Positions 1 through 64,000 of a stretch of 64,000 bases of DNA are shown one piece after another. The notes under the pieces were generated by a model that saw only the letters and a list, made by a program, of their open reading frames with translations, searched no databases and was not told the DNA's origin. Numbering within the stretch: position 1 is the first letter of the stretch; every line of letters starts with the position of its first letter. Source of the stretch: an uncultured Acetatifactor sp. Lineage in GTDB: Bacteria; Bacillota; Clostridia; Lachnospirales; Lachnospiraceae. The stretch is from positions 1 through 64,000 of the forward strand of contig CANRIP010000006.1 in the NCBI GenBank assembly GCA_947630715.1. The letters are read 5' to 3'. Both the position numbers and the translations under genes were made by a program.

Positions 1-1
1 C

Positions 2-505
2 GGGCTGCCGATCCATGGGTACTGCTCCGTCAACATGGGAGCGATTGCACTGATTAATGACGCCGTGGGCGGCGTGGAGGTGGAGGTGCTGGAGGATGTA
101 TGGAAGTTCCGGGAGGGAGAAACGGTGCTTTTGAAGGGAGACGCCGCTTACCATTATCTCCATGACCGGGACACGAAAAGCTTTAACAGCGCCGGAAGGC
201 GTCTGGAGCGGCAGAAACAGTATCTGTCGGCTTACGCCCGGACGGCGGTCAACGCCATGAAGGAAGACATCACCCTGCCGGTGAAACTCTATGGTACGCT
301 GAGCAAATATATGGTGACAGACATCTCCGTGGACGAGGTGAGTTATCTGGCCACCCAGATTCTGGATTACAGCTTTTCCCCGGATCGGTTTTATTCTCTG
401 GAAGGGGAGACTGTGGAGGGCGAACTGCTGGAGGAGTTTTATCCGGACGAGAAGGCTTTGTATGAACTGATTCTGAAGGTTTTTTATGAGGAAGTGAGCC
501 AGTGA
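2..505 (+). CDS. LytR-CpsA-Psr (LCP) family protein, C-terminal part (5' truncated by window edge)
   Basis: Frame is open from position 2 (GLPIHGYCSVNMGAIALINDAVGGVEVEV...), typical of the LCP domain; the ATG at 35 is internal. Confidence 0.75.
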   Translation, partial: GLPIHGYCSVNMGAIALINDAVGGVEVEVLEDVWKFREGETVLLKGDAAYHYLHDRDTKSFNSAGRRLERQKQYLSAYARTAVNAMKEDITLPVKLYGTLSKYMVTDISVDEVSYLATQILDYSFSPDRFYSLEGETVEGELLEEFYPDEKALYELILKVFYEEVSQ

Positions 506-577
506 AACCATTTATCAGGTATCCGGCCGTAAGGCTTGATATAACCACATGACAATGAGGAAAGGAGGAAATGACCG

Positions 578-1288
578 ATGAAAAAGTTTTCTAAAATTGC
601 CGCTCTGTCCATGGCGCTTGCGCTGACCCTTGGCATGACAGTTTGTGCCAATGAAAGTCCCGATGCCTATAAGGAGTTGCTGGCAACTGCGCAGGCAACT
701 GCGGACAATACAAAGGCAGTGGACAGCAGCGGAAAAGAAGTGAACCTTACAAAGACGGCAGCAACGGTGGACGATATTAAAAAAACCGACACTGATGTCC
801 AGAGCCCCACAAGTGCTCTGTCGCAAACAGTTGCGAGCGCAGCCGGTGCTGACGTTGCAAAGGTTACAGAGGTGAAGCTGTTGGTTATGATGGACATCAC
901 GCCGGATCCGGCAGCAAGCGGAGTGATTACAGTGACCATTCCTTATCAGGTTACGCCGGCTGCGGGCAAAAGCTTTGTGCTGATGCACCAGCGTGGAACC
1001 GTATGGGAGCGGGCTAAAGGCGCTTCTTATGATGCAGCGAAGGGCGAGTTTACGTTCAAGGGCACCGTGGGTGTAGATTTCTCCAACTATGCAGTGTTCG
1101 AGGTAACGGAGGATACGACTCCGACTCCTGAGCAGACGCCGCAGCAGCCTACGCAGCAGCCTACGCAGCAGACTGAAACGCCTGTGTCTCCCAAGACCGG
1201 CGAGACCGTGCCCGTAGCAGTGTTCGCAGCCGTGATTCTTTTGGCAGGCGCCGCTGTATGCGCGAAAAAAGCACAGATGAATCATTGA
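578..1288 (+). CDS. Secreted surface protein with C-terminal sortase-like signal (SPKTGE + TM + KK)
   Basis: N-terminal signal peptide MKKFSKIAALSMALALTLGMTVCA; Pro/Gln/Thr-rich stalk (TPQQPTQQPTQQTETP); C-terminal SPKTGETVPVAVFAAVILLAGAAVCAKK. Confidence 0.75.
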   Translation: MKKFSKIAALSMALALTLGMTVCANESPDAYKELLATAQATADNTKAVDSSGKEVNLTKTAATVDDIKKTDTDVQSPTSALSQTVASAAGADVAKVTEVKLLVMMDITPDPAASGVITVTIPYQVTPAAGKSFVLMHQRGTVWERAKGASYDAAKGEFTFKGTVGVDFSNYAVFEVTEDTTPTPEQTPQQPTQQPTQQTETPVSPKTGETVPVAVFAAVILLAGAAVCAKKAQMNH

Positions 1289-1318
1289 GCATTTGTTTTG
1301 AATGGGTATCATAAATTA

Positions 1319-1342
1319 CAATTAATTATGCATAATTAATTG
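1319..1342. repeat. 24-bp perfect palindrome CAATTAATTATGCATAATTAATTG
   Basis: Sequence equals its own reverse complement; lies 31 bp downstream of the preceding stop codon. Confidence 0.85.
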
Positions 1343-1383
1343 GGCGGGTAATGCCCGACAAACAATTCTTTGCATGTGGTTGC

Positions 1384-1410
1384 GCAATGCCCCTGTTTCG
1401 GGGGCATTGC
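1384..1410. other. Strong hairpin GCAATGCCCC-TGTTTCG-GGGGCATTGC
   Basis: 10-bp perfect inverted repeat with a 7-nt loop; no T-tract follows. Confidence 0.7.
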
Positions 1411-1675
1411 ATGTAAGGTAGTCTATCACGTCAATGTTGCGTTTCTTTTTCATGTCATTTCGTCTGATTTTGCGTTAGAAAATTTTCTCTGAACTCTATA
1501 TTGCATCCTTCTGCAATTTATGCCATTTCATTCTAAGCCCCATGTCATTTGAAACTTTTTCGTCCAGTCCGCCCGCTATGGGAACGTAATCGAAAGGCCC
1601 TCAATGGATATGACCATTCCGGCCGCAAGGAACAGATTGTCAAATTCTGTCATAATATATGGAAACAAAGCAACA

Positions 1676-1935
1676 CCGATACCGCAACAGCTTGGCACCG
1701 CAGAACCGACACCGTAGCAACAGCTTGGTACCGCAGCAATTTCGGCACAGCACCGGCCATACAGCAGCTTGGCACCGCAACAGCACCGGCCATACAGCAG
1801 CTTGGCACCGCAACAGCACCGGCCTGCAGCAGCTTGGCACCGCAACAGCACCGGCCATGCAGCAGTTTCGACACCGCAACAGCACCGGCCATACAACGGC
1901 TTGGCACCGCAACACCGGCACCGCGGCGATTTCGG
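1676..1935. repeat. Minisatellite, ~33-bp unit (CAGCACCGGCCATACAGCAGCTTGGCACCGCAA), ~5 clear copies plus degenerate flanking copies
   Basis: Contiguous near-identical copies from ~1748 to ~1912; degenerate CAGCTTGGCACCGCA units from ~1676. Confidence 0.85.
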
Positions 1936-1967
1936 CAGCGCATAGGCTGCCGCGGGAAGGGGCGCTT

Positions 1968-2537
1968 ATGAAGGATAAGAAAAAAGAGGAAAAGCAAGGC
2001 GTCAGGTTTCATTGGATGGTTATCCTGCTGCTGGCGGCATGGATGGTTGGGATTTTATGGGGAATTTGGCTGATGGGGAGGCGAAATTTCTGCGAAGATC
2101 AACGGCGCGCACCCGTTTCCGGCCCGCAAGCAAACAGCGGGGTGGAGCTGGTGATCGATCCCGACGCAGAGGACGGACTGTCCCATGAAAACCGGGGGTT
2201 GTCCGAGCAGAACGTGGTCATATCCGGATGCGATCGAATGACTTTTTCCGCCGCCGGGAAAGAGCAGACGGTTCATTTTGAAAACCCAGAGGAAAACGCG
2301 AAAAAGTATTATCTGACTTTTGAATTGCGGCTGTATGACAGCAGCGGACAGGATTATGAGGTTTTGTATACCTCGGGGCTTGTGGAGCCGGGGAAGTGTA
2401 TTGAACGGATCGAGCTTTCCCGCGGGTTGGCGGAGGGCGTTTACAACACGGTGGTTCATGTACAGCCTTATCGCATGGACGAGAATAAAACGCCTGCCAA
2501 CAATGTGGATATGCGCATCAGACTGATTGTGGAGTAA
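1968..2537 (+). CDS. Single-pass membrane/secreted protein of unknown function, probable surface-protein partner
   Basis: MKDKKKEEKQG... then TM (WMVILLLAAWMVGILWGIWLM); start chosen at 1968 because the upstream part of ORF 1659-2537 is repeat DNA. Confidence 0.65.
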   Translation: MKDKKKEEKQGVRFHWMVILLLAAWMVGILWGIWLMGRRNFCEDQRRAPVSGPQANSGVELVIDPDAEDGLSHENRGLSEQNVVISGCDRMTFSAAGKEQTVHFENPEENAKKYYLTFELRLYDSSGQDYEVLYTSGLVEPGKCIERIELSRGLAEGVYNTVVHVQPYRMDENKTPANNVDMRIRLIVE

Positions 2538-2582
2538 AGAGACGGGCCGCCGCGGAGTGTGGCAGGGAAGGGGGAGTGAAAG

Positions 2583-3074
2583 GTGAAGAAATGGTTCTCG
2601 TTGATTCTGGCCGTACTCGTTATTTTGTATGGCTCGTTTGTTTCCCGGGCGGAAGGGGAGATTCTGACTCAGGATTCTCCGGACAACAGCGGAAATATTA
2701 CCGTGGATTATAACGCGGCCGTGACTTATACCGTGACGATTCCGGCCAGCGTAACCTTTTCGGATACGGAAACCGAGGTGGAAAGGTCGCTTCAGGTGAG
2801 CAACGTGGTGCTGCGGGAAGGCAGCGCTCTCCATGTAGGCGTCAGCAGTCTCAACGGTTTTCAGATGAAATACAAGGAAGGATATATTGAGTATCATCTT
2901 ATGGTCAATTACAATGACACCCCGAAGGAAACCGATTATACGATTCTGACTGTACCGGCAGGGGAGAGCGCCGGCTGGGCGATTTTGAAATTTGTCACCA
3001 ATCTGCAAAAGGATCATGTGATCTATGCGGGAGATTACACGGATACGCTTACTTTCACCGTGGAGGTAGAGTAA
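2583..3074 (+). CDS. Secreted beta-rich surface protein, unknown function
   Basis: Signal peptide MKKWFSLILAVLVILYGSFVSRA; body (VDYNAAVTYTVTIPASVTFSDTETEVERSLQVSNV) resembles small extracellular adhesin-like proteins. Confidence 0.65.
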   Translation: MKKWFSLILAVLVILYGSFVSRAEGEILTQDSPDNSGNITVDYNAAVTYTVTIPASVTFSDTETEVERSLQVSNVVLREGSALHVGVSSLNGFQMKYKEGYIEYHLMVNYNDTPKETDYTILTVPAGESAGWAILKFVTNLQKDHVIYAGDYTDTLTFTVEVE

Positions 3075-3078
3075 ACCG

Positions 3079-3245
3079 GAAAACCTCTGGAAAAACAGGG
3101 GAATCCGAAAAATATCGGAAAACTCGAAAACCCCAGGAAAACCCCAGGAAAACCCCAGGAAAACCCCAGGAAAACCCAGGAAAACCCAGGAAAACACCGG
3201 GAACCCCTGGGAACCCTCTGGAAAAACAGGGAAACCCGGGAACCC
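3079..3245. repeat. Short tandem repeat array, unit GAAAACCCCAG (11 bp) grading into GAAAACCCAG (10 bp) and degenerate versions
   Basis: At least 4 perfect 11-mers and 2-3 10-mers at ~3126-3190 with degenerate copies on both sides; lies between convergent genes. Confidence 0.85.
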
Positions 3246-3276
3246 CGCCCCCGGGCGACCCGGGGACGGCGGGGGA

Positions 3277-4797
3277 TCAGCACAGGGGCGCAAAGATCCG
3301 CAGCACACCGTCCAGGATCCATTTCCAAAAGCCGGTTTTCACGTTTTCCCGGGTCCGTTCCCGGCATTTTTCCTGCGTGGCCAGAAAATCCTCCTTCAGA
3401 TCCCGCAGCAGGGAGGCTTTGTAGAACAGGGAATTGTTTTCAAAATGCAGGAACAGGCTGCGGTAATCCAGGTTGACCGTACCTACCGTGCCTGCGATAT
3501 CGTCTGTCACGCAGCCCTTGGCATGCACAAAGCCGGGAGTGTATTCATAAATTTTGACCCCTGCTTCCAGCAGCACCGGGTAAAAGCTGCGGGACATGCA
3601 GTAAACCAGTTTTTTATCCGGTACGCCGGGCAGAATGATCCTCACGTCCACGCCCCGTCCGGCGGCGCGGACAAAGGCGTCCAGCAGAGCATCGCCGGGC
3701 ATCAGATAAGGGGTATAAAACCAGGCGTAGTCCTTCGCCTGCGATAAAAGATCGATGTACAGCTCGTTGCTGACGGCGTCGGCCCGCAGGGGGGAGTCAT
3801 AGTAGCTCAGCACATATCCGTCCTCCGCTGGGGGCTGCGCGTCTGCGGAAGGTTCGCCGGACTCCAGGAAATGGGCCGGAATGGGATCCCTGGTAAAAGC
3901 GTTCCAGAATTCCGCAAACATTCTGGTATAATTCTGCACCGCCTCCCCGGTGATCCGGAATCCGATGTCTTTCCAATGACCGAATTTTTCCACCTGGTTG
4001 ATGTATTCGTCCGCCAGATTAACGCCGCCGCTGAAGGCGGTTTTGCCGTCGATGATCAGCATTTTCCTGTGATCCCGGCAGTTGAGGGTGCCCTTGACAA
4101 AGATCAGCGGATTGAAGGCGGCGCAGCGGATTCCCTTTTGTCTGAGAACTCTGGCCTCCCGTTCGGAATAAGTGGAAATGCTTCCAAGGTCGTCATAGAG
4201 AACTCTGACATCCACGCCCTGCGCCGCTTTGCGGGCAAGGATTTCCACCATGGAATCCCACATATGGCCGTTCTGAATGATAAAATATTCCACAAAGATG
4301 AATTTTTGCGCCTTTTCCAGCTCCTGGAGCATTTGGGGAAAGAGCAGATCCCCCAGGGGATAGTATTGGGCGCCGGTGTTTTTCCGCAGGGGAAAGCCGG
4401 TTTTGTTCTGGATCCACTGAAAGGTCTGGCTCATCCGTTTGTTTTCAGCCGCAACGGCGGCAGAGACGGTTTCCGGAGGGCAGGACATGGGCGGCAGGGG
4501 ATCCATCCTTTCCAGTTTTTTCCGCAGGGGTTTGGTGGTGCGCTTGTTGCCGAAGATCAGGTAGAGCAGAGCGCCGGGCAGGGGAAACGTGAGAATCACC
4601 AAAAGCCAGAGAACCTTATAAGTGCTTTCCTCCCGCTTGGTGAGCAGATACAGCACAAACAAAAAGGAAAGGACAGAGAGCAAAAAGCCGATGAGCGGAG
4701 CCCAGGGAGCCAGCCATCCGAAAAGGATGTACAGCCACAGAACTTGCAGTAAAACCGCCGGGATCACCGTGAAAATCCGTCTTAAAATCTTATTCAT
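3277..4797 (-). CDS. cls: Cardiolipin synthase (phospholipase D family)
   Basis: N-terminal TM helices; two HKD motifs (DHRKMLIIDG, HAKGCVTDD). Confidence 0.9.
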   Translation of the reverse strand: MNKILRRIFTVIPAVLLQVLWLYILFGWLAPWAPLIGFLLSVLSFLFVLYLLTKREESTYKVLWLLVILTFPLPGALLYLIFGNKRTTKPLRKKLERMDPLPPMSCPPETVSAAVAAENKRMSQTFQWIQNKTGFPLRKNTGAQYYPLGDLLFPQMLQELEKAQKFIFVEYFIIQNGHMWDSMVEILARKAAQGVDVRVLYDDLGSISTYSEREARVLRQKGIRCAAFNPLIFVKGTLNCRDHRKMLIIDGKTAFSGGVNLADEYINQVEKFGHWKDIGFRITGEAVQNYTRMFAEFWNAFTRDPIPAHFLESGEPSADAQPPAEDGYVLSYYDSPLRADAVSNELYIDLLSQAKDYAWFYTPYLMPGDALLDAFVRAAGRGVDVRIILPGVPDKKLVYCMSRSFYPVLLEAGVKIYEYTPGFVHAKGCVTDDIAGTVGTVNLDYRSLFLHFENNSLFYKASLLRDLKEDFLATQEKCRERTRENVKTGFWKWILDGVLRIFAPLC

Positions 4798-4991
4798 AGG
4801 GCATTCCTCCGTATTTGCTCCGATCCGGTGTCTGGCGGCGTCAGGCTCGGGCCGCCTTTCCGGACGGGGTGTTGTAAGACTATTATACTGTCTGTGCGAA
4901 AACTGTCAAGGCGGCTGCGGGCGACGGGGCCGGGGGCTGCCGGTGCCTTGGCCGGATGCGGCGAAACCTGTGGTATTTGGACGGACAGGCA

Positions 4992-5020
4992 TTGACCGCC
5001 GGAGAAAAAATCCGTATAAT
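4992..5020 (+). promoter_or_regulatory. Sigma-A-type promoter TTGACC-17 bp-TATAAT for the R-M operon
   Basis: -35 at 4992-4997, -10 at 5015-5020, spacer exactly 17 bp. Confidence 0.75.
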
Positions 5021-5065
5021 AGGAAGGAACACAACGTATGTGTTGGAAAGTAACGGTGGGCTGCC

Positions 5066-6754
5066 ATGTCTATGATCAATGATGCGTTCCATATGGTGTA
5101 CCGATATTTGCTGCCCCGGACCGGGCCATCCCGGGGCCGGCGGCTTTGGGAGGCGCTTCAGTCTCTTGCCCAGGACGAGATTTTGTCCTGCTCTGAAACG
5201 GAAACCGCCCGTCCTCTTACTTACCGGGAAACGCAGGATATCCTGGCGAGACTGAACGAGAGGGAGTCGGTTCGAAAATCCCGGGGCGTGTATTACACGC
5301 CGGCGGATACGGTGGAATTTATTGTGCAAAACAGTTGTCGGCTCCTGGCCGGCAAATCCGGACAGGAGGCCGGCAAAGAGGGGGACGGATCCGGCGGGGG
5401 GACAGGCTCCGCCCAGGCATGTTCGGCTCCGAACCGGCTGGCAGCCTGGAGAAAACAATTCTGCGGGCAGAAGACGGTTTTTGACCCCACCTGCGGGGCG
5501 GGGGAATTCCTTTTGTGCATTCTGGAAGAAAAATTCAACCTGTGGGACCGGGGGGCCAGGCGGGTCACAAAGGCGGCCATAGAGAAAATCACGGGCACTC
5601 TGTACGGCAATGACATCAATCAGGAATCCGTCGCCATTGCGAAACTTAGGCTGTTTCTGTGCGCGGCCAATCGGTACGGGTTTGAAAAATGCCGGGATCT
5701 GCCGTCCGTGTTAAACAACCGGTTTACCCACTGCAATTATGTGGAAAATCCCCCGGCGGGAAACGGCGGTTTTGACCTGATTGTGGGGAATCCTCCTTAT
5801 GTGGAGGACTCCAAAAGCGGCCTGCATCCGGCCAGGCGGTATGGAAATATTTACGCCAATGTGCTGGTGAACGCCGCCGGCAGCTTAAAAAAGGGCGGCG
5901 TGATGGGGTTCGTGGTGCCCCTGTCCTATGTGTCCACCCCGAGGATGAAGGCGCTGCGGGAGGATTTGTACCGTCTTACGCCGACCCAGTATATTCTCAG
6001 TTATTCGGACCGGCCGGACTGTCTGTTCGTATCGGTGCATCAGAAACTGTGTATTCTGTTTGGACAGAAACACAAGGGCCCCGGACGGATTTACACAGGA
6101 AACTATCAGTACTGGTACAGGGAGGAGAGGGCAAAGCTTTTTTCCGGGTTCGGCACTGTGGAAAACCGGCATGTGCGGGACGGCTATATCCCCAAGATCG
6201 GGACGCCCACGGATGCGCGGCTGTACGTCAAGGCCACCGCCGGCAGACGCAAAATGCCTTTTATCGCCATGACGACCCGGGAGGGAGAGGCGGTGTACCT
6301 GAATATGAGAGCGGCCTTTTGGATCAAGGCCTTCCGAAACGTCCACGAAGGGGCCGAATACCGGGCGTTTTACTTTGACAGCGGGGACAGGGCGGATTAT
6401 GCCATGTGTCTGCTGAATTCCTCCCTGTTCTGGTGGTATTGGATCTGCGTTTCCGACTGCTGGCATATTACGGGGAAGGAACTGTCCGGCTTTATGGTCC
6501 CTCAAAACTGGGACAGGGAGCGGGTCCGCCTGTTGGCTGGGGAGCTGGAGGAAAGTCTGGAGCGCACCAGGGAATATGTGGGAACCGTCCAGACCGAGTA
6601 TGAATATAAACACCGGCTCTGTCTGCCCCAGATTACCAACATCGACGATTACATCAACGGATTGTACGGGCTGACCGGGCAGGAGAGCGCGTATGTAAAA
6701 AACTTCGCCCGGACGTACCGGGTGAGCGGAGGAGCGGCGAATGAGGGCGATTGA
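5066..6754 (+). CDS. N6-adenine DNA methyltransferase (Eco57I/TaqI-like class)
   Basis: GVYYTPADTVEFIV; SAM-binding FDPTCGAGEFLL; catalytic FDLIVGNPPYVED. Confidence 0.88.
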   Translation: MSMINDAFHMVYRYLLPRTGPSRGRRLWEALQSLAQDEILSCSETETARPLTYRETQDILARLNERESVRKSRGVYYTPADTVEFIVQNSCRLLAGKSGQEAGKEGDGSGGGTGSAQACSAPNRLAAWRKQFCGQKTVFDPTCGAGEFLLCILEEKFNLWDRGARRVTKAAIEKITGTLYGNDINQESVAIAKLRLFLCAANRYGFEKCRDLPSVLNNRFTHCNYVENPPAGNGGFDLIVGNPPYVEDSKSGLHPARRYGNIYANVLVNAAGSLKKGGVMGFVVPLSYVSTPRMKALREDLYRLTPTQYILSYSDRPDCLFVSVHQKLCILFGQKHKGPGRIYTGNYQYWYREERAKLFSGFGTVENRHVRDGYIPKIGTPTDARLYVKATAGRRKMPFIAMTTREGEAVYLNMRAAFWIKAFRNVHEGAEYRAFYFDSGDRADYAMCLLNSSLFWWYWICVSDCWHITGKELSGFMVPQNWDRERVRLLAGELEESLERTREYVGTVQTEYEYKHRLCLPQITNIDDYINGLYGLTGQESAYVKNFARTYRVSGGAANEGD

Positions 6755-7838
6755 CCTTTTTTCCGGCTGCGGAGGCTTGTCCCTGGGCTTTCTGCAGAAC
6801 GGATATGAGATCGAAAAGGCGGTGGAGGCGGTGCCGTCCATCGCCCGCACCTATCAAATGAATTTTCCCGACACCCAGGTGATCGTACAGGATATCACGC
6901 AGATCGATCAATCCGGCATGTTTCAGGAGGGGGACGCGGACGTGATCATCGGCGGGCCGCCCTGTCAGGGCTTTTCCATGGCCGGAGCCCGCATCCGGGA
7001 GGGTTTCCTGGGGGATCCCCGCAATTACCTGTTCAAGCATTATTTCAATGTGGTAAAAACCGTCAAGCCCCGGGTCTTTGTGATGGAGAACGTCAGAGGG
7101 ATCATGACCATGCAGAAGGGAGAAATCTTTGAAGAAATCAAACGGATTTTTTCCGATCCTATCCTGCTGGACGGCCGGGGGTACAGGCTGTATTACCGGG
7201 TGGTCAATGCGGCGGACTTCGGGGTGCCTCAGAAACGGGAGAGGGTGATCCTGATCGGGACCTTCAATGAGCGGGCGGATTTTGACAGGCTCTGGAATGA
7301 GACAAAAGAGGAAATCCGCAGGGAATGTCCCGGCTTTTTTGACCCTGTAACCGTCAGGGACGCCATCGGCAATATGACTTCCCCCACTCAGGACGGAGAC
7401 GTCCGGGGGCTGGAGCCGGCAAGCCCGTACCAGCGTTATCTTTCGTCCCCCGACGGAACCACGAAAAACCATGTGATGACCAGGCATTCCGGTGTGGCGG
7501 TAGGCAGGATGAGCCGGGTGCGGGAGGGGGAGAATTTTACCGCCCTAAAGGAACGGATCCATTCCGTACACAGCGGCTCTTACGGGCGTCTTTGCTGGGA
7601 CGAGCCGGCGGCGACGATCACTACCAGGTTTGACACGCCGTCGGGGGGGAGATTTACCCACCCTTCCCAGGACAGGACTCTTACCCCCAGGGAAGCCGCC
7701 AGGCTTCAGAGCTTTCCGGACAGCTTTTTCTTCTCCGGGAACAAGACTTCCGTGTGTAAACAGATTGGAAACGCCGTGCCGCCCAAGGTTGCTTTTTTTC
7801 TGGCAAGGTTTGCCGGGCATCTGCTGGAGGAATTATGA
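6741..7838 (+). CDS. DNA (cytosine-5)-methyltransferase
   Basis: DLFSGCGGLSLGF (motif I), GGPPCQGFSMAG (motif IV), MENVRGI (motif VI), QIGNAVPP (motif X). Confidence 0.95.
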   Translation: MRAIDLFSGCGGLSLGFLQNGYEIEKAVEAVPSIARTYQMNFPDTQVIVQDITQIDQSGMFQEGDADVIIGGPPCQGFSMAGARIREGFLGDPRNYLFKHYFNVVKTVKPRVFVMENVRGIMTMQKGEIFEEIKRIFSDPILLDGRGYRLYYRVVNAADFGVPQKRERVILIGTFNERADFDRLWNETKEEIRRECPGFFDPVTVRDAIGNMTSPTQDGDVRGLEPASPYQRYLSSPDGTTKNHVMTRHSGVAVGRMSRVREGENFTALKERIHSVHSGSYGRLCWDEPAATITTRFDTPSGGRFTHPSQDRTLTPREAARLQSFPDSFFFSGNKTSVCKQIGNAVPPKVAFFLARFAGHLLEEL

Positions 7839-10786
7839 AAAATCTGTTGATCCGGGGAGGCCCCGGAACGGGGAAAACCGTGTCTGCCAGAGCCATCCCT
7901 TATTATGTGGGATGTCTTGGCTGTCAGGCGGAGGAAGTGTTTGAAAAGGAAATCGGCAGGGAGTTTCCGGCCATCGAAGGGTTTGTGCAAAGCGAATTTG
8001 TGGAGTTTATCCAGGTGCATCCCTCCATGACCTATGAGGACGTGGTCTACGGGATTGAGGTTTCCGCTCAAAACGGTTTGACGGCCGCCTATGCGGAAAA
8101 AAGAATCAAAAGCCTCTGCGACAGGGCGTTGCAAAACGGGGAAAAGAAGTATTTTGTGATTCTGGACGATATCGGCAGAACCAACGGAAGCGCCCTGCTC
8201 GGCAATCTGCTGTACGCCATGGAGTACCGGGGGCAGCCGGTGGAACTGGTGGACGGTCAGACGCTTACGGTTCCGGAAAATGTGGTTTTGATTGTAACCC
8301 AGTGCGGGTCTGTTTCCGGGGAACCCATGGAATACGCGCTGCGGAGGCGGTTCGACTATGAGAAGGAGCTGTTTCCCAGCGAAAGGATCCTGGAAAGGCA
8401 TTACAGGGGGCATTTGTCTCCGGGCGCCGGCGAGGCGGTGCTTCGGGCATTTCGCGATGTGATGGATTTTACGGCCGGCCATCTTTGGCAGGAGGGGAAG
8501 GAGCATCCCCAGGACTGGCTGCCCGGCCACGGGATGCTGATGGTGGATCCCAGAGGGAACGAGGGTTTTCTGGTAACAGGCATTCAGCAGAAGTTTACCT
8601 ATCAGTTGTATCCGTATCTGAAGGCTTTGGCGGCGGCGGGGATCCTGCGGGCGGAGCGCGGCGAGCTGGAGGCCCTGTATTTTCATGTGACGGAGCTGCT
8701 AAATGGGGGAGAGCAGAAGGCTGCCGCCGTGGAGGTGGAAAAAATCTTCTGCCGGCGCAAGACCCCGGCGCCATATTTTACCATGGAAGATGCCGGGCGG
8801 TATTATCAGGAAGTGATTGTGCCGGGGCAGTGCAGGGAACACAGAACCATGATAGAGATCATCGCCGACGTGATTCTGCTCAATGGAATCCTGCCGGTAC
8901 AGAAAGCCCTTTCGGATGTGTTTCTGAACACGAATCTGGTGCGGTTTGAAAGCCGGAACACCCCGGGAGTCTGCGCGGCGTTTTTTGCGGAGGAAAGACA
9001 GACCGGGGAATTCGGGTATCTGACCACCGTTTCCCGTTATCCCCGTTCCTATTATTCCACCAACCCGTGCAGGACGGGGCGGTGGAAGGATGCCAAAGAC
9101 GCCCCCGGGTATCTGGTCCGGTATCCGGACGGGGAGACGGTGACCTATGTTCTCCTGAACGCTTTCCGGGACGCGGGCTTTGAGCCTTCCGGCCCCGTGA
9201 TCCACGCCGAGGAAAATACCGCCTCCATCTACTGCGCCCTGTATGATCTGGTCAAGGGGTATCTGGACGCCTGCGAGAGAGGCGCCGCCGGGATGGCGGC
9301 ATCGGATCCCGCCTGGGAGGATATGCACCGTCTGATTTTGCTGGATCGGTGGTACTGGCAGAAAAAGCATGAGGAATTAAAGGGACAGCCGTCCGTGGAA
9401 AGAACCCGCCTGTTGGGAGAGGCTGTGCTGCATCTGCAAAGTCTGTGGCATCGGGCGGGGGAGACGGTGAGCGTGGACGAAAAGGGGTTCCTGGAGATGG
9501 CAGCGGTTCTCCTGGAGAGGGAAGATCAGGTTTCGCTTGTTTGGGATCCTCAGATATCCTCCGGCGCATATGAACGTTTGTTCCGGCCCGGGGCGGCGCA
9601 GAAAACAATCGAGATAAAAGGAGTTGACAGTATGGTGGATTTAAAGGATTATCAGAAGATCATGGAACATATGGGTGTGCGTCAGATGATCTTTCAGGGT
9701 CCGCCCGGCACGTCCAAAACCTTTGAGAGCAAGAAATTTATCTTAAAGCAGCTAAACCCTCAGTCCCCGGTTTTGGCCCGGCCGAATCCCACCCAGGAGG
9801 AAATTTCCCGGGAGCTTGCGCCTTTTAAGCTGGGCCAGAGCGATTATGAGAATCCGGAAGGATCCGCTAAGCTTGCGACGGGAGGCTGGGATCTGGTGCA
9901 GTTCCATCCCTCTTACGGCTATGAGGATTTCATCCGGGGGATCGAAGTGAAAGCCCAGGCCGGCATGCCGGTGTACCAAACGGTCAACAGGATCTTGGGG
10001 AAACTGGCGGAATTTGCCGCCCTGGCTCTTAAGAGGGCTCCGGGGGAGGCGGCGCCCCGCTTTTATCTGATGATCGACGAGATCAACCGGGCGAATCTGG
10101 CCACGGTATTCGGCGAACTGATTTACGGCCTGGAGTACCGAAACAGCAGGGTATCCACGCCATATGAGGTCTATGACCGGGCCCAGGGAGGCGTCAGCAG
10201 GGATATTTTACTGGGGAATAACCTGTACCTGATCGGCACCATGAATACGGCGGATAAATCCATCGATTCCATTGATTACGCCATACGGCGGAGATTCCTG
10301 TTCATCGACAGCCCTGCGGACAGGAACGTGATTTTATCCAGTTGCCGGAGCGCGTCAGGCTCCCAGGGAGAGCATTTCATCGAGCTTCTGCTCTTTGACG
10401 GCGTGGGTGAGCTGTTTGAAAACCCTGATTTTTTCAATGAGGAATATCAAAGCGGGGACGTCAGGGTCGGCCACACTTATTTTCTGCGGGAGCGGCAGGA
10501 AAATTACAGGGAAATCATCACGGAACGTCTGATTTTCCAGGTGATTCCCATCCTGCGGGAGTATGTAAAGGACGGCATTCTGTATGCGGACGCCGATCTT
10601 CGGCAGAGACAGCACAGCGTGTCGGAAATCGCGGACGCGCCGGAGAGGGAACGGATTTCCCTGGTGGGAGAGAATATCCTGGTTTTTGTCAGGCACTTTG
10701 GGGAGCGGGACAAAGAGGGAACGGTGATCGATAACGGATATCTGGCGGAATTTGTGGAGGAACTCTGCGAAAGGCTGGGATATTGA
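7835..10786 (+). CDS. McrB-like AAA protein with two AAA modules (983 aa)
   Basis: Module 1: GGPGTGKT and VILDDIGRTN. Module 2: GPPGTSKT, MIDEINRANLATVFGELIYGLEYR and GTMNTADKSIDSIDYAIRRRF (McrB signature). 4-bp ATGA overlap with the upstream MTase. Confidence 0.88.
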   Translation: MKNLLIRGGPGTGKTVSARAIPYYVGCLGCQAEEVFEKEIGREFPAIEGFVQSEFVEFIQVHPSMTYEDVVYGIEVSAQNGLTAAYAEKRIKSLCDRALQNGEKKYFVILDDIGRTNGSALLGNLLYAMEYRGQPVELVDGQTLTVPENVVLIVTQCGSVSGEPMEYALRRRFDYEKELFPSERILERHYRGHLSPGAGEAVLRAFRDVMDFTAGHLWQEGKEHPQDWLPGHGMLMVDPRGNEGFLVTGIQQKFTYQLYPYLKALAAAGILRAERGELEALYFHVTELLNGGEQKAAAVEVEKIFCRRKTPAPYFTMEDAGRYYQEVIVPGQCREHRTMIEIIADVILLNGILPVQKALSDVFLNTNLVRFESRNTPGVCAAFFAEERQTGEFGYLTTVSRYPRSYYSTNPCRTGRWKDAKDAPGYLVRYPDGETVTYVLLNAFRDAGFEPSGPVIHAEENTASIYCALYDLVKGYLDACERGAAGMAASDPAWEDMHRLILLDRWYWQKKHEELKGQPSVERTRLLGEAVLHLQSLWHRAGETVSVDEKGFLEMAAVLLEREDQVSLVWDPQISSGAYERLFRPGAAQKTIEIKGVDSMVDLKDYQKIMEHMGVRQMIFQGPPGTSKTFESKKFILKQLNPQSPVLARPNPTQEEISRELAPFKLGQSDYENPEGSAKLATGGWDLVQFHPSYGYEDFIRGIEVKAQAGMPVYQTVNRILGKLAEFAALALKRAPGEAAPRFYLMIDEINRANLATVFGELIYGLEYRNSRVSTPYEVYDRAQGGVSRDILLGNNLYLIGTMNTADKSIDSIDYAIRRRFLFIDSPADRNVILSSCRSASGSQGEHFIELLLFDGVGELFENPDFFNEEYQSGDVRVGHTYFLRERQENYREIITERLIFQVIPILREYVKDGILYADADLRQRQHSVSEIADAPERERISLVGENILVFVRHFGERDKEGTVIDNGYLAEFVEELCERLGY

Positions 10787-10807
10787 CGATGAGGAAGGAC
10801 GGCTGAC

Positions 10808-12178
10808 ATGGCTGGCAGGATTGTATCCTATGGGATGGAGGACTGGACAAGGCTGGAAGGGGAGGCCCTGGAGGGCGTATCCGGTATTGAGCTTTCGGAC
10901 AGCCGGAATTTCGGAATTCACTTTTATAACGGATCCCTTTGCACCGGCGGGTATGTGGGCGTGGGCCGGCTGTATGGCAGAAACGGACGTCCTCTTGTGA
11001 CGGGGGGCCGGGAGCATGTGGCGGTGATCAGGCCGCGGCTGGCGGCGGATCCCTGGGGCATGCTGGAGAAGGTGATGACGGACGCGGAGTATGACAGTTA
11101 CTGCGCGGAGATGGAAAGGAACGGAAAGTATCTGTTTCGGATCTATTATGACCAGCCTGTGATCCGTCTGCCCGCGGACCGGGAGTGCGGGGACGATATT
11201 CTGTACGCGCTGAGTTTTATCAATCAGTGTTACTCCCTGTGCCAGAGGGGACTGAAAAAGAGGATGCTGGGCCGGGAGGAAAATCTGAATGCCAAGATCC
11301 GGGGGAAGGTGGACATCCGGTAGAATATCCGGGTCAACACCTTCCGGGGACGAAACGACAGGTTCTGTTGCAGATACATGGATTTTACGGCGGACACCTG
11401 GGAAAACCGGATCCTGAAGGCGGCGCTTCTGCGGTGCGAAAAAATGCTGATCCGCAGGTTTGCGCTGCAAAGCGGGATTATGAAACGGCTGGCCTACTGT
11501 AAGCATCTGTTCCGCAGCGTCGGGGATACCACCGTCGGAGAGCGGGATTTTAAGAGGGCCAACGCCACGGGGCTGTATCTGTATTATAAGCCCCTGCTCC
11601 AGCAGGCGAAGGGGATCCTCAGGCGGAATTACCATGCCGGCGCCGCCGGGGAGGAAAGGGACGCGGCACCCTGTGTGTACCTGATTCCCTACATGATCAA
11701 CATGGAGACGGTTTTTGAGTTTTATGTGCGGACGCTGGTTCGGGAGAGCCTGGATCCGGAACGTTTTGTGCTGGAGAAATATGGGGAGCGGATTTTCACC
11801 CGAAAGGGAGGGGAAGATCCGGAGCGGGTTCGGCAGGGAGCCCATTTAAGCCCTTTTGTGATTCCGGATCTTCTGATCAGGGACCGGCATACCGGGAAAC
11901 CGGCGCTGGTGATGGACGCCAAATATAAACCTCCGGGACGGCCGGACAGGGAGGACACGCATCAGTTGCTTTCCTATGTGCTGCTCACGGGAGCGCCCTT
12001 TTGCGGCTTTGCGTTTCCGGGAAGACGGACGCCTGACGGAGACCGGGGCGGGGATCCGTTTTCGGAGCTGAATTCGCCCCTGGGGCCCTTCCGGTACTGC
12101 GAGTGGTTTCTGGGGGAGGAACCGGATCTTCCCTGGTTCGGCCGGCTGCCGGAAAGGGAAGAAAAAAGGGAATCGTGA
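10808..12178 (+). pseudogene. McrC-like nuclease subunit interrupted by one in-frame TAG at 11321-11323 (possible pseudogene, readthrough or split gene)
   Basis: ORFs 10808-11323 and 11378-12178 share a frame; conceptual readthrough GKVDIR*NIRVNTFRGRNDRFCCRYMDFTADTWENRILKAALL is continuous McrC. PD-(D/E)xK-like residues (IPDLLIRD...LVMDAKYK) lie in the second half. Confidence 0.85.
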
Positions 12179-12179
12179 A

Positions 12180-12208
12180 TTGATTTCTGTCAATCGCCAT
12201 GATAAAAT
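12180..12208 (+). promoter_or_regulatory. Promoter TTGATT-17 bp-TAAAAT upstream of the hybrid kinase
   Basis: -35 at 12180-12185, -10 at 12203-12208. Confidence 0.6.
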
Positions 12209-12284
12209 AGCAAAGGCAGGCGGAAACGAAAGCGGGCGGATACGAAAGCGGAGAGCGGCGCCTGCGGGAAGTACGGGTTGATAC

Positions 12285-15257
12285 ATGAGAAGATGGATGG
12301 GAAGGATCCTGCCGTCGATTTTCATCTGCGCGGTTGGGGCCGCGGCGGTGCTGATCGGGGCGACCTATTTTAATTTCATATCCAAGCGGATTTACGAAGA
12401 CAGTACGGAACATCTGGAGGAAATTTACGGTCAGGTGAATCGTTCCTTTGAGTCTTTTGTGGAGAGGAACTGGGGGCTTCTGAACGGCTGGAGCGACGCC
12501 CTGGCGCTGGCGGAGGGGACCGTGGACGAAAAGATTCCCGGTTACATCGCCCAGCGCAGGGAGTACTGGGGATTTTCCGAGTTTTATTTTCTGTCGGAGG
12601 ACGGCATGTGCATGACGCTGGACGGGACCCGGAGCGCCATGGACCTTGGGGCCGCCCTGGAGGATCTGACCGAGAGGAAGGAGCCGGTGATGGCGGGGAC
12701 CACTCTGGAGGACGGACAGGGGATTACGGTTTTTGCGGTCCCGGTCAAGGAGCGCAGCTATAACGGCTTTGGGTTCAGCGCCATCGCGGTCAGCTACACC
12801 AACGCGGATATCGCCAGATCCCTGAATGTGGATGCTTTTTCCGGGAAGGCGAAATGCTTTGTGATCCGAAAGGACGGGGATGTGCTGCTCTCCCCTCAGA
12901 CGGGAGGCGGCGTATTCGCCAATTATTATGTTTACCTGAAAGCGGCGTCCGATTTGTCCCAGGAGAAGCTGTCCCGGATTCTGGACGATTGGGAGAGCGG
13001 GACGCCGGGGCTGGTGAGCTGCCGGGTCGGCAATGAGGCCCAGTACATTCTGTATCAGCCTGTGGGGTATCAGGATTACGTTCTGCTCAGCGTGGTGCCG
13101 CAGAGCGTGGTCAGCGCCGGCTTTCTGTCCGTTCAGCACACCACCGCCCTGGTTCTGGTGGCCATCTTCCTGTTGATTGGCATTATGGTGATCGCGCCCA
13201 TCATTGCCAGCAATTTAAAGCGTTCCCGCAAAAGCAGGACGGAACTTCAGTATCGGGAATACATGTTCGGGGTGCTTTCCAACAGCGTGGACGATATCTT
13301 TATCATGCTGGACGCCAAGGACAACAGCGTGGATTATATCAGCCCCAACATAGAAAGACTGCTGGGGATTTCCCATGCGGAGGCCCAGAAGGACATCCGG
13401 GTGATGGAAAAATGCGCGGTGGGAGGAAATGCGGTGATCCCCCGTGAAGAACTGGAAAGGGTTCCCCTTCAGGGCAGCCAGTCCCGGGATTACGAATATA
13501 TGCACCAGCACACCGGCGAGCGGCGGTTTTACAGAATGACCATGTATCATATGAACATCCTGGATACGGCCAAGTACATTATTGTGCTTTCCGACCGCAC
13601 TCAGGAGAAGCAGATGAACCGGCAGCTTCAGGAGGCGCTGACGGCCGCCCAGAGCGCCAACGAGGCCAAGAGCAATTTCCTTTCCAATATGTCCCATGAC
13701 ATCCGTACCCCCATGAACGCCATTATCGGGTTCTCGGTGCTGCTGGAACGGGACGCGGATCGGCCGGAGAAGGTGCATGAGTATATCCGCAAGATTACCG
13801 CCGCAAGCCAGCATCTGCTCAGCCTGATCAATGACGTGCTGGATATGAGCAAAATCGAGAGCGGCAAAACCTCCCTGAACGTGGAGACATTCAGCCTGCC
13901 GGAGCTTTTGGAGGAGCTGAGCATTATTATGCTGCCTCAGGCCAAAGCCAAAAATCAGGAATTTGAGATCCGGGTGCAGGGCGTGCCGCCGGAGCAGTTG
14001 ATGGGCGATAAGCTGCGGTTAAACCAGATTCTGCTGAATCTGCTTTCCAACGCGGTCAAATATACGCCGGAGCAGGGAAGGATTGAATTTACGGTCTGCG
14101 ATCTGCCCTCTGGGAACACCCAGTTCGCCAAGCTGCGGTTTTTGGTGCAGGACAACGGGATCGGCATGAGCGGCGATTATGTCAAACAGATTTTCGTCCC
14201 CTTCAGCCGCGAGATCAATTCCGTCACCAACAGGATCCAGGGGACGGGGCTTGGCATGGCCATCACGAAGAACCTGGTGGATCTGATGGGAGGAATTATC
14301 CAGGTGGACAGCAAGCCGGGGGAGGGCAGCACCTTTACGGTGGAGCTTTCCTTTGCGCTGCCGGAGGAGGAGCATGGGGAGGAAAGCTTTGGCCGGGGCG
14401 TTACGCGTATGCTGGTGGCTGACGACGAGGAACAGGTGTGCACGGAAGTGCAGGAGATGATGCGCGATACGGGCGTGGACGTTTCCTGGGTGACCAACGG
14501 CGCCGACGCCGTGGAGGCGGCGGTGGCCGCCCATCAGAGCGGGAAGGATTTCCATGTGATTCTGCTGGACTGGAAGATGCCGGAGTTAAACGGTGTGGAA
14601 ACGGCCCGTAGGATCCGGGAGCGGGTGGGAGAGAAGATCCCCATTCTGGTGCTGACATCCTACGACTGGAGCGAGATCGAAACCCAGGCCCGGCAGGCGG
14701 GCATCGACGCCTTTCTGCCGAAACCCTTCTTTGTATCCTCCTTCCGGCAGGCTTTAAAACCTCTGCTGGACAGGCAGGACGCCGGAAAGGAGCTTACGGC
14801 CCAGGAGCAGAATGCAGGCAGCGTGATGCAGGGACGCCGGTTTTTGATTGCGGAGGACAACGAGCTGAACGCGGAGATCCTGACGGAGATGATGCGCATG
14901 GAGGGAGCGGAATGCGACCTGGCGGTCAACGGTCAGGAGGCGTTGGACAAATTTGAACATTCACAGCCCGGGCATTATGATATGATCCTGATGGATGTGC
15001 AGATGCCCGTGATGAACGGCTATGAGGCTACCAGGCGGATCCGCGCCTGCGGCCATCCGGAGGCGGGCGTTGTGCCTATCGCCGCCATGACGGCCAACAC
15101 CTTTGCGGAGGATGTGCGCAACGCGCTGGATGCGGGAATGGACGGACATCTGGCCAAGCCCATCGATATGACGGCGGTCAAGGAGCTGGCCGCCCGGCTT
15201 TTGAACCGGACGGACAGGGAGCGGCGACAGGGACAGGATAAAGGAGATGGCTTATGA
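12285..15257 (+). CDS. Hybrid sensor histidine kinase/response regulator: extracellular sensor, TM, PAS, HisKA, HATPase, two REC domains
   Basis: SNMSHDIRTPMNAIIGF; NLLSNAVKYT; GTGLGMAITKNLVDLMGG; two receiver Asp motifs (VILLDWKMPELNG, MILMDVQMPVMNG). Confidence 0.93.
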   Translation: MRRWMGRILPSIFICAVGAAAVLIGATYFNFISKRIYEDSTEHLEEIYGQVNRSFESFVERNWGLLNGWSDALALAEGTVDEKIPGYIAQRREYWGFSEFYFLSEDGMCMTLDGTRSAMDLGAALEDLTERKEPVMAGTTLEDGQGITVFAVPVKERSYNGFGFSAIAVSYTNADIARSLNVDAFSGKAKCFVIRKDGDVLLSPQTGGGVFANYYVYLKAASDLSQEKLSRILDDWESGTPGLVSCRVGNEAQYILYQPVGYQDYVLLSVVPQSVVSAGFLSVQHTTALVLVAIFLLIGIMVIAPIIASNLKRSRKSRTELQYREYMFGVLSNSVDDIFIMLDAKDNSVDYISPNIERLLGISHAEAQKDIRVMEKCAVGGNAVIPREELERVPLQGSQSRDYEYMHQHTGERRFYRMTMYHMNILDTAKYIIVLSDRTQEKQMNRQLQEALTAAQSANEAKSNFLSNMSHDIRTPMNAIIGFSVLLERDADRPEKVHEYIRKITAASQHLLSLINDVLDMSKIESGKTSLNVETFSLPELLEELSIIMLPQAKAKNQEFEIRVQGVPPEQLMGDKLRLNQILLNLLSNAVKYTPEQGRIEFTVCDLPSGNTQFAKLRFLVQDNGIGMSGDYVKQIFVPFSREINSVTNRIQGTGLGMAITKNLVDLMGGIIQVDSKPGEGSTFTVELSFALPEEEHGEESFGRGVTRMLVADDEEQVCTEVQEMMRDTGVDVSWVTNGADAVEAAVAAHQSGKDFHVILLDWKMPELNGVETARRIRERVGEKIPILVLTSYDWSEIETQARQAGIDAFLPKPFFVSSFRQALKPLLDRQDAGKELTAQEQNAGSVMQGRRFLIAEDNELNAEILTEMMRMEGAECDLAVNGQEALDKFEHSQPGHYDMILMDVQMPVMNGYEATRRIRACGHPEAGVVPIAAMTANTFAEDVRNALDAGMDGHLAKPIDMTAVKELAARLLNRTDRERRQGQDKGDGL

Positions 15258-16540
15258 TGAAAAGGTTGGCTGCTTTGCTGGAGACGGCGCTGGTGGTTCT
15301 GCTTTCCCTGTCCGCCTGCGGCGCTCCCTGGGGCGGGTCAGGGGACGCGGACAGGGTTACGCTGACCCTGATGGGGAAAAGGACGGATCTGGGGAAACCC
15401 TACATGACCCGCATTTTTGAACAGTATGAGGAGGAAACGGGAAACCGGCTGGAGCTGATTGCCATCGAGGACAGCCAGTATGAGTCCGAGGCGATCAAGC
15501 GGTTTGAACAGGGGGATGTGCCCGACATATTTTTGCATTTCCATAATGCCGATCTAAGCCGTTTTGACGTGTCGGGGCAGTTTTATTTTCTGAACGATCA
15601 GGAATGGGTGGAAGATCTGACCGACGGGGCCAGAGCGTACTGCCAGGACAGGGACGGGAATCTGCTGGGCCTGCCTTTTTGGGAAAGCTCCGTTTCCGGA
15701 TGTTACTATAACAAGACGCTGCTGGAGGGCCTGGGGCTGAAACCGGCGTCGACCCAGGCGGAGTTTGACATGCTGTGCCAGGCCCTGGCGGATATCGGGT
15801 ATACGCCCATCTGCTGGCCGGCGGACGGCTGCTCCTGGATGGTGCAGTTTGGCCTGGATCCGATTTTTGCGGACGATCCGGTGAAACTGGAGAGACTCAA
15901 CGCCAACGAAATCGGCTATGAAGATATTCCCCAGGTGACGGATCTGGTGCAGTGGATTGCCGATGCCGCGGATCGGGGCTGGTTTGGGGACGATTACCTG
16001 AAAACGGGGTGGGACGATATCAGCGCTGAGATGGGCTCCGGGGAAGCGGTGATGACCTTTATCTGGGACACCTGGTTTTACACGGACTTTGAGGAAGGCA
16101 ATCTGTATTCCGTGGACGATTTTGCCCTGATGCCGATTTTCATGAATACCGCCGACAAAGGCACTTATGAAGGCGGCAATCTGAATATGATGATGGTGAA
16201 CAAAAACGGCGATCGTCTGGAGGATGCTTTGGAATTCCTGGCATTCTGCGCCGACCGGGATAATTATAACAAAGCCTTTGAGGGCATTTCCACCGTCAAC
16301 TGTTTCCGGGGGCAGACCACCAATATTCAATCCCCCATGGTGACGGACGCCGCCGTTTCCATTGAGGCAAACGGCAGAGTGTCCACGGCGGCATCCAAAA
16401 TTGCCGGGTACAGCGCGGATGATGTGGCGGAGGCGGTGGCAGCGCTGTTTCGCGGGGAGACGGACGTCCCGGGCTGTGTGAAACGAATGGACGAAAAGCG
16501 TTTGGAAGAACAGAGGGCCAGCAGGGAATCCGCGCCCTGA
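15254..16540 (+). CDS. ABC-type extracellular solute-binding lipoprotein (sugar type)
   Basis: Lipobox LLSLSACG; SBP fold features; 4-bp overlap with the kinase gene. Confidence 0.85.
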   Translation: MMKRLAALLETALVVLLSLSACGAPWGGSGDADRVTLTLMGKRTDLGKPYMTRIFEQYEEETGNRLELIAIEDSQYESEAIKRFEQGDVPDIFLHFHNADLSRFDVSGQFYFLNDQEWVEDLTDGARAYCQDRDGNLLGLPFWESSVSGCYYNKTLLEGLGLKPASTQAEFDMLCQALADIGYTPICWPADGCSWMVQFGLDPIFADDPVKLERLNANEIGYEDIPQVTDLVQWIADAADRGWFGDDYLKTGWDDISAEMGSGEAVMTFIWDTWFYTDFEEGNLYSVDDFALMPIFMNTADKGTYEGGNLNMMMVNKNGDRLEDALEFLAFCADRDNYNKAFEGISTVNCFRGQTTNIQSPMVTDAAVSIEANGRVSTAASKIAGYSADDVAEAVAALFRGETDVPGCVKRMDEKRLEEQRASRESAP

Positions 16541-16617
16541 ACAACGAACCTTCCCAGCGGGAGGCGACAGAAAGTAACAAGCCAAAAGAAACAAGCCCAA
16601 TCAACAACAAGAAAGTA

Positions 16618-16770
16618 ACAAGAGGAAAATAACAAGAAGAAAGTAACAAAAGGAAATTAACAAGAGGAAATCCACAAGAAGAAGTCAACAACAAGAAAGT
16701 AACAAGAGGAAAGTAACAAAAGGAAATTAACAAGAAGCAGTCAACAAGAGGAAAGTAACAAGAATAACTC
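16618..16770. repeat. 14-bp degenerate tandem repeat (AACAAGAGGAAAGT)n, ~11 units
   Basis: Consecutive units such as aacaagaggaaaat/aacaagaagaaagt/aacaaaaggaaatt/aacaagaggaaatc... Confidence 0.85.
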
Positions 16771-16815
16771 CACCAGAAAAAAACAACAACAAGGAGTCAA
16801 CATAAAGGAGTACAA

Positions 16816-16876
16816 GATTGAAAATTAAAATTTTCAATCGCGAGATTTGTGTCCGCGCACTGCTTGACACAAACTC
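16816..16876 (+). other. Structured leader: GATTGAAAATT-AA-AATTTTCAATC plus a second stem CGAG(A)TTTGTGTC...GACACAAACTCG
   Basis: 11-bp perfect inverted repeat at 16816-16839 followed by an 11-12-bp stem with one bulge at 16841-16876. Confidence 0.65.
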
Positions 16877-16914
16877 GTTATGCGCAAAGATCAGCGCGGA
16901 AATGAGGTGTAAAT

Positions 16915-18381
16915 ATGAAACAGGGGATCAAAACAAGGCTGGCCGCTCTCGGCCTGGCGGTAGGTATGGTGACGCTGGCCGGCTGCGGAGAAAAAAACAA
17001 TTACGGGCTCAGTCCGGACGAACCGACCACCATCACAATCTGGCACTACTATAATGGGGTGCAGCAGGAGAATTTTGACGACATGATCCTGCAGTTCAAC
17101 CAGACGGTGGGAAGGGAAATGGGAATCGTGGCGGAGGCCCGCAGCATGAACACCATATCCGATCTGGCGGACAGCGCGCTGGCGACGCTGCGTCAGGACG
17201 TGGGCGCCGGGCCGGCGCCGGATATGTTCGCGGCTTATGCGGAAACCGCCTATGTGGCGGACCAGTTGGGATGCGTGGTGGATCTGTCCAAGTATTTCAC
17301 CGACGAGGAGCTGGACGAATATGTGGAGGGTTACCTGGAGGAAGGCGATCTGAACGGAGAGGGGGAACTGAAGATTTTCCCCGTGGCCAAGAGTACGGAG
17401 GTTATGATGGTGAACCTGACGGACTGGGAGTCCTTTGCCGGGGCGGAAGGGGTTTCCCTGGAGGATCTGTCCACCTGGGAAGGGCTGGCGGAAACGGCGG
17501 AAAAGTATTACGAGTATACCGACGGCCTGACGCCGGATACGCCCAATGACGGCAAAGCCTTTTTCGGACGGGACGCCATGGCCAATTACATGGTGGTGGG
17601 CGCAAGGCAGTTGGGGATGGAATTCTTTACCCTGGAGGACGGAGCCGTGGGGATGAACGTGGATAAGGACGTGCTGAGACGGCTTTGGGACTGCTATTAT
17701 GTGCCCTATGTGAAGGGATATTATTATTCCAACAGCCGTTTTAGAAGCGACGATACAAAGATCGGGGCCATCGTCGCCATGGTCTGCTCCACAACGGGGG
17801 CGGCCTATTTCCCCGACTCTGTGACGTTAAATGACGAGTACACCTACCCCATCGAGGGGGCCGTGCTGCCGGTGCCCAACTTTGAGGGGACGCAGCCCTA
17901 TGTGGCCCAGCAGGGAGCGGGCATGGTGGTGGTGAAATCCGACGAGAAAAAGGAGTATGCCTGCGCGGTTTTCCTGAAATGGTTTACGGACAAGGAGCGC
18001 AGCATCGACTTTTCGGCGGGTTCCGGGTATCTTCCCGTGAGGAAGGACGCCAACGATTTTGAGGCTATCTCCGCCAGCTTTCAGGCCAGAGGAGAGGATG
18101 AGCAAAACCAGATGCTGTTAAAGGCCATGGAAATTGCCGTTTCGGAGACTGCCGATTACCAGATGTACGCGTCGAAGCCGTTTGACAAGTCCAGGATGGC
18201 CCGGGATTTCCTGGAAACCTATCTTCAGGAAACCGCCCAGGCGGCTCATGACGAGGCTTACGGCAGGATGGAAAACGGCGAGGACAGGCAGGAGGCGCTT
18301 TCGGAGTATGTCTCCGACAGCGCGTTTGAGAGTTGGTACGCGGATTTTGTGGCAGGACTGGCGAAGGCTGCCGGAATCTGA
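16915..18381 (+). CDS. ABC-type extracellular solute-binding lipoprotein
   Basis: MKQGIKTRLAALGLAVGMVTLAGCGEKNN lipobox; ITIWHYYNGVQQENFDDMILQFNQ typical of sugar SBPs. Confidence 0.87.
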   Translation: MKQGIKTRLAALGLAVGMVTLAGCGEKNNYGLSPDEPTTITIWHYYNGVQQENFDDMILQFNQTVGREMGIVAEARSMNTISDLADSALATLRQDVGAGPAPDMFAAYAETAYVADQLGCVVDLSKYFTDEELDEYVEGYLEEGDLNGEGELKIFPVAKSTEVMMVNLTDWESFAGAEGVSLEDLSTWEGLAETAEKYYEYTDGLTPDTPNDGKAFFGRDAMANYMVVGARQLGMEFFTLEDGAVGMNVDKDVLRRLWDCYYVPYVKGYYYSNSRFRSDDTKIGAIVAMVCSTTGAAYFPDSVTLNDEYTYPIEGAVLPVPNFEGTQPYVAQQGAGMVVVKSDEKKEYACAVFLKWFTDKERSIDFSAGSGYLPVRKDANDFEAISASFQARGEDEQNQMLLKAMEIAVSETADYQMYASKPFDKSRMARDFLETYLQETAQAAHDEAYGRMENGEDRQEALSEYVSDSAFESWYADFVAGLAKAAGI

Positions 18382-18395
18382 AACAGGTGAGTGGG

Positions 18396-21300
18396 ATGCG
18401 TATGCCAAAGGATTTGAAATCTTTCTTCACAAAGGAAGGCAGGAAATCGAAACTGATTGTCCGGCTGATGATCCCCATGCTGACCGTGGCGGCGCTGCAG
18501 TTGGTGATCTTTTTTGCGGTTCTGGGCCTCGGGGGAGAGTTTTCCTATGTAGAGCAGTATGCCAACCATACGCTGGCGGAAAAAACCGAGAACCGCCGAA
18601 ACTACATTCAGAACGAAATGCAGCGGAAGACATCGTATGTGTACGATGCGGGGACAAAGATCAGCCGGCTTGTGCAGGAAATTCTGGAACAACGGGGAGA
18701 AACCGCCGCAGATCTGAAAAAGGATAAGGAGCTGAACCGTCAGATTCTGGAGGCCAGCGTGGAAAACCTGACGGATCTGCTCAGGCGAAGCGTGGTAAAC
18801 GACGTTTATCTGATCCTGGACACGGGACGTCTGTACAGCGACGACGGCGGCAGCAACAACGCGAAAGCGGCGCTGTATCTGCGGGATCTGGATCCTGCCA
18901 CGGACGCGGGCTACGAAGATCTTTTGATGGAGATCGGATATTCCTCCATCTCTCAGAAATTCGGGATTGTCCTGGACTCCGGCTGGACTCTGCATTTTGA
19001 GCCGGATCCGGAAAAACCGGACGATTACGATTTTTATTACAATACCCTTCAAAACGCGGGACAGACGGGGCTTTGGTCTTTGGAGGATCTCGGCTACTGG
19101 AGCGGCTTTTCCAAAACCTCCCGCAGCTCCGCCGCCAGCATGAAATATTCGATTCCTCTGATCGGGGAGGACGGGACGGCCTATGGGGTTCTGGGGATCG
19201 GCCTGACGGAAAACGCCATTCTGGCGGCCCTTCCCATGGACGATTATCAGGACGATGATATCTGCTTTGTGCTGGCCAGGGAGGAAAAGGGGGACGCTTT
19301 TTCTGTTGTGACCCATTTCGGCGTGGCTTATAATCGCTATCTGGGCAATGTTCAGACCCTCAAAACCACCGGCCTGTGGGACGGGGAGGTGTGCGGCATC
19401 GAGGGGGAAACCGCGCAGCAGCTCTCCGGCAGCGTCCAGTACCTGACTCTTTACGATCAGGAAAGCCCTTATTATACCGACCGCTGGGCTCTGGTGGGCG
19501 TAGCGGACAAAAGGGAGGTTCTGAAGCCGCTTACCAACCTGATCCGTAATCTGGTGGTGGCCGCCCTGATCAGCGTGGCGGCAAGCGTTGTGGGGATTGT
19601 GGTGAGCGCCAAGGGAGTGGTCAAACCCATCTCGGCGGTGATCAAAACCATGAATCAGAAACAGGAGTATTACCGGGAGGTGCAGTTTGAGTCCTCCGGC
19701 ATCTATGAGATCGATCAGATGACGGACGCGATCACCCGGCTGCAGATCAACGTGCGGGAATTTTCCTCCCAGGTTTCTCAAATGATCCGGATCGCCAATG
19801 TGGGAATCGGGACGTTTCTGTACAACCGGACGCAGGACAGCGTGTTTGTGGGCCAGAGTCTGTCAAAGCTATTGCGTTTCGCCGTGGAGCAGAACGAGGA
19901 CAGGGTTCTGAGCCGGCAGGATTTCTTAAGCCAGATCGGGATGCCGGAGGCCCGGCAGGCCATTGTGGAGGCCTTGTCGGAGACGCCGGAGGAGGAGCAG
20001 TCGGATCTGGTCAAGGAGTACAGCGTTCTGGGAGAGGACGGCGCCACCGTATGGCTGCGGTTGAGCATGGTGCGCAACCAGAGCGGCTGCATCGGCATTT
20101 TACAGGATATCACCGGCGTGATCATGGAAAAGAAACGGATCGAGTATGAGCGGGATTATGACAGTATTACGGGACTGTTGAACCGCCGGGCCTTCTTCCG
20201 AAAGGTGGAGGAGGTGTTCCGGGATCCGGGCAGCCTGAAGGTCACGGCCTTTATTATGTTCGATCTGGATAACCTGAAATATGTGAACGACACTTACGGT
20301 CATGATTTCGGCGACGATTATATTAAGACGGCGGCTGCCGCCATCCGGAAGTTCCAAAACTACGGCGGTATCGCCGGACGGCTTTCCGGAGACGAATTCC
20401 TGGTGTGTATGCCCGGGTTTTCTTCCAGGGAGGAGATCAAAAGGGACATCCGCAGGGTGCGGGAGGATCTGGCGGCTTGCTATTGCCTGCTGGCGGACGG
20501 CGCCCATTACGCCGTCCGGGCCAGCGCAGGCATCTCCTGGTATCCCGACGATTCCACCAATTATGAGACGCTGATCCGATACGCGGACTTTGCCATGTAT
20601 ACGGTGAAACATTCGGGGAAAGGGGAATGCGCGGAATTTGACATGAACGCTTACCGCATGGATTCCGTGAGGGTCACCAGCATTGAGGAATTAAACCGTA
20701 TTCTGCGGGAGGAAAGCGTCAGGTTCGCCTTCCACAGCATTTTGAACGCCAGGACGGGGCAGGTGTACGGGTATGAGGCCCTGATGCGGCCCCTGTCCTC
20801 CATTTTCCAGTCTCCCCGGGAGATCTTACGCACGGCCAAAACGGTGGATCGGCTTTATGAGACGGAGCGGCTGGTCTGGAAAAAATCGCTGGCGGATTTT
20901 AAGGAGCAGACGGCTGCGGGGCGTATCGCCGAGGGCAGCAGGCTTTTTATCCACTCCGTGACCGACAGCGTCCTGGAGCCGGAGGATGTGGAAACGATCG
21001 AGGAAACGTATCCCGAGTTTCTTTCCCGGGTGGTTTTGGAGATCAGGGAAAACGCAAACAAAAACCGGGAGATTTTTGACCGCAAAATGGCGCGGATGAA
21101 ACAATGGGGCGGGATGGTGTCCCTGGACGAGTTTGGCGCGGGATATAACAGCGAGTACGCGCTGGTCGCCCTTCATCCCCATATTGTCAGGATCGACCAT
21201 TCCATTATCAGCGGCTGCGACAGGGATATCAGCCGCCGGAACGTGATCAACAATCTGGTCAGACTGGCCAGAGCGAAAAATATTTCCGTGCTGGCGGAGG

Positions 21301-21458
21301 GAGTGGAGACGGAGGGAGAGCTGAGGACGGTTATGGCCTGCGGCGTGGATTTGTTGCAGGGATATTACCTGGCCAGGCCGGTATTTGAGCCTCAGCCGCC
21401 GGATCCCAAGGTGACGGAAATGATCCGTTTTCTTGCCGGGCTTTCTTCCCCGTTATAG
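18396..21458 (+). CDS. Membrane GGDEF-EAL protein (sensor domain, PAS-like, GGDEF, EAL)
   Basis: DYDSITGLLNRRAFF; SGDEF; YGYEALMRPL; AEGVETEGE; QGYYLARP. Start 18396 chosen within ORF 18333-21458. Confidence 0.9.
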   Translation: MRMPKDLKSFFTKEGRKSKLIVRLMIPMLTVAALQLVIFFAVLGLGGEFSYVEQYANHTLAEKTENRRNYIQNEMQRKTSYVYDAGTKISRLVQEILEQRGETAADLKKDKELNRQILEASVENLTDLLRRSVVNDVYLILDTGRLYSDDGGSNNAKAALYLRDLDPATDAGYEDLLMEIGYSSISQKFGIVLDSGWTLHFEPDPEKPDDYDFYYNTLQNAGQTGLWSLEDLGYWSGFSKTSRSSAASMKYSIPLIGEDGTAYGVLGIGLTENAILAALPMDDYQDDDICFVLAREEKGDAFSVVTHFGVAYNRYLGNVQTLKTTGLWDGEVCGIEGETAQQLSGSVQYLTLYDQESPYYTDRWALVGVADKREVLKPLTNLIRNLVVAALISVAASVVGIVVSAKGVVKPISAVIKTMNQKQEYYREVQFESSGIYEIDQMTDAITRLQINVREFSSQVSQMIRIANVGIGTFLYNRTQDSVFVGQSLSKLLRFAVEQNEDRVLSRQDFLSQIGMPEARQAIVEALSETPEEEQSDLVKEYSVLGEDGATVWLRLSMVRNQSGCIGILQDITGVIMEKKRIEYERDYDSITGLLNRRAFFRKVEEVFRDPGSLKVTAFIMFDLDNLKYVNDTYGHDFGDDYIKTAAAAIRKFQNYGGIAGRLSGDEFLVCMPGFSSREEIKRDIRRVREDLAACYCLLADGAHYAVRASAGISWYPDDSTNYETLIRYADFAMYTVKHSGKGECAEFDMNAYRMDSVRVTSIEELNRILREESVRFAFHSILNARTGQVYGYEALMRPLSSIFQSPREILRTAKTVDRLYETERLVWKKSLADFKEQTAAGRIAEGSRLFIHSVTDSVLEPEDVETIEETYPEFLSRVVLEIRENANKNREIFDRKMARMKQWGGMVSLDEFGAGYNSEYALVALHPHIVRIDHSIISGCDRDISRRNVINNLVRLARAKNISVLAEGVETEGELRTVMACGVDLLQGYYLARPVFEPQPPDPKVTEMIRFLAGLSSPL

Positions 21459-21503
21459 GGAAGGCCGGGCGGCGTCCGCCCCAAACGAAGATGGACGGCC
21501 ACA

Positions 21504-22928
21504 TTGCAAGGAGGATATTTTATGACGAATTCCGTTAAAAAATTTTTTGGCCCTGTGGATATGACCGAGGGCGTTCCCTGGAAAAAAATCGTTCTTTTTA
21601 CCGTACCCATGCTGCTGGGAAACATCGCCCAGCAGCTCTACAACACCGTGGACAGTATCGTGGTGGGGAAATATGTGGGAGATAACGCGCTGGCGGCGGT
21701 TGGCAGCGCGGGCCCGATCCTGAACCTGCTTCTGGTGCTGTATGTGGGGATCAGTATCGGCGCGGGCATCATGGTGTCCCAGTATTACGGCTCCCGCAAC
21801 CGGGAAGCCCTGTCCTATACCATCGGAAACAGTATTCTCCTGATGCTGTTTGCCACGGTGTTTGTGGCGGTGGCGGGATCGCTGGTGACCAGGCCGCTTT
21901 TGGAGCTGTTGCACACGCCGGACTCCATCATCGACTGGTGCGCCTCGTATCTGTACATCCTGTTTATCGGCGGGGCCGGGCTTGCCTATTATAACATTCT
22001 CTCCGGCGTCCTGAGGGGGCTGGGAGATTCCGTCTCCGCTTTGATTTACCTGCTGGTGGCCTGTGTGCTGAATATCGGCCTGGATCTTCTGTTTGTGATC
22101 CAGTTTCAGATGGGGGTTGCGGGAGTGGCTTTGGCCACCAGCATCGCCCAGGCGGTTTCCGCGGCGCTCTGCGCCGTCAAGCTGTATCGGATGAAGGATT
22201 TCTTTGATCTGAAGGCCAAATATATCAAATGGAATTCCCAGTATGCCATGAATGTGATCCGGCTTGGCCTTCCCTCGGGGGTGACCCAGGCGATCATGTC
22301 CATGTCCATGATTGTGGTGCAGTCTTTGACCAACAGCTTTGGAGAGCAGTTTATCGCCGCCAACGTGATCGTCATGCGGGTGGACGGTTTCGCCATGATG
22401 CCTAACTTCTCCTTTGGTTCGGCCATGACCACCTACGCGGGACAGAATGTGGGCGCGAATTCCTATGACCGGGTGAGCAAGGGGGCAAAGCAGGGGACGT
22501 TTCTGGCGCTGGGGGTTTCCGCCTTTATCACGGGGGGGATCCTGCTGGTGGGAAGACCTCTCATGGGAATCTTTACGGATACGGCGGAGCTGGTGGAATT
22601 AAGCTTTCAACTGATGCGGATCCTGGCCGTGGGCTACCTGGCCATGGCGGTGCTGCAAAGCCTGGCGGGGGTGATGCGGGGAGCGGGAGACACCATGACC
22701 CCCATGTGGATCTCCGTTTTCCAGACTGTGATCCTGCGGGTGCCTCTGGCCTATCTGATGGTTTATCTCTCCAAATCTCCCGAGTACCCTCAGGGCAGGC
22801 AGGAGCTGATTATCGTCTCCATGCTGATTTCCTGGATCGTGGGAATGCTGATCACCTGTTTCTTTTACGCCAGAGGGAAGTGGAAGACAAAGGCGGTGGG
22901 ACGGCCTTCCGAACCTGTGGCGGAATAA
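21504..22928 (+). CDS. MATE family efflux transporter
   Basis: VPMLLGNIAQQLYNTVDSIVVGKYVGDNALAAVGSAGPI and multiple TM segments. Confidence 0.93.
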   Translation: MQGGYFMTNSVKKFFGPVDMTEGVPWKKIVLFTVPMLLGNIAQQLYNTVDSIVVGKYVGDNALAAVGSAGPILNLLLVLYVGISIGAGIMVSQYYGSRNREALSYTIGNSILLMLFATVFVAVAGSLVTRPLLELLHTPDSIIDWCASYLYILFIGGAGLAYYNILSGVLRGLGDSVSALIYLLVACVLNIGLDLLFVIQFQMGVAGVALATSIAQAVSAALCAVKLYRMKDFFDLKAKYIKWNSQYAMNVIRLGLPSGVTQAIMSMSMIVVQSLTNSFGEQFIAANVIVMRVDGFAMMPNFSFGSAMTTYAGQNVGANSYDRVSKGAKQGTFLALGVSAFITGGILLVGRPLMGIFTDTAELVELSFQLMRILAVGYLAMAVLQSLAGVMRGAGDTMTPMWISVFQTVILRVPLAYLMVYLSKSPEYPQGRQELIIVSMLISWIVGMLITCFFYARGKWKTKAVGRPSEPVAE

Positions 22929-22981
22929 CGGCGGGGGACTTTCTAAACCAAATATAAAATCTCTAAAACAAAAATAAATTG

Positions 22982-23008
22982 TTAGCACTCCCTATTGACG
23001 AGTGCTAA
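22982..23008. promoter_or_regulatory. CIRCE element (HrcA operator) TTAGCACTC-N9-GAGTGCTAA
   Basis: Exact match to the CIRCE consensus arms with a 9-nt spacer. Confidence 0.97.
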
Positions 23009-23023
23009 CAATGGTGGTATAAC
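22995..23023 (+). promoter_or_regulatory. Promoter TTGACG-17 bp-TATAAC overlapping CIRCE
   Basis: -35 at 22995-23000 inside CIRCE; -10 at 23018-23023. Confidence 0.8.
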
Positions 23024-23146
23024 AGAGTCAGAACGAAGGGGAGGAAGGATGACGGACGAAGGAAACGTCGCCTGTAATAATTCATCCCACTCCGGGAAAC
23101 AATCATGATGACGGCAGTCACATTTGTTGAAAAGGAGGAATGACTT

Positions 23147-23584
23147 ATGTTGATGCCCAGTATTTTTGGAGAGAACCTGATTGATGATTTCTTTAACGAT
23201 TTCACAAGACCCGCGAAAACGGTGGCAAGGTATAACAACGCCAGCGTCATGCGCACGGACATCAAGGAAACCGACAAAGGCTATGAACTGGCCATCGATC
23301 TTCCCGGTTACAAGAAGGAGGATGTCAAGGCGGAGCTGAAGGACGGTTATCTGACCGTCAACGCCGAGATGCGGCAGAACGAAGACCAGAAGGACGAGGA
23401 CGGCAGATACATCCGCCGGGAGAGATACTACGGAACCTGCAGCAGAAGCTTTTATGTGGGCGAGGAAGTGACCCAGGACGATATCAAGGCCAGATTTGAG
23501 GACGGTATCCTGAAACTGTCCGTACCCAAGAAGGAAGAAACCCCCAAGGTGGAGGAAACAAAGTATATTCAGATCGAAGGATAA
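23147..23584 (+). CDS. hsp20: Hsp20/alpha-crystallin small heat shock protein
   Basis: YELAIDLPGYKKEDVKAELKDGYLTVNAE...RRERYYGTCSRSFYVGEEV...ARFEDGILKLSVPKKE. Confidence 0.95.
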   Translation: MLMPSIFGENLIDDFFNDFTRPAKTVARYNNASVMRTDIKETDKGYELAIDLPGYKKEDVKAELKDGYLTVNAEMRQNEDQKDEDGRYIRRERYYGTCSRSFYVGEEVTQDDIKARFEDGILKLSVPKKEETPKVEETKYIQIEG

Positions 23585-23630
23585 CCTCTGAAACGCGAAG
23601 GAGGGGCCGATCCGGGCCCCTCGGGAGGAG

Positions 23631-23664
23631 CCGGTCTAAACCAGACGGTTTAGGCCGGTTTTTT
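23631..23664 (+). terminator. Intrinsic terminator after hsp20
   Basis: CCGGTCTAAACC-AGAC-GGTTTAGGCCGG followed by TTTTTT. Confidence 0.85.
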
Positions 23665-23777
23665 CGTGGGGAAAAATTTTTTCTTTTGACAGATTTTTGA
23701 CATTCCCGTGATATAACGGGTACAGACGGGAAAGCGCCATGAACGGCAGGGCTTTTTCCACACGGAGAATTGAGGGT

Positions 23778-24458
23778 ATGATGAGACGGAAAATTTTAAT
23801 TGTGGACGACGAACCGATGTTGACGGATCTTTTGAAAGCGCATCTGGAGGAATGCGGATATGAGGCGATGATCGCCAATGATGCGGATCAAGGCATGAAT
23901 CTGCTGTCGAGACAGCCGGATCTGATCCTGCTGGATATTCAGATGCCGGGGATGGACGGGCTGCAGTTGTGCAGAACCATTAGGGAGCATGTGTCCTGTC
24001 CCATCCTGTTTTTAACCGCCCGGGTGACGGAACAGGATCTGATCAACGGCCTCAGCTACGGCGGGGACGATTATATCACCAAACCTTTCCGGCTGAACGA
24101 GCTGACGGCCCGGATCGCGGCGCATCTGCGCCGGGACGAAAGGGGAGGGCAAAAGCAGGCGATCCTCACAAGCGGTCGGCTTTTGGTGAATCTGTCCGAG
24201 CGAAAGGTGTTTTACGGGGAGACGCAGATCCCTTTTTCCCGGCGGGAATTTGAACTGATCGAATTCCTTCTCTCCAACGCCAACCGGGTCTATGACCGGG
24301 AACGGATTTATGAGGCCGTCTGGGGATATGACGCGGAGGGAGACAGCGGCGTGGTGAAGGAGCATGTGCGCAGGATCCGGGCCAGGCTCAGGGAATATAC
24401 GGGGGAATCGTTTATAGAGACTGTCTGGGGGGTGGGGTATCAATGGAAAAGATCCTGA
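23778..24458 (+). CDS. OmpR-family response regulator
   Basis: ILIVDDEPMLTDLL; DLILLDIQMPGMDG; C-terminal winged helix (FSRREFELIEFLLSNANRVYDRERIYEAVWGY). Confidence 0.93.
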   Translation: MMRRKILIVDDEPMLTDLLKAHLEECGYEAMIANDADQGMNLLSRQPDLILLDIQMPGMDGLQLCRTIREHVSCPILFLTARVTEQDLINGLSYGGDDYITKPFRLNELTARIAAHLRRDERGGQKQAILTSGRLLVNLSERKVFYGETQIPFSRREFELIEFLLSNANRVYDRERIYEAVWGYDAEGDSGVVKEHVRRIRARLREYTGESFIETVWGVGYQWKRS

Positions 24459-25816
24459 AAAGGTACCGGGACCTTTCTTTCCGCCGGGCGTTTCTGCTGG
24501 CGGTGCTGGTCACGTTCGCAGCCGTTGTCCTTCTGTCCGGGGCGGCTATTTTGGCTTGTGGGGCGTTTCGCAGCAGCCTGGCGCCGGATCCCAACGGGGT
24601 TATGCTGAAATTAGAATACCTGGACGGAACCGGCAGCCCCGGCATTTTGGAACAGAAGGTGACTCTGGGCCGGGAGCCGGTACGGTTTTCGTATCTGACG
24701 GAAATCAGGGAGGACGGCGAGCCGGTATCGTCCCTGACGGATCCCGCCTCCTTCCGGGTTTCCGCCGTCAAGCTGGAAAGGGCCGTTGACGTCATGGGGC
24801 CCAGACGCAGACTGGCCTACGGGGCCTGCGGCGTTTTGATGGTTTTTCTCCCCGGCCTTTTTTCCGTCACGGGGATTTTAGTCTGCGGCTTTCTGTTTTA
24901 CCGGCTGAAGATGAAGGAACCCCTGGCTGTTCTGAATCGGGCTGTGGACGAGATTATCTCCGAAAATCTGGATTTTTCTCTGGAGTACCAAAGCGGGGAT
25001 GAAATGGGAAGGCTGTGCGCGTCCTTTGAGAAAATGCGCCAGGTGCTTCTGGAAAACCACAGGGCGCTTTGGAAGATGGCGGAGGAGCGCAGGCTGCTGC
25101 AAGCGTCCGTCGCCCACGATCTGCGAAATCCCATCGCGATCCTGGCGGGCTACGCGGAGTATCTTCAGATCGGGCTGGAGAAACGTTCCCTCACCCGGGA
25201 GCGGATGATGTCCGTCACAAAACGGCTGAACGAGGCCGCCGGCCGGCTGAGCCGGTACACCGAGTCCGTCCGGTATTTGAACAGAATAGAGGACATGGAG
25301 CTTCAGCCCGTTTCGGTATGCGTCCGGGAATTTGCGGAAAACATGGCGGAGGATTTTACCCTGCTGGCCGCAGAGAGAGGAATCTGTCTGGAAACCGTCT
25401 GGCTGTGGGGGGAAGGAAGCGGGGAAACCGCTTTGCCTCAGACCGTGAGGCTGGATCGGGACGTGGTCTACCGCATTACGGAAAACCTGATGCGGAACGC
25501 CCTGGAGGCGGCCAGAGGAAAGGTGCGGATTTCCTTCGGCGTGGAGGAAGAAACGCCTGTGTGGGGCAGGGGGTTCTTTACGGTGGAGATCCGGGACGAC
25601 GGGCCCGGGTTTCCGGAGAAGTTGTTACAGGAACAACGAAACCGGGAAACCACCGGGGGGTTCCCGGATCCGTATGGGCCGGGAGAAAAAAGGCGCGGCG
25701 GTCTGGGGCTTGTGGTGGCGCGCCTTTTGTGCCGCAGGCACGGCGGTCGGCTGGAGATTTCCAACGGCGCAGAGCCGGAGGCCGGCGGCGTGGCCAAGGT
25801 TTGGATCGGCATTTAG
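24443..25816 (+). CDS. Sensor histidine kinase
   Basis: SVAHDLRNPIAILAGYAEYL; NLMRNALEAARGKV; GGLGLVVARLLCRRHGG; overlaps the response regulator gene. Confidence 0.92.
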   Translation: MEKILKRYRDLSFRRAFLLAVLVTFAAVVLLSGAAILACGAFRSSLAPDPNGVMLKLEYLDGTGSPGILEQKVTLGREPVRFSYLTEIREDGEPVSSLTDPASFRVSAVKLERAVDVMGPRRRLAYGACGVLMVFLPGLFSVTGILVCGFLFYRLKMKEPLAVLNRAVDEIISENLDFSLEYQSGDEMGRLCASFEKMRQVLLENHRALWKMAEERRLLQASVAHDLRNPIAILAGYAEYLQIGLEKRSLTRERMMSVTKRLNEAAGRLSRYTESVRYLNRIEDMELQPVSVCVREFAENMAEDFTLLAAERGICLETVWLWGEGSGETALPQTVRLDRDVVYRITENLMRNALEAARGKVRISFGVEEETPVWGRGFFTVEIRDDGPGFPEKLLQEQRNRETTGGFPDPYGPGEKRRGGLGLVVARLLCRRHGGRLEISNGAEPEAGGVAKVWIGI

Positions 25817-25919
25817 GCTTTGGCGGCGCTCTCCGGTTTCGGCGGGAAACCGCGGGGAGACGCCGAGGAAACGCCGGGGGTGGGGAAGGCCGCCCACGGA
25901 GAATGACAGGAGGAAACCT

Positions 25920-27185
25920 ATGTGCAGGAAAAGAAGGTATTTTCCCAAAGGGATGGTTATGCTGGCTATGGCCGTCGCCGTTTTCACAGGCTGCGGCCAA
26001 GACAGGGAAGGGGAGGGGCCGGTCACGTTCACCTACGCCACCTTTCAGTTGGATTTTGAGATGGAGCAGTGGATCGAGCAGTGGAATCAGTCCCAGGAGA
26101 ACTACCGGGTAGAGATTGTGGAATATGAGGACAGCGATACCGGCCGGGCCCGGCTGAACAACGAAATCGTATCCGGCAAGGGGCCGGATCTGTACGATCT
26201 TACCGGCATCAATGTAAGCAGCTTTGTCTCCAAGGGGCTTCTGACAGACTTGAACCCATATCTGGACAGGGAGGATCGGATCCGCCGGGAGGAGCTGTTA
26301 TCCGGCGTCCTGGAGACCTATGAAAAGGACGGCTGTCTCTATGGGATCATGCCGGAATTTAGGCTGGAACTTCTGGCGGGGCAAAGGGCCCTGACAGGGG
26401 ACGCGGACGGCTGGACGGTGGACCGGTTTCTGGAAATGACGGAAGGGCTTTCTCAGGAGGAAATCCTGATCAGCGACCTGGCGCCCATGGGGATGCTGCG
26501 GGCGGTGCTGGAGACGGGGATGGGAGATTTTGTGAACTGGGATCAGGGCGTCTGCTCCTTTGACGGAGAAACCTTCCGGAAACTGCTCAGCGCCGCCCAT
26601 TCCATGGAAACCGTCTCCCTGACGGAGACGGAGCTGGCGGAGGGGCTGCAAAACGGCACAGTATTGCTCAACAGGATTTATGTCACGGATCTGACAGAGT
26701 ATGTCAACAGCGTGAAGGCCTTTGGGGATCAGGAGATTTCCCTTTTGGGGTTCCCCTCGGAAACAGGCGGGAAGGCCGTGCTGACGGCGCGGATGCCCGT
26801 GGGTATTTCCCAGACCTGTCAGGAGAAGGAAGGGGCGTGGGAATTTGTGAGTTCTCTTTTGGGAGAGGAATTTCAGAGAACCCACGTCAGATTCTGCCTG
26901 CCGGTGAGGCTGGAGCTTCTGCGGGAGGGCTTTGAAAGGGTTATGACGGAAAATCCTTATGGGGACGGGCCCGGGTCAAACACCTGGGAACCGGCCACCC
27001 AGGAGGAAATCGACGCCTTGTATGACGGGCTCTGCCGGCTGCGGTACAGTGGTATTTACGATCCTGTCATCTGGAATATCGTAGCGGAGGAAGCGGAACC
27101 GTATTTTGAGGGGGAAAAAACCGTGGACGAGGTGACGGATGTGATCCAGCGCAGAGCGTCCCTGTATGTCAGCGAGCATTACTGA
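25920..27185 (+). CDS. Extracellular solute-binding lipoprotein
   Basis: MCRKRRYFPKGMVMLAMAVAVFTGCGQ lipobox; ABC SBP-like body. Confidence 0.8.
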   Translation: MCRKRRYFPKGMVMLAMAVAVFTGCGQDREGEGPVTFTYATFQLDFEMEQWIEQWNQSQENYRVEIVEYEDSDTGRARLNNEIVSGKGPDLYDLTGINVSSFVSKGLLTDLNPYLDREDRIRREELLSGVLETYEKDGCLYGIMPEFRLELLAGQRALTGDADGWTVDRFLEMTEGLSQEEILISDLAPMGMLRAVLETGMGDFVNWDQGVCSFDGETFRKLLSAAHSMETVSLTETELAEGLQNGTVLLNRIYVTDLTEYVNSVKAFGDQEISLLGFPSETGGKAVLTARMPVGISQTCQEKEGAWEFVSSLLGEEFQRTHVRFCLPVRLELLREGFERVMTENPYGDGPGSNTWEPATQEEIDALYDGLCRLRYSGIYDPVIWNIVAEEAEPYFEGEKTVDEVTDVIQRRASLYVSEHY

Positions 27186-27262
27186 CTTACTGACATCGTT
27201 AGTGGCCCTCTGCCGGGGGACACCACCCAGGAGCGTCCCTGTATGTCAGCGGGCATTACTGA
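27154..27262. repeat. Direct repeat of 32 bp (31/32 identical): GAGCGTCCCTGTATGTCAGCGRGCATTACTGA
   Basis: Copies at 27154-27185 (SBP 3' end including stop) and 27231-27262, separated by 45 bp. Confidence 0.9.
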
Positions 27263-27324
27263 TGTGGCGGCTGGGGCATATTTTTTCACAGGGAAGGATT
27301 CAGGCGAAAGGGGGCAGGAGAGAG

Positions 27325-28770
27325 ATGAAAAGCAGCAGGAAAGAGATGAAAGGCGGCAGGAAAGGAAACAGGACAAGCAACGGGAAAAGAGGAATCTGCC
27401 TGGCTCTGGCGGCACTGATCGGGCTGCTGGGGGCAGCGGGCTGCGGGGGGATGTGGCCCTCCGACGGTTCCCGGTGGGACCCGGTCAGTCCCGTGGAAGC
27501 GCCGGACGCCGCGGGAACGGAGACGCAGATGCCGGATGCCGCGGGAACGGAGACGCAGATGCCGGATGCCGCGGGCATGGAGACGCAGACGCCGGAGAGC
27601 GGCTTTTTCGGAACCGGAACCGGCACGGACGGAAACGCCCTGTTTGACGGCAGCCGGTTTCCCGGCAGCGTGACCGCCCTGGAATACGCGGGCCCAGGAA
27701 AACTGCTGGTATGCGCGGATGGCCTGTCCCTTTATGACGCGGCATCGGATCAGATTCTGGGAGAATACAGGTTTCCCGGGGAAACTCCTTTGTTTCGGGG
27801 GTTTTATCCCATCGACGGAGGGTATGTGCTGTTTGGGGATTTTTTGGGAAAGCCCTTGGAGGGCGGGACGGACGAAATGTCCGATGGCCAAGGCGAGGCC
27901 ATGACGGAAAACGCCGAAAATCCCGGCATGACGGTTATCACAGGAAATGAGGAAGGGCTCCGCTGCTGGTTCTTTGACGAGCATCTTGGGCTGCTGAAAA
28001 GCCTGGATCTGCACCGTCTTTTGAAGGAGCAGGAGGGATGGATCGTGGAACAGTCCGCGGCTGTTTCCCGGGATGGGACGAAGATTGCCATCAGCAGCGC
28101 AGGCAGCGGCAAAACCTATCTGTATTCGGTCACGGAAAATACTTTCCGGGTGCTGTTACAGACCAGCGCGGAGGTAAAAAGCGGGAACCTCAGATATCTG
28201 GGTCCCGGGAATCTCTGCTTTACCGGCCAGTCCGGTTCTTCCCCCCTGGAGGGGCTGATCTTCACCGGCATCGCCATCCCGGAGGGACAGTCAAACTCCG
28301 TTCCCATCTATGGAACGATCCGTGAGGACGGCAGCGGCCTGAACTGCCATACCCTGTCCGATTACCCGCTGTCCGGGGAAATGATCCCCTATGAGGAAGA
28401 AATCTGGTTCCCGGAGGATTTTCAGAAAGCCTCGGGGAAACTGCTGGTCACGGACCGGGAGGGACAGATCGTCCGCAGGGTGGAGCTGGAGGGAGAGGAC
28501 ACGGGAGCGGACGGCATTTTTGGCTCCGATTCCGGGAAGTACCTTGCAACCGCCGGCATCCCGGGGGACATCAACCAGTGGAAGGGCGGCTGGCGGCTGC
28601 GGATTTATGACGCCGCAACCGGCAGCATCCTGTGGGAGCAGACTGTGGGAACGGATACCGGGGCTTACGAGGGCGTAAGCATCCGCGTCAGGATCCTGGA
28701 CGAACAGCGGGAGTGCATTGTGGTCTTAGGACGGGGAGAACACACTCTTGTGGAGTCATACGCTTTCTGA
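27325..28770 (+). CDS. Lipoprotein of unknown function, possibly beta-propeller-like
   Basis: Signal peptide/lipobox GICLALAALIGLLGAAGCGG; repeated beta-strand-like segments. Start ambiguous (27325 or 27346). Confidence 0.65.
   Translation: MKSSRKEMKGGRKGNRTSNGKRGICLALAALIGLLGAAGCGGMWPSDGSRWDPVSPVEAPDAAGTETQMPDAAGTETQMPDAAGMETQTPESGFFGTGTGTDGNALFDGSRFPGSVTALEYAGPGKLLVCADGLSLYDAASDQILGEYRFPGETPLFRGFYPIDGGYVLFGDFLGKPLEGGTDEMSDGQGEAMTENAENPGMTVITGNEEGLRCWFFDEHLGLLKSLDLHRLLKEQEGWIVEQSAAVSRDGTKIAISSAGSGKTYLYSVTENTFRVLLQTSAEVKSGNLRYLGPGNLCFTGQSGSSPLEGLIFTGIAIPEGQSNSVPIYGTIREDGSGLNCHTLSDYPLSGEMIPYEEEIWFPEDFQKASGKLLVTDREGQIVRRVELEGEDTGADGIFGSDSGKYLATAGIPGDINQWKGGWRLRIYDAATGSILWEQTVGTDTGAYEGVSIRVRILDEQRECIVVLGRGEHTLVESYAF
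27501..27590 (+). repeat. In-frame 30-bp tandem repeat x3 encoding (PDAAGTETQM)3-like decapeptide
   Basis: GCCGGAYGCCGCGGGAACGGAGACGCAGAT copies at 27501, 27531 and 27561. Confidence 0.92.
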
Positions 28771-29691
28771 CGGGCACAGCCGTTTCCTGGTTTCCGCCAG
28801 CCGGCCCAGAGTAACCACATAGGGGTGGTTAAACACATAATTGACGTAATCCGCGCTGTTCTGTTCATGAATATGTATGGTGTGCCAGGTTAAAAACCAG
28901 CACCACGCCACGCCCTTTGCCGAAAGCAGGCCCGGTTCCGGCAGAGGGCCGTTTTCGTGATGGCAGATTGGCATCTGTTTTGAAGTCTGGCTTTTGACCC
29001 AGTGGTAGAGTTCTTCGTGGATCCCTTCCGAGTAAGCGTCGCCGCCGATGCAGTCCACCACGTCGTCGCCGGGGTACCACCCCTCATGCATTTCCCCGGA
29101 AAATCCCAGCACCCAGATCAGGTTGTGGAGGGCGTGACGGTTGGTAAACCTGTCGTACATCAGCCGCCAGAGTTTTTGAAAGGCCTGGGGGCCTCCCTTT
29201 CCCCACCAGAACCATCCGCCGTCAAATTCGTGCAAAGGCCGCCATAAGACAGGAATTTCCTGCCGGCACAACTCCTTTAGCGCCTCGGCGGCGGCGTCCA
29301 GATTGTCCAGCAGGCCCCGGTACAGCTCCGTGCCGGGCGTGAGCAGTTCTTCCATGTCCACTCTTTCCTGGCTGGAATGAAAACCGACGCCGTGGGGAGG
29401 AATGCCCCAGTGCCAGCAGATAGAGACAATACCGCCCTTTTCCTGCCATTTGACCGCCCGTTCATTGACTCCCTTAAAATCGTTTCCGATATAATCCAGG
29501 CCCAGAATGGCGGGAAGCTGCCCGCTGACCTTCTGAATATAGGAAAGCTCCTCCTGATTGCGCTGCCCGCCGGGGCATTCCTGCTGTCCGGAAAGGATCC
29601 CCTTCCCCTGCAACATGCAGAGAAAGCGGTACAGTTCCCGCGCCGAGGGCTGAGCCATTTTGTCTGTGAGTGCAAAGCTTTGTTGTTCCAT
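28756..29691 (-). CDS. Glycoside hydrolase family 26 (mannanase-type), no evident signal peptide
   Basis: LQGKGILSGQQECPGG; IPVLWRPLHEFDGGWFWWGKGG. Start at MEQQSFALTDK (29691), preceded by GAGGT. Confidence 0.87.
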   Translation of the reverse strand: MEQQSFALTDKMAQPSARELYRFLCMLQGKGILSGQQECPGGQRNQEELSYIQKVSGQLPAILGLDYIGNDFKGVNERAVKWQEKGGIVSICWHWGIPPHGVGFHSSQERVDMEELLTPGTELYRGLLDNLDAAAEALKELCRQEIPVLWRPLHEFDGGWFWWGKGGPQAFQKLWRLMYDRFTNRHALHNLIWVLGFSGEMHEGWYPGDDVVDCIGGDAYSEGIHEELYHWVKSQTSKQMPICHHENGPLPEPGLLSAKGVAWCWFLTWHTIHIHEQNSADYVNYVFNHPYVVTLGRLAETRKRLCPSESV

Positions 29692-29779
29692 CCTGACCTC
29701 CTTTGCGTGATGGGATTGATTTGCGGTTAACAGCAACATATCATATCCGGCGGCGGATGGCAAGCCGATTCCCGGAGGA

Positions 29780-29827
29780 AACAAAGAAATCTTCCCGGGA
29801 GGCAACAAAGAAATCTTCCCGGGAGGC
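29780..29827. repeat. Two perfect tandem copies of 24-bp AACAAAGAAATCTTCCCGGGAGGC with degenerate flanks
   Basis: Copies at 29780-29803 and 29804-29827; each contains the palindrome TCCCGGGA. Confidence 0.9.
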
Positions 29828-30002
29828 AACCAAGAAAAACGGTTGGCCGGGACAGGCGGCGCAGGACGGTACTGTGGAAATGGGGACTCTGGGTAAATTC
29901 TTGTAAAAATGCACAAAAAAGGGAACGGCCGATTGGCGGAAATCACGGTTTGCAAAAAAACCTTTCGGTATGGTTGCGGCGTCCGCAGATTTATGTTAAA
30001 GT

Positions 30003-30040
30003 AAATATAAGCTAATAAAAGCTAAATTTAGTTTATATTT
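30003..30040. promoter_or_regulatory. AT-rich inverted repeat, putative operator upstream of the GH130 gene
   Basis: AAATATAAGCTAAT...TTTAGTTTATATTT with inner perfect palindrome CTAAATTTAG (30022-30031). Confidence 0.5.
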
Positions 30041-30061
30041 TGAGAAAGAAAGGGGTAATAT

Positions 30062-31087
30062 ATGATGAGCAAAGCAAAAATGATTGCGCCTGCGGTGCCT
30101 AACGTGCCCTGGCAGGAGAAACCGGAAGGAATCAAGGGGGCTCCGGTGTGGAGATATTCGGAGAATCCCATCATCGGCCGCAATCCCGTGGAAGGCGTGG
30201 CAAGGATTTTTAACAGCGCGGTGGTGCCTTATCAGGGAGAGTTCATCGGCGTGTTCCGGGGAGAGCAGACCAACGGCATTCCTTATATTTACCTGGGCCG
30301 CAGCAAGGATGCCATCCACTGGGATTTCGACAAGGACAAGATCCCTTTTGTGGACCAGGAAGGGAAACCCTTTATGCCGATTTACGCATATGATCCCAGA
30401 CTGGTAAAGGTGGAGGATACCTATTACATCATCTGGTGCCAGGATTTTTACGGGGCGGCGATCGGCATGGCGAAGACCACCGACTTTCGGACCTTCGTCA
30501 GACTGGAAAATCCGTTCCTGCCCTTCAACCGAAACGCCGTCCTCTTTCCCAGGAAAATCGGCGGTAATTTCTGCCTGCTGAGCAGGCCCTCCGACAGCGG
30601 CCATACGCCCTTCGGAGACATTTTCCTCAGCGAAAGCCCCGACCTTGTATACTGGGGGAAACACCGTCATGTGATGGGGAGAGGAAACGAATGGTGGGAA
30701 TCCTTAAAGATCGGCGGGGGAGCCGCTCCCATTGAAACCAGCGAGGGATGGCTGCTGTTTTACCACGGCGTCAGCGGCACCTGCAACGGCTATGTGTACA
30801 GCATCGGCGGGGCCATTCTGGATCTGGACAATCCTTCCATTGTGAAGTATCGCTGCGAGAATTTCCTGCTGACGCCGGAGGAGTGGTATGAGGAGAGAGG
30901 CTTTGTGCCCAACGTGACCTTCCCCTGCGCCACCCTGCACGATCCGGAATCCGGAAAAATCGCCATTTATTACGGCTGCGCGGACAGCTATGTGGGTCTG
31001 GCCTTCACCCGGTTTGACGAGATCATGGATTATATCAAGGAGCATAGCGTGGTCCGGGACGATGATCGGGAGATCGGCCGGCGCTGA
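30062..31087 (+). CDS. GH130 family beta-mannoside phosphorylase (mannosyl-glucose phosphorylase-like)
   Basis: ENPIIGRNPVEGVARIFNSAVVPYQGEFIGVFRGE; DPRLVKVEDTYYIIWCQD; YYGCADSYVGLAF. Confidence 0.88.
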   Translation: MMSKAKMIAPAVPNVPWQEKPEGIKGAPVWRYSENPIIGRNPVEGVARIFNSAVVPYQGEFIGVFRGEQTNGIPYIYLGRSKDAIHWDFDKDKIPFVDQEGKPFMPIYAYDPRLVKVEDTYYIIWCQDFYGAAIGMAKTTDFRTFVRLENPFLPFNRNAVLFPRKIGGNFCLLSRPSDSGHTPFGDIFLSESPDLVYWGKHRHVMGRGNEWWESLKIGGGAAPIETSEGWLLFYHGVSGTCNGYVYSIGGAILDLDNPSIVKYRCENFLLTPEEWYEERGFVPNVTFPCATLHDPESGKIAIYYGCADSYVGLAFTRFDEIMDYIKEHSVVRDDDREIGRR

Positions 31088-31166
31088 CCCATTGGGACAG
31101 GGGGAAAAACCCGGCGGAGAACATAAGGAGAAACCGGAACAACCTAGGGAGAATTTGGAAAGAATC

Positions 31167-31195
31167 TTGAGTTGCCGGGGAAAGTATGATACAAT
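31167..31195 (+). promoter_or_regulatory. Promoter TTGAGT-17 bp-TACAAT upstream of the GH94 gene
   Basis: -35 at 31167-31172, -10 at 31190-31195. Confidence 0.7.
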
Positions 31196-31203
31196 GAAAA
31201 CAG

Positions 31204-31233
31204 TCAGCCGAATGTACCTGCACATTCGGCTGA
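31204..31233 (+). other. 12-bp perfect hairpin at the predicted 5' end of the GH94 transcript
   Basis: TCAGCCGAATGT-ACCTGC-ACATTCGGCTGA. Confidence 0.75.
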
Positions 31234-31314
31234 TTGCGGATAGGGGCATGGATCCCGGATCCGTGACAGGAAAAACAACAACTTCTGAAAGAGAGGCTGA
31301 AAGGAGAGCGCAAC

Positions 31315-33708
31315 ATGAATTACGGCTATTTCGACGAAGCAAACAGGGAGTATGTGATCACAAGGCCGGACACTCCCGCGCCCTGGGCGAATTATCTGGG
31401 TTCCCCGGCTTACGGCGCCATCATTTCCAACAATGCCGGCGGATACAGCTTTGTAAAAAGCGGCGCAAACGGACGTATCCTGCGGTATCATTTCAACAGC
31501 GACGATACTCCCGGCAGATACGTTTATCTGCGGGACGATGAGACGAAGGACTACTGGTCGGCTTCCTGGCAGCCTGTGGCAAAGCCTCTGGACAAGTACC
31601 GCTCGGAGTGCCGCCACGGAACCGCCTATACCAACATCATGGCGGAATATGAAGGAATCCACAGCGAGGTGCTGTATTATGTGCCCTTACATAAAACCTA
31701 TGAGGTATGGAGGGCGAAGGTGACCAACACCACGGACAGACCCCGCCGGATTTCGGTGTTCTCCTATGCGGAGATGACCAACGAGAGCAATTATGAGCAG
31801 GATCAGGTGAATCTGCAGTACACCCTGTTCATCACGCGGACCTTCTTTAAGGGGAACAAGATTCTCCAGACCATCAACGCCAACGTGGGCAAAAACGAAA
31901 AGGGCTCCAACGGCAGAGAGCGTTTCCTGGGGCTGGCCTGCGCCCCTGTGACGTCCTATTGCGGGGATAAGGAAAGCTTTCTGGGAAGATATCACGGATA
32001 TGGCAATCCCGAGGCGGTGGAAAACGGCATATGCAGCAATGTCCTCAATTATAACGGCAATTCCTGCGGCGCGCTGCACAGTTCGCTGGTGATCGGCGCA
32101 GGGGAAACCAAGGAGCTGATCTACCTGTTCGGACAGGCGGACAACGAAACCGCCGACCGGTTGATCGCGTCCTATCAGGATCCGGACGTGGTGGAGAAGG
32201 AGCTGGCGGAATTAAAAACCTACTGGCACGGCAAGCTGGCCAATTTCCAGGTTCATACGCCGGATCCCGCCTTTAACAGCATGATCAATACCTGGAACGC
32301 CTATCAGTGCTTTATCACCTTTACCTGGTCCAGAGCCGCGTCTCTCATATACTGCGGGCAGAGAAACGGGTACGGGTACCGGGATACCGTACAGGATATT
32401 CAGGGCATCATCCACCTGGATCCCAAGATGGCGGCGGATCAGATCCGTTTCATGCTCTCGGCTCAGGTGAATCACGGGGGCGGTCTGCCTCTGGTGAAAT
32501 ACACGCACAATCCCGGGCATGAGGATACGCCGGACGATGAGTCCTATGTGCGGGAAACGGGGCATCCCGCCTACCGTGCGGACGATGCGCTGTGGCTGTT
32601 CCCTACGGTCTGGAAGTATGTGTCCGAAACCGGGGACAGAAATTTCATCAACGAAGTCATTCCCTATGCCAATCGGGAGGAGGGCACGGTTTATGACCAC
32701 CTGAAAAGGGCGATCCAGTTCTCCATGGACCGTCTGGGAGATCATAAGATGCCCGCCGGGCTGCATGCGGACTGGAATGACTGTCTGCGCCTGGGAAAGA
32801 AAGGGGAATCCACTTTTGTGGCCATGCAGCTTTATTACGCCTTTACCGTGATGAAGTATTTCGCCCGGGACAAACAGGACGCCCCTTATCTGGAGTATCT
32901 GGAAAAGACCCAGAAGGAGCTGGGAGACGTGATCCAGAAGGAATGCTGGGAGGATGACAGGTATGTGAGAGGCATCAAGGAGGACGGTCAGATTATCGGT
33001 TCCAAGCACGATCCGGAAGCCAGCATGTGGCTGAATCCTCAGTCCTGGGCCGTGATCAGCGGACTGGCCTCCAGAGAGCAGGCGGAAAAGGCTCTGGAGA
33101 CGGTTTATCAGGAGCTGAATACCAAATACGGCGTCAGGCTGATGGCCCCGTCCTATGTGGATCACGCGTTTGACGGCGCTCAGGCTCTGTTGTTTAACCC
33201 CTCCACCAAGGAAAACGGGGGAATCTTCTCCCAGCCTCAGGGCTGGATCATTCTGGCGGAGGCGCTGATGGGCCACGGCAACCGGGCTTATACCTACTTC
33301 ACGGAGAGCTCGCCCGCGTCCCAGAATGACAATGCCGACGTGAGAAAGCTGGAGCCCTATGTACACGGCCAGTTTACCGAGAGCGTGGAATCCCCGTTCG
33401 AGGGACGTTCCCATGTACACTGGCTCACCGGTACCGCGTCCACCTGCATGGTGGGGTGCGTGGAGGGAATCTGCGGCATGAGGCCCGATCTGGACGGCCT
33501 GTGGATATGCCCTTCCATTCCTTCCCAGTGGAAAGAGTTCACCATGGAAAAGAATTTCCGGGGCAAGACACTGCACATTTCCGTCAAGAATCCCAACGGC
33601 AGGGAGAGCGGTTTCACGGAACTTACCTTAAACGGGAAAAAGATGGATCAGCCCTATGTGGCTGAACGGGATCTGGCGCAGGAGAATACCATCGTGCTGG
33701 TTCTGTAA
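31315..33708 (+). CDS. Cellobiose phosphorylase-like GH94 enzyme
   Basis: MNYGYFDEANREYVITRPDTPAPWANYLG; RNGYGYRDTVQDIQGI; HADWNDCLRLG. Confidence 0.93.
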   Translation: MNYGYFDEANREYVITRPDTPAPWANYLGSPAYGAIISNNAGGYSFVKSGANGRILRYHFNSDDTPGRYVYLRDDETKDYWSASWQPVAKPLDKYRSECRHGTAYTNIMAEYEGIHSEVLYYVPLHKTYEVWRAKVTNTTDRPRRISVFSYAEMTNESNYEQDQVNLQYTLFITRTFFKGNKILQTINANVGKNEKGSNGRERFLGLACAPVTSYCGDKESFLGRYHGYGNPEAVENGICSNVLNYNGNSCGALHSSLVIGAGETKELIYLFGQADNETADRLIASYQDPDVVEKELAELKTYWHGKLANFQVHTPDPAFNSMINTWNAYQCFITFTWSRAASLIYCGQRNGYGYRDTVQDIQGIIHLDPKMAADQIRFMLSAQVNHGGGLPLVKYTHNPGHEDTPDDESYVRETGHPAYRADDALWLFPTVWKYVSETGDRNFINEVIPYANREEGTVYDHLKRAIQFSMDRLGDHKMPAGLHADWNDCLRLGKKGESTFVAMQLYYAFTVMKYFARDKQDAPYLEYLEKTQKELGDVIQKECWEDDRYVRGIKEDGQIIGSKHDPEASMWLNPQSWAVISGLASREQAEKALETVYQELNTKYGVRLMAPSYVDHAFDGAQALLFNPSTKENGGIFSQPQGWIILAEALMGHGNRAYTYFTESSPASQNDNADVRKLEPYVHGQFTESVESPFEGRSHVHWLTGTASTCMVGCVEGICGMRPDLDGLWICPSIPSQWKEFTMEKNFRGKTLHISVKNPNGRESGFTELTLNGKKMDQPYVAERDLAQENTIVLVL

Positions 33709-33774
33709 AAAGAGAACGAAAAAAAAGAAACAGAAAGGGGCGGTTTTGATCTGCGCAGAAAATGGACTAAGCAA

Positions 33775-34536
33775 ATGGTTGTTTCGGTTTCCATACTGAT
33801 CCTGATGTTTGTATTGACCGCATTCGCGTGGGACGGGTCCGTAAAGAGACTGATCATCTGTACGGGGCTTTCCCTGATCAGCAGCGCGTTACTGCTGACC
33901 CCCAGGCTGTCCAACTGGATTTCGGTTCCTCTTTTGGCATTCTACCTGTGCTTTGTTCCGCTGAAAATATTGCAGAGGATGGAACTTCCTATCCACGGTA
34001 TGAGCGGGATTACGGATGGGCGGGCGAAGCTGACCGTTGCGTTTATCCTCTGTGTGTATCTGCTGGTTTTCCTGTTCACACAGAGCAGCGCAGCGGCGCT
34101 GGGAGCCGGAAGCGGTTTCTTTCTGGTATTGTTTCTGGTGGAATATTATATAGGGAAGTTCCGGGGAGATTTTCTGGTGCCCAGCGAGCTGGAGAAGGCC
34201 GGCAGGGCGGTATCTGCCATGGGAAATGGTGCTTATGGCCTGTCTCCGGAGGCAGTTTACACGGTAGTGTATTTGATCTTCTTTGTTGTGCTGGGATCCC
34301 GGATACGGATCCGCATGTGCAAATGGGTGCATGTGGGAGTTTCCGTGCTGGCGGCGCTTTTGATTGGCGGGTGGTACTGCCTGGTCATGGATACCCCGAA
34401 TCCGTTGGGGAGGGAATTTATCGTGGGCGATTGGGATGTGGGCGATAACCGGGATATGAGTGACGCAACGATACAGAACCACAGCCCTTACGGGGTTGTC
34501 CGGACAGCGGGGGAAACGGACGGGCAGTCAGGATGA
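33775..34536 (+). CDS. Polytopic membrane protein resembling the N-terminal TM part of LtaS-like sulfatases, without a catalytic domain
   Basis: Multiple TM segments; EYYIGKFRGDFLVPSELEKAGRAVSAMGNGAYGLSP resembles the LtaS-type conserved loop; ORF ends before any sulfatase motif. Confidence 0.45.
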   Translation: MVVSVSILILMFVLTAFAWDGSVKRLIICTGLSLISSALLLTPRLSNWISVPLLAFYLCFVPLKILQRMELPIHGMSGITDGRAKLTVAFILCVYLLVFLFTQSSAAALGAGSGFFLVLFLVEYYIGKFRGDFLVPSELEKAGRAVSAMGNGAYGLSPEAVYTVVYLIFFVVLGSRIRIRMCKWVHVGVSVLAALLIGGWYCLVMDTPNPLGREFIVGDWDVGDNRDMSDATIQNHSPYGVVRTAGETDGQSG

Positions 34537-34548
34537 TCAGGGAGGCAT

Positions 34549-35415
34549 ATGGGAGGAAACGGAGATGTGGGCGCAATGAAAGTACGAACGGCATTTGGGA
34601 TCGTAGGAGCCTGGCTGGCCGCCCTGGCAATCATGGTTTCCCTGCAAATCCGCGGCCAGGCCATGCCCTGGTATGAAAAATACCCGGTGGTGTGCCATGC
34701 ATTGGGAAGGACGGGGGAGGGAGATTTCCTGACCAATTCCAAAGAGGCTTTTTTGTATAATTACGGGCGTGGACAGCGGGTGTTCGAAGCAGACTTTCAG
34801 ATTACGTCCGACGGCGTCATGGTTTTGCGCCACGACTGGACTACGGATCTGGGACAGGCAGATGCTTTTGGCTGGACAGAGGAGGAACAGTGGGCGGTTA
34901 CGGCGAAGGATTTTCTGGCGGCTCCTATTTACGGGAAGTACACGCCGTTGACTCTGGAAGACTGGTTTGCGATCATGCAGGAATATTCGGATATTTATCT
35001 GGTAACGGATACAAAATATTCTCCTGATGTGGAGGGACAGTTTCAGCTTTTTACAGATACCGCCATAGAAAACGGATATGAAGATGTGCTTTCGAGAGTG
35101 ATCGTACAGATCTATTATGAGAAAATGTACGATGAAGTAAGGGCGGTCTATCCCTTTCAAAACTGGATCTGGACATTGTACTATATAGGATATCCGGGCA
35201 AACAGGAAATTTTGGATTTTATGGCGCAGAAAGAGATTCCCGTGCTGGTCATGCCGTATGCTGACTGGTACGGTCAAAAGGAGGAGGAACTGAAAGACAG
35301 CGACATAAAAGTCTACGTCCATACGGTCAATCATGAGGACGAGGCCCGCTGGGTAATGTCGCGGGGCGTAGACGGTATTTATTCAGACGACATCCTGCCG
35401 GCGACAGTCAGGTAA
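34549..35415 (+). CDS. Membrane-anchored glycerophosphodiester phosphodiesterase-like protein
   Basis: VVCHALGRTGEGDFLTNSKEAF...VFEADFQITSDGVMVLRHDW (GDPD-like; HRG replaced by HALG). Confidence 0.75.
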   Translation: MGGNGDVGAMKVRTAFGIVGAWLAALAIMVSLQIRGQAMPWYEKYPVVCHALGRTGEGDFLTNSKEAFLYNYGRGQRVFEADFQITSDGVMVLRHDWTTDLGQADAFGWTEEEQWAVTAKDFLAAPIYGKYTPLTLEDWFAIMQEYSDIYLVTDTKYSPDVEGQFQLFTDTAIENGYEDVLSRVIVQIYYEKMYDEVRAVYPFQNWIWTLYYIGYPGKQEILDFMAQKEIPVLVMPYADWYGQKEEELKDSDIKVYVHTVNHEDEARWVMSRGVDGIYSDDILPATVR

Positions 35416-35524
35416 GGACGGAAGCTGGAGAGGAATCCCCGGTCACTGGCAGTTGCCACGGGGCCGTCTTTTGTGTTAAGATAGCATTATCAAAACCGGG
35501 CCGTAAGGCGGATTGTGAGAGCCG

Positions 35525-37093
35525 ATGAAAATTTTGAAAAAAATTCTGTTTGGCATGGCGGGACTTGTGATTGCGTTCTGCCTGGGTATTTTAATCTGCG
35601 CGCTGAACCCTTCCCTGACCAATTTCCTTGCGGGGAAGGTAAACGCGGTGGAATCCGAAAAGGAAACGGACGGATCGGAAACCGGCGGGGAGACCAGAGC
35701 CCCCGGGCAGTTGCCCCAGGGTGTGCCCGGCGTGAATGCCGACTGGATTTCGGATCGGGAAAACAGAGGATATCTGGTGCCGGACAGCGCCCCGGAGGAT
35801 GTGCCGGAGGCCGTAAGCGGCAGGACGGGCTATGAGCCTGTAAACGGCGATGTGCAGCAGGTGCTGGACGGGGAAACGGACGGGGTGGATCCCGGGGAAC
35901 TGGGAGAGAATCTGGACTTTGACCCGCTGTATTACCCCTATTACGCCATGCTGGATCAGGACATGCAGACCCTTTACCGCCAGATCTATGCCAACGCGGC
36001 CCAGGCTGCCCCTTCCTTTTCTCCCGCGGTGGACGTGGATCTGGAGCGGCTGAAACGGGTTTTCGAGGCGGTGTACAACGACCACCCGGAGCTGTTCTGG
36101 CTGGAGACGGGATTTTCCTGTAAGTGTCTGGAGGACGGGAGCTGCGTGGAGATTTTGCTGCGCTATAACGAAACCGCCAATGATCTGTCCGGCGCCAAGG
36201 AGATCTTTTTCAGCCAGGCCCAGTCTATTCTCACGGAGGCGGCCCGGCTGGGAAACGATTACGAAAAGGAAAAATATGTGCATGACGCGCTGGCGCAGCG
36301 GATCCGGTATGACGCCTCCGCCGGATTGAATCAAAGCGCATACGGGGGCCTGGTGATTGCCCGGACCGTCTGCGCGGGCTATGCCAGGGCGTTTCAGTAT
36401 CTGCTTCAGCAGTTGGAGATTCCCTGCTATTACTGTACCGGGAACGCAGGGGAGAACCATGCCTGGGACATTGTCCGGATCGGCGGGGAGTATTACAATG
36501 TGGACGTAACCTGGGACGACACGGAAGAAATCGGCTACGACTATTTCAACAAAACGGACGCCGAATTTGCGCCCACCCACGTCAGAACCGGGCTCTCCGT
36601 GTATCTGCCGGCGTGTATGGGAACGGAATTTGCGGGGAATAAGGAGCCTGCGACCGGGGAGGAAACCGGGGAACCGGAGGAAACCCCGGCGGCCAGCGAG
36701 GAGCCCGCGAAACCCCTGACCTGGGAGAGCCGGGGCAAGAGCGATGAGGAAAAGCGCCGGGAGGAAGAGGAGGCTGCGAAGGAGGAACGTCTCCGCAGTC
36801 TGGAAAAGGCCGGCATCACGGAAGAAGATGTGTTAAGCACCATGGAAGCATATTACGCAGACTGCGCGGAGCAGTTGAAAAAGGCGGGAACCGGGGAACA
36901 CACCTTTTCCAATGTGGTTCCCGGTTCCCTGTGGAACACCGTGGAGCAGGCGTACACCGGCGGCGGATACCGGTCCGGCTATGTGGATGGGGTCTTAAAG
37001 GAGCTGGGAGCGGAATCCTTTTACATCCAACTGCAGGTTCAGGATCTGGGCGGAGGGTATTACAGGATCTACCATAACGTGCTTGTGGAATAA
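35525..37093 (+). CDS. Transglutaminase-like domain protein
   Basis: RTVCAGYARAFQYLLQQLEIPCYYCTGNAGENHAWDIVRIGGEYYNVDVTWDDT gives the Cys/His/Asp triad. Confidence 0.87.
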   Translation: MKILKKILFGMAGLVIAFCLGILICALNPSLTNFLAGKVNAVESEKETDGSETGGETRAPGQLPQGVPGVNADWISDRENRGYLVPDSAPEDVPEAVSGRTGYEPVNGDVQQVLDGETDGVDPGELGENLDFDPLYYPYYAMLDQDMQTLYRQIYANAAQAAPSFSPAVDVDLERLKRVFEAVYNDHPELFWLETGFSCKCLEDGSCVEILLRYNETANDLSGAKEIFFSQAQSILTEAARLGNDYEKEKYVHDALAQRIRYDASAGLNQSAYGGLVIARTVCAGYARAFQYLLQQLEIPCYYCTGNAGENHAWDIVRIGGEYYNVDVTWDDTEEIGYDYFNKTDAEFAPTHVRTGLSVYLPACMGTEFAGNKEPATGEETGEPEETPAASEEPAKPLTWESRGKSDEEKRREEEEAAKEERLRSLEKAGITEEDVLSTMEAYYADCAEQLKKAGTGEHTFSNVVPGSLWNTVEQAYTGGGYRSGYVDGVLKELGAESFYIQLQVQDLGGGYYRIYHNVLVE

Positions 37094-37105
37094 GGGCCGG
37101 GACGT

Positions 37106-38026
37106 TCAGCCTTTTTTCCTGCCTGCCGCCGCGAAACGGCGGAAGGTGAGAGGCCATACCGCGCCGGCAAAGAGGACCATCAGGCAGTATCGGACGGCGG
37201 TGGCCGGGTACTCCGGCAGCACCCGCAGCAAGGGCGCCTTGAGGCCTGCCCGGATCGCCGTGATCAGGAGCAGGCCGCCGGCCACCTTCAGGATCTGCGC
37301 CCACCAGACCGCCCTGACTTCAAAATGGATGAACCGCCGGTCCAGCGCCACGGAAAGGATCAGGCCGATCAGACAGCCCAAAAGCGTGGCGGCGTTTTTG
37401 GCGCCGGAACCCAGGTTGGCGGCGTCGATATCCGCGGGGAAGGGATAAAAGGCCACAAACGCGGCATAGGCTAAGGACGCCACAAGGGACAGGGACAGCG
37501 CTCCCCACAGAAGACGGCCGTTGACCGCCGGGCCGGTGATCAGGGGGCGAAACGAAAAGGCCAGGGCGATGGCCAGAAGGAAGGATACGCCCACATCTAA
37601 CGGCGTGTGGCATCCAAGATACATTCGGGAAAAGGGAACCAGAAGGATCAGCGCAATGCAGAGGGCGCGGATCCATTTTTGTTTTGTGAGAAAAAGGATG
37701 CAGCTCATGGTACCCACAATATTCTGGGTGTGGCCGGAGGGAAAGGAATAGCCCGTTGCTCCCGCCCGGGCGCTTTCCACTACGCTGAAACCGGGATCCA
37801 GCACCCAGGGACGGGGAATCCGGAACCAGAGTTTCAGGAACTGGTTGCAGACGGTTCCCAGAAATCCCACCAAAAGGATATAATAGCCCCCTCTTTTGCT
37901 GACGCACCAGAATACGGTGACGGCCAGGATCATAAAGAAAATCTCGTCCCCACAGTAGGTGATGCAGGACAGGAGAAAGGTCAGGACCGGGGTGCGGATG
38001 CTTTCCAGTAATCTTAAGAATTCCAT
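37106..38026 (-). CDS. PAP2-family membrane phosphatase
   Basis: GYSFPSGHTQNIVG and SRMYLGCHTPLDV; start at MEFLRLLESIRTP. Confidence 0.85.
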   Translation of the reverse strand: MEFLRLLESIRTPVLTFLLSCITYCGDEIFFMILAVTVFWCVSKRGGYYILLVGFLGTVCNQFLKLWFRIPRPWVLDPGFSVVESARAGATGYSFPSGHTQNIVGTMSCILFLTKQKWIRALCIALILLVPFSRMYLGCHTPLDVGVSFLLAIALAFSFRPLITGPAVNGRLLWGALSLSLVASLAYAAFVAFYPFPADIDAANLGSGAKNAATLLGCLIGLILSVALDRRFIHFEVRAVWWAQILKVAGGLLLITAIRAGLKAPLLRVLPEYPATAVRYCLMVLFAGAVWPLTFRRFAAAGRKKG

Positions 38027-38193
38027 ACATGTCTCCTTTCTTGGTTGTTTCTCTATTTTATCATAACTTTTCCCTTTGGAAAACAAAAACAAAAAGTTCT
38101 TTCATCCGGCTGCGTCCTTTCATCCGGCTATGGGGAAAGTAACAGGAATATCCGGCGCATGTCCACATATATTGGAAAGAAAGGATAGCACAG

Positions 38194-39171
38194 ATGGGAG
38201 GCGCGGGAGTGGAAAATACGTTGCTGCAAATCTTTCCCGAAAAGCAGAGGGATTTTTGGAGGCGGGCCGTGTCCTGCCAGAACCGGATCCAGGAGATCCG
38301 GCTGCGGGCCGGGCGGCCTATCGTGATCTACCGGGAAGGCCGGGAAAGTTATCTGGACGCCCAGGGGCAGTTTACGGAGCAGCTTTGCCGGGCCGCGGAA
38401 ATCACCGGGGGAGAGCTGGAAACCTTGCTCCAGCATATCTGCCATTATTCCCTTTACGCCTATGAGGACGAGCTGAAACAGGGGTTTATCACCGTGAGGG
38501 GCGGGCACCGGGTAGGGGTGGCGGGACAAGCCGTTCTGGAAAGCGACGGCAGAGTGCGCACCATCAAAAATATTTCCTTCCTGAATATCAGGATTTCCCA
38601 TGAGGTGAAGGGGGCGGCGGACGCCGTGATGCCCCGGATGTACGGGCCGGGAGGGGCGTTAAAAAGCGCGCTGATCCTGTCGCCGCCGGGCTGCGGGAAG
38701 ACCACACTTCTGCGGGATCTGATCCGCCAGATCTCCGACGGGAACTCCTACGGCAAGGGTCTTACCGTGGGGGTGGTGGATGAAAGATCGGAGATTGCCG
38801 GATCCTACTGCGGCGTCCCGCAGAATGACCTGGGCCTGCGAACGGATGTGCTGGACGGATGTCCCAAGTCCCAGGGGATGTTTCTGCTCTTGCGCTCCAT
38901 GTCTCCCAGGGTCATTGCCATCGACGAGCTGGGGTGCAGGGAGGAGCTGGATCAACTGAGACAGGCGGCCGCCTGCGGCTGTCGGATCCTGGCCACGGCC
39001 CATGGGGAAACCCTGGGGGATCTGGCCCGGAGATTCGGCGGGGACGCCGGGAAATGGCAGGATCTGTTTGAACTGATCATATTTCTGAGAAAGGAAAACG
39101 GCGGATGCGTGGTGACGCGGATGGAGGAGGCGGGAGCGTCCGTCCGGTGGGGGAGCGGGGAAGATGCTTAA
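38194..39171 (+). CDS. spoIIIAA: Stage III sporulation protein AA
   Basis: AAA-like ATPase (LSPPGCGKTTLLRDLIRQIS; VVDERSEIAG) at the head of the spoIIIA operon. Confidence 0.95.
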   Translation: MGGAGVENTLLQIFPEKQRDFWRRAVSCQNRIQEIRLRAGRPIVIYREGRESYLDAQGQFTEQLCRAAEITGGELETLLQHICHYSLYAYEDELKQGFITVRGGHRVGVAGQAVLESDGRVRTIKNISFLNIRISHEVKGAADAVMPRMYGPGGALKSALILSPPGCGKTTLLRDLIRQISDGNSYGKGLTVGVVDERSEIAGSYCGVPQNDLGLRTDVLDGCPKSQGMFLLLRSMSPRVIAIDELGCREELDQLRQAAACGCRILATAHGETLGDLARRFGGDAGKWQDLFELIIFLRKENGGCVVTRMEEAGASVRWGSGEDA

Positions 39172-39682
39172 GGGAATTGCGGCTGTGTTTGTCATGACGG
39201 GGTGCCTGGGCCTGGGGGTGTGGCACCGGCAGCAGCTTTCGGGCCGGATCCGGGCCCTCGGCAGGCTGCAGGGCATTCTGGAGCTTTTGGCCAGCCAGGT
39301 GCGTTACGGAAAGGAAACGCTGCCGGAGTGCTGCCGGCATCTTTCCCCGCGGCTGAAACCGCCCTTCGACAGCGCTTTCCTGGAGGTGGCGGATCAGATG
39401 GAGCAAAATACGGGAGCGTCCTTCGCGGAAGTTTTTGCGGAACAAATGCGGGATCCGCTGCTGGAAATGCCTTTGACGGAGGAAGACCGGGAAACGTTTC
39501 TGCGGTTTGCCTCCCGGACAGGATACGCGGACGGGCAGATGCAACTGCGGATCCTGGAGCAAAGCGGCCGGTGGATGGAGGAAACCGCCGGGCGGCTGAA
39601 ACAGGAAAACGGGGAAAAAAGCCGGATGGCGCTGGGGCTGGGTATCCTGGGCGGCCTGCTTTTGATACTGACGCTCTGGTAA
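39164..39682 (+). CDS. spoIIIAB: Stage III sporulation protein AB
   Basis: Position and size; LQGILELLASQVRYGKETLPECC. Confidence 0.92.
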   Translation: MLKGIAAVFVMTGCLGLGVWHRQQLSGRIRALGRLQGILELLASQVRYGKETLPECCRHLSPRLKPPFDSAFLEVADQMEQNTGASFAEVFAEQMRDPLLEMPLTEEDRETFLRFASRTGYADGQMQLRILEQSGRWMEETAGRLKQENGEKSRMALGLGILGGLLLILTLW

Positions 39683-39722
39683 GGGAACTGTATGGAAAAA
39701 AGCGGAAAGGCGTGGGAAGGCG

Positions 39723-39917
39723 ATGGGAATCAGTCTGATCTTCAGAATAGCGGCGGTGGGAATACTGGTAACGATACTCAGTCAGGTGCTGAAACACAGC
39801 GGGCGGGAGGAACACGCCTTTTTGATCAGCCTGGCGGGATTGATCCTGGTGCTGACATGGATCGTACCCTATATTTACGAGTTGTTTCAGACGATCCAGA
39901 CTCTGTTTTCTCTGTGA
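39723..39917 (+). CDS. spoIIIAC: Stage III sporulation protein AC
   Basis: 64-aa, two-TM protein: ILVTILSQVLKHSGREEHAFLISLAGLILVL. Confidence 0.95.
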   Translation: MGISLIFRIAAVGILVTILSQVLKHSGREEHAFLISLAGLILVLTWIVPYIYELFQTIQTLFSL

Positions 39918-39997
39918 GGGCGTCCGGGATGTGCGCTGCCGGACAAAGTCCCTTGGAAGGGAGGGCCGCCTGGCCGGCGGCAGAAGGCGAGGGAAAC

Positions 39998-40384
39998 GTG
40001 GGGGAGCTGATCAAAGTGGCGTTTCTGGGGATCGCCGGCGTGTTGCTGGCGGTGCAGTTTAAGAGCCAGAAACCGGAATACGGGGTTTATATCGGCCTGG
40101 GCTTAAGCCTGGTGATTTTTTCCTATGTGGTCCGCCAGGTGGAGGCGGCGCTGGGGCAGTTGGAAAGGATCAAAGGGTATCTGGACGGGGCGGAAAGTTA
40201 TCTGTCCGTCCTGCTGCGGGTGATCGGCATCACTTATATCTGCGAATTTGGGGCGGGAATCTGTAAGGACGCAGGGTATCAGTCGGTGGCGTCCCAGATC
40301 GAGATCCTGGGAAAGCTGGCCGTCATGTTTGCGGGGCTGCCGGTGCTGTTTGCGGTGATCGAGCAGATTCAGAGTTTTCTGTAA
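39998..40384 (+). CDS. spoIIIAD: Stage III sporulation protein AD (GTG start)
   Basis: GELIKVAFLGIAGVLLAVQFKSQKPEYGVYIGLGLSLVIF; start trimmed from ORF 39692. Confidence 0.92.
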   Translation: MGELIKVAFLGIAGVLLAVQFKSQKPEYGVYIGLGLSLVIFSYVVRQVEAALGQLERIKGYLDGAESYLSVLLRVIGITYICEFGAGICKDAGYQSVASQIEILGKLAVMFAGLPVLFAVIEQIQSFL

Positions 40385-40392
40385 GGGGGCCT

Positions 40393-41460
40393 GTGGGTAT
40401 GACGGATATGGATGTGTTATGGCAGGATTACGGGCTGGACAGGCTGGAGGAAGGAATGCGTCAGTTATTTCCTCAAAGCAGGCTGTCCATGGAGCATCTG
40501 ATTGCCAAACTGATGCAGGGGGATATAGCCGGGGCGGCCAGGGGGCTGTTTGAGGGAGTGGCGGGGGATCTGACGGGCCAGGCCATGGGAATGAAGAACG
40601 TGTTTATCTGGCTGCTGGTGCTGGGGATCGTTTCCTCCCTCATGACCCATTTTGCGGAGATTTTCGACCGGCATCAGGCGGCGGACGTGGGCTTTTACTT
40701 TATGTATCTTTTGTTTACCGTCATTTTGCTGAAATGTTTTTTTCTGGCGGCGGAAACCACCTGCGGGGCGCTGAACAAGGCGGTCGGGTTTATCCGGCTG
40801 ATGATTCCGGCGTATCTGATCAGCGTGGGGCTGGCGGCGGGGAGCGCCACGGCGGCGGCTTCCACGGAACTGATGCTTCTGGTGATCTACGGCATCCAGA
40901 ATCTGCTGTTGAACCTGCTTGTCCCCCTGATCTACGGCATGTGCATGCTTTCGGTGATCAACGGCGTCTGGGCGGAGGAAAAACTCACGCTGTTAATTGA
41001 TTTTCTGGAAAAGGGGGTGGGCTGGGCCCTGAAGGCGGCTCTGGGAGCGGTGACCGGCTTAAGCGTTTTTCAGGCGTTAATTACGCCCATGGTGGATTCG
41101 GTGAAAAACTCTGCCCTTCAGAAATTCGTATCGGCCATCCCCGGGATCGGGAACACGGCGGACGGGGTGGTGGAACTGGTGCTGGGTTCCGCCAGGATGA
41201 TCAAAAACAGCATTGGCGCGGCGCTGCTTTTGCTGTTTCTGGTCATGTGCGCGGTTCCCCTTGTAAAGATCGGGGTGATCGCGGTGATGTTGAAATGCGC
41301 CGCGGCGTTTATGGGGATTGTCAGCGACAGGCGGATCACTGCCTGCGCAAACCGCACGGGGGACGCGGGGCTTTTGCTGTTCCGCACCCTGGGGACGGGG
41401 ATGCTGCTGTTTTTGATTGCCATGGCGGCGGCAGTGGCCTCGGGCGGCGTCGCAACGTAA
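40393..41460 (+). CDS. spoIIIAE: Stage III sporulation protein AE
   Basis: Polytopic, in operon order; GVAGDLTGQAMGMKNVFIWLLVLGIVSSLM. GTG start at 40393. Confidence 0.94.
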   Translation: MGMTDMDVLWQDYGLDRLEEGMRQLFPQSRLSMEHLIAKLMQGDIAGAARGLFEGVAGDLTGQAMGMKNVFIWLLVLGIVSSLMTHFAEIFDRHQAADVGFYFMYLLFTVILLKCFFLAAETTCGALNKAVGFIRLMIPAYLISVGLAAGSATAAASTELMLLVIYGIQNLLLNLLVPLIYGMCMLSVINGVWAEEKLTLLIDFLEKGVGWALKAALGAVTGLSVFQALITPMVDSVKNSALQKFVSAIPGIGNTADGVVELVLGSARMIKNSIGAALLLLFLVMCAVPLVKIGVIAVMLKCAAAFMGIVSDRRITACANRTGDAGLLLFRTLGTGMLLFLIAMAAAVASGGVAT

Positions 41461-41480
41461 CGGAAACGGGGGGAAACGGC

Positions 41481-42056
41481 ATGGGAAACATGGGGGAGGC
41501 GCTGTTCCACGCCATCTGCCGCACGGGCATTTTCATGATCTGCGCCCAGACGGTGGTGCATTTCAGACCGCAGGAATCCTATGAAAAATATTTGAAACTG
41601 CTGGTCAGCGTGATGGTCCTGGTGCAGTTGTTCCTGCCGATCGGAAGCTTTTTCGCGGGCGTCAACAGCCGGGAGGCGTATGAACAACTGGATCAATTTC
41701 GGGAAAGTCTGGAGCGGGAAATGGAGGAGGCGGGGCGGATCGGGGATGAGAGGGAGGCCCTGCTGGAGCGGATGACCCTTGAGGAAGTGCGCCGTCTTTG
41801 GCAGGAGCAGAAGGAGGCGGAGGAAGCACGGGAGAAGGAGGAACAGACGGAGGAAGAACGGGCGGAGGAAACACAGGGGGCCTCCCTCCCGGAAGAAACT
41901 CAGACGCAAGAAGGACTCACTAGGGAAGAAACGAGGGAGGAAGAACCGGAACCCTCCCCCGGAGAGATCCAGGTGGAACTGGAGGAAATGGAACCCATTG
42001 TGGTGGAGGTGGGCCCCATCGACGCACTCCCCGCGGACAGCGGGGAGAAACGGTGA
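41481..42056 (+). CDS. spoIIIAF: Stage III sporulation protein AF
   Basis: MGNMGEALFHAICRTGIFMICAQTVVHFRPQESYEKYLKLLVSVMVLVQL. Confidence 0.88.
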   Translation: MGNMGEALFHAICRTGIFMICAQTVVHFRPQESYEKYLKLLVSVMVLVQLFLPIGSFFAGVNSREAYEQLDQFRESLEREMEEAGRIGDEREALLERMTLEEVRRLWQEQKEAEEAREKEEQTEEERAEETQGASLPEETQTQEGLTREETREEEPEPSPGEIQVELEEMEPIVVEVGPIDALPADSGEKR

Positions 42057-42130
42057 AGATCGGGCAGAACAGGCAGAACGGAAAAAGGGCAAAAACGGTG
42101 AAAAAGAGCGAGAAACGATGAGAAACAGCG

Positions 42131-42219
42131 AAAAACAAAGAAGAACAAAGAAGAACAAAGAAGAACAAAGAAGAACAAAGAAGAACAAAGAAGAACAAAG
42201 AAGAACAAAGAAGAACAAC
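42131..42219. repeat. 10-bp tandem repeat (AAGAACAAAG), 7 perfect copies plus partial ones, between spoIIIAF and spoIIIAG
   Basis: Perfect copies 42141-42210; variant copy AAAAACAAAG at 42131; partial copy to 42219. Confidence 0.95.
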
Positions 42220-42258
42220 ACAACAAGAAAACTCTGGGTAAGGAGGCGGTGGAAATCC

Positions 42259-42918
42259 ATGAAAAAAGACTGGTTCGGGAAAAGGGACTGGCGCAAATGG
42301 CTGGAGGATCGGGGGGTAAAGAAATGGTTCCGCCGGGATAACCTGGTGATTCTGGTGCTGGCGGGGGTGTTTCTGTTCCTCATTGCCTGGCCCCAGGGCC
42401 GGGAACAGGACGAGAAGGAGGAAACGGAGAGCGCCCGGTCTGCCCTGCCGGAGCTGTTCCGGGAGGAAACGGAGAACGGGGACGGGGCGGCATCGGCACA
42501 ACAGGAGGGGTTCCTGGACGATGCGGCCTACGCGGCCTCCCTGGAGGAAGAACTGACGGAGATCCTGTCCCGGGTATCGGGAGTGGGGAACGTCCGGGTG
42601 ATGATTACGTTAAGCTCCTCCAGCGAGCTGGTGGTGGAGCGGGAGCGCCCGGTAACCCGTTCCGACACGGAGGAGACGGATCAAAAGGGCGGCAGCCGGA
42701 AGGTGACGCAGACGGAGACGGGGGACGCGGTGATTTACCGCTCGGAAGGGACGGACAGCGTTCCTTATGTGATTAAAACCCTGCCTCCCAGAGTGGGGGG
42801 CGTGTTGGTGGTGGCGGAGGGCGCCGGAGACATTACGGTCCATAAAACGGTGACGGCCATTGTGCAGGCGCTGTTCGACGTGGAGCCCCACAAGATTTCC
42901 GTGGTGCGGATGAAGTGA
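42259..42918 (+). CDS. spoIIIAG: Stage III sporulation protein AG
   Basis: MKKDWFGKRDWRKWLEDRGVKKWFRRDNLVILVLAGVFLFLIAWP; ILSRVSGVGNVRVMITL. Confidence 0.93.
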   Translation: MKKDWFGKRDWRKWLEDRGVKKWFRRDNLVILVLAGVFLFLIAWPQGREQDEKEETESARSALPELFREETENGDGAASAQQEGFLDDAAYAASLEEELTEILSRVSGVGNVRVMITLSSSSELVVERERPVTRSDTEETDQKGGSRKVTQTETGDAVIYRSEGTDSVPYVIKTLPPRVGGVLVVAEGAGDITVHKTVTAIVQALFDVEPHKISVVRMK

Positions 42919-43007
42919 GAAACCGCCTTATGAGCAACCTGTGCGCATATCCGAATCAGACAGCTCATACAATGAATTAGGAAAAACGTAAAAGAGGGGA
43001 CAAATAA

Positions 43008-43763
43008 GTGAAAAACCTGATTAAAAAGAACCAACTGATGATAACGGCCCTTGCGATCATGATTGCGATCGCCGGGTATCTGCAATTTGCAGGGAATACG
43101 GCGGAAGAAGACTACCTGACGGTCAATGACAGTCTGGACTATACCTACGATGCCAGCCAGGCGGGTTCCGGAGACATTATTACCCAGGCCGATACTGCCG
43201 GGGTTTTAGATCTGACCGACGGAGATCTGGCAAACGCCGGCCTTTCGGATATTGAAAGCCTTGATTCGGAGCTGGAGGGAGAACAGGTGGATGATTACCT
43301 GGATTCCGCCCAGGGGATGATCGAGGTGGAGTCGGACGAGACGGACGCGCTGGGAACGCCCCAGGAGGGAGAAATTCCCGGGGAAGCAGTTTTTACCGCC
43401 TCCGGGGACGTATCGGTGGTACTGACGGAGGCAAAGCTTTTGAGGGAGCAGACCCGCGCCAACAACCGGGACAGACTGCTGGAGATTATCAACAGCGCGG
43501 AGTTAAGCGATGAGTCCAAGCAGGACGCGGTGAACAGTCTGATCCGCATGACGGAGATCGCGGAGAAGGAGGCGGCCGCGGAGATTCTTCTGGAGGCCAA
43601 AGGGTTTTCCGATGTGGTGGTCAGCATCAACGGCGACCAGGCGGACGTGGTGGTAAACGCCCAGCAGTTGGATGAGGCGATGCGGGCGCAGATCGAGGAC
43701 ATCGTCAAAAGAAAAACCGATATCGCGGCGGAAAACATTATCATCAGCACGGTGGTCCGGTAG
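43008..43763 (+). CDS. spoIIIAH: Stage III sporulation protein AH (SpoIIQ-interacting family)
   Basis: MKNLIKKNQLMITALAIMIAIAGYLQF; LLEAKGFSDVVVSINGDQADVVV. Confidence 0.95.
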   Translation: MKNLIKKNQLMITALAIMIAIAGYLQFAGNTAEEDYLTVNDSLDYTYDASQAGSGDIITQADTAGVLDLTDGDLANAGLSDIESLDSELEGEQVDDYLDSAQGMIEVESDETDALGTPQEGEIPGEAVFTASGDVSVVLTEAKLLREQTRANNRDRLLEIINSAELSDESKQDAVNSLIRMTEIAEKEAAAEILLEAKGFSDVVVSINGDQADVVVNAQQLDEAMRAQIEDIVKRKTDIAAENIIISTVVR

Positions 43764-43864
43764 TTTTTGAATCCAGTCCGCAATTTTCAGTAGGAATCCG
43801 GCGGGTTTTGTGGTACACTTTACATAGCGGTTTGAAAGAACGGTTGAAAGGATAAAAAAGATCG

Positions 43865-45034
43865 ATGAAACGAGTATTTCTGATTGTACTGGACAGTTTT
43901 GGCATCGGCGGGATGGAGGACGCGGCTTCTTACGGTGACGAGAACGTAAACACCCTGAGAAGCGTGTCCTCAAGCCCGTATTTTCATCTGCCGAACCTGA
44001 AAAAACTGGGCCTGTTCCAGATTGAGGGCGTGGAAACGGGAGAGAAGGACGGCGAGCCTCTGGCGGTGAGAGCGCGGATGCGGGAGGCGTCCCGGGGAAA
44101 GGATACGACCGTGGGCCACTGGGAGATCGCCGGTATCTGTTCTCCCAATCCTCTGCCTACTTATCCGGAGGGGTTCCCGGAGGAGGTGCTTGCCCCTTTC
44201 CGGGAGAGAACGGGCAGGGGGACGCTTTGCAACCGCCCCTATTCCGGCACGGATGTGATCCGGGATTACGGGGACAGGCATAGGGAGACGGGGGATTTGA
44301 TTGTCTATACCTCCGCGGACAGCGTGTTCCAGATCGCGGCTCATGAGGACGTGGTTCCCCTGGAGACGCTTTACCAGGACTGCCGTATCGCCAGGGAGAT
44401 TCTTCAGGGCAAGCACGGCGTGGGGCGGGTGATCGCCAGACCCTTTACCGGCCCTTACGGCGGCCCCTACGTCAGAACGGCCCACCGCCACGACTTTTCG
44501 CTGCTCCCGTCCAAACCCACCATGCTGGATCAACTGAAGGACGGGGGGAAGGACGTGATTGCTGTGGGAAAGATCCGGGATATTTTTGCGGGCAGGGGCA
44601 TCACGGAAGCGGTGGCCACCGCCGGCAACCGGGAGGGAATGATGCAGACCCTTGCTTACCTGAACCGGGATTTTGAGGGGCTTTGCTTTGTGAACCTGGT
44701 GGATTTTGATATGCTTTACGGACACAGAAGGGATGTGGACGGCTACGCAAAGGCGCTGGCCGAATTTGACGAATTTCTGCCGGAGATCATGGGGGCCATG
44801 AGAGAGGACGATCTTTTGATGCTGACGGCGGATCACGGCTGCGATCCCGCCTATGCCGCCACAACGGATCATACCCGGGAATACACGCCGTTTTTGATGT
44901 ACGGCAGGAAAATCAGGCCCAAGGATCTGGGAACGCGGAAAACCTTTGCGGACATCGGGGCGACTGTGTTACAATATTTTGGTATAACGCCCGACTTTAT
45001 CGGGGAAGGTATGCTGGAGGAACAGAACGCATGA
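43865..45034 (+). CDS. deoB: Phosphopentomutase
   Basis: MKRVFLIVLDSFGIGGMEDAASYGDE; TTVGHWEIAG; LTADHGCDP. Confidence 0.96.
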   Translation: MKRVFLIVLDSFGIGGMEDAASYGDENVNTLRSVSSSPYFHLPNLKKLGLFQIEGVETGEKDGEPLAVRARMREASRGKDTTVGHWEIAGICSPNPLPTYPEGFPEEVLAPFRERTGRGTLCNRPYSGTDVIRDYGDRHRETGDLIVYTSADSVFQIAAHEDVVPLETLYQDCRIAREILQGKHGVGRVIARPFTGPYGGPYVRTAHRHDFSLLPSKPTMLDQLKDGGKDVIAVGKIRDIFAGRGITEAVATAGNREGMMQTLAYLNRDFEGLCFVNLVDFDMLYGHRRDVDGYAKALAEFDEFLPEIMGAMREDDLLMLTADHGCDPAYAATTDHTREYTPFLMYGRKIRPKDLGTRKTFADIGATVLQYFGITPDFIGEGMLEEQNA

Positions 45035-46632
45035 ACAACTACACGGAAGAAATCAACCGCCGCCGCACCTTTGCCATTATCTCCCACCCGGACGCGGGAA
45101 AGACCACCCTCACAGAGAAGTTTCTCCTGTACGGGGGAGCCATCAACCTGGCGGGCAGCGTCAAGGGAAAGGCAACCGCCAGACACGCGGTTTCCGACTG
45201 GATGGGAATTGAGAAGGAGAGAGGGATTTCCGTCACCTCCTCGGTGCTGCAGTTCGAGTACGGCGGTTACTGCATCAATATTTTGGACACGCCGGGGCAC
45301 CAGGACTTTTCCGAGGACACCTACCGTACGCTGATGGCGGCGGATTCCGCGGTGATGGTGATCGACGCCTCCAAGGGCGTGGAGGCGCAGACCAGAAAGC
45401 TGTTCAAAGTCTGCGTGATGCGCCGGATCCCCATTTTCACCTTTATCAATAAGATGGATCGGGACGCCAGGGACACCTTTGAGCTGCTGGATGATATCGA
45501 GAATGAGCTTGGCATCGCCACCTGTCCCGTGAACTGGCCCATCGGCTCCGGGAAAGGCTTTCAGGGAGTCTATGACAGAGAGACGAAATGTGTGATCTGT
45601 TATTCCGATACGGAAAAGGGGACGAAGGAGGGCGTGGCCACGCAGATCCCCGCCGCGGATGAGGAAAAGCTGCGGGAAACCATCGGCCCTGCCGCGGCGG
45701 ACAAGCTCCTGGAGGAAGTGGAGCTTTTGGACGGCGCCGGCGCGGAATTCGATCTGGAGCTGGTACACAGGGGAGAGCTGACGCCGGTGTGTTTTGGGTC
45801 CGCCCTCACCAATTTTGGCGTGGAGATTTTTTTACAGCATTTTCTCCGCATGACCACCGTTCCCCTGCCCAGAAAAGCGGACATCGGCCTGATCGATCCG
45901 GTGGAGAACCGGTTCAGCGCTTTTGTGTTTAAGATTCAGGCCAATATGAACAAGGCGCACCGGGACAGGGTGGCGTTTCTGCGGATCTGCTCCGGCCGGT
46001 TTGACGCGCAGATGGAGGTCAGGCATGTGCAGGGCGGCAAGATCATGCGGCTTTCCCAGCCTCAGCAGATTCTGGCGGACGAGAGGAAAATTCTGACGGA
46101 AGCCTACGCGGGGGATATTATCGGCGTTTTTGACCCGGGGATCTTTTCCATCGGGGATACGGTCTGCACCCCCGGGGAAAATTTCCGCTATGAGGGCATT
46201 CCCACCTTTGCGCCGGAGCATTTTGCCCGGGTGCGGCAGATGGATACCATGAAACGGAAACAGTTTGTGAAGGGAATCCAGCAGATCGCCCAGGAGGGCG
46301 CCATCCAGATTTTCCAGGAGTTTAACACGGGCCTGGAGGAAATCATCGTGGGCGTGGTGGGCGTTTTGCAGTTTGACGTGCTGAAATACCGGCTGGAGAA
46401 CGAATATAACGTGGAGATCAAGCTGGAAACCCTGCCCTATGAGCATATCCGCTGGATCGCGAACAAGGATCAGGTGGACGTGTCCAGGCTTTCCGGGACA
46501 TCCGATATGAAGAAGGTGAAGGACATGAAGGGGAACCCCCTGCTTTTGTTTGTGAACCCGTGGAGCATCGGCATGACGGCGGAACGGAATCCGGGGCTTG
46601 TTTTGACGGAATTCTGCGTCAATCAGGAGTAA
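45031..46632 (+). CDS. prfC: Peptide chain release factor 3
   Basis: RRTFAIISHPDAGKTTLTEKFLLYGGAINLAGSVKG; translation GTPase motifs. Confidence 0.96.
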   Translation: MNNYTEEINRRRTFAIISHPDAGKTTLTEKFLLYGGAINLAGSVKGKATARHAVSDWMGIEKERGISVTSSVLQFEYGGYCINILDTPGHQDFSEDTYRTLMAADSAVMVIDASKGVEAQTRKLFKVCVMRRIPIFTFINKMDRDARDTFELLDDIENELGIATCPVNWPIGSGKGFQGVYDRETKCVICYSDTEKGTKEGVATQIPAADEEKLRETIGPAAADKLLEEVELLDGAGAEFDLELVHRGELTPVCFGSALTNFGVEIFLQHFLRMTTVPLPRKADIGLIDPVENRFSAFVFKIQANMNKAHRDRVAFLRICSGRFDAQMEVRHVQGGKIMRLSQPQQILADERKILTEAYAGDIIGVFDPGIFSIGDTVCTPGENFRYEGIPTFAPEHFARVRQMDTMKRKQFVKGIQQIAQEGAIQIFQEFNTGLEEIIVGVVGVLQFDVLKYRLENEYNVEIKLETLPYEHIRWIANKDQVDVSRLSGTSDMKKVKDMKGNPLLLFVNPWSIGMTAERNPGLVLTEFCVNQE

Positions 46633-46766
46633 ACGGGGAAGGTTCCCCGGGGCTGATCCGGAATGCGCCGGTCAACCTGACATTTTGGGTGACAAATCGG
46701 CGGCGGATATGGTATACTTACCAGAGGGTGTTTTTTGCGGACGATCAGGGAAAGGAGCATGGAAAA

Positions 46767-47186
46767 ATGGGAAAGAGAGAAGACAGGAAAGCGTTGGGAA
46801 TCTCTGAGGCGCTTTCAGGGGAAGGACGCGGCGTGGTGCTGAAGGAGGAAAAGGACGTGGGAACGGTTCAGATCGCCGACGATGTGGTGGCCATGATCGC
46901 TTCCCTTGCCACCACGGAGGTGGAGGGCGTAAGCGCCATGGCGGGAAATATTACCAATGAGCTGATGAGCCGGGTGGGCGTGAAAAAATTGACCAGAGGG
47001 GTCAAGGTGGACGTGCTGGAGGGCAATGTGACTGTGGATCTGGCGGTCACCATGGAATACGGCTATAATATTCCGGCTACCTGCCGACAGGTGCAGGCCA
47101 AGGTGAAGGCGGCCATCGAGAACATGACGGGGCTTACCTGTACGGACGTCAATATCCGCATTATGGGCGTCAAGGTAAAGGCCTGA
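46767..47186 (+). CDS. Asp23/Gls24 family envelope stress protein
   Basis: VQIADDVVAMIASLATTEVEGVSAMAGN...VKVDVLEGNVTVDLAVTMEYGYNIPATCRQVQ. Confidence 0.93.
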   Translation: MGKREDRKALGISEALSGEGRGVVLKEEKDVGTVQIADDVVAMIASLATTEVEGVSAMAGNITNELMSRVGVKKLTRGVKVDVLEGNVTVDLAVTMEYGYNIPATCRQVQAKVKAAIENMTGLTCTDVNIRIMGVKVKA

Positions 47187-47217
47187 ACAAAAACAGCAGA
47201 AGGAAATACAGGCGCAA

Positions 47218-47628
47218 ATGGGAAGACATGAACAGAGGGAACAGGTATTTCTGCTTTTATTCCGCGAGGCTTTTTACGATCCGGCGGATCTGCCGGATCA
47301 GGTTAAGCTGTTTCTGAACGAGAGCGAAATTCTGAGGGATCCGAAGGACCGGGAGTATGTCCGTGCCAGGTTTGAGGCGGTTATGGAGCGGCTGGAAACC
47401 ATCGACCGGCTGATCAATGACAACACCCAGGGCTGGGATACCCACCGGATCGGGAAAGTGGAGCTGGCGGTTCTTCGTCTGGCCGTGTATGAGCTTCGGT
47501 TCGACGATGATATTCCCGCCGGGGTGGCCATCAACGAGGCGGTGGAAATCGCCAAAAAATACGGGCAGGACAACGCCGGCGGATTCGTCAACGCTATCCT
47601 GGCCAAAATACTGAAACTGGGTGATTGA
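47218..47628 (+). CDS. nusB: Transcription antitermination factor NusB
   Basis: MGRHEQREQVFLLLF; GKVELAVLRLAVYEL; VAINEAVEIAKKYG. Confidence 0.95.
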   Translation: MGRHEQREQVFLLLFREAFYDPADLPDQVKLFLNESEILRDPKDREYVRARFEAVMERLETIDRLINDNTQGWDTHRIGKVELAVLRLAVYELRFDDDIPAGVAINEAVEIAKKYGQDNAGGFVNAILAKILKLGD

Positions 47629-48829
47629 GATTCCAAACGCATATACGGTTTCACAACTGAATTCCTATATCAAAAATATGTTCACACAGGACTATCTGCT
47701 GCGGAGCCTTTTTGTCAAAGGAGAGGTCAGCAACTGCAAATATCATCCCTCGGGACATATTTATTTTACGTTAAAGGACCCTAAGGGTACAATTAGCTGC
47801 GTGATGTTCGCAGGCAGCCGTTCGGGTCTTTCTTTTCGTTTGTCGGAGGGGCAGCAGGTGGTGGTGGGCGGCTCCGTGGACGTGTACGAGAGAGGCGGCA
47901 GCTATCAGCTCTACGCCAGGCAGATCGTCCTGGACGGGAACGGCCTGCTCTATGAAAAATATGAACAGTTGAAACGCGAGCTGGAAGAAACCGGTATGTT
48001 TGCCAAAGAGTATAAAAAGCCCATCCCCCGTTATATCCGGACGCTGGGCGTTGTGACCGCGCTCACAGGCGCGGCGGTCAGGGACATTATCCAGATCGCG
48101 GGGAGGCGCAACCCCTATGTGCAGATCATTCTCTATCCCGCCGCCGTTCAGGGAGCCGACGCGGTGCCGGACATTGTGAACGGGATCCGCGCCCTGGAGC
48201 GGCTGGGAGTGGATGTGATGATCGTGGGGCGGGGCGGAGGCTCCATCGAGGATCTGTGGGCTTTTAACGAGCGGGAGGTGGCGGAGGCGGTGTTCCAGTG
48301 CAGCGTGCCGGTGATTTCGGCCGTGGGACATGAGACGGACACCACCATTGTGGATTTTGTGGCGGATCTGCGCGCACCCACGCCCTCCGCGGCCGCGGAG
48401 CTGGCGGTGACGGATATCCGGGAGATTCTGCGGGAGCTTTCCGCATACCGGGAGGCTTTAAACACGTCCATGGGGAACATCCTGCGCAAGCTGCGGGAGA
48501 CGGCTGACAAAAAGGCTCTCCGCCTGAAAGCCGTAAGCCCTGGGGCGGGGATTCGGGAGAACAGAATGCGCGCCCTGTCCGCGGAGGAAAGGCTGCGCTC
48601 CCGGATGGAGCGGCTGATCCAGGGCAGACGGAACCGGCTGGCGGTATATATCGAGCGGATCAGGGGCCTGTCCCCCCTGGAAAAGCTAAACAGCGGATAC
48701 GCCTTCGTCTCCGACGAAAGCGGCGCGAACATCCGGTCCGTAAGCCAGGCGCAGCCGGGAAAGCTGTTGACGGTCCAGGTGCGGGACGGAAGGATTCTGG
48801 CCAGGGCGGAACAGGTGCTGCCGGACTGA
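47621..48829 (+). CDS. xseA: Exodeoxyribonuclease VII large subunit (GTG start)
   Basis: YTVSQLNSYIKNMF; VKGEVSNCKYHPSGHIYFTLKD; GRGGGSIEDLWAFN. Confidence 0.96.
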   Translation: MIEIPNAYTVSQLNSYIKNMFTQDYLLRSLFVKGEVSNCKYHPSGHIYFTLKDPKGTISCVMFAGSRSGLSFRLSEGQQVVVGGSVDVYERGGSYQLYARQIVLDGNGLLYEKYEQLKRELEETGMFAKEYKKPIPRYIRTLGVVTALTGAAVRDIIQIAGRRNPYVQIILYPAAVQGADAVPDIVNGIRALERLGVDVMIVGRGGGSIEDLWAFNEREVAEAVFQCSVPVISAVGHETDTTIVDFVADLRAPTPSAAAELAVTDIREILRELSAYREALNTSMGNILRKLRETADKKALRLKAVSPGAGIRENRMRALSAEERLRSRMERLIQGRRNRLAVYIERIRGLSPLEKLNSGYAFVSDESGANIRSVSQAQPGKLLTVQVRDGRILARAEQVLPD

Positions 48830-48895
48830 CGGCCGGAAAGCGGGGCCCACACACAGCAAAGGCGCGGTAGGCAGTCAAACCGGGAAAGAGGAAAT

Positions 48896-49135
48896 ATGAG
48901 CGAAGAAGGACGGCAGGAATGGAATCTGGAGGAAAATTTTGAACGGCTGGACCAGGTGATCGGGCGTCTGGAGAAGGAGGATCTTTCTCTGGAGGATGCC
49001 TTCCGGGAGTACGCCCTCGGCATGGAAATCCTGAAACAGTGCAGCGGGCAGATCGACAGAGTGGAAAAACAGGTTCTTAAGCTGAGCGAATCCGGAGAAC
49101 TGGAGGAAATGGACCATGGAGAAACAGGAGTTTGA
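48896..49135 (+). CDS. xseB: Exodeoxyribonuclease VII small subunit
   Basis: NLEENFERLDQVIGRLEKEDLSLEDAFREYALGMEIL. Confidence 0.93.
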   Translation: MSEEGRQEWNLEENFERLDQVIGRLEKEDLSLEDAFREYALGMEILKQCSGQIDRVEKQVLKLSESGELEEMDHGETGV

Positions 49136-50036
49136 CAGTCTGCTTCAGGCCAAAACGGAGGAAATCGACCGGATCATAGGAAAATTCCTTCCCAGGGAAG
49201 AAGGCTGGCAGAAAACATTGATTCAGGCAATGAATTACAGCGTCCTGGCGGGCGGGAAACGCCTGCGGCCCATGCTGATGCTGGAAACGTACCGGATGCT
49301 TGGGGGAAGGGGAACGGAAATCCAGCCCTTTCTGGCGGCCATTGAGATGATCCACACCTATTCCCTGGTGCATGACGATCTTCCGGCCATGGATAACGAC
49401 GAGTACCGCAGAGGGCGTGAGACCACCTGGAAGGTATACGGCGAGGCCGGGGCGATTCTGGCGGGGGACGGACTGTTGAATCTGGCGTTCGAGACGGCGG
49501 CCGGCGCCTTTGCGTTGGTGGACCGGGGCGATCCGGCGGCGCTTGCGCGGGTTGCGGACGCGCTTTTGCTGCTGGCCCAAAAGGCCGGTTATCAGGGAAT
49601 GATCGGGGGCCAGAGCGTGGATGTGGAGGCGGAGGGCAGGAAGGAGCCTGTGACGGAGGCCCAGTTAAATTATATCCACCGGTGCAAGACGGGGGCGCTG
49701 ATCGTGGCCTCCATGCAGGTGGGAGGCATTCTGGCCGGCGCGGACGGGGAAACCCTGCGGACGCTGGAACAGTGCGCCGAGGATGTGGGAATGGCTTTTC
49801 AGATCCGGGACGATATTCTGGATGTGTCGGGAGACAGCAGGGAGCTGGGGAAACCTGTGGGAAGCGATGAAGAAAACCACAAGCAGACCTATGTGACCTT
49901 TTATGGACTGGAGGAAGCCGGGAGACTGGTGGAAACGCTGTCGGAGGAAGCCGTGAACACCTATCTGCGGATCATGAAGGGAGATCATGAGTTTCTGGAT
50001 CATCTGATTCTCATGCTGGCGGGAAGACGTAAATAG
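49116..50036 (+). CDS. ispA: Polyprenyl (farnesyl/geranylgeranyl) diphosphate synthase
   Basis: GGKRLRPMLML; HDDLPAMDNDEYRRG; FQIRDDILD. Confidence 0.95.
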   Translation: MEKQEFDSLLQAKTEEIDRIIGKFLPREEGWQKTLIQAMNYSVLAGGKRLRPMLMLETYRMLGGRGTEIQPFLAAIEMIHTYSLVHDDLPAMDNDEYRRGRETTWKVYGEAGAILAGDGLLNLAFETAAGAFALVDRGDPAALARVADALLLLAQKAGYQGMIGGQSVDVEAEGRKEPVTEAQLNYIHRCKTGALIVASMQVGGILAGADGETLRTLEQCAEDVGMAFQIRDDILDVSGDSRELGKPVGSDEENHKQTYVTFYGLEEAGRLVETLSEEAVNTYLRIMKGDHEFLDHLILMLAGRRK

Positions 50037-50047
50037 AGGATAAATTT

Positions 50048-51919
50048 ATGCTGTTGGAAAATATCAGGCAGGTAAACGATATCAAAAAGATAAAACGGGA
50101 AGATTACGACAGGCTGGCGCAGGAGATCAGGGAATTCCTGATTCGCAAGATCAGCGTCACGGGAGGGCACCTGGGCTCCAATCTGGGCGCGGTGGAGCTT
50201 ACCATGGCGCTGCATCTGGCCTTAAATCTTCCGGAGGATAAAATTATATGGGACGTGGGGCATCAGTCCTACACTCATAAGATCCTCACCGGCCGCCTGG
50301 ACGGTTTCGACCATCTGCGCCAGTTCCACGGTCTGAGCGGATTCCCTAAGAGAAAGGAGAGCGACTGCGATGTGTTTGACACGGGGCACAGCTCCACCTC
50401 CATCTCCGCGGGGCTGGGTCTGGTGAAGGCCAGGGATCTGAAGGGGGAAAAAAACACGGTGGTCTCCGTGATCGGCGACGGCTCCATGACCGGCGGGATG
50501 GCCTATGAGGCTTTGAACAACGCGGCCCAGTTGGAGACTAACTTCATCATCCTTTTAAACGACAACAACATGTCCATCTCGGAAAACGTGGGAGGAGTGT
50601 CCGCCTACTTAAATAAAATCCGTACCGCCACAGGGTATCTGGATCTGAAAAAGGGGATTTACGACGCCCTGCGCAATACCAAAGGGGGCGGCGACAGCAC
50701 GATCCGCAGCATCCGCCGGGCCAAGAACAGCTTTAAGCAGCTTGTGATCCCGGGGATGTTTTATGAGGATATGGGGATTACCTACTTAGGGCCGGTGGAC
50801 GGGCATGACGTCAACGCCATGATCCGGGTGATCAACGAGGCAAAGCGCGTGAAGGGGGCCGTGCTGATCCACGCCCAGACCCAGAAGGGGAAGGGATATC
50901 TGCCGGCGGAGCGCCATCCGGCCAGATTCCACGGGGCGGAGCCCTTTGACATTGAGACGGGGATTCCCTCCCATCCCAGAACCGTGGCCAATTACACGGA
51001 TATTTTTTCCACCGTGATGTGCAAGCTGGGCGCCAGGGATGAACGGATTGTGGCCATCACCGCGGCCATGCCGGACGGCACGGGGCTGAAACGGTTTCAC
51101 AACATGTACCCGGACAGGTTTTTTGACGTGGGGATCGCGGAAGAACACGCCGTGACCTTTGCGGCCGGTTTGGCGGCGGGGGGCTTGAAACCCATTGTGG
51201 CGGTGTATTCCTCCTTTTTGCAGAGGGCCTACGATCAGATCCTGCACGATGTCTGCCTTCAGAATCTGCCGGTGGTCTTTGCCATTGACCGGGCAGGGCT
51301 GGTAGGCAGCGATGGAGAGACGCATCAGGGCATTTTTGATCTGAGCTATCTGTCCGGCATTCCCAACATGCATGTTTGCGCGCCCAAAAACAAATGGGAA
51401 CTGTCCGACATGCTGAAATTTGCGGTGAGTCTGTCCGCGCCGGTGGCGATCCGTTATCCCCGGGGAACCGCTTACGCCGGTTTAAAGGAATTCCGGGCTC
51501 CCGTGGAACTGGGAAAGGCGGAGTGGATTTACCGGGAGTGGGAAATCGCGTTGTTTGCGGTGGGGAGTATGGTCAAGACGGCGGAAAGCGTCCGTCAGGC
51601 TTTGAAGGAGAAGGGCTATGGGGTCAGCCTGATCAATGCGCGTTTCGTGAAACCGCTGGATGAGGAAGCGGTAAAGGACGCCTGCGCCGACCACGCGCTG
51701 ATCGTCACGCTGGAGGAAAACGTGGGAAACGGCGGCTACGGAGCGAGAGTGCTGGATTTTATGAACCGAAGCGGCCTCAGAAACAGATGCCTGAACGTGT
51801 GTATTCCCGACGCGTATGTGGAGCATGGTAATGTGGAGCTTTTGAAACAGGAGATCGGGATTGACGCCGACAGCATTGTCCGGCGTATTCTGGACGCCCT
51901 GGAAAGCAAAAAGGATTGA
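50048..51919 (+). CDS. dxs: 1-deoxy-D-xylulose-5-phosphate synthase
   Basis: GGHLGSNLGAVELTMALH; VIGDGSMTGGMAYEALNNA; GIAEEHAVTFAAGLA. Confidence 0.97.
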   Translation: MLLENIRQVNDIKKIKREDYDRLAQEIREFLIRKISVTGGHLGSNLGAVELTMALHLALNLPEDKIIWDVGHQSYTHKILTGRLDGFDHLRQFHGLSGFPKRKESDCDVFDTGHSSTSISAGLGLVKARDLKGEKNTVVSVIGDGSMTGGMAYEALNNAAQLETNFIILLNDNNMSISENVGGVSAYLNKIRTATGYLDLKKGIYDALRNTKGGGDSTIRSIRRAKNSFKQLVIPGMFYEDMGITYLGPVDGHDVNAMIRVINEAKRVKGAVLIHAQTQKGKGYLPAERHPARFHGAEPFDIETGIPSHPRTVANYTDIFSTVMCKLGARDERIVAITAAMPDGTGLKRFHNMYPDRFFDVGIAEEHAVTFAAGLAAGGLKPIVAVYSSFLQRAYDQILHDVCLQNLPVVFAIDRAGLVGSDGETHQGIFDLSYLSGIPNMHVCAPKNKWELSDMLKFAVSLSAPVAIRYPRGTAYAGLKEFRAPVELGKAEWIYREWEIALFAVGSMVKTAESVRQALKEKGYGVSLINARFVKPLDEEAVKDACADHALIVTLEENVGNGGYGARVLDFMNRSGLRNRCLNVCIPDAYVEHGNVELLKQEIGIDADSIVRRILDALESKKD

Positions 51920-51925
51920 GGCGGC

Positions 51926-52843
51926 ATGAAGAAACGATTGGATCTGCTTCTGGTGGAGCGGGGGTACGCGGATTCCAGAGAGAAGGCGAAAGCCGTCATC
52001 ATGGCCGGGAACGTTTATGTGAACGGGCAGAAGGAGGATAAAGCCGGCAGCTTCTTCCAGGAGGAAGGGCTTTCTCTGGAGGTAAGGGGAAATACGCTGA
52101 AGTATGTGAGCCGGGGCGGGCTCAAGCTGGAAAAAGCCGTTTCGGTCTGGCCCCTTCCCCTGGAGGGTGGGGTCTGCGTGGACATTGGCGCGTCCACCGG
52201 GGGATTTACGGACTGTATGCTGCAAAACGGCGCAAGGAAGGTGTATGCCGTTGACGTGGGAAAGGGCCAGCTTGCCTGGAAACTCAGGAACGATGAGAGA
52301 GTGGTCTGCATGGAACGGACCAATTTCCGCTATGTGACCCGGGAGGATTTGGGGGAGGAAGTGGATTTCGCCGGGGCGGATGTGTCCTTTATCTCCCTGA
52401 CCAAAATCCTTCTCCCAGCGGGAAGGGTGTTAAAGCAGGGGGGACAGGCTGTCTGCCTGGTGAAACCCCAGTTTGAGGCGGGCCGGGAACAGGTGGGAAA
52501 AAACGGCGTGGTGAGGGATCCCGCCGTCCACAGACAGGTTGTGGAGGGGATTGTGGATTTCGCGGACAGCATTGGATTTACCGTGGCGGATCTGGACTAT
52601 TCCCCCATCCGGGGGCCGGAGGGAAACATCGAATATCTGTTATATCTGCGCAAGGATGCCGGATCTGTGGAAGATCGGTTTTCCCTGCCGGAAGCGCAGG
52701 CGGTGGAGGAATGGAAAACCCTGGTTCAAAACGGCGGGGGACTGTCCCGGAGCCCCTTCTGGCAGCAGAAGATCCGGGAGACGGTGGAGCGTTCCCACGG
52801 AAAGGAGGAAGGCGTCCGAAAGGAGGAAACGCCGGAGGCATGA
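51926..52843 (+). CDS. tlyA: TlyA family rRNA (cytidine-2'-O)-methyltransferase
   Basis: S4-like N-terminus KKRLDLLLVERGYADSREKAKAVIMAGNVYVNG; DIGASTGGFTDCMLQNGA. Confidence 0.95.
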   Translation: MKKRLDLLLVERGYADSREKAKAVIMAGNVYVNGQKEDKAGSFFQEEGLSLEVRGNTLKYVSRGGLKLEKAVSVWPLPLEGGVCVDIGASTGGFTDCMLQNGARKVYAVDVGKGQLAWKLRNDERVVCMERTNFRYVTREDLGEEVDFAGADVSFISLTKILLPAGRVLKQGGQAVCLVKPQFEAGREQVGKNGVVRDPAVHRQVVEGIVDFADSIGFTVADLDYSPIRGPEGNIEYLLYLRKDAGSVEDRFSLPEAQAVEEWKTLVQNGGGLSRSPFWQQKIRETVERSHGKEEGVRKEETPEA

Positions 52844-53682
52844 GGCATTTTCTGATCTATACCAATACCCGAAAGGATCAAAATATGGCGGTGACCGCCC
52901 GGATCCGGGATTATCTGACGCTGCGGGGCCGGAAGGCCACCCTGTGGACGGACGCTGCGGGCCAGGAAGGCCGTGCCCGCCGGATTCCGGAGGACGTGGA
53001 CTGTATGATTGTGCTGGGAGGCGACGGCACCGTATTGCAGGCGGCCAGGGAAACCGCCTGTCTTTCGATTCCCATCGTCGGCGTGAACCTGGGGACTTTG
53101 GGGTACATGACGGAAATCGAGCCGGAGGGGGCCGAGGAAGCGCTGGACCGGCTGCTGGCCGGGGATTTTCAGCAGGAAAGCCGGATGATGCTGGAGGGCA
53201 GGGTCTTTTCTCGGGACGGGGACGAGAAGGAGAGCTGGGCCTTAAACGATATTGTGATTTCCCGCAGCGGTTCTCTGCGGATTATCAAATTCAATATCTA
53301 TGTGAACGGCCAGTTCCTGCACGATTATGACGCGGACGGCGTGATCGTCACCACCCCCACGGGCTCCACCGGGTATAATCTGTCGGCGGGAGGGCCCCTG
53401 GTGGAGCCTCAGGCAAGGCTGATGGTGGTGACGCCCATTTGTCCCCACACGCTGAACCAGAGAAGCATTATTCTGTCCGCGGAGGACGTGATCGAGATTG
53501 AAATCCCTCAGGGCAGAGAGGGCGGGATCCAGACGGTGGAGGCAAATTTTGACGGCAGCCATGCGATCACCCTGCAGACGGGGGACAGGATCCGGATTGT
53601 GAGATCGGAAAAATGCACGGAGTTTCTCCGGTTAAATCAGGTCAGCTTTCTGGAGGTGCTTCACAGAAAAATGGCGGATTGA
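52840..53682 (+). CDS. nadK: NAD kinase
   Basis: VLGGDGTVLQAAR; VTTPTGSTGYNLSAGGPLV. Confidence 0.95.
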   Translation: MRHFLIYTNTRKDQNMAVTARIRDYLTLRGRKATLWTDAAGQEGRARRIPEDVDCMIVLGGDGTVLQAARETACLSIPIVGVNLGTLGYMTEIEPEGAEEALDRLLAGDFQQESRMMLEGRVFSRDGDEKESWALNDIVISRSGSLRIIKFNIYVNGQFLHDYDADGVIVTTPTGSTGYNLSAGGPLVEPQARLMVVTPICPHTLNQRSIILSAEDVIEIEIPQGREGGIQTVEANFDGSHAITLQTGDRIRIVRSEKCTEFLRLNQVSFLEVLHRKMAD

Positions 53683-53787
53683 TCCCCGGGGGATCGGGAT
53701 CGGCCGGCCGGTAAGCGGCTTGGGCTTTTGCGCGGGGCGGCGCACGGAGAGGGCAAAAGGTCGTGGAACGACGGAATGCGAGGAAAA

Positions 53788-55494
53788 ATGCTGGAAAGTT
53801 TACATGTGAAAAATCTGGCTCTGATTGAGGAGACGGAGGTGGAATTCGGCCCTGGGCTGAACATTCTCACCGGGGAGACCGGCGCGGGAAAATCTCTGCT
53901 GATCGGCAGCGTGAATCTGGCGCTGGGAGGTAAATTTGAAAAGGAAATGCTGCGCAAGGGAGCGGACAGCGCGCTGGTGGAGCTGGTCTTTTCCGCAGAC
54001 GCCCCCGGGGTGCGGGAATTTCTGGATCAGTCGCAGCTAGAGCAGACCCAGGACGGCAGCCTGACCATCAGCCGCAGGCTCCAGGCGGGAAAGAGCGTCT
54101 GCCGGATCAACGGCGAGATCGTCACCGCCAGACAGGTAAAGGAGCTGGCGGAGCTTTTGATCGATATTCACGGCCAGCATGAACACCAGTCGCTTTTGAA
54201 CAAAAAAAGCCATCTGGATATTCTGGACGGTTTCTGCGGCGGGGAGCTGGAGACGCTGGCAGAGGAAGCCGGACGGCTGTATGTGCAGTGCAGGGAAGGG
54301 CGGGAACGGCTGAACCGGGAGACGGTGGATGAAACGTCCCGCAGACGGGAGCAGTCCCTGGCGGAGTTTGAGTGGCAGGAGATCGAGCAGGCCAAACCGG
54401 TTCCCGGGGAGGACGGCGAGCTGGAGAAACAGTACCGGCTGATGGTGAACGGGAAACGGATCCTGGAGGGGCTGACGGAGAGCTACCAGTCCACCGGCGG
54501 GGATTTCCCGGACGGGGCAAGCGGCGCCTTAAGCCGGGCGCTGCGGGCGCTGCGCGGCGTCTCCGGATACGATGAGAGACTGGGACAGCTAGAGGAGCAA
54601 TTATCCCAGGTGGACAGCCTTCTGGCGGATTATAACCGGGAGCTGTCCGAGTATATGCAGGAGAGGGAATTTGACGGAGAGGACTTCGCCCGGGTGGAGG
54701 AAAGGCTCAATCTGCTGAACCGTCTAAAGGAAAAATACGGCGGCACGTTGGAGGATGTGATTCGGTACCAGGAGGAACGAAGGGCGCAACTGGAAAAATA
54801 TGAACATTACGATTCCTACCTGGCCAATCTGCAGCAGGAGCTGGCGGAAGCGGAACAGAAGTTTTCGGACGTATGCGGACGGATGTCCAAGATCCGCAGA
54901 CAAAACGCCGCCGTTTTGGCCGGGCAGTTAAAGGAGGCCCTGCGCCAGTTAAATTTCCAGTCGGTGGAATTTGAGATCGCCGTGCGGCCGGAGGGGACAA
55001 GGACGGCCAGAGGCTGGGACGACGTGGAATTTTTGATCTCCACCAACCCCGGCGAAAGCCTGAAACCCTTAAGCCAGGTGGCAAGCGGCGGTGAATTGTC
55101 CAGGGTGATGCTGGCCATTAAAACCGTATCGGCGGGAAAGGACGGGATCGGCACCCTGATTTTTGACGAGATCGACGCGGGGATCAGCGGCAGAACCGCG
55201 TGGAGGGTATCGGAGCAGTTGAACCGGGTAGCGGAAAACACCCAGGTGCTTTGTATTACCCATCTGCCCCAGATCGCCGCTATGGCGGACCGGCATTTTG
55301 TCATTGAAAAAAACAGCACTTCGGACAGCACCATCACGGATATCCGGCCGGTGGACGCCGACGAGAGCACGGGCGAGCTGGCAAGGCTGTTGGGGAGCGA
55401 CGCCGCCACGGACGCCGCCTGGTCCAACGCCCAGGAAATGCGGGCTCAGGCGCTGGCATACAAAAAGAATCGTCATGTAAATTTGCGGAATTGA
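53788..55494 (+). CDS. recN: DNA repair protein RecN
   Basis: MLESLHVKNLALIEETEVEFGPGLNILTGETGAGKSLLIGSV; SGGELSRVMLAIKTV; LIFDEIDAGISG. Confidence 0.97.
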   Translation: MLESLHVKNLALIEETEVEFGPGLNILTGETGAGKSLLIGSVNLALGGKFEKEMLRKGADSALVELVFSADAPGVREFLDQSQLEQTQDGSLTISRRLQAGKSVCRINGEIVTARQVKELAELLIDIHGQHEHQSLLNKKSHLDILDGFCGGELETLAEEAGRLYVQCREGRERLNRETVDETSRRREQSLAEFEWQEIEQAKPVPGEDGELEKQYRLMVNGKRILEGLTESYQSTGGDFPDGASGALSRALRALRGVSGYDERLGQLEEQLSQVDSLLADYNRELSEYMQEREFDGEDFARVEERLNLLNRLKEKYGGTLEDVIRYQEERRAQLEKYEHYDSYLANLQQELAEAEQKFSDVCGRMSKIRRQNAAVLAGQLKEALRQLNFQSVEFEIAVRPEGTRTARGWDDVEFLISTNPGESLKPLSQVASGGELSRVMLAIKTVSAGKDGIGTLIFDEIDAGISGRTAWRVSEQLNRVAENTQVLCITHLPQIAAMADRHFVIEKNSTSDSTITDIRPVDADESTGELARLLGSDAATDAAWSNAQEMRAQALAYKKNRHVNLRN

Positions 55495-55605
55495 AAAAAG
55501 AAAGGTTTAAAAAGTACACACACTGTTAAAAATACAGATAGATTACGGCGCGCCATAAGGAAGACAAAGCCTTGTGCAGCCGGAAAAAATCAGGATGCAG
55601 GGAGT

Positions 55606-56967
55606 GTGTGGAAAATGAACAGGCGGACGGAAAGAGACGTTAGGATCAAGCGGCAGGCGGGACAGGAAATGGTCGTTTTGCTGGAGAACTGGAAAAAGCG
55701 CGCGAGACGTATGAAGATATACCGGTTCTGCCTGTGCCTGACGCTTTTTTTCTGCTGCACGGCGTTGACCGCAACGTTGTATTACAGAATTGACAGCAGT
55801 ATTCCCTCGGTGCTGAATATCCGGGCGGACACAGAGCAGTCTTTCTGCCTGGGGGTGCCGGCGGAGGCTGAGATTGTCAGCGTCAGTGAAAGCGGGGAAA
55901 GCAATATCCCGGCGGGATCGGTGCAGATCGATTTAAGCAGGCCCGTCACCTTAAAGACCGCGCAGGAATCCAGTTACAGGATGCTGGTGAAACTGTTCGG
56001 TTTTCTGCCTTTTAAAGAGGTGGATATCCAGGTGATCGAGGATCAGGAGCTGATTCCCGTGGGAGCGCCCATCGGCATTTACGTCAAGACGGACGGCGTG
56101 TTGGTGGTGGGAACCGGGGAATTTCAGGGACTGGACGGCGTCTCCTATTCCCCCTGCCGGTTTGTGCTGAAATCCGGGGATTATATCCGGCGGGTGGACG
56201 GCCAGGATGTGACGGAAAAGGAAGCTTTTATCCAGTGTGTGGAACAAAGCGGCGGCAGGCAGATGAAACTGACGCTGGAGCGGAACGGCGAAACCATGGA
56301 TGTGAGCGTGACGCCGGTGAAGGATGCGGCAGGGGTGTACAAGCTGGGGGTATGGGTCAGGGATAACGCGCAGGGCGTGGGAACCATGACCTATATCGAC
56401 CCCGATGGCAATTTCGGGGCGCTGGGCCACGGGATCAACGACATTGACACCAGCACGTTGATGCATATGGAAAACGGGACGCTGTATCACACGGATATTG
56501 TGGACATCAAGAAGGGAACGGATGGAAATCCCGGAGAAATGACGGGAATGATTGTGTATTCAAAGGACAATATCCTGGGGACCATCACCAGCAACAGCAG
56601 CAAGGGGATCTTTGGCGTGTGCAATGAAAGCGCCTTACAGCTTGGGGTGCAGGAGCCCCTTCCCATCGGGCTGAAACAGGAGATTGTCAAAGGGCCGGCC
56701 CAGATTCTGTGCACGGTGGAGGACGAGGCCGCCTATTACGATGTGGAAATCACGGCGGTACATCTGGATCATGACAATGTGAACAGAGGCATTGAGCTGA
56801 AAGTCACGGATCCCAGGCTGCTGGAGGTCACCGGCGGCATTGTCCAGGGCATGAGCGGCAGCCCCATCATTCAAAACGGGAAGATCATTGGGGCCGTCAC
56901 CCATGTACTGGTGCAGGACAGCGCCAGAGGATACGGGATCTTCATTGAAACCATGCTGGAGCATTGA
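55606..56967 (+). CDS. spoIVB: SpoIVB peptidase (S55 family)
   Basis: ALGHGINDIDT (catalytic His) and GIVQGMSGSPIIQNGKIIGAVTHVLV (catalytic Ser). Confidence 0.96.
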   Translation: MWKMNRRTERDVRIKRQAGQEMVVLLENWKKRARRMKIYRFCLCLTLFFCCTALTATLYYRIDSSIPSVLNIRADTEQSFCLGVPAEAEIVSVSESGESNIPAGSVQIDLSRPVTLKTAQESSYRMLVKLFGFLPFKEVDIQVIEDQELIPVGAPIGIYVKTDGVLVVGTGEFQGLDGVSYSPCRFVLKSGDYIRRVDGQDVTEKEAFIQCVEQSGGRQMKLTLERNGETMDVSVTPVKDAAGVYKLGVWVRDNAQGVGTMTYIDPDGNFGALGHGINDIDTSTLMHMENGTLYHTDIVDIKKGTDGNPGEMTGMIVYSKDNILGTITSNSSKGIFGVCNESALQLGVQEPLPIGLKQEIVKGPAQILCTVEDEAAYYDVEITAVHLDHDNVNRGIELKVTDPRLLEVTGGIVQGMSGSPIIQNGKIIGAVTHVLVQDSARGYGIFIETMLEH

Positions 56968-57011
56968 ACCATGACACCGGAAGAAATTGCGGATTGTGTT
57001 TCTGCATGAAA

Positions 57012-57041
57012 AATCCTCGGTTGAGTCCGGGGATTTTTTTT
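57012..57041 (+). terminator. Intrinsic terminator after spoIVB
   Basis: AATCCTCGG-TTGAGT-CCGGGGATT merging into an 8-T run. Confidence 0.9.
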
Positions 57042-57110
57042 GGCAAAAAACAAATTTCTATGAATAAATTCAAATAAATAGGAAAATATGAGAAAAAAAC
57101 TCAAATATTG

Positions 57111-57138
57111 TTTACAAAATTGAAAAATGGTATATAAT
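57111..57138 (+). promoter_or_regulatory. Promoter TTTACA-16 bp-TATAAT for the AAA/RloB pair
   Basis: -35 at 57111-57116, -10 at 57133-57138. Confidence 0.7.
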
Positions 57139-57151
57139 ATACAAGTATCAA

Positions 57152-58393
57152 GTGGAGGTTGATGATATGCTAAGTCAATTTACTGTTAAAAACTACAAAA
57201 GTATCCGTGATGAGATTACATTTGACATGCAGGCAGCAGCTATTTCGGAGCATAACGATAAAATTATTCAAGATGGGAATGGGGAATTGTTTCTGCCCGT
57301 AGCGGTTATCTATGGGCCGAACGGTGGCGGAAAGTCTAATGTACTGGAAGCAATTTATACATTGGCATCTAAAATTTTGCGTCCTCTTTGCGCAACCTGC
57401 GATAAAAGCGACTGCGCATACAAGGCCAGAAAAATTCCTGTGGAACCATTTGCTTTTACGGAAGAAAATAGAAACATGCCTACAAAGTTTGAAATTTTCT
57501 TTCGGACGCAAGTAGCAGAGTATCGTTATATTCTTCATATTCAGAGAGAAACCGTGATTTATGAAAGCCTTGATAGAGTGAAAATGGAAACGGGAAGGCG
57601 CTCTGCATTGTTTGTCCGTGAAAAAGACAAAATAGATTTGAAAGGCACATTTGTCAAATTTAAGATTAGTGAAGACTTGTCGGAAACTTTGCCCTTATTG
57701 TCATATCTTGGGATTACTTATAAAAAGAACGAAATAGTGAATGACGTGCTGAGTTGGTTTGAAGAATCCATAGACTTTTTAAATTATGGAAATCCTTATC
57801 AGGAAATGAAAACAGCAATAGCAAAATCTGATAAAATCAAAGAATTAGTGTTGAAAATGATCCGGGAAATGGACTTGGATATTGAAGATTTTCGTGTGGA
57901 AGAAAAGGACGAGGATACGGTAGAGGTGTATACAAAACATATTGTGAATGGAGAGAGTACAGAACTTACGTTATCCGAGGAGTCCAGCGGAACAAAAAAG
58001 CTATTTGGACTTTTGCCGTATATTGTGCATAGCCTGATCTGCGGAACGACGTTGGTCATTGACGAACTGGACGCAAAAATTCATCCCTTATTATTGAAAC
58101 ACATGATTGAACTGTATACGGACATGAATGTAAATAAGGCAAAGGGGCAGTTGATTTTTACCTCCCATGATTTATCAACCATGAACAATGAGGTTTATCG
58201 AAGGGACGAAATTTGGTTTGTGGCAAAGGGAAGGGATCAAAACACCAAGTTATATTCATTGGTAGAGTTTAAGGATGACAATGGTGTGTCAGTCCGCAAG
58301 GATGCAAAATATGATAAACAGTATCTTGAGGGGAAATATGGCGCGGATCCGTATCTGCAAAGGATTATAGATTGGGGGACAGTCAATGCCTAA
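57152..58393 (+). CDS. AAA-family ATPase, AbiLi/RloA-like (defence)
   Basis: FTVKNYKSIRDEITFDM; IYGPNGGGKSNVLEAI; LSEESSGTKKLFGLLPYI; TLVIDELDAKIHPLL; LIFTSHDLSTMNN. Start may be 57167 (MLSQFTVKNYK). Confidence 0.9.
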   Translation: MEVDDMLSQFTVKNYKSIRDEITFDMQAAAISEHNDKIIQDGNGELFLPVAVIYGPNGGGKSNVLEAIYTLASKILRPLCATCDKSDCAYKARKIPVEPFAFTEENRNMPTKFEIFFRTQVAEYRYILHIQRETVIYESLDRVKMETGRRSALFVREKDKIDLKGTFVKFKISEDLSETLPLLSYLGITYKKNEIVNDVLSWFEESIDFLNYGNPYQEMKTAIAKSDKIKELVLKMIREMDLDIEDFRVEEKDEDTVEVYTKHIVNGESTELTLSEESSGTKKLFGLLPYIVHSLICGTTLVIDELDAKIHPLLLKHMIELYTDMNVNKAKGQLIFTSHDLSTMNNEVYRRDEIWFVAKGRDQNTKLYSLVEFKDDNGVSVRKDAKYDKQYLEGKYGADPYLQRIIDWGTVNA

Positions 58394-59102
58394 AAAAGCC
58401 GGTATGGAAAAGTGGAAGAAAGAGCGTCGGAAACACTATTTGGAACTCAAAGAATATCGCTACTACATCTTTTGTGAGGGGGAGCAAACAGAGCCGCAGT
58501 ATTTTGCAGGATTTAAACGGCTGATTGAGGACAACCCTATCTACAAAGATATGGTATTGATTGAGATTGAGCCTTGTGCAGCAGAAACCATGCGCGTCAT
58601 AGGAATGGCGGAAAGATATGTCAAAGAGAATAACATACAAAAGGGTCAAATCTGGTGTGTGTATGATAAGGACAGTTTTCCGGCAGAGCATTTCAATGGT
58701 GTTGTGGAACGAGCGGACTTGTTAAATCAGGATAACTCAGAATTACAATATCATGCAGCGTGGAGTAATGAGTGCATTGAGTTCTGGTTTATACTGCATT
58801 TTGCTTATTATACCGCTAACAACCACCGGACAGCGTACATAAATTTTTTAAACCATAAGTTTCAGGAACTGGGATTAGGGAAGTATCAGAAGAATATGCC
58901 GAATCTTTTTGAAATATTAATGGAAAAAGGTAATCCAAAGCTGGCAATACGATACGCCAAGCGGGCTATCAAAGATGGACGAGGTAAAACGCCAACGGAA
59001 ATTGCGCCGGGGACAAAGGTGTATGAGCTGGTGGAGGAACTGGCGAAGTATTTGCCGGAAGAAATAAGAAACTGTTTTTGCCAGGAACGTGCGCAATTTT
59101 GA
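58386..59102 (+). CDS. RloB/AbiLii-like protein with TOPRIM-like acidic motifs
   Basis: YYIFCEGEQTEPQYFAGFK (Glu) and IWCVYDKDSFPAEHF (DxD-like); AAWSNECIEFWFILHF; overlaps the ATPase gene by 8 bp. Confidence 0.88.
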   Translation: MPKKAGMEKWKKERRKHYLELKEYRYYIFCEGEQTEPQYFAGFKRLIEDNPIYKDMVLIEIEPCAAETMRVIGMAERYVKENNIQKGQIWCVYDKDSFPAEHFNGVVERADLLNQDNSELQYHAAWSNECIEFWFILHFAYYTANNHRTAYINFLNHKFQELGLGKYQKNMPNLFEILMEKGNPKLAIRYAKRAIKDGRGKTPTEIAPGTKVYELVEELAKYLPEEIRNCFCQERAQF

Positions 59103-59231
59103 CAAAATTGCCAAAATCCGCACGTTAGACTTGCAAGCAACTTACCCAATATGATAAAATATGGCTAACCAAGTAGGCGTGATACTTGTACTGAGCGGCT
59201 TATTACAGTTGTATGGTAAGGAGGCAGGAAT

Positions 59232-59591
59232 ATGGCTAAATTAACATCAAAGCAACTGCTATGGATCAGAAACATTGTGATGTTTGCCGGGGTTCTTATG
59301 GCTTTTGTTGTATGGCTGCATGTTCCTTCTACTTTAAAAAATAACCGCCTATACCATATTGGAAATGGAGAGTATACTTTTAAGGAACCTTTTCTTATTT
59401 TCATACTCATGCCTTTACTTGGGCTTATTCCAAGAAAACCGATCGATGAAATCCATACGGATGATATGACAGAGAGAAATAAGATAAAAGAAGAAATAGA
59501 AATAACGTCAAAAAAGACACAAATTATCTGCACTGTAATCGGAACGCTATTAGCATGCGTTATCTTTTTGTTGATGGTGCTGATTGGATAG
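59232..59591 (+). CDS. Small membrane protein of unknown function
   Basis: Three probable TM segments; follows the AAA/RloB pair in the same AT-rich segment. Confidence 0.6.
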   Translation: MAKLTSKQLLWIRNIVMFAGVLMAFVVWLHVPSTLKNNRLYHIGNGEYTFKEPFLIFILMPLLGLIPRKPIDEIHTDDMTERNKIKEEIEITSKKTQIICTVIGTLLACVIFLLMVLIG

Positions 59592-59608
59592 TTTCAGAAA
59601 AAGGAAAG

Positions 59609-59650
59609 AGAGAGTACTGTAAACCCCGCAGCGGCGCTGTACTCTCTTTT
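59609..59650. terminator. Probable intrinsic terminator at the end of the AT-rich segment
   Basis: AGAGAGTAC...GTACTCTCTTTT, 9-bp stem with a GC-rich loop and short T-tract. Confidence 0.65.
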
Positions 59651-59808
59651 ACCTCTCTTTTCCATAAGCATCGCAAGCGCCCAATGGGTTCTTTCCACTT
59701 TCTGCCACCCCATCAAGCCATTTTCCCGTTCCCGATTGTTTTTGGCCGCATCCATGTATGTCTTTTAGTTCCTTCCCAATGATCTGACAGAGTGGGTTTC
59801 TGACGTCC

Positions 59809-61641
59809 TTATTTGCGCATGGCAGCCCGTTTCCTCAGGGTGGGATCCAGAATTTTCTTGCGGATGCGCAGGCTCCCTGGGGTCACCTCCAGCAGCTCGT
59901 CCGTATCGATAAAATCAAGGGCCTGTTCCAGAGAGAGCAGCTTGGGAGGCGTCAGGCGCAGCGCTTCGTCCGCGCTGGAGGAACGGGTGTTGGTCAACTG
60001 TTTTTTCCGGCAGACGTTGACCTCTATGTCTTCGCTTCGCCCGGTCTGCCCTACAACCATGCCGGCATACACCTTTTCCCCGGGGCCGATGAACAAAATG
60101 CCGCGCTCCTGAGCGTTGAACAGGCCGTAGGTGATGGCCTCCCCCGCCTCAAAGGCGATGAGGGAGCCCTGTTTTCGGTACTGAATGTCTCCCTTGAAGG
60201 GGGAATAGCCGTCAAACACCGTGTTCATGACGCCGGTTCCCCTGGTATCGGTCAAAAATTCACCCCGGTAGCCGATCAGCCCCCGGGCGGGGATGGAAAA
60301 TTCCAGCCGGGTTCCGGTTCCGCCGGAGATGGATCCCATATTCAAAAGCTCTCCCTTTCTCTGTCCCAGCTTTTCAATCACCACGCCGGAATACTCGCTG
60401 GGGACGTCGATATAGCAAAGCTCCATGGGCTCCGTTCGTCTGCCGTTCTCATCCGTATGGTACAGCACCTCCGCCTTGCTGACGGCAAACTCATATCCCT
60501 CTCTGCGCATGCTTTCGATCAAAACGGACAGATGCAGCTCCCCCCGGCCCGAGACTTTGAAACACTCTGTGGAATCCGTTTCCTCCACCCGGAGGGACAC
60601 GTCGGTATTCAGCTCCCGGAACAGCCTGTCCCGGATGTGGCGGCTGGTTACATACTTGCCCTCCTGGCCCGCCAGAGGGGAATCGTTGACCATAAACTGC
60701 ATGGCGATAGTAGGCTCGCTGATCTTCTGAAAAGGAATGGGTTTCGGGCATTCGGGGGAGCAGAGAGTGTCGCCGATGTGGATATCGCTGATGCCGGCGA
60801 TGGCAACGATGGAGCCAATATCCGCCTGCTTGACCTCTGTTTTTCCCAGGCCGTCAAATTCATAGAGTCGGCTTACCTTGACCCGGGTCTGTTTGCCGGG
60901 CTCATGGTGATTGCAGATCACCACTTCCTGGTTGACGCGGATCTGCCCGTTATCCACCTTTCCCACGCCGATGCGCCCTACATACTCGTTGTAATCGATG
61001 GTGCTGATCAGCACCTGGGTGCCGGCGTCCGGATCCCCCTCGGGGGCCGGAATATAGTTTAAGATGGTTTCAAACAGCGGTTCCATGCTGACGCCGGGTT
61101 TCTCCATGTCAAGGGAGGCTACGCCGGTTCTGGCGGAGGCGAACACGAAGGGGCAGTCCAGTTGGGAATCGTCGGCGTCCAGTTCCAGAAACAGATCCAG
61201 CACCTCGTCCACAACCTCGCCGGGCCTTGCCTCCGGCCGGTCGATTTTATTGATACATACGATGACGGGCAGCTTAAGCTCCAGCGCCTTGCGGAGAACG
61301 AATTTGGTCTGGGGCATGGCGCCTTCAAAGGCGTCCACCACCAGGATCACGCCGTTTACCATTTTGAGAACGCGCTCCACCTCTCCGCCGAAATCCGCGT
61401 GGCCGGGCGTGTCAATGATATTAATCTTGGTATTTTTATAAGTGACGGCGGTATTTTTGGACAGGATCGTGATGCCCCGCTCCCGTTCGATATCGCCGGA
61501 GTCCATGACCCGTTCGGCCACCTCCTGGCCCTCGCGGAACACGCCGCTTTGCTTTAACAGCTCGTCCACCAGAGTGGTTTTGCCGTGGTCTACATGGGCT
61601 ATGATGGCCACATTCCGCACATCTTCTCTTTTTTGTCTCAT
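59809..61641 (-). CDS. typA: Translational GTPase TypA/BipA
   Basis: EDVRNVAIIAHVDHGKTTLVDELLKQSGVF; GRGELHLSVLIESMRREGYE. Start at MRQKREDVRN. Confidence 0.97.
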   Translation of the reverse strand: MRQKREDVRNVAIIAHVDHGKTTLVDELLKQSGVFREGQEVAERVMDSGDIERERGITILSKNTAVTYKNTKINIIDTPGHADFGGEVERVLKMVNGVILVVDAFEGAMPQTKFVLRKALELKLPVIVCINKIDRPEARPGEVVDEVLDLFLELDADDSQLDCPFVFASARTGVASLDMEKPGVSMEPLFETILNYIPAPEGDPDAGTQVLISTIDYNEYVGRIGVGKVDNGQIRVNQEVVICNHHEPGKQTRVKVSRLYEFDGLGKTEVKQADIGSIVAIAGISDIHIGDTLCSPECPKPIPFQKISEPTIAMQFMVNDSPLAGQEGKYVTSRHIRDRLFRELNTDVSLRVEETDSTECFKVSGRGELHLSVLIESMRREGYEFAVSKAEVLYHTDENGRRTEPMELCYIDVPSEYSGVVIEKLGQRKGELLNMGSISGGTGTRLEFSIPARGLIGYRGEFLTDTRGTGVMNTVFDGYSPFKGDIQYRKQGSLIAFEAGEAITYGLFNAQERGILFIGPGEKVYAGMVVGQTGRSEDIEVNVCRKKQLTNTRSSSADEALRLTPPKLLSLEQALDFIDTDELLEVTPGSLRIRKKILDPTLRKRAAMRK

Positions 61642-61715
61642 CTTACAATTTCCTCGCATTCTGCCGCGGCAGGGCGGCTGTTCCAATGTCCTGTGAACGC
61701 TTTGCAAACTGTTAC

Positions 61716-61744
61716 AGTATAGCACTATTTCCGGGAGGGCGCAA
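61716..61744 (-). promoter_or_regulatory. Promoter TTGCGC-17 bp-TATACT for typA
   Basis: Reverse complement: -35 at 61744-61739, -10 at 61721-61716. Confidence 0.55.
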
Positions 61745-61965
61745 GCGCAGGATGCCGATTTTTAAATTCTGGTTGATTTTTATGTTGAAAGGTATAATAA
61801 TAAAGGGGAAAGTGGCGGGAAATCGTGAATCGTGGGGAAATACCGCGATGGAAAAAGATTCTAAAATCTCCTGAAATATAGTATATATATTAATATCCAC
61901 CGGAGAAGGATCTGCCGGGGGATTCATCGAAAAAATATTTAAGCACAAGACGGGAGGACAAGGCT

Positions 61966-62036
61966 GGAACGAAGGTTCCACGCCCCGGAATCCGGGCGCG
62001 ACCGGATTCCCCTGGATTGCAGCCGTTACAGCGGCA
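61966..62036 (+). other. Three consecutive hairpins in the leader of an SSB-like gene
   Basis: GGAAC-gaag-GTTCC (61966-61979); GGAATCCGG-gcgcga-CCGGATTCC (61987-62010); GCCG-ttacag-CGGC (~62022-62035). Confidence 0.65.
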
Positions 62037-62050
62037 GAAGGAGAGGAAAA

Positions 62051-62707
62051 ATGACGGATAAAGTAATTGAAAACAATCAGGTAACGGTGATGGGAGAGAT
62101 CGTCAGCGGTTTCACTTACAGTCACCAGATCTACGGCGAGGGTTTTTATATGATGGATGTCAAGTGCAAGCGTCTGAGCGAAAGCTATGACACGATTCCG
62201 GTCATGGTGTCGGAGCGCTTGCTGGATGTGACGGCCAACTATGAGGGAGCGCTGATCTGCGTCAACGGGCAGTTCCGGTCCTACAATCGCCATGAGGAAC
62301 ACAGGAACCGGCTGGTTTTGTCCGTGTTCGCAAGAGAGATCAGCTTTGTGGAGGAGATGGAGGAAAGCTCCAAGACCAACCAGATTTTTCTGGACGGCTA
62401 TATCTGCAAGGAGCCTATTTACCGTAAGACCCCCCTGGGACGGGAGATCGCGGATCTTCTGCTGGCGGTGAACCGGCCTTACGGCAAATCCGATTACATA
62501 CCCTGCATCTGCTGGGGCAGAAACGCCCGTTATGCCAGCAATTTTAAGGTGGGAGAGCGCTGCGCCGTATGGGGCAGGATCCAAAGCCGTGAATATATGA
62601 AGAAACTGGACGAGGAGAACGTGGAAAAGCGGGTGGCCTTTGAAGTCTCCGTCAGCAAGCTGGAGATTATGGAAGACGGCGGGGAAAATACGGAGGAAGA
62701 ATCTTAA
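62051..62707 (+). CDS. Single-stranded DNA-binding (OB-fold) family protein
   Basis: NQVTVMGEIVSGFTYSHQIYGEGFYMMDVKCKR and IFLDGYICKEPIYRKTPLGREIADLLLAVNRPYGKSDYIPCICWG. Confidence 0.8.
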   Translation: MTDKVIENNQVTVMGEIVSGFTYSHQIYGEGFYMMDVKCKRLSESYDTIPVMVSERLLDVTANYEGALICVNGQFRSYNRHEEHRNRLVLSVFAREISFVEEMEESSKTNQIFLDGYICKEPIYRKTPLGREIADLLLAVNRPYGKSDYIPCICWGRNARYASNFKVGERCAVWGRIQSREYMKKLDEENVEKRVAFEVSVSKLEIMEDGGENTEEES

Positions 62708-62784
62708 GATTTGTTTCATTGCCAGATCCTGGAAAATGTGGTATGCTTACGGAAGCACGGATCCCACACGACGAGAGGTGTATT

Positions 62785-63282
62785 ATGGCAAAAGGATCAA
62801 TCTGCATTTATTCCGGGGAGGGACGGGGAAAATCCTCCGCTGCGATCGGGAAGGCCGTACAGGCCGCCACGGAGGGCAGGAGGGTGGTGATCATCCAGTT
62901 CCTGAAGGGAAAAGGCCTGGAAGACTCCGAATTTTTAAAACGGATGGAACCTGACATCAGGCTGTTCCGGTTTGAGAAATCCGATGAAAATTTTGAAATG
63001 CTGTCCCAGGAGAAGAAGAAAGAAGAGATTGCAAACATCCGAAACGGCTTGAACTACGCAAGAAAAGTGCTGGCCACCGGAGAATGCGATCTTCTGGTTC
63101 TGGACGAAGTGCTGGGGCTGGTGGAAAAGGATATTGTGGACGGCGGAGAGCTGAAGGAGATTCTGGAAAACCGGGGGGAAACCGGGATTATTTTAACCGG
63201 CATCAATCTGCCGGATTCCATCTGTATTCTGGCGGACGAAGTTTCCAAAATCGAGACGGTGAAATTTAAGGTGTGGGAATAA
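62785..63282 (+). CDS. Cob(I)yrinic acid a,c-diamide adenosyltransferase (CobO/BtuR family)
   Basis: ICIYSGEGRGKSSAAIGKAVQAATEGRRVVIIQFLKG; LLVLDEVLGLVEKDIV. Confidence 0.9.
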   Translation: MAKGSICIYSGEGRGKSSAAIGKAVQAATEGRRVVIIQFLKGKGLEDSEFLKRMEPDIRLFRFEKSDENFEMLSQEKKKEEIANIRNGLNYARKVLATGECDLLVLDEVLGLVEKDIVDGGELKEILENRGETGIILTGINLPDSICILADEVSKIETVKFKVWE

Positions 63283-63287
63283 AAGCA

Positions 63288-63316
63288 TTGACACTTGTCC
63301 GGCAGAATGTTATGAT
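63288..63316 (+). promoter_or_regulatory. Promoter TTGACA-17 bp-TATGAT for dapA
   Basis: -35 at 63288-63293, -10 at 63311-63316. Confidence 0.85.
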
Positions 63317-63337
63317 GCAGTTATTAAAACGATAAGG

Positions 63338-63512
63338 GAGATAGAGGTTGCGTTTTTCAGGAGTACTCCTTTTGATGCGGCAGGCGCAGAGGAAAAGGGA
63401 GAAAAGGGAAGGACGCCGAAAGAAGGGATCATCTGCGGATTTCTTCTTGGGCATGCAGTGAAAAACTGCATGACTGTCATCCGGCTGTCTGCCGGATGGG
63501 GCGCTATCAAGG
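63338..63512 (+). ncRNA. Lysine riboswitch (L box)
   Basis: Conserved segments GAGATAGAGGTTGCG, AGTA, GGACGCCGAA, CTTGGGC, ACTGTCA and GGGGCGCTATC; upstream of dapA. Confidence 0.95.
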
Positions 63513-63533
63513 GAAATCCTCTTTGGGAATTTT

Positions 63534-63564
63534 CGCCGGCGCCATGTATGCGCCGGCGTTTTTT
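63534..63564 (+). terminator. Riboswitch-associated intrinsic terminator
   Basis: CGCCGGCGC-CATGTAT-GCGCCGGCG followed by TTTTTT. Confidence 0.93.
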
Positions 63565-63632
63565 CATGGGGGCTTATCCGGTCACAATTTACATAGCAGA
63601 AAACCGCTCAGGGCGGAAGGAGGAAGAAAAAT

Positions 63633-64000
63633 ATGGCTATTTTTAAAGGCGCCGGCGTGGCCATCGTCACGCCCATGCACGAGGACGGCAGCGTGGACTA
63701 TGAAACGTTTGAGGAACTGATTGAATTTGAGATCAGGGGAGGGGTGGACGCGATTATCGTCTGCGGCACCACCGGGGAATCCTCCACCCTGTCCCATGCG
63801 GATCATCTGGATGTGATCCGCTGCTGCGTGGATGCGGTGAAAAAGAGGGTGCCGGTAGTGGCCGGAACCGGCTCAAACAGCACGGAGACGGCAATCTATC
63901 TGTCGGAGAGGGCGCAGATGATCGGAGTGGACGGCCTGCTGCTGGTGAGCCCTTATTACAATAAGGCCACTCAGAACGGGCTGTACGAGCATTTCAAGAC
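63633..64000 (+). CDS. dapA: 4-hydroxy-tetrahydrodipicolinate synthase (3' truncated by window edge)
   Basis: MAIFKGAGVAIVTPMHEDGSVDYETFEELIEFEI; CGTTGESSTLSHADH; LLVSPYYNKATQNG. Confidence 0.95.
   Translation, partial: MAIFKGAGVAIVTPMHEDGSVDYETFEELIEFEIRGGVDAIIVCGTTGESSTLSHADHLDVIRCCVDAVKKRVPVVAGTGSNSTETAIYLSERAQMIGVDGLLLVSPYYNKATQNGLYEHFK

What the first reader, a model, noticed from the sequence alone, without database searches (positions are those of the whole stretch)
7835..10786. Double-barrelled McrB: two AAA modules in one polypeptide, the first degenerate
Module 2 has McrB hallmarks (MIDEINRAN, MNTADKSIDSIDYAIRRRF). Module 1 keeps Walker A (GGPGTGKT) but has VILDDIGRTN instead of xDEINR and IVTQCGS where MNTADRS is expected, suggesting nucleotide binding without normal GTP hydrolysis. 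Ordinary McrB is a single-AAA hexamer, so a tandem fusion implies an unusual ring (for example pseudo-hexamer of three double subunits) or an internal regulatory module. A ~350-aa middle region links the two.
Basis: partly seen in the sequence, partly recalled or inferred. Interest (0 to 1): 0.7.

Follow-up and report, generated by a model that had tools for sequence, protein, structure and literature searches.

The report
Double-barrelled McrB restriction protein
A gut-type bacterium's DNA-cutting defence operon carries a motor protein with two engine modules in one chain, the first apparently unable to burn fuel, and the gene also seems to make the working engine on its own from a hidden second start; it is a conserved, rare variant of a known restriction system, and in this strain its nuclease gene is broken by a stop codon.

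Summary
Window 7835-10786 is one 983-aa ORF with two McrB-type AAA+ modules, 27% identical to each other. The first has lost the Walker-B glutamate and the McrB NxxD loop but keeps Walker A and the trans arginines. It is not an oddity of one genome: 14 further full-length homologues (46-55% identity) were found, in a conserved operon (m6A methyltransferase, m5C methyltransferase, double McrB, McrC). A distant phage/prophage branch keeps the layout with two m5C methyltransferases. Module 1 is under strong purifying selection and had a single old origin. Best reading: an LlaJI-like, methyltransferase-paired McrBC restriction-modification system with a pseudo-GTPase module. Ring geometry is undetermined; a pseudo-hexamer of three double subunits is only one option. 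New variant of a known kind.

The parts
5066..6754 (+). N6-adenine DNA methyltransferase (Eco57I/N6_Mtase type), first gene of the operon; motifs DPTCGAGEF and GNPPY intact
   Evidence: Pfam Eco57I 3.8e-14, N6_Mtase 2.7e-9; motifs; same gene order in relatives
6741..7838 (+). C5-cytosine DNA methyltransferase (Dcm type); motifs I, PCQ, ENV, GNAVPP intact; overlaps the neighbours on both sides
   Evidence: Pfam DNA_methylase 1.9e-72; motifs
7835..10786 (+). double-AAA McrB-like protein, 983 aa; start overlaps the stop of the m5C methyltransferase gene
7835..8683 (+). module 1 (res 1-283): McrB-type AAA+ plus lid, Walker A kept, Walker B DD, no NxxD, trans arginines kept
   Evidence: purifying selection
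7856..7879 (+). module 1 Walker A GGPGTGKT
   Evidence: conserved as GxxxTGKT in 14/14
8156..8173 (+). module 1 Walker B VILDDI (Glu replaced by Asp)
   Evidence: DD in 14/14 and in the phage branch
8291..8311 (+). module 1 loop IVTQCGS in place of MNxxDRS
8339..8353 (+). module 1 LRRRF, trans-acting arginines retained
   Evidence: RRR[FM] in 14/14
8684..9619 (+). middle domain (res 284-595), mixed beta and long helical hairpin, no known relative; with the module 1 lid the least conserved part
   Evidence: AF2 pLDDT 85, pTM 0.87; no fold or sequence match; 37-39% mean identity
9616..9623 (+). internal Shine-Dalgarno AAAAGGAG, 8 nt before an in-frame ATG
9632..10786 (+). module 2 (res 600-983), complete McrB GTPase module; predicted also to be translated alone as a 384-aa short form from ATG 9632
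10808..11323 (+). 5' part of mcrC, ended by an in-frame TAG at 11321-11323 (codon 172)
11324..12178 (+). rest of mcrC in the same frame, with PD...DAK nuclease motif at 11864-11923; not made unless the stop is read through
   Evidence: Pfam McrBC 5.9e-20; relatives have Lys or Asn at the stop position

Best explanation
It is the motor subunit of a methyltransferase-paired McrBC restriction-modification system, related in plan to LlaJI. Shown by sequence: a four-gene operon (m6A MTase, m5C MTase, double McrB, McrC); two McrB AAA+ modules of which only module 2 has the full GTPase machinery; a constrained internal ribosome-binding site and start in front of module 2. Inferred: the gene makes two proteins, full length (module 1 + middle domain + module 2) and a short form (module 2 alone). 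Module 2 forms the GTP-hydrolysing ring that docks McrC. Module 1 binds nucleotide but hydrolyses it poorly or not at all and cannot be stimulated by McrC; it serves as a structural or regulatory AAA+ unit, most likely a second tier stacked on the module-2 ring, less likely a fixed dead site within the same ring. The middle domain is the best candidate for reading the DNA target that the two methyltransferases protect. In this genome restriction is probably off, because mcrC stops before its nuclease.
For: Operon order is the same in every relative whose contig covers it, except that L031 lacks the m5C gene. Module 1 lacks the equivalents of TgMcrB Glu357, Asn410 and Asp413, and in most members Asn359, which place the catalytic water and answer to McrC, but keeps the Arg425/426 equivalents. 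Module 1 dN/dS is 0.03-0.04, like module 2. Module 1 sequences form one group (94/94) and module 2 sequences another (99/95); an exclusive m1+m2 group is rejected (AU p 0.007), so the tandem is old. Internal start: ATG in 14/14 with mean SD energy -9.5 (worst -8.8); next-best conserved ATG -6.3. Between residues 538 and 605 the only invariant residues in 12 sequences are G596, V597, M600, i.e. GGAGT (GGGGT in one) - 7 nt - ATG. Codons 589-596 show 0/72 synonymous differences among five close homologues against a gene mean of 48%, the lowest window of the gene. The phage branch keeps GGAAGGAG, the same 8-nt gap and a GTG start. E. coli McrBS is made by internal initiation (PMC12707154, PMC12602166). 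LlaJI shows that MTase-paired McrBC-like enzymes restrict unmodified DNA (PMC1459862).
Against: No experiment. Internal initiation is comparative only; a codon-randomisation test given the peptide alone was not significant (126 of 2000, p about 0.06), because the peptide KGV itself spells a fair SD. DNA binding by the middle domain is untested and no known DNA-binding fold was found. Walker-B Asp and degenerate loops do not prove loss of hydrolysis: the degenerate McrB-family protein PcdA is reported to possess NTPase activity (PMC10602043). L031 lacks the m5C gene, so that MTase is not strictly needed. Nothing here decides stacked rings against one mixed ring. The AF2 full-length model is weak (pTM 0.43) and says nothing on assembly.
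Confidence: 0.6

Rival explanations
1. Same-ring model, a form of the first reader's idea: both modules of a chain sit side by side in one ring, filled up with short module-2 subunits, so that module 1 supplies a fixed dead site and a working arginine finger and imposes the asymmetry that McrC needs.
For: Trans arginines of module 1 are kept in 14/14 while its own catalytic residues are gone. McrBC works through an asymmetric hexamer with McrC at one site (PMC7680126). The predicted short form could fill the ring.
Against: Type II tandem AAA+ chains (p97, NSF, ClpB, Pex1/6) stack as two rings (PMC5447069). A 310-aa ordered domain sits between the modules. One arginine is lost in the phage copy L082. 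No assembly prediction could be run.
Confidence: 0.3
2. A modification-dependent (Type IV) McrBC that happens to lie beside two methyltransferase genes; the middle domain reads modified bases.
For: McrB and McrC homology; the best-studied McrBC enzymes are Type IV.
Against: Gene order and overlaps are conserved with the MTases in nearly all relatives and, with two different m5C MTases, in the phage branch. A Type IV enzyme specific for the marks of its own operon would attack its own genome.
Confidence: 0.12
3. Module 1 is a decaying remnant of a duplicated module and the fused ORF has no special mechanism.
For: Loss of catalytic motifs; McrC nonsense in the window; McrB nonsense in L035 and L082.
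Against: dN/dS 0.03-0.04 in module 1, the same motifs retained across 46-55% identical homologues, one clade.
Confidence: 0.05
4. The internal SD-like stretch is coding coincidence: the KGV-xx-M peptide is kept for protein reasons and no short form exists.
For: Peptide-conditioned codon test p about 0.06.
Against: Synonymous-rate minimum of the gene exactly there; the residue before G varies K/E/R while the purine-rich SD stays; the start changes from ATG to GTG in the phage branch with the same spacing.
Confidence: 0.15

Closest known systems
LlaJI restriction-modification system (R1/R2.LlaJI with two m5C MTases)
   Same: Four co-directional genes: two MTases, then a McrB-like GTPase subunit and a McrC-like nuclease; a separate N-terminal part precedes the GTPase module in the McrB-like chain (PMC1459862)
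   Different: R1.LlaJI is 585 aa with one GTPase module and, per PMC12707154, a B3 DNA-binding domain; here 983 aa, two AAA modules, no B3 match found, one m6A and one m5C MTase (two m5C in the phage branch)
E. coli McrBC with McrBL/McrBS
   Same: McrB GTPase and McrC; a short McrB made by internal initiation and lacking the N-terminal part (PMC12707154, PMC12602166)
   Different: E. coli McrB has one AAA module and a modified-base reader; no MTase partner; here the part missing from the short form holds a second AAA module plus a middle domain
LlaI and BsuMI three-ORF restriction cassettes
   Same: Contain a stand-alone McrB-like subunit of 337-343 aa (PMC1459862), close in size to the predicted 384-aa short form
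   Different: There the subunit is its own gene; here it is nested in a double-module gene. Homology of the remaining ORFs was not tested
Type II (tandem) AAA+ proteins such as Pex1/Pex6
   Same: Two AAA modules in one chain, first module expected to bind but not hydrolyse nucleotide (PMC5447069)
   Different: ATPases of other AAA+ clades; likeness of plan only, not membership
Actinobacterial plasmid cassettes: MT-A70 MTase, single-AAA McrB-like protein, unannotated gene in the McrC position (L105-L107)
   Same: MTase-linked McrB-type module on mobile DNA, 33-36% identical to module 2
   Different: one AAA module in a protein of about 550-610 aa, one m6A-type MTase
Adjacent separate mcrB pairs (L103 of genome G811; L074)
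   Same: two McrB-type modules per operon; the L103 genes are the nearest relatives of module 2 in the tree
   Different: two separate genes; in L103 both have intact GTPase motifs and no MTase gene was seen beside them

Membership tests
McrB family (McrBC GTPase subunit) | AAA+ core with McrB-type sequence | tested here: met
   Both modules match PRK11331 and AAA_5; the profile hits solved McrBs 6ut3, 6hz4, 7vsr over module 2
McrB family (McrBC GTPase subunit) | MNxxDRS signature replacing sensor I, and Walker-B DE: module 2 | tested here: met
   MNTADKS and DEINR in 14/14
McrB family (McrBC GTPase subunit) | MNxxDRS signature replacing sensor I, and Walker-B DE: module 1 | tested here: not met
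   DD and no NxxD in 14/14; module 1 is a McrB-derived pseudo-GTPase module, not a canonical one
McrB family (McrBC GTPase subunit) | GTP preference and McrC-stimulated hydrolysis | not testable with these tools
   needs biochemistry
McrBC system | adjacent McrC with PD-(D/E)xK nuclease | tested here: met
   Met in relatives; in the window the gene is present but stopped by TAG before the motif
LlaJI-like MTase-paired McrBC R-M system | two DNA MTases in one operon with McrB-like and McrC-like genes | tested here: met
   L031 has only one MTase
LlaJI-like MTase-paired McrBC R-M system | B3-type DNA-binding domain in R1 | tested here: not met
   middle domain has no match in Pfam, PDB or viral fold libraries; so it is filed as like LlaJI in plan, not as an LlaJI member
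LlaJI-like MTase-paired McrBC R-M system | restricts unmodified sites protected by its MTases | not testable with these tools
   needs plaque assays with and without MTases
McrBL/McrBS dual-product mcrB genes | internal ribosome-binding site and start before the GTPase module | tested here: met
   sequence and synonymous constraint; the protein itself is not shown
CoCoNuT systems | NxD variant of the signature and long coiled coils fused to McrB | tested here: not met
   module 2 has NxxD (NTAD) and starts almost at its Walker A

The most novel reading that the evidence does not exclude
A restriction motor whose GTPase ring is controlled by a conserved pseudo-GTPase McrB module: one gene makes a double-module reader subunit and a free motor subunit in a set ratio, giving a two-tier or built-in asymmetric McrBC ring, and a previously undescribed DNA-recognition fold lies between the modules.
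Probability: 0.35. Interest if true: 0.75.

Novelty: new variant of a known kind. Interest (0 to 1): 0.52.

Why it matters
How McrB rings use one active site at a time and how McrB variants read DNA are open mechanistic questions. A natural family in which a probably hydrolysis-dead McrB module is kept under strong selection beside an active one, with a nested gene for the active one alone, offers a ready-made system for testing ring asymmetry and the role of short McrB subunits. It also adds a tandem architecture that the papers searched here do not describe, and a middle domain of unknown fold that may be a new DNA reader.

Tried and rejected
Recent fusion or assembly artefact: rejected, since independent genomes give the same fused ORF. 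Module 1 from another AAA clade: rejected. Simple recent self-duplication of module 2: an exclusive m1+m2 group is rejected by the AU test (p 0.007), though long branches are involved. Split version (module 1 and module 2 as separate genes of this family): looked for with a module 1 + middle profile in 391 class genomes and with module 1 seed patterns in the 84,980-species collection; none seen. G811 looked like a second fused tandem but is two adjacent genes. The first genome-contig scan with a single sequence found nothing because its seeds were too specific. Fold searches of the middle domain gave only noise. The full-length PDB fold search returned dynein and McrB; the dynein alignments (rmsd above 30 A) are not meaningful. 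Peptide-conditioned codon randomisation at the internal start was not significant; the synonymous-rate scan was supportive. Paper searches for tandem, double or degenerate McrB found no such description; only openly licensed papers are held, so this is not proof of absence. Homology of the extra BsuMI/LlaI ORFs to module 1 or the middle domain was not tested.
Full report
OBSERVATION. The ORF at 7835-10786 is real, 983 aa, starting inside the end of the preceding m5C methyltransferase gene. Two McrB-type AAA+ modules are detected independently and align to each other over 210 residues (27% identity, E 2e-17). The boundaries need correction: module 1 with its lid is about residues 1-283, the middle region about 284-595, module 2 600-983.

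SURROUNDINGS. Upstream lie an m6A methyltransferase (5066-6754, Eco57I/N6_Mtase) and a Dcm-type m5C methyltransferase (6741-7838), both with intact catalytic motifs. Downstream is mcrC (10808-12178), broken by an in-frame TAG at 11321-11323; the same frame stays open for 284 more codons and holds the McrBC Pfam domain with the PD...DAK nuclease motif. Relatives have Lys or Asn at that position. It is the only McrC found in the assembly, which is 87% complete. Unless the stop is a sequence error or is suppressed, this strain modifies but does not restrict.

RELATIVES. Two full-length homologues were found among 299 genomes of the same family, and a scan of the 84,980-species collection with seeds from module 1 gave 15 loci: 13 with a full-length ORF, L035 with a stop at codon 156, L045 cut by the contig end; one more full-length copy is in a viral contig, L067. 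The order m6A MTase, m5C MTase, double McrB, McrC holds wherever the contig covers it, except that L031 has no m5C gene. No homologue of module 1 without module 2 was seen. A distant branch, a provirus (L068) and Ruminococcus phage NatCom_38182 (L082), has two m5C methyltransferases, a double McrB and McrC; the phage copy of McrB is itself stopped by an in-frame TAA. Other McrBs met in these searches have one AAA module, apart from pairs of adjacent genes (L074, L103).

IS MODULE 1 FUNCTIONAL? Walker A (GxxxTGKT) is kept in 14/14; Walker B is DD in 14/14; the NxxD loop is gone in 14/14; RRR[FM] and PGHG are kept in 14/14. The phage branch shows DD and partial loop loss. In TgMcrB the corresponding Glu357, Asn410 and Asp413 are needed for hydrolysis; Asn359, Asn410 and Asp413 form the network through which McrC stimulates; Arg425/426 act on the neighbouring site (PMC7680126). 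Hence module 1 probably binds nucleotide, does not turn it over normally and does not answer to McrC, but could complete a neighbour's site. This is inference; the degenerate McrB relative PcdA is reported to possess NTPase activity (PMC10602043). Between close homologues dN/dS is 0.03-0.04 in module 1, 0.04-0.12 in the middle and 0.03-0.04 in module 2 (pairs with saturated or near-zero dS left aside), so module 1 is not decaying.

ORIGIN. In a maximum-likelihood tree of 48 AAA domains all module 1 sequences, phage branch included, group together (94/94) and so do all module 2 sequences (99/95). Nearest to module 2 are two adjacent but separate mcrB genes of another genome of the same phylum (L103A/B). 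An exclusive module 1 + module 2 group is rejected (AU p 0.007); the wider group with L103 is in the best tree without strong support (86/77). The tandem thus most likely arose once, before the split of the bacterial and phage branches. A plausible but unproven path is fusion of a neighbouring gene pair with retention of the second gene's ribosome-binding site.

INTERNAL START. In front of module 2 the window reads AAAAGGAG - 8 nt - ATG (9616-9634). The ATG is present in 14/14 and its SD pairing energy averages -9.5 (worst -8.8); the next-best conserved ATG averages -6.3. Between residues 538 and 605 the only invariant residues in 12 sequences are G596, V597 and M600. A codon randomisation that keeps the peptide did not reach significance (p about 0.06), because KGV itself encodes a fair SD. 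A scan of synonymous differences was clearer: among five close homologues codons 589-596 have 0 of 72 synonymous differences against 48% for the gene, the lowest window; among nine divergent ones the eight codons before the start rank 16 of 983. In the phage branch the SD (GGAAGGAG) and spacing are kept and the start is GTG. This is the pattern expected of a nested gene for module 2 alone, as in E. coli McrBS, which when overexpressed withdraws McrC from the active complex (PMC12707154).

MIDDLE DOMAIN. It folds confidently in AF2 (pLDDT 85, pTM 0.87) but matches nothing in Pfam, NCBIfam, PHROGs, PDB sequences, PDB folds or viral folds. It is among the most variable parts (37-39% mean identity against 74% for the module 2 core), and in the phage branch only a helical stretch is faintly recognisable. 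Its place ahead of the GTPase module, where LlaJI R1 and McrB carry their DNA readers, makes it the best candidate for target recognition; this is inference.

MECHANISM. Most likely: the methyltransferases protect a site; the middle domain of the full-length subunit reads it when unmodified; module 2, from full-length and short subunits, forms the GTPase ring that recruits and is stimulated by McrC; module 1 gives a nucleotide-bound scaffold or regulator. For geometry I put stacked tiers somewhat above one mixed ring (type II AAA+ precedent, PMC5447069), with neither shown.

KNOWN OR NEW. Methyltransferase-linked McrBC systems are known (LlaJI, PMC1459862) and the association is widespread (PMC11090510). 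Dual McrB products are known in E. coli. A tandem McrB with a conserved pseudo-GTPase module and nested motor gene was not found in the papers searched. I file it as a new variant of a known kind.

Noticed in passing
window 11321-11323: mcrC is interrupted by an in-frame TAG before the nuclease motif; relatives have Lys or Asn there. Restriction is probably lost while both methyltransferases look intact.
   Followed up: yes
L035 codon 156 of the double McrB; L082 5628-5630: Two further copies of the double McrB are broken by single in-frame stops (TGA, TAA) while the methyltransferase genes just in front of them stay open: repeated loss of restriction with modification kept.
   Followed up: partly
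L031 7316-13286: This copy lacks the m5C methyltransferase: the m6A gene abuts the double McrB directly.
   Followed up: partly
L067, L068, L082: The system also lies on contigs classed as viral or provirus, including an annotated Ruminococcus phage genome.
   Followed up: partly
L103 7089-10547 and L074 7735-11466: Operons with two adjacent separate mcrB genes; in L103 both have intact GTPase motifs and are followed by mcrC. Possible heteromeric McrB rings.
   Followed up: partly
L105, L106, L107: Actinobacterial plasmid cassettes of an MT-A70 methyltransferase, a single McrB-like AAA protein and an unannotated gene in the McrC position.
   Followed up: no
window 56001-60000: G+C drops to 0.43-0.46 against about 0.56 for most of the window; possible foreign insert.
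   Followed up: no
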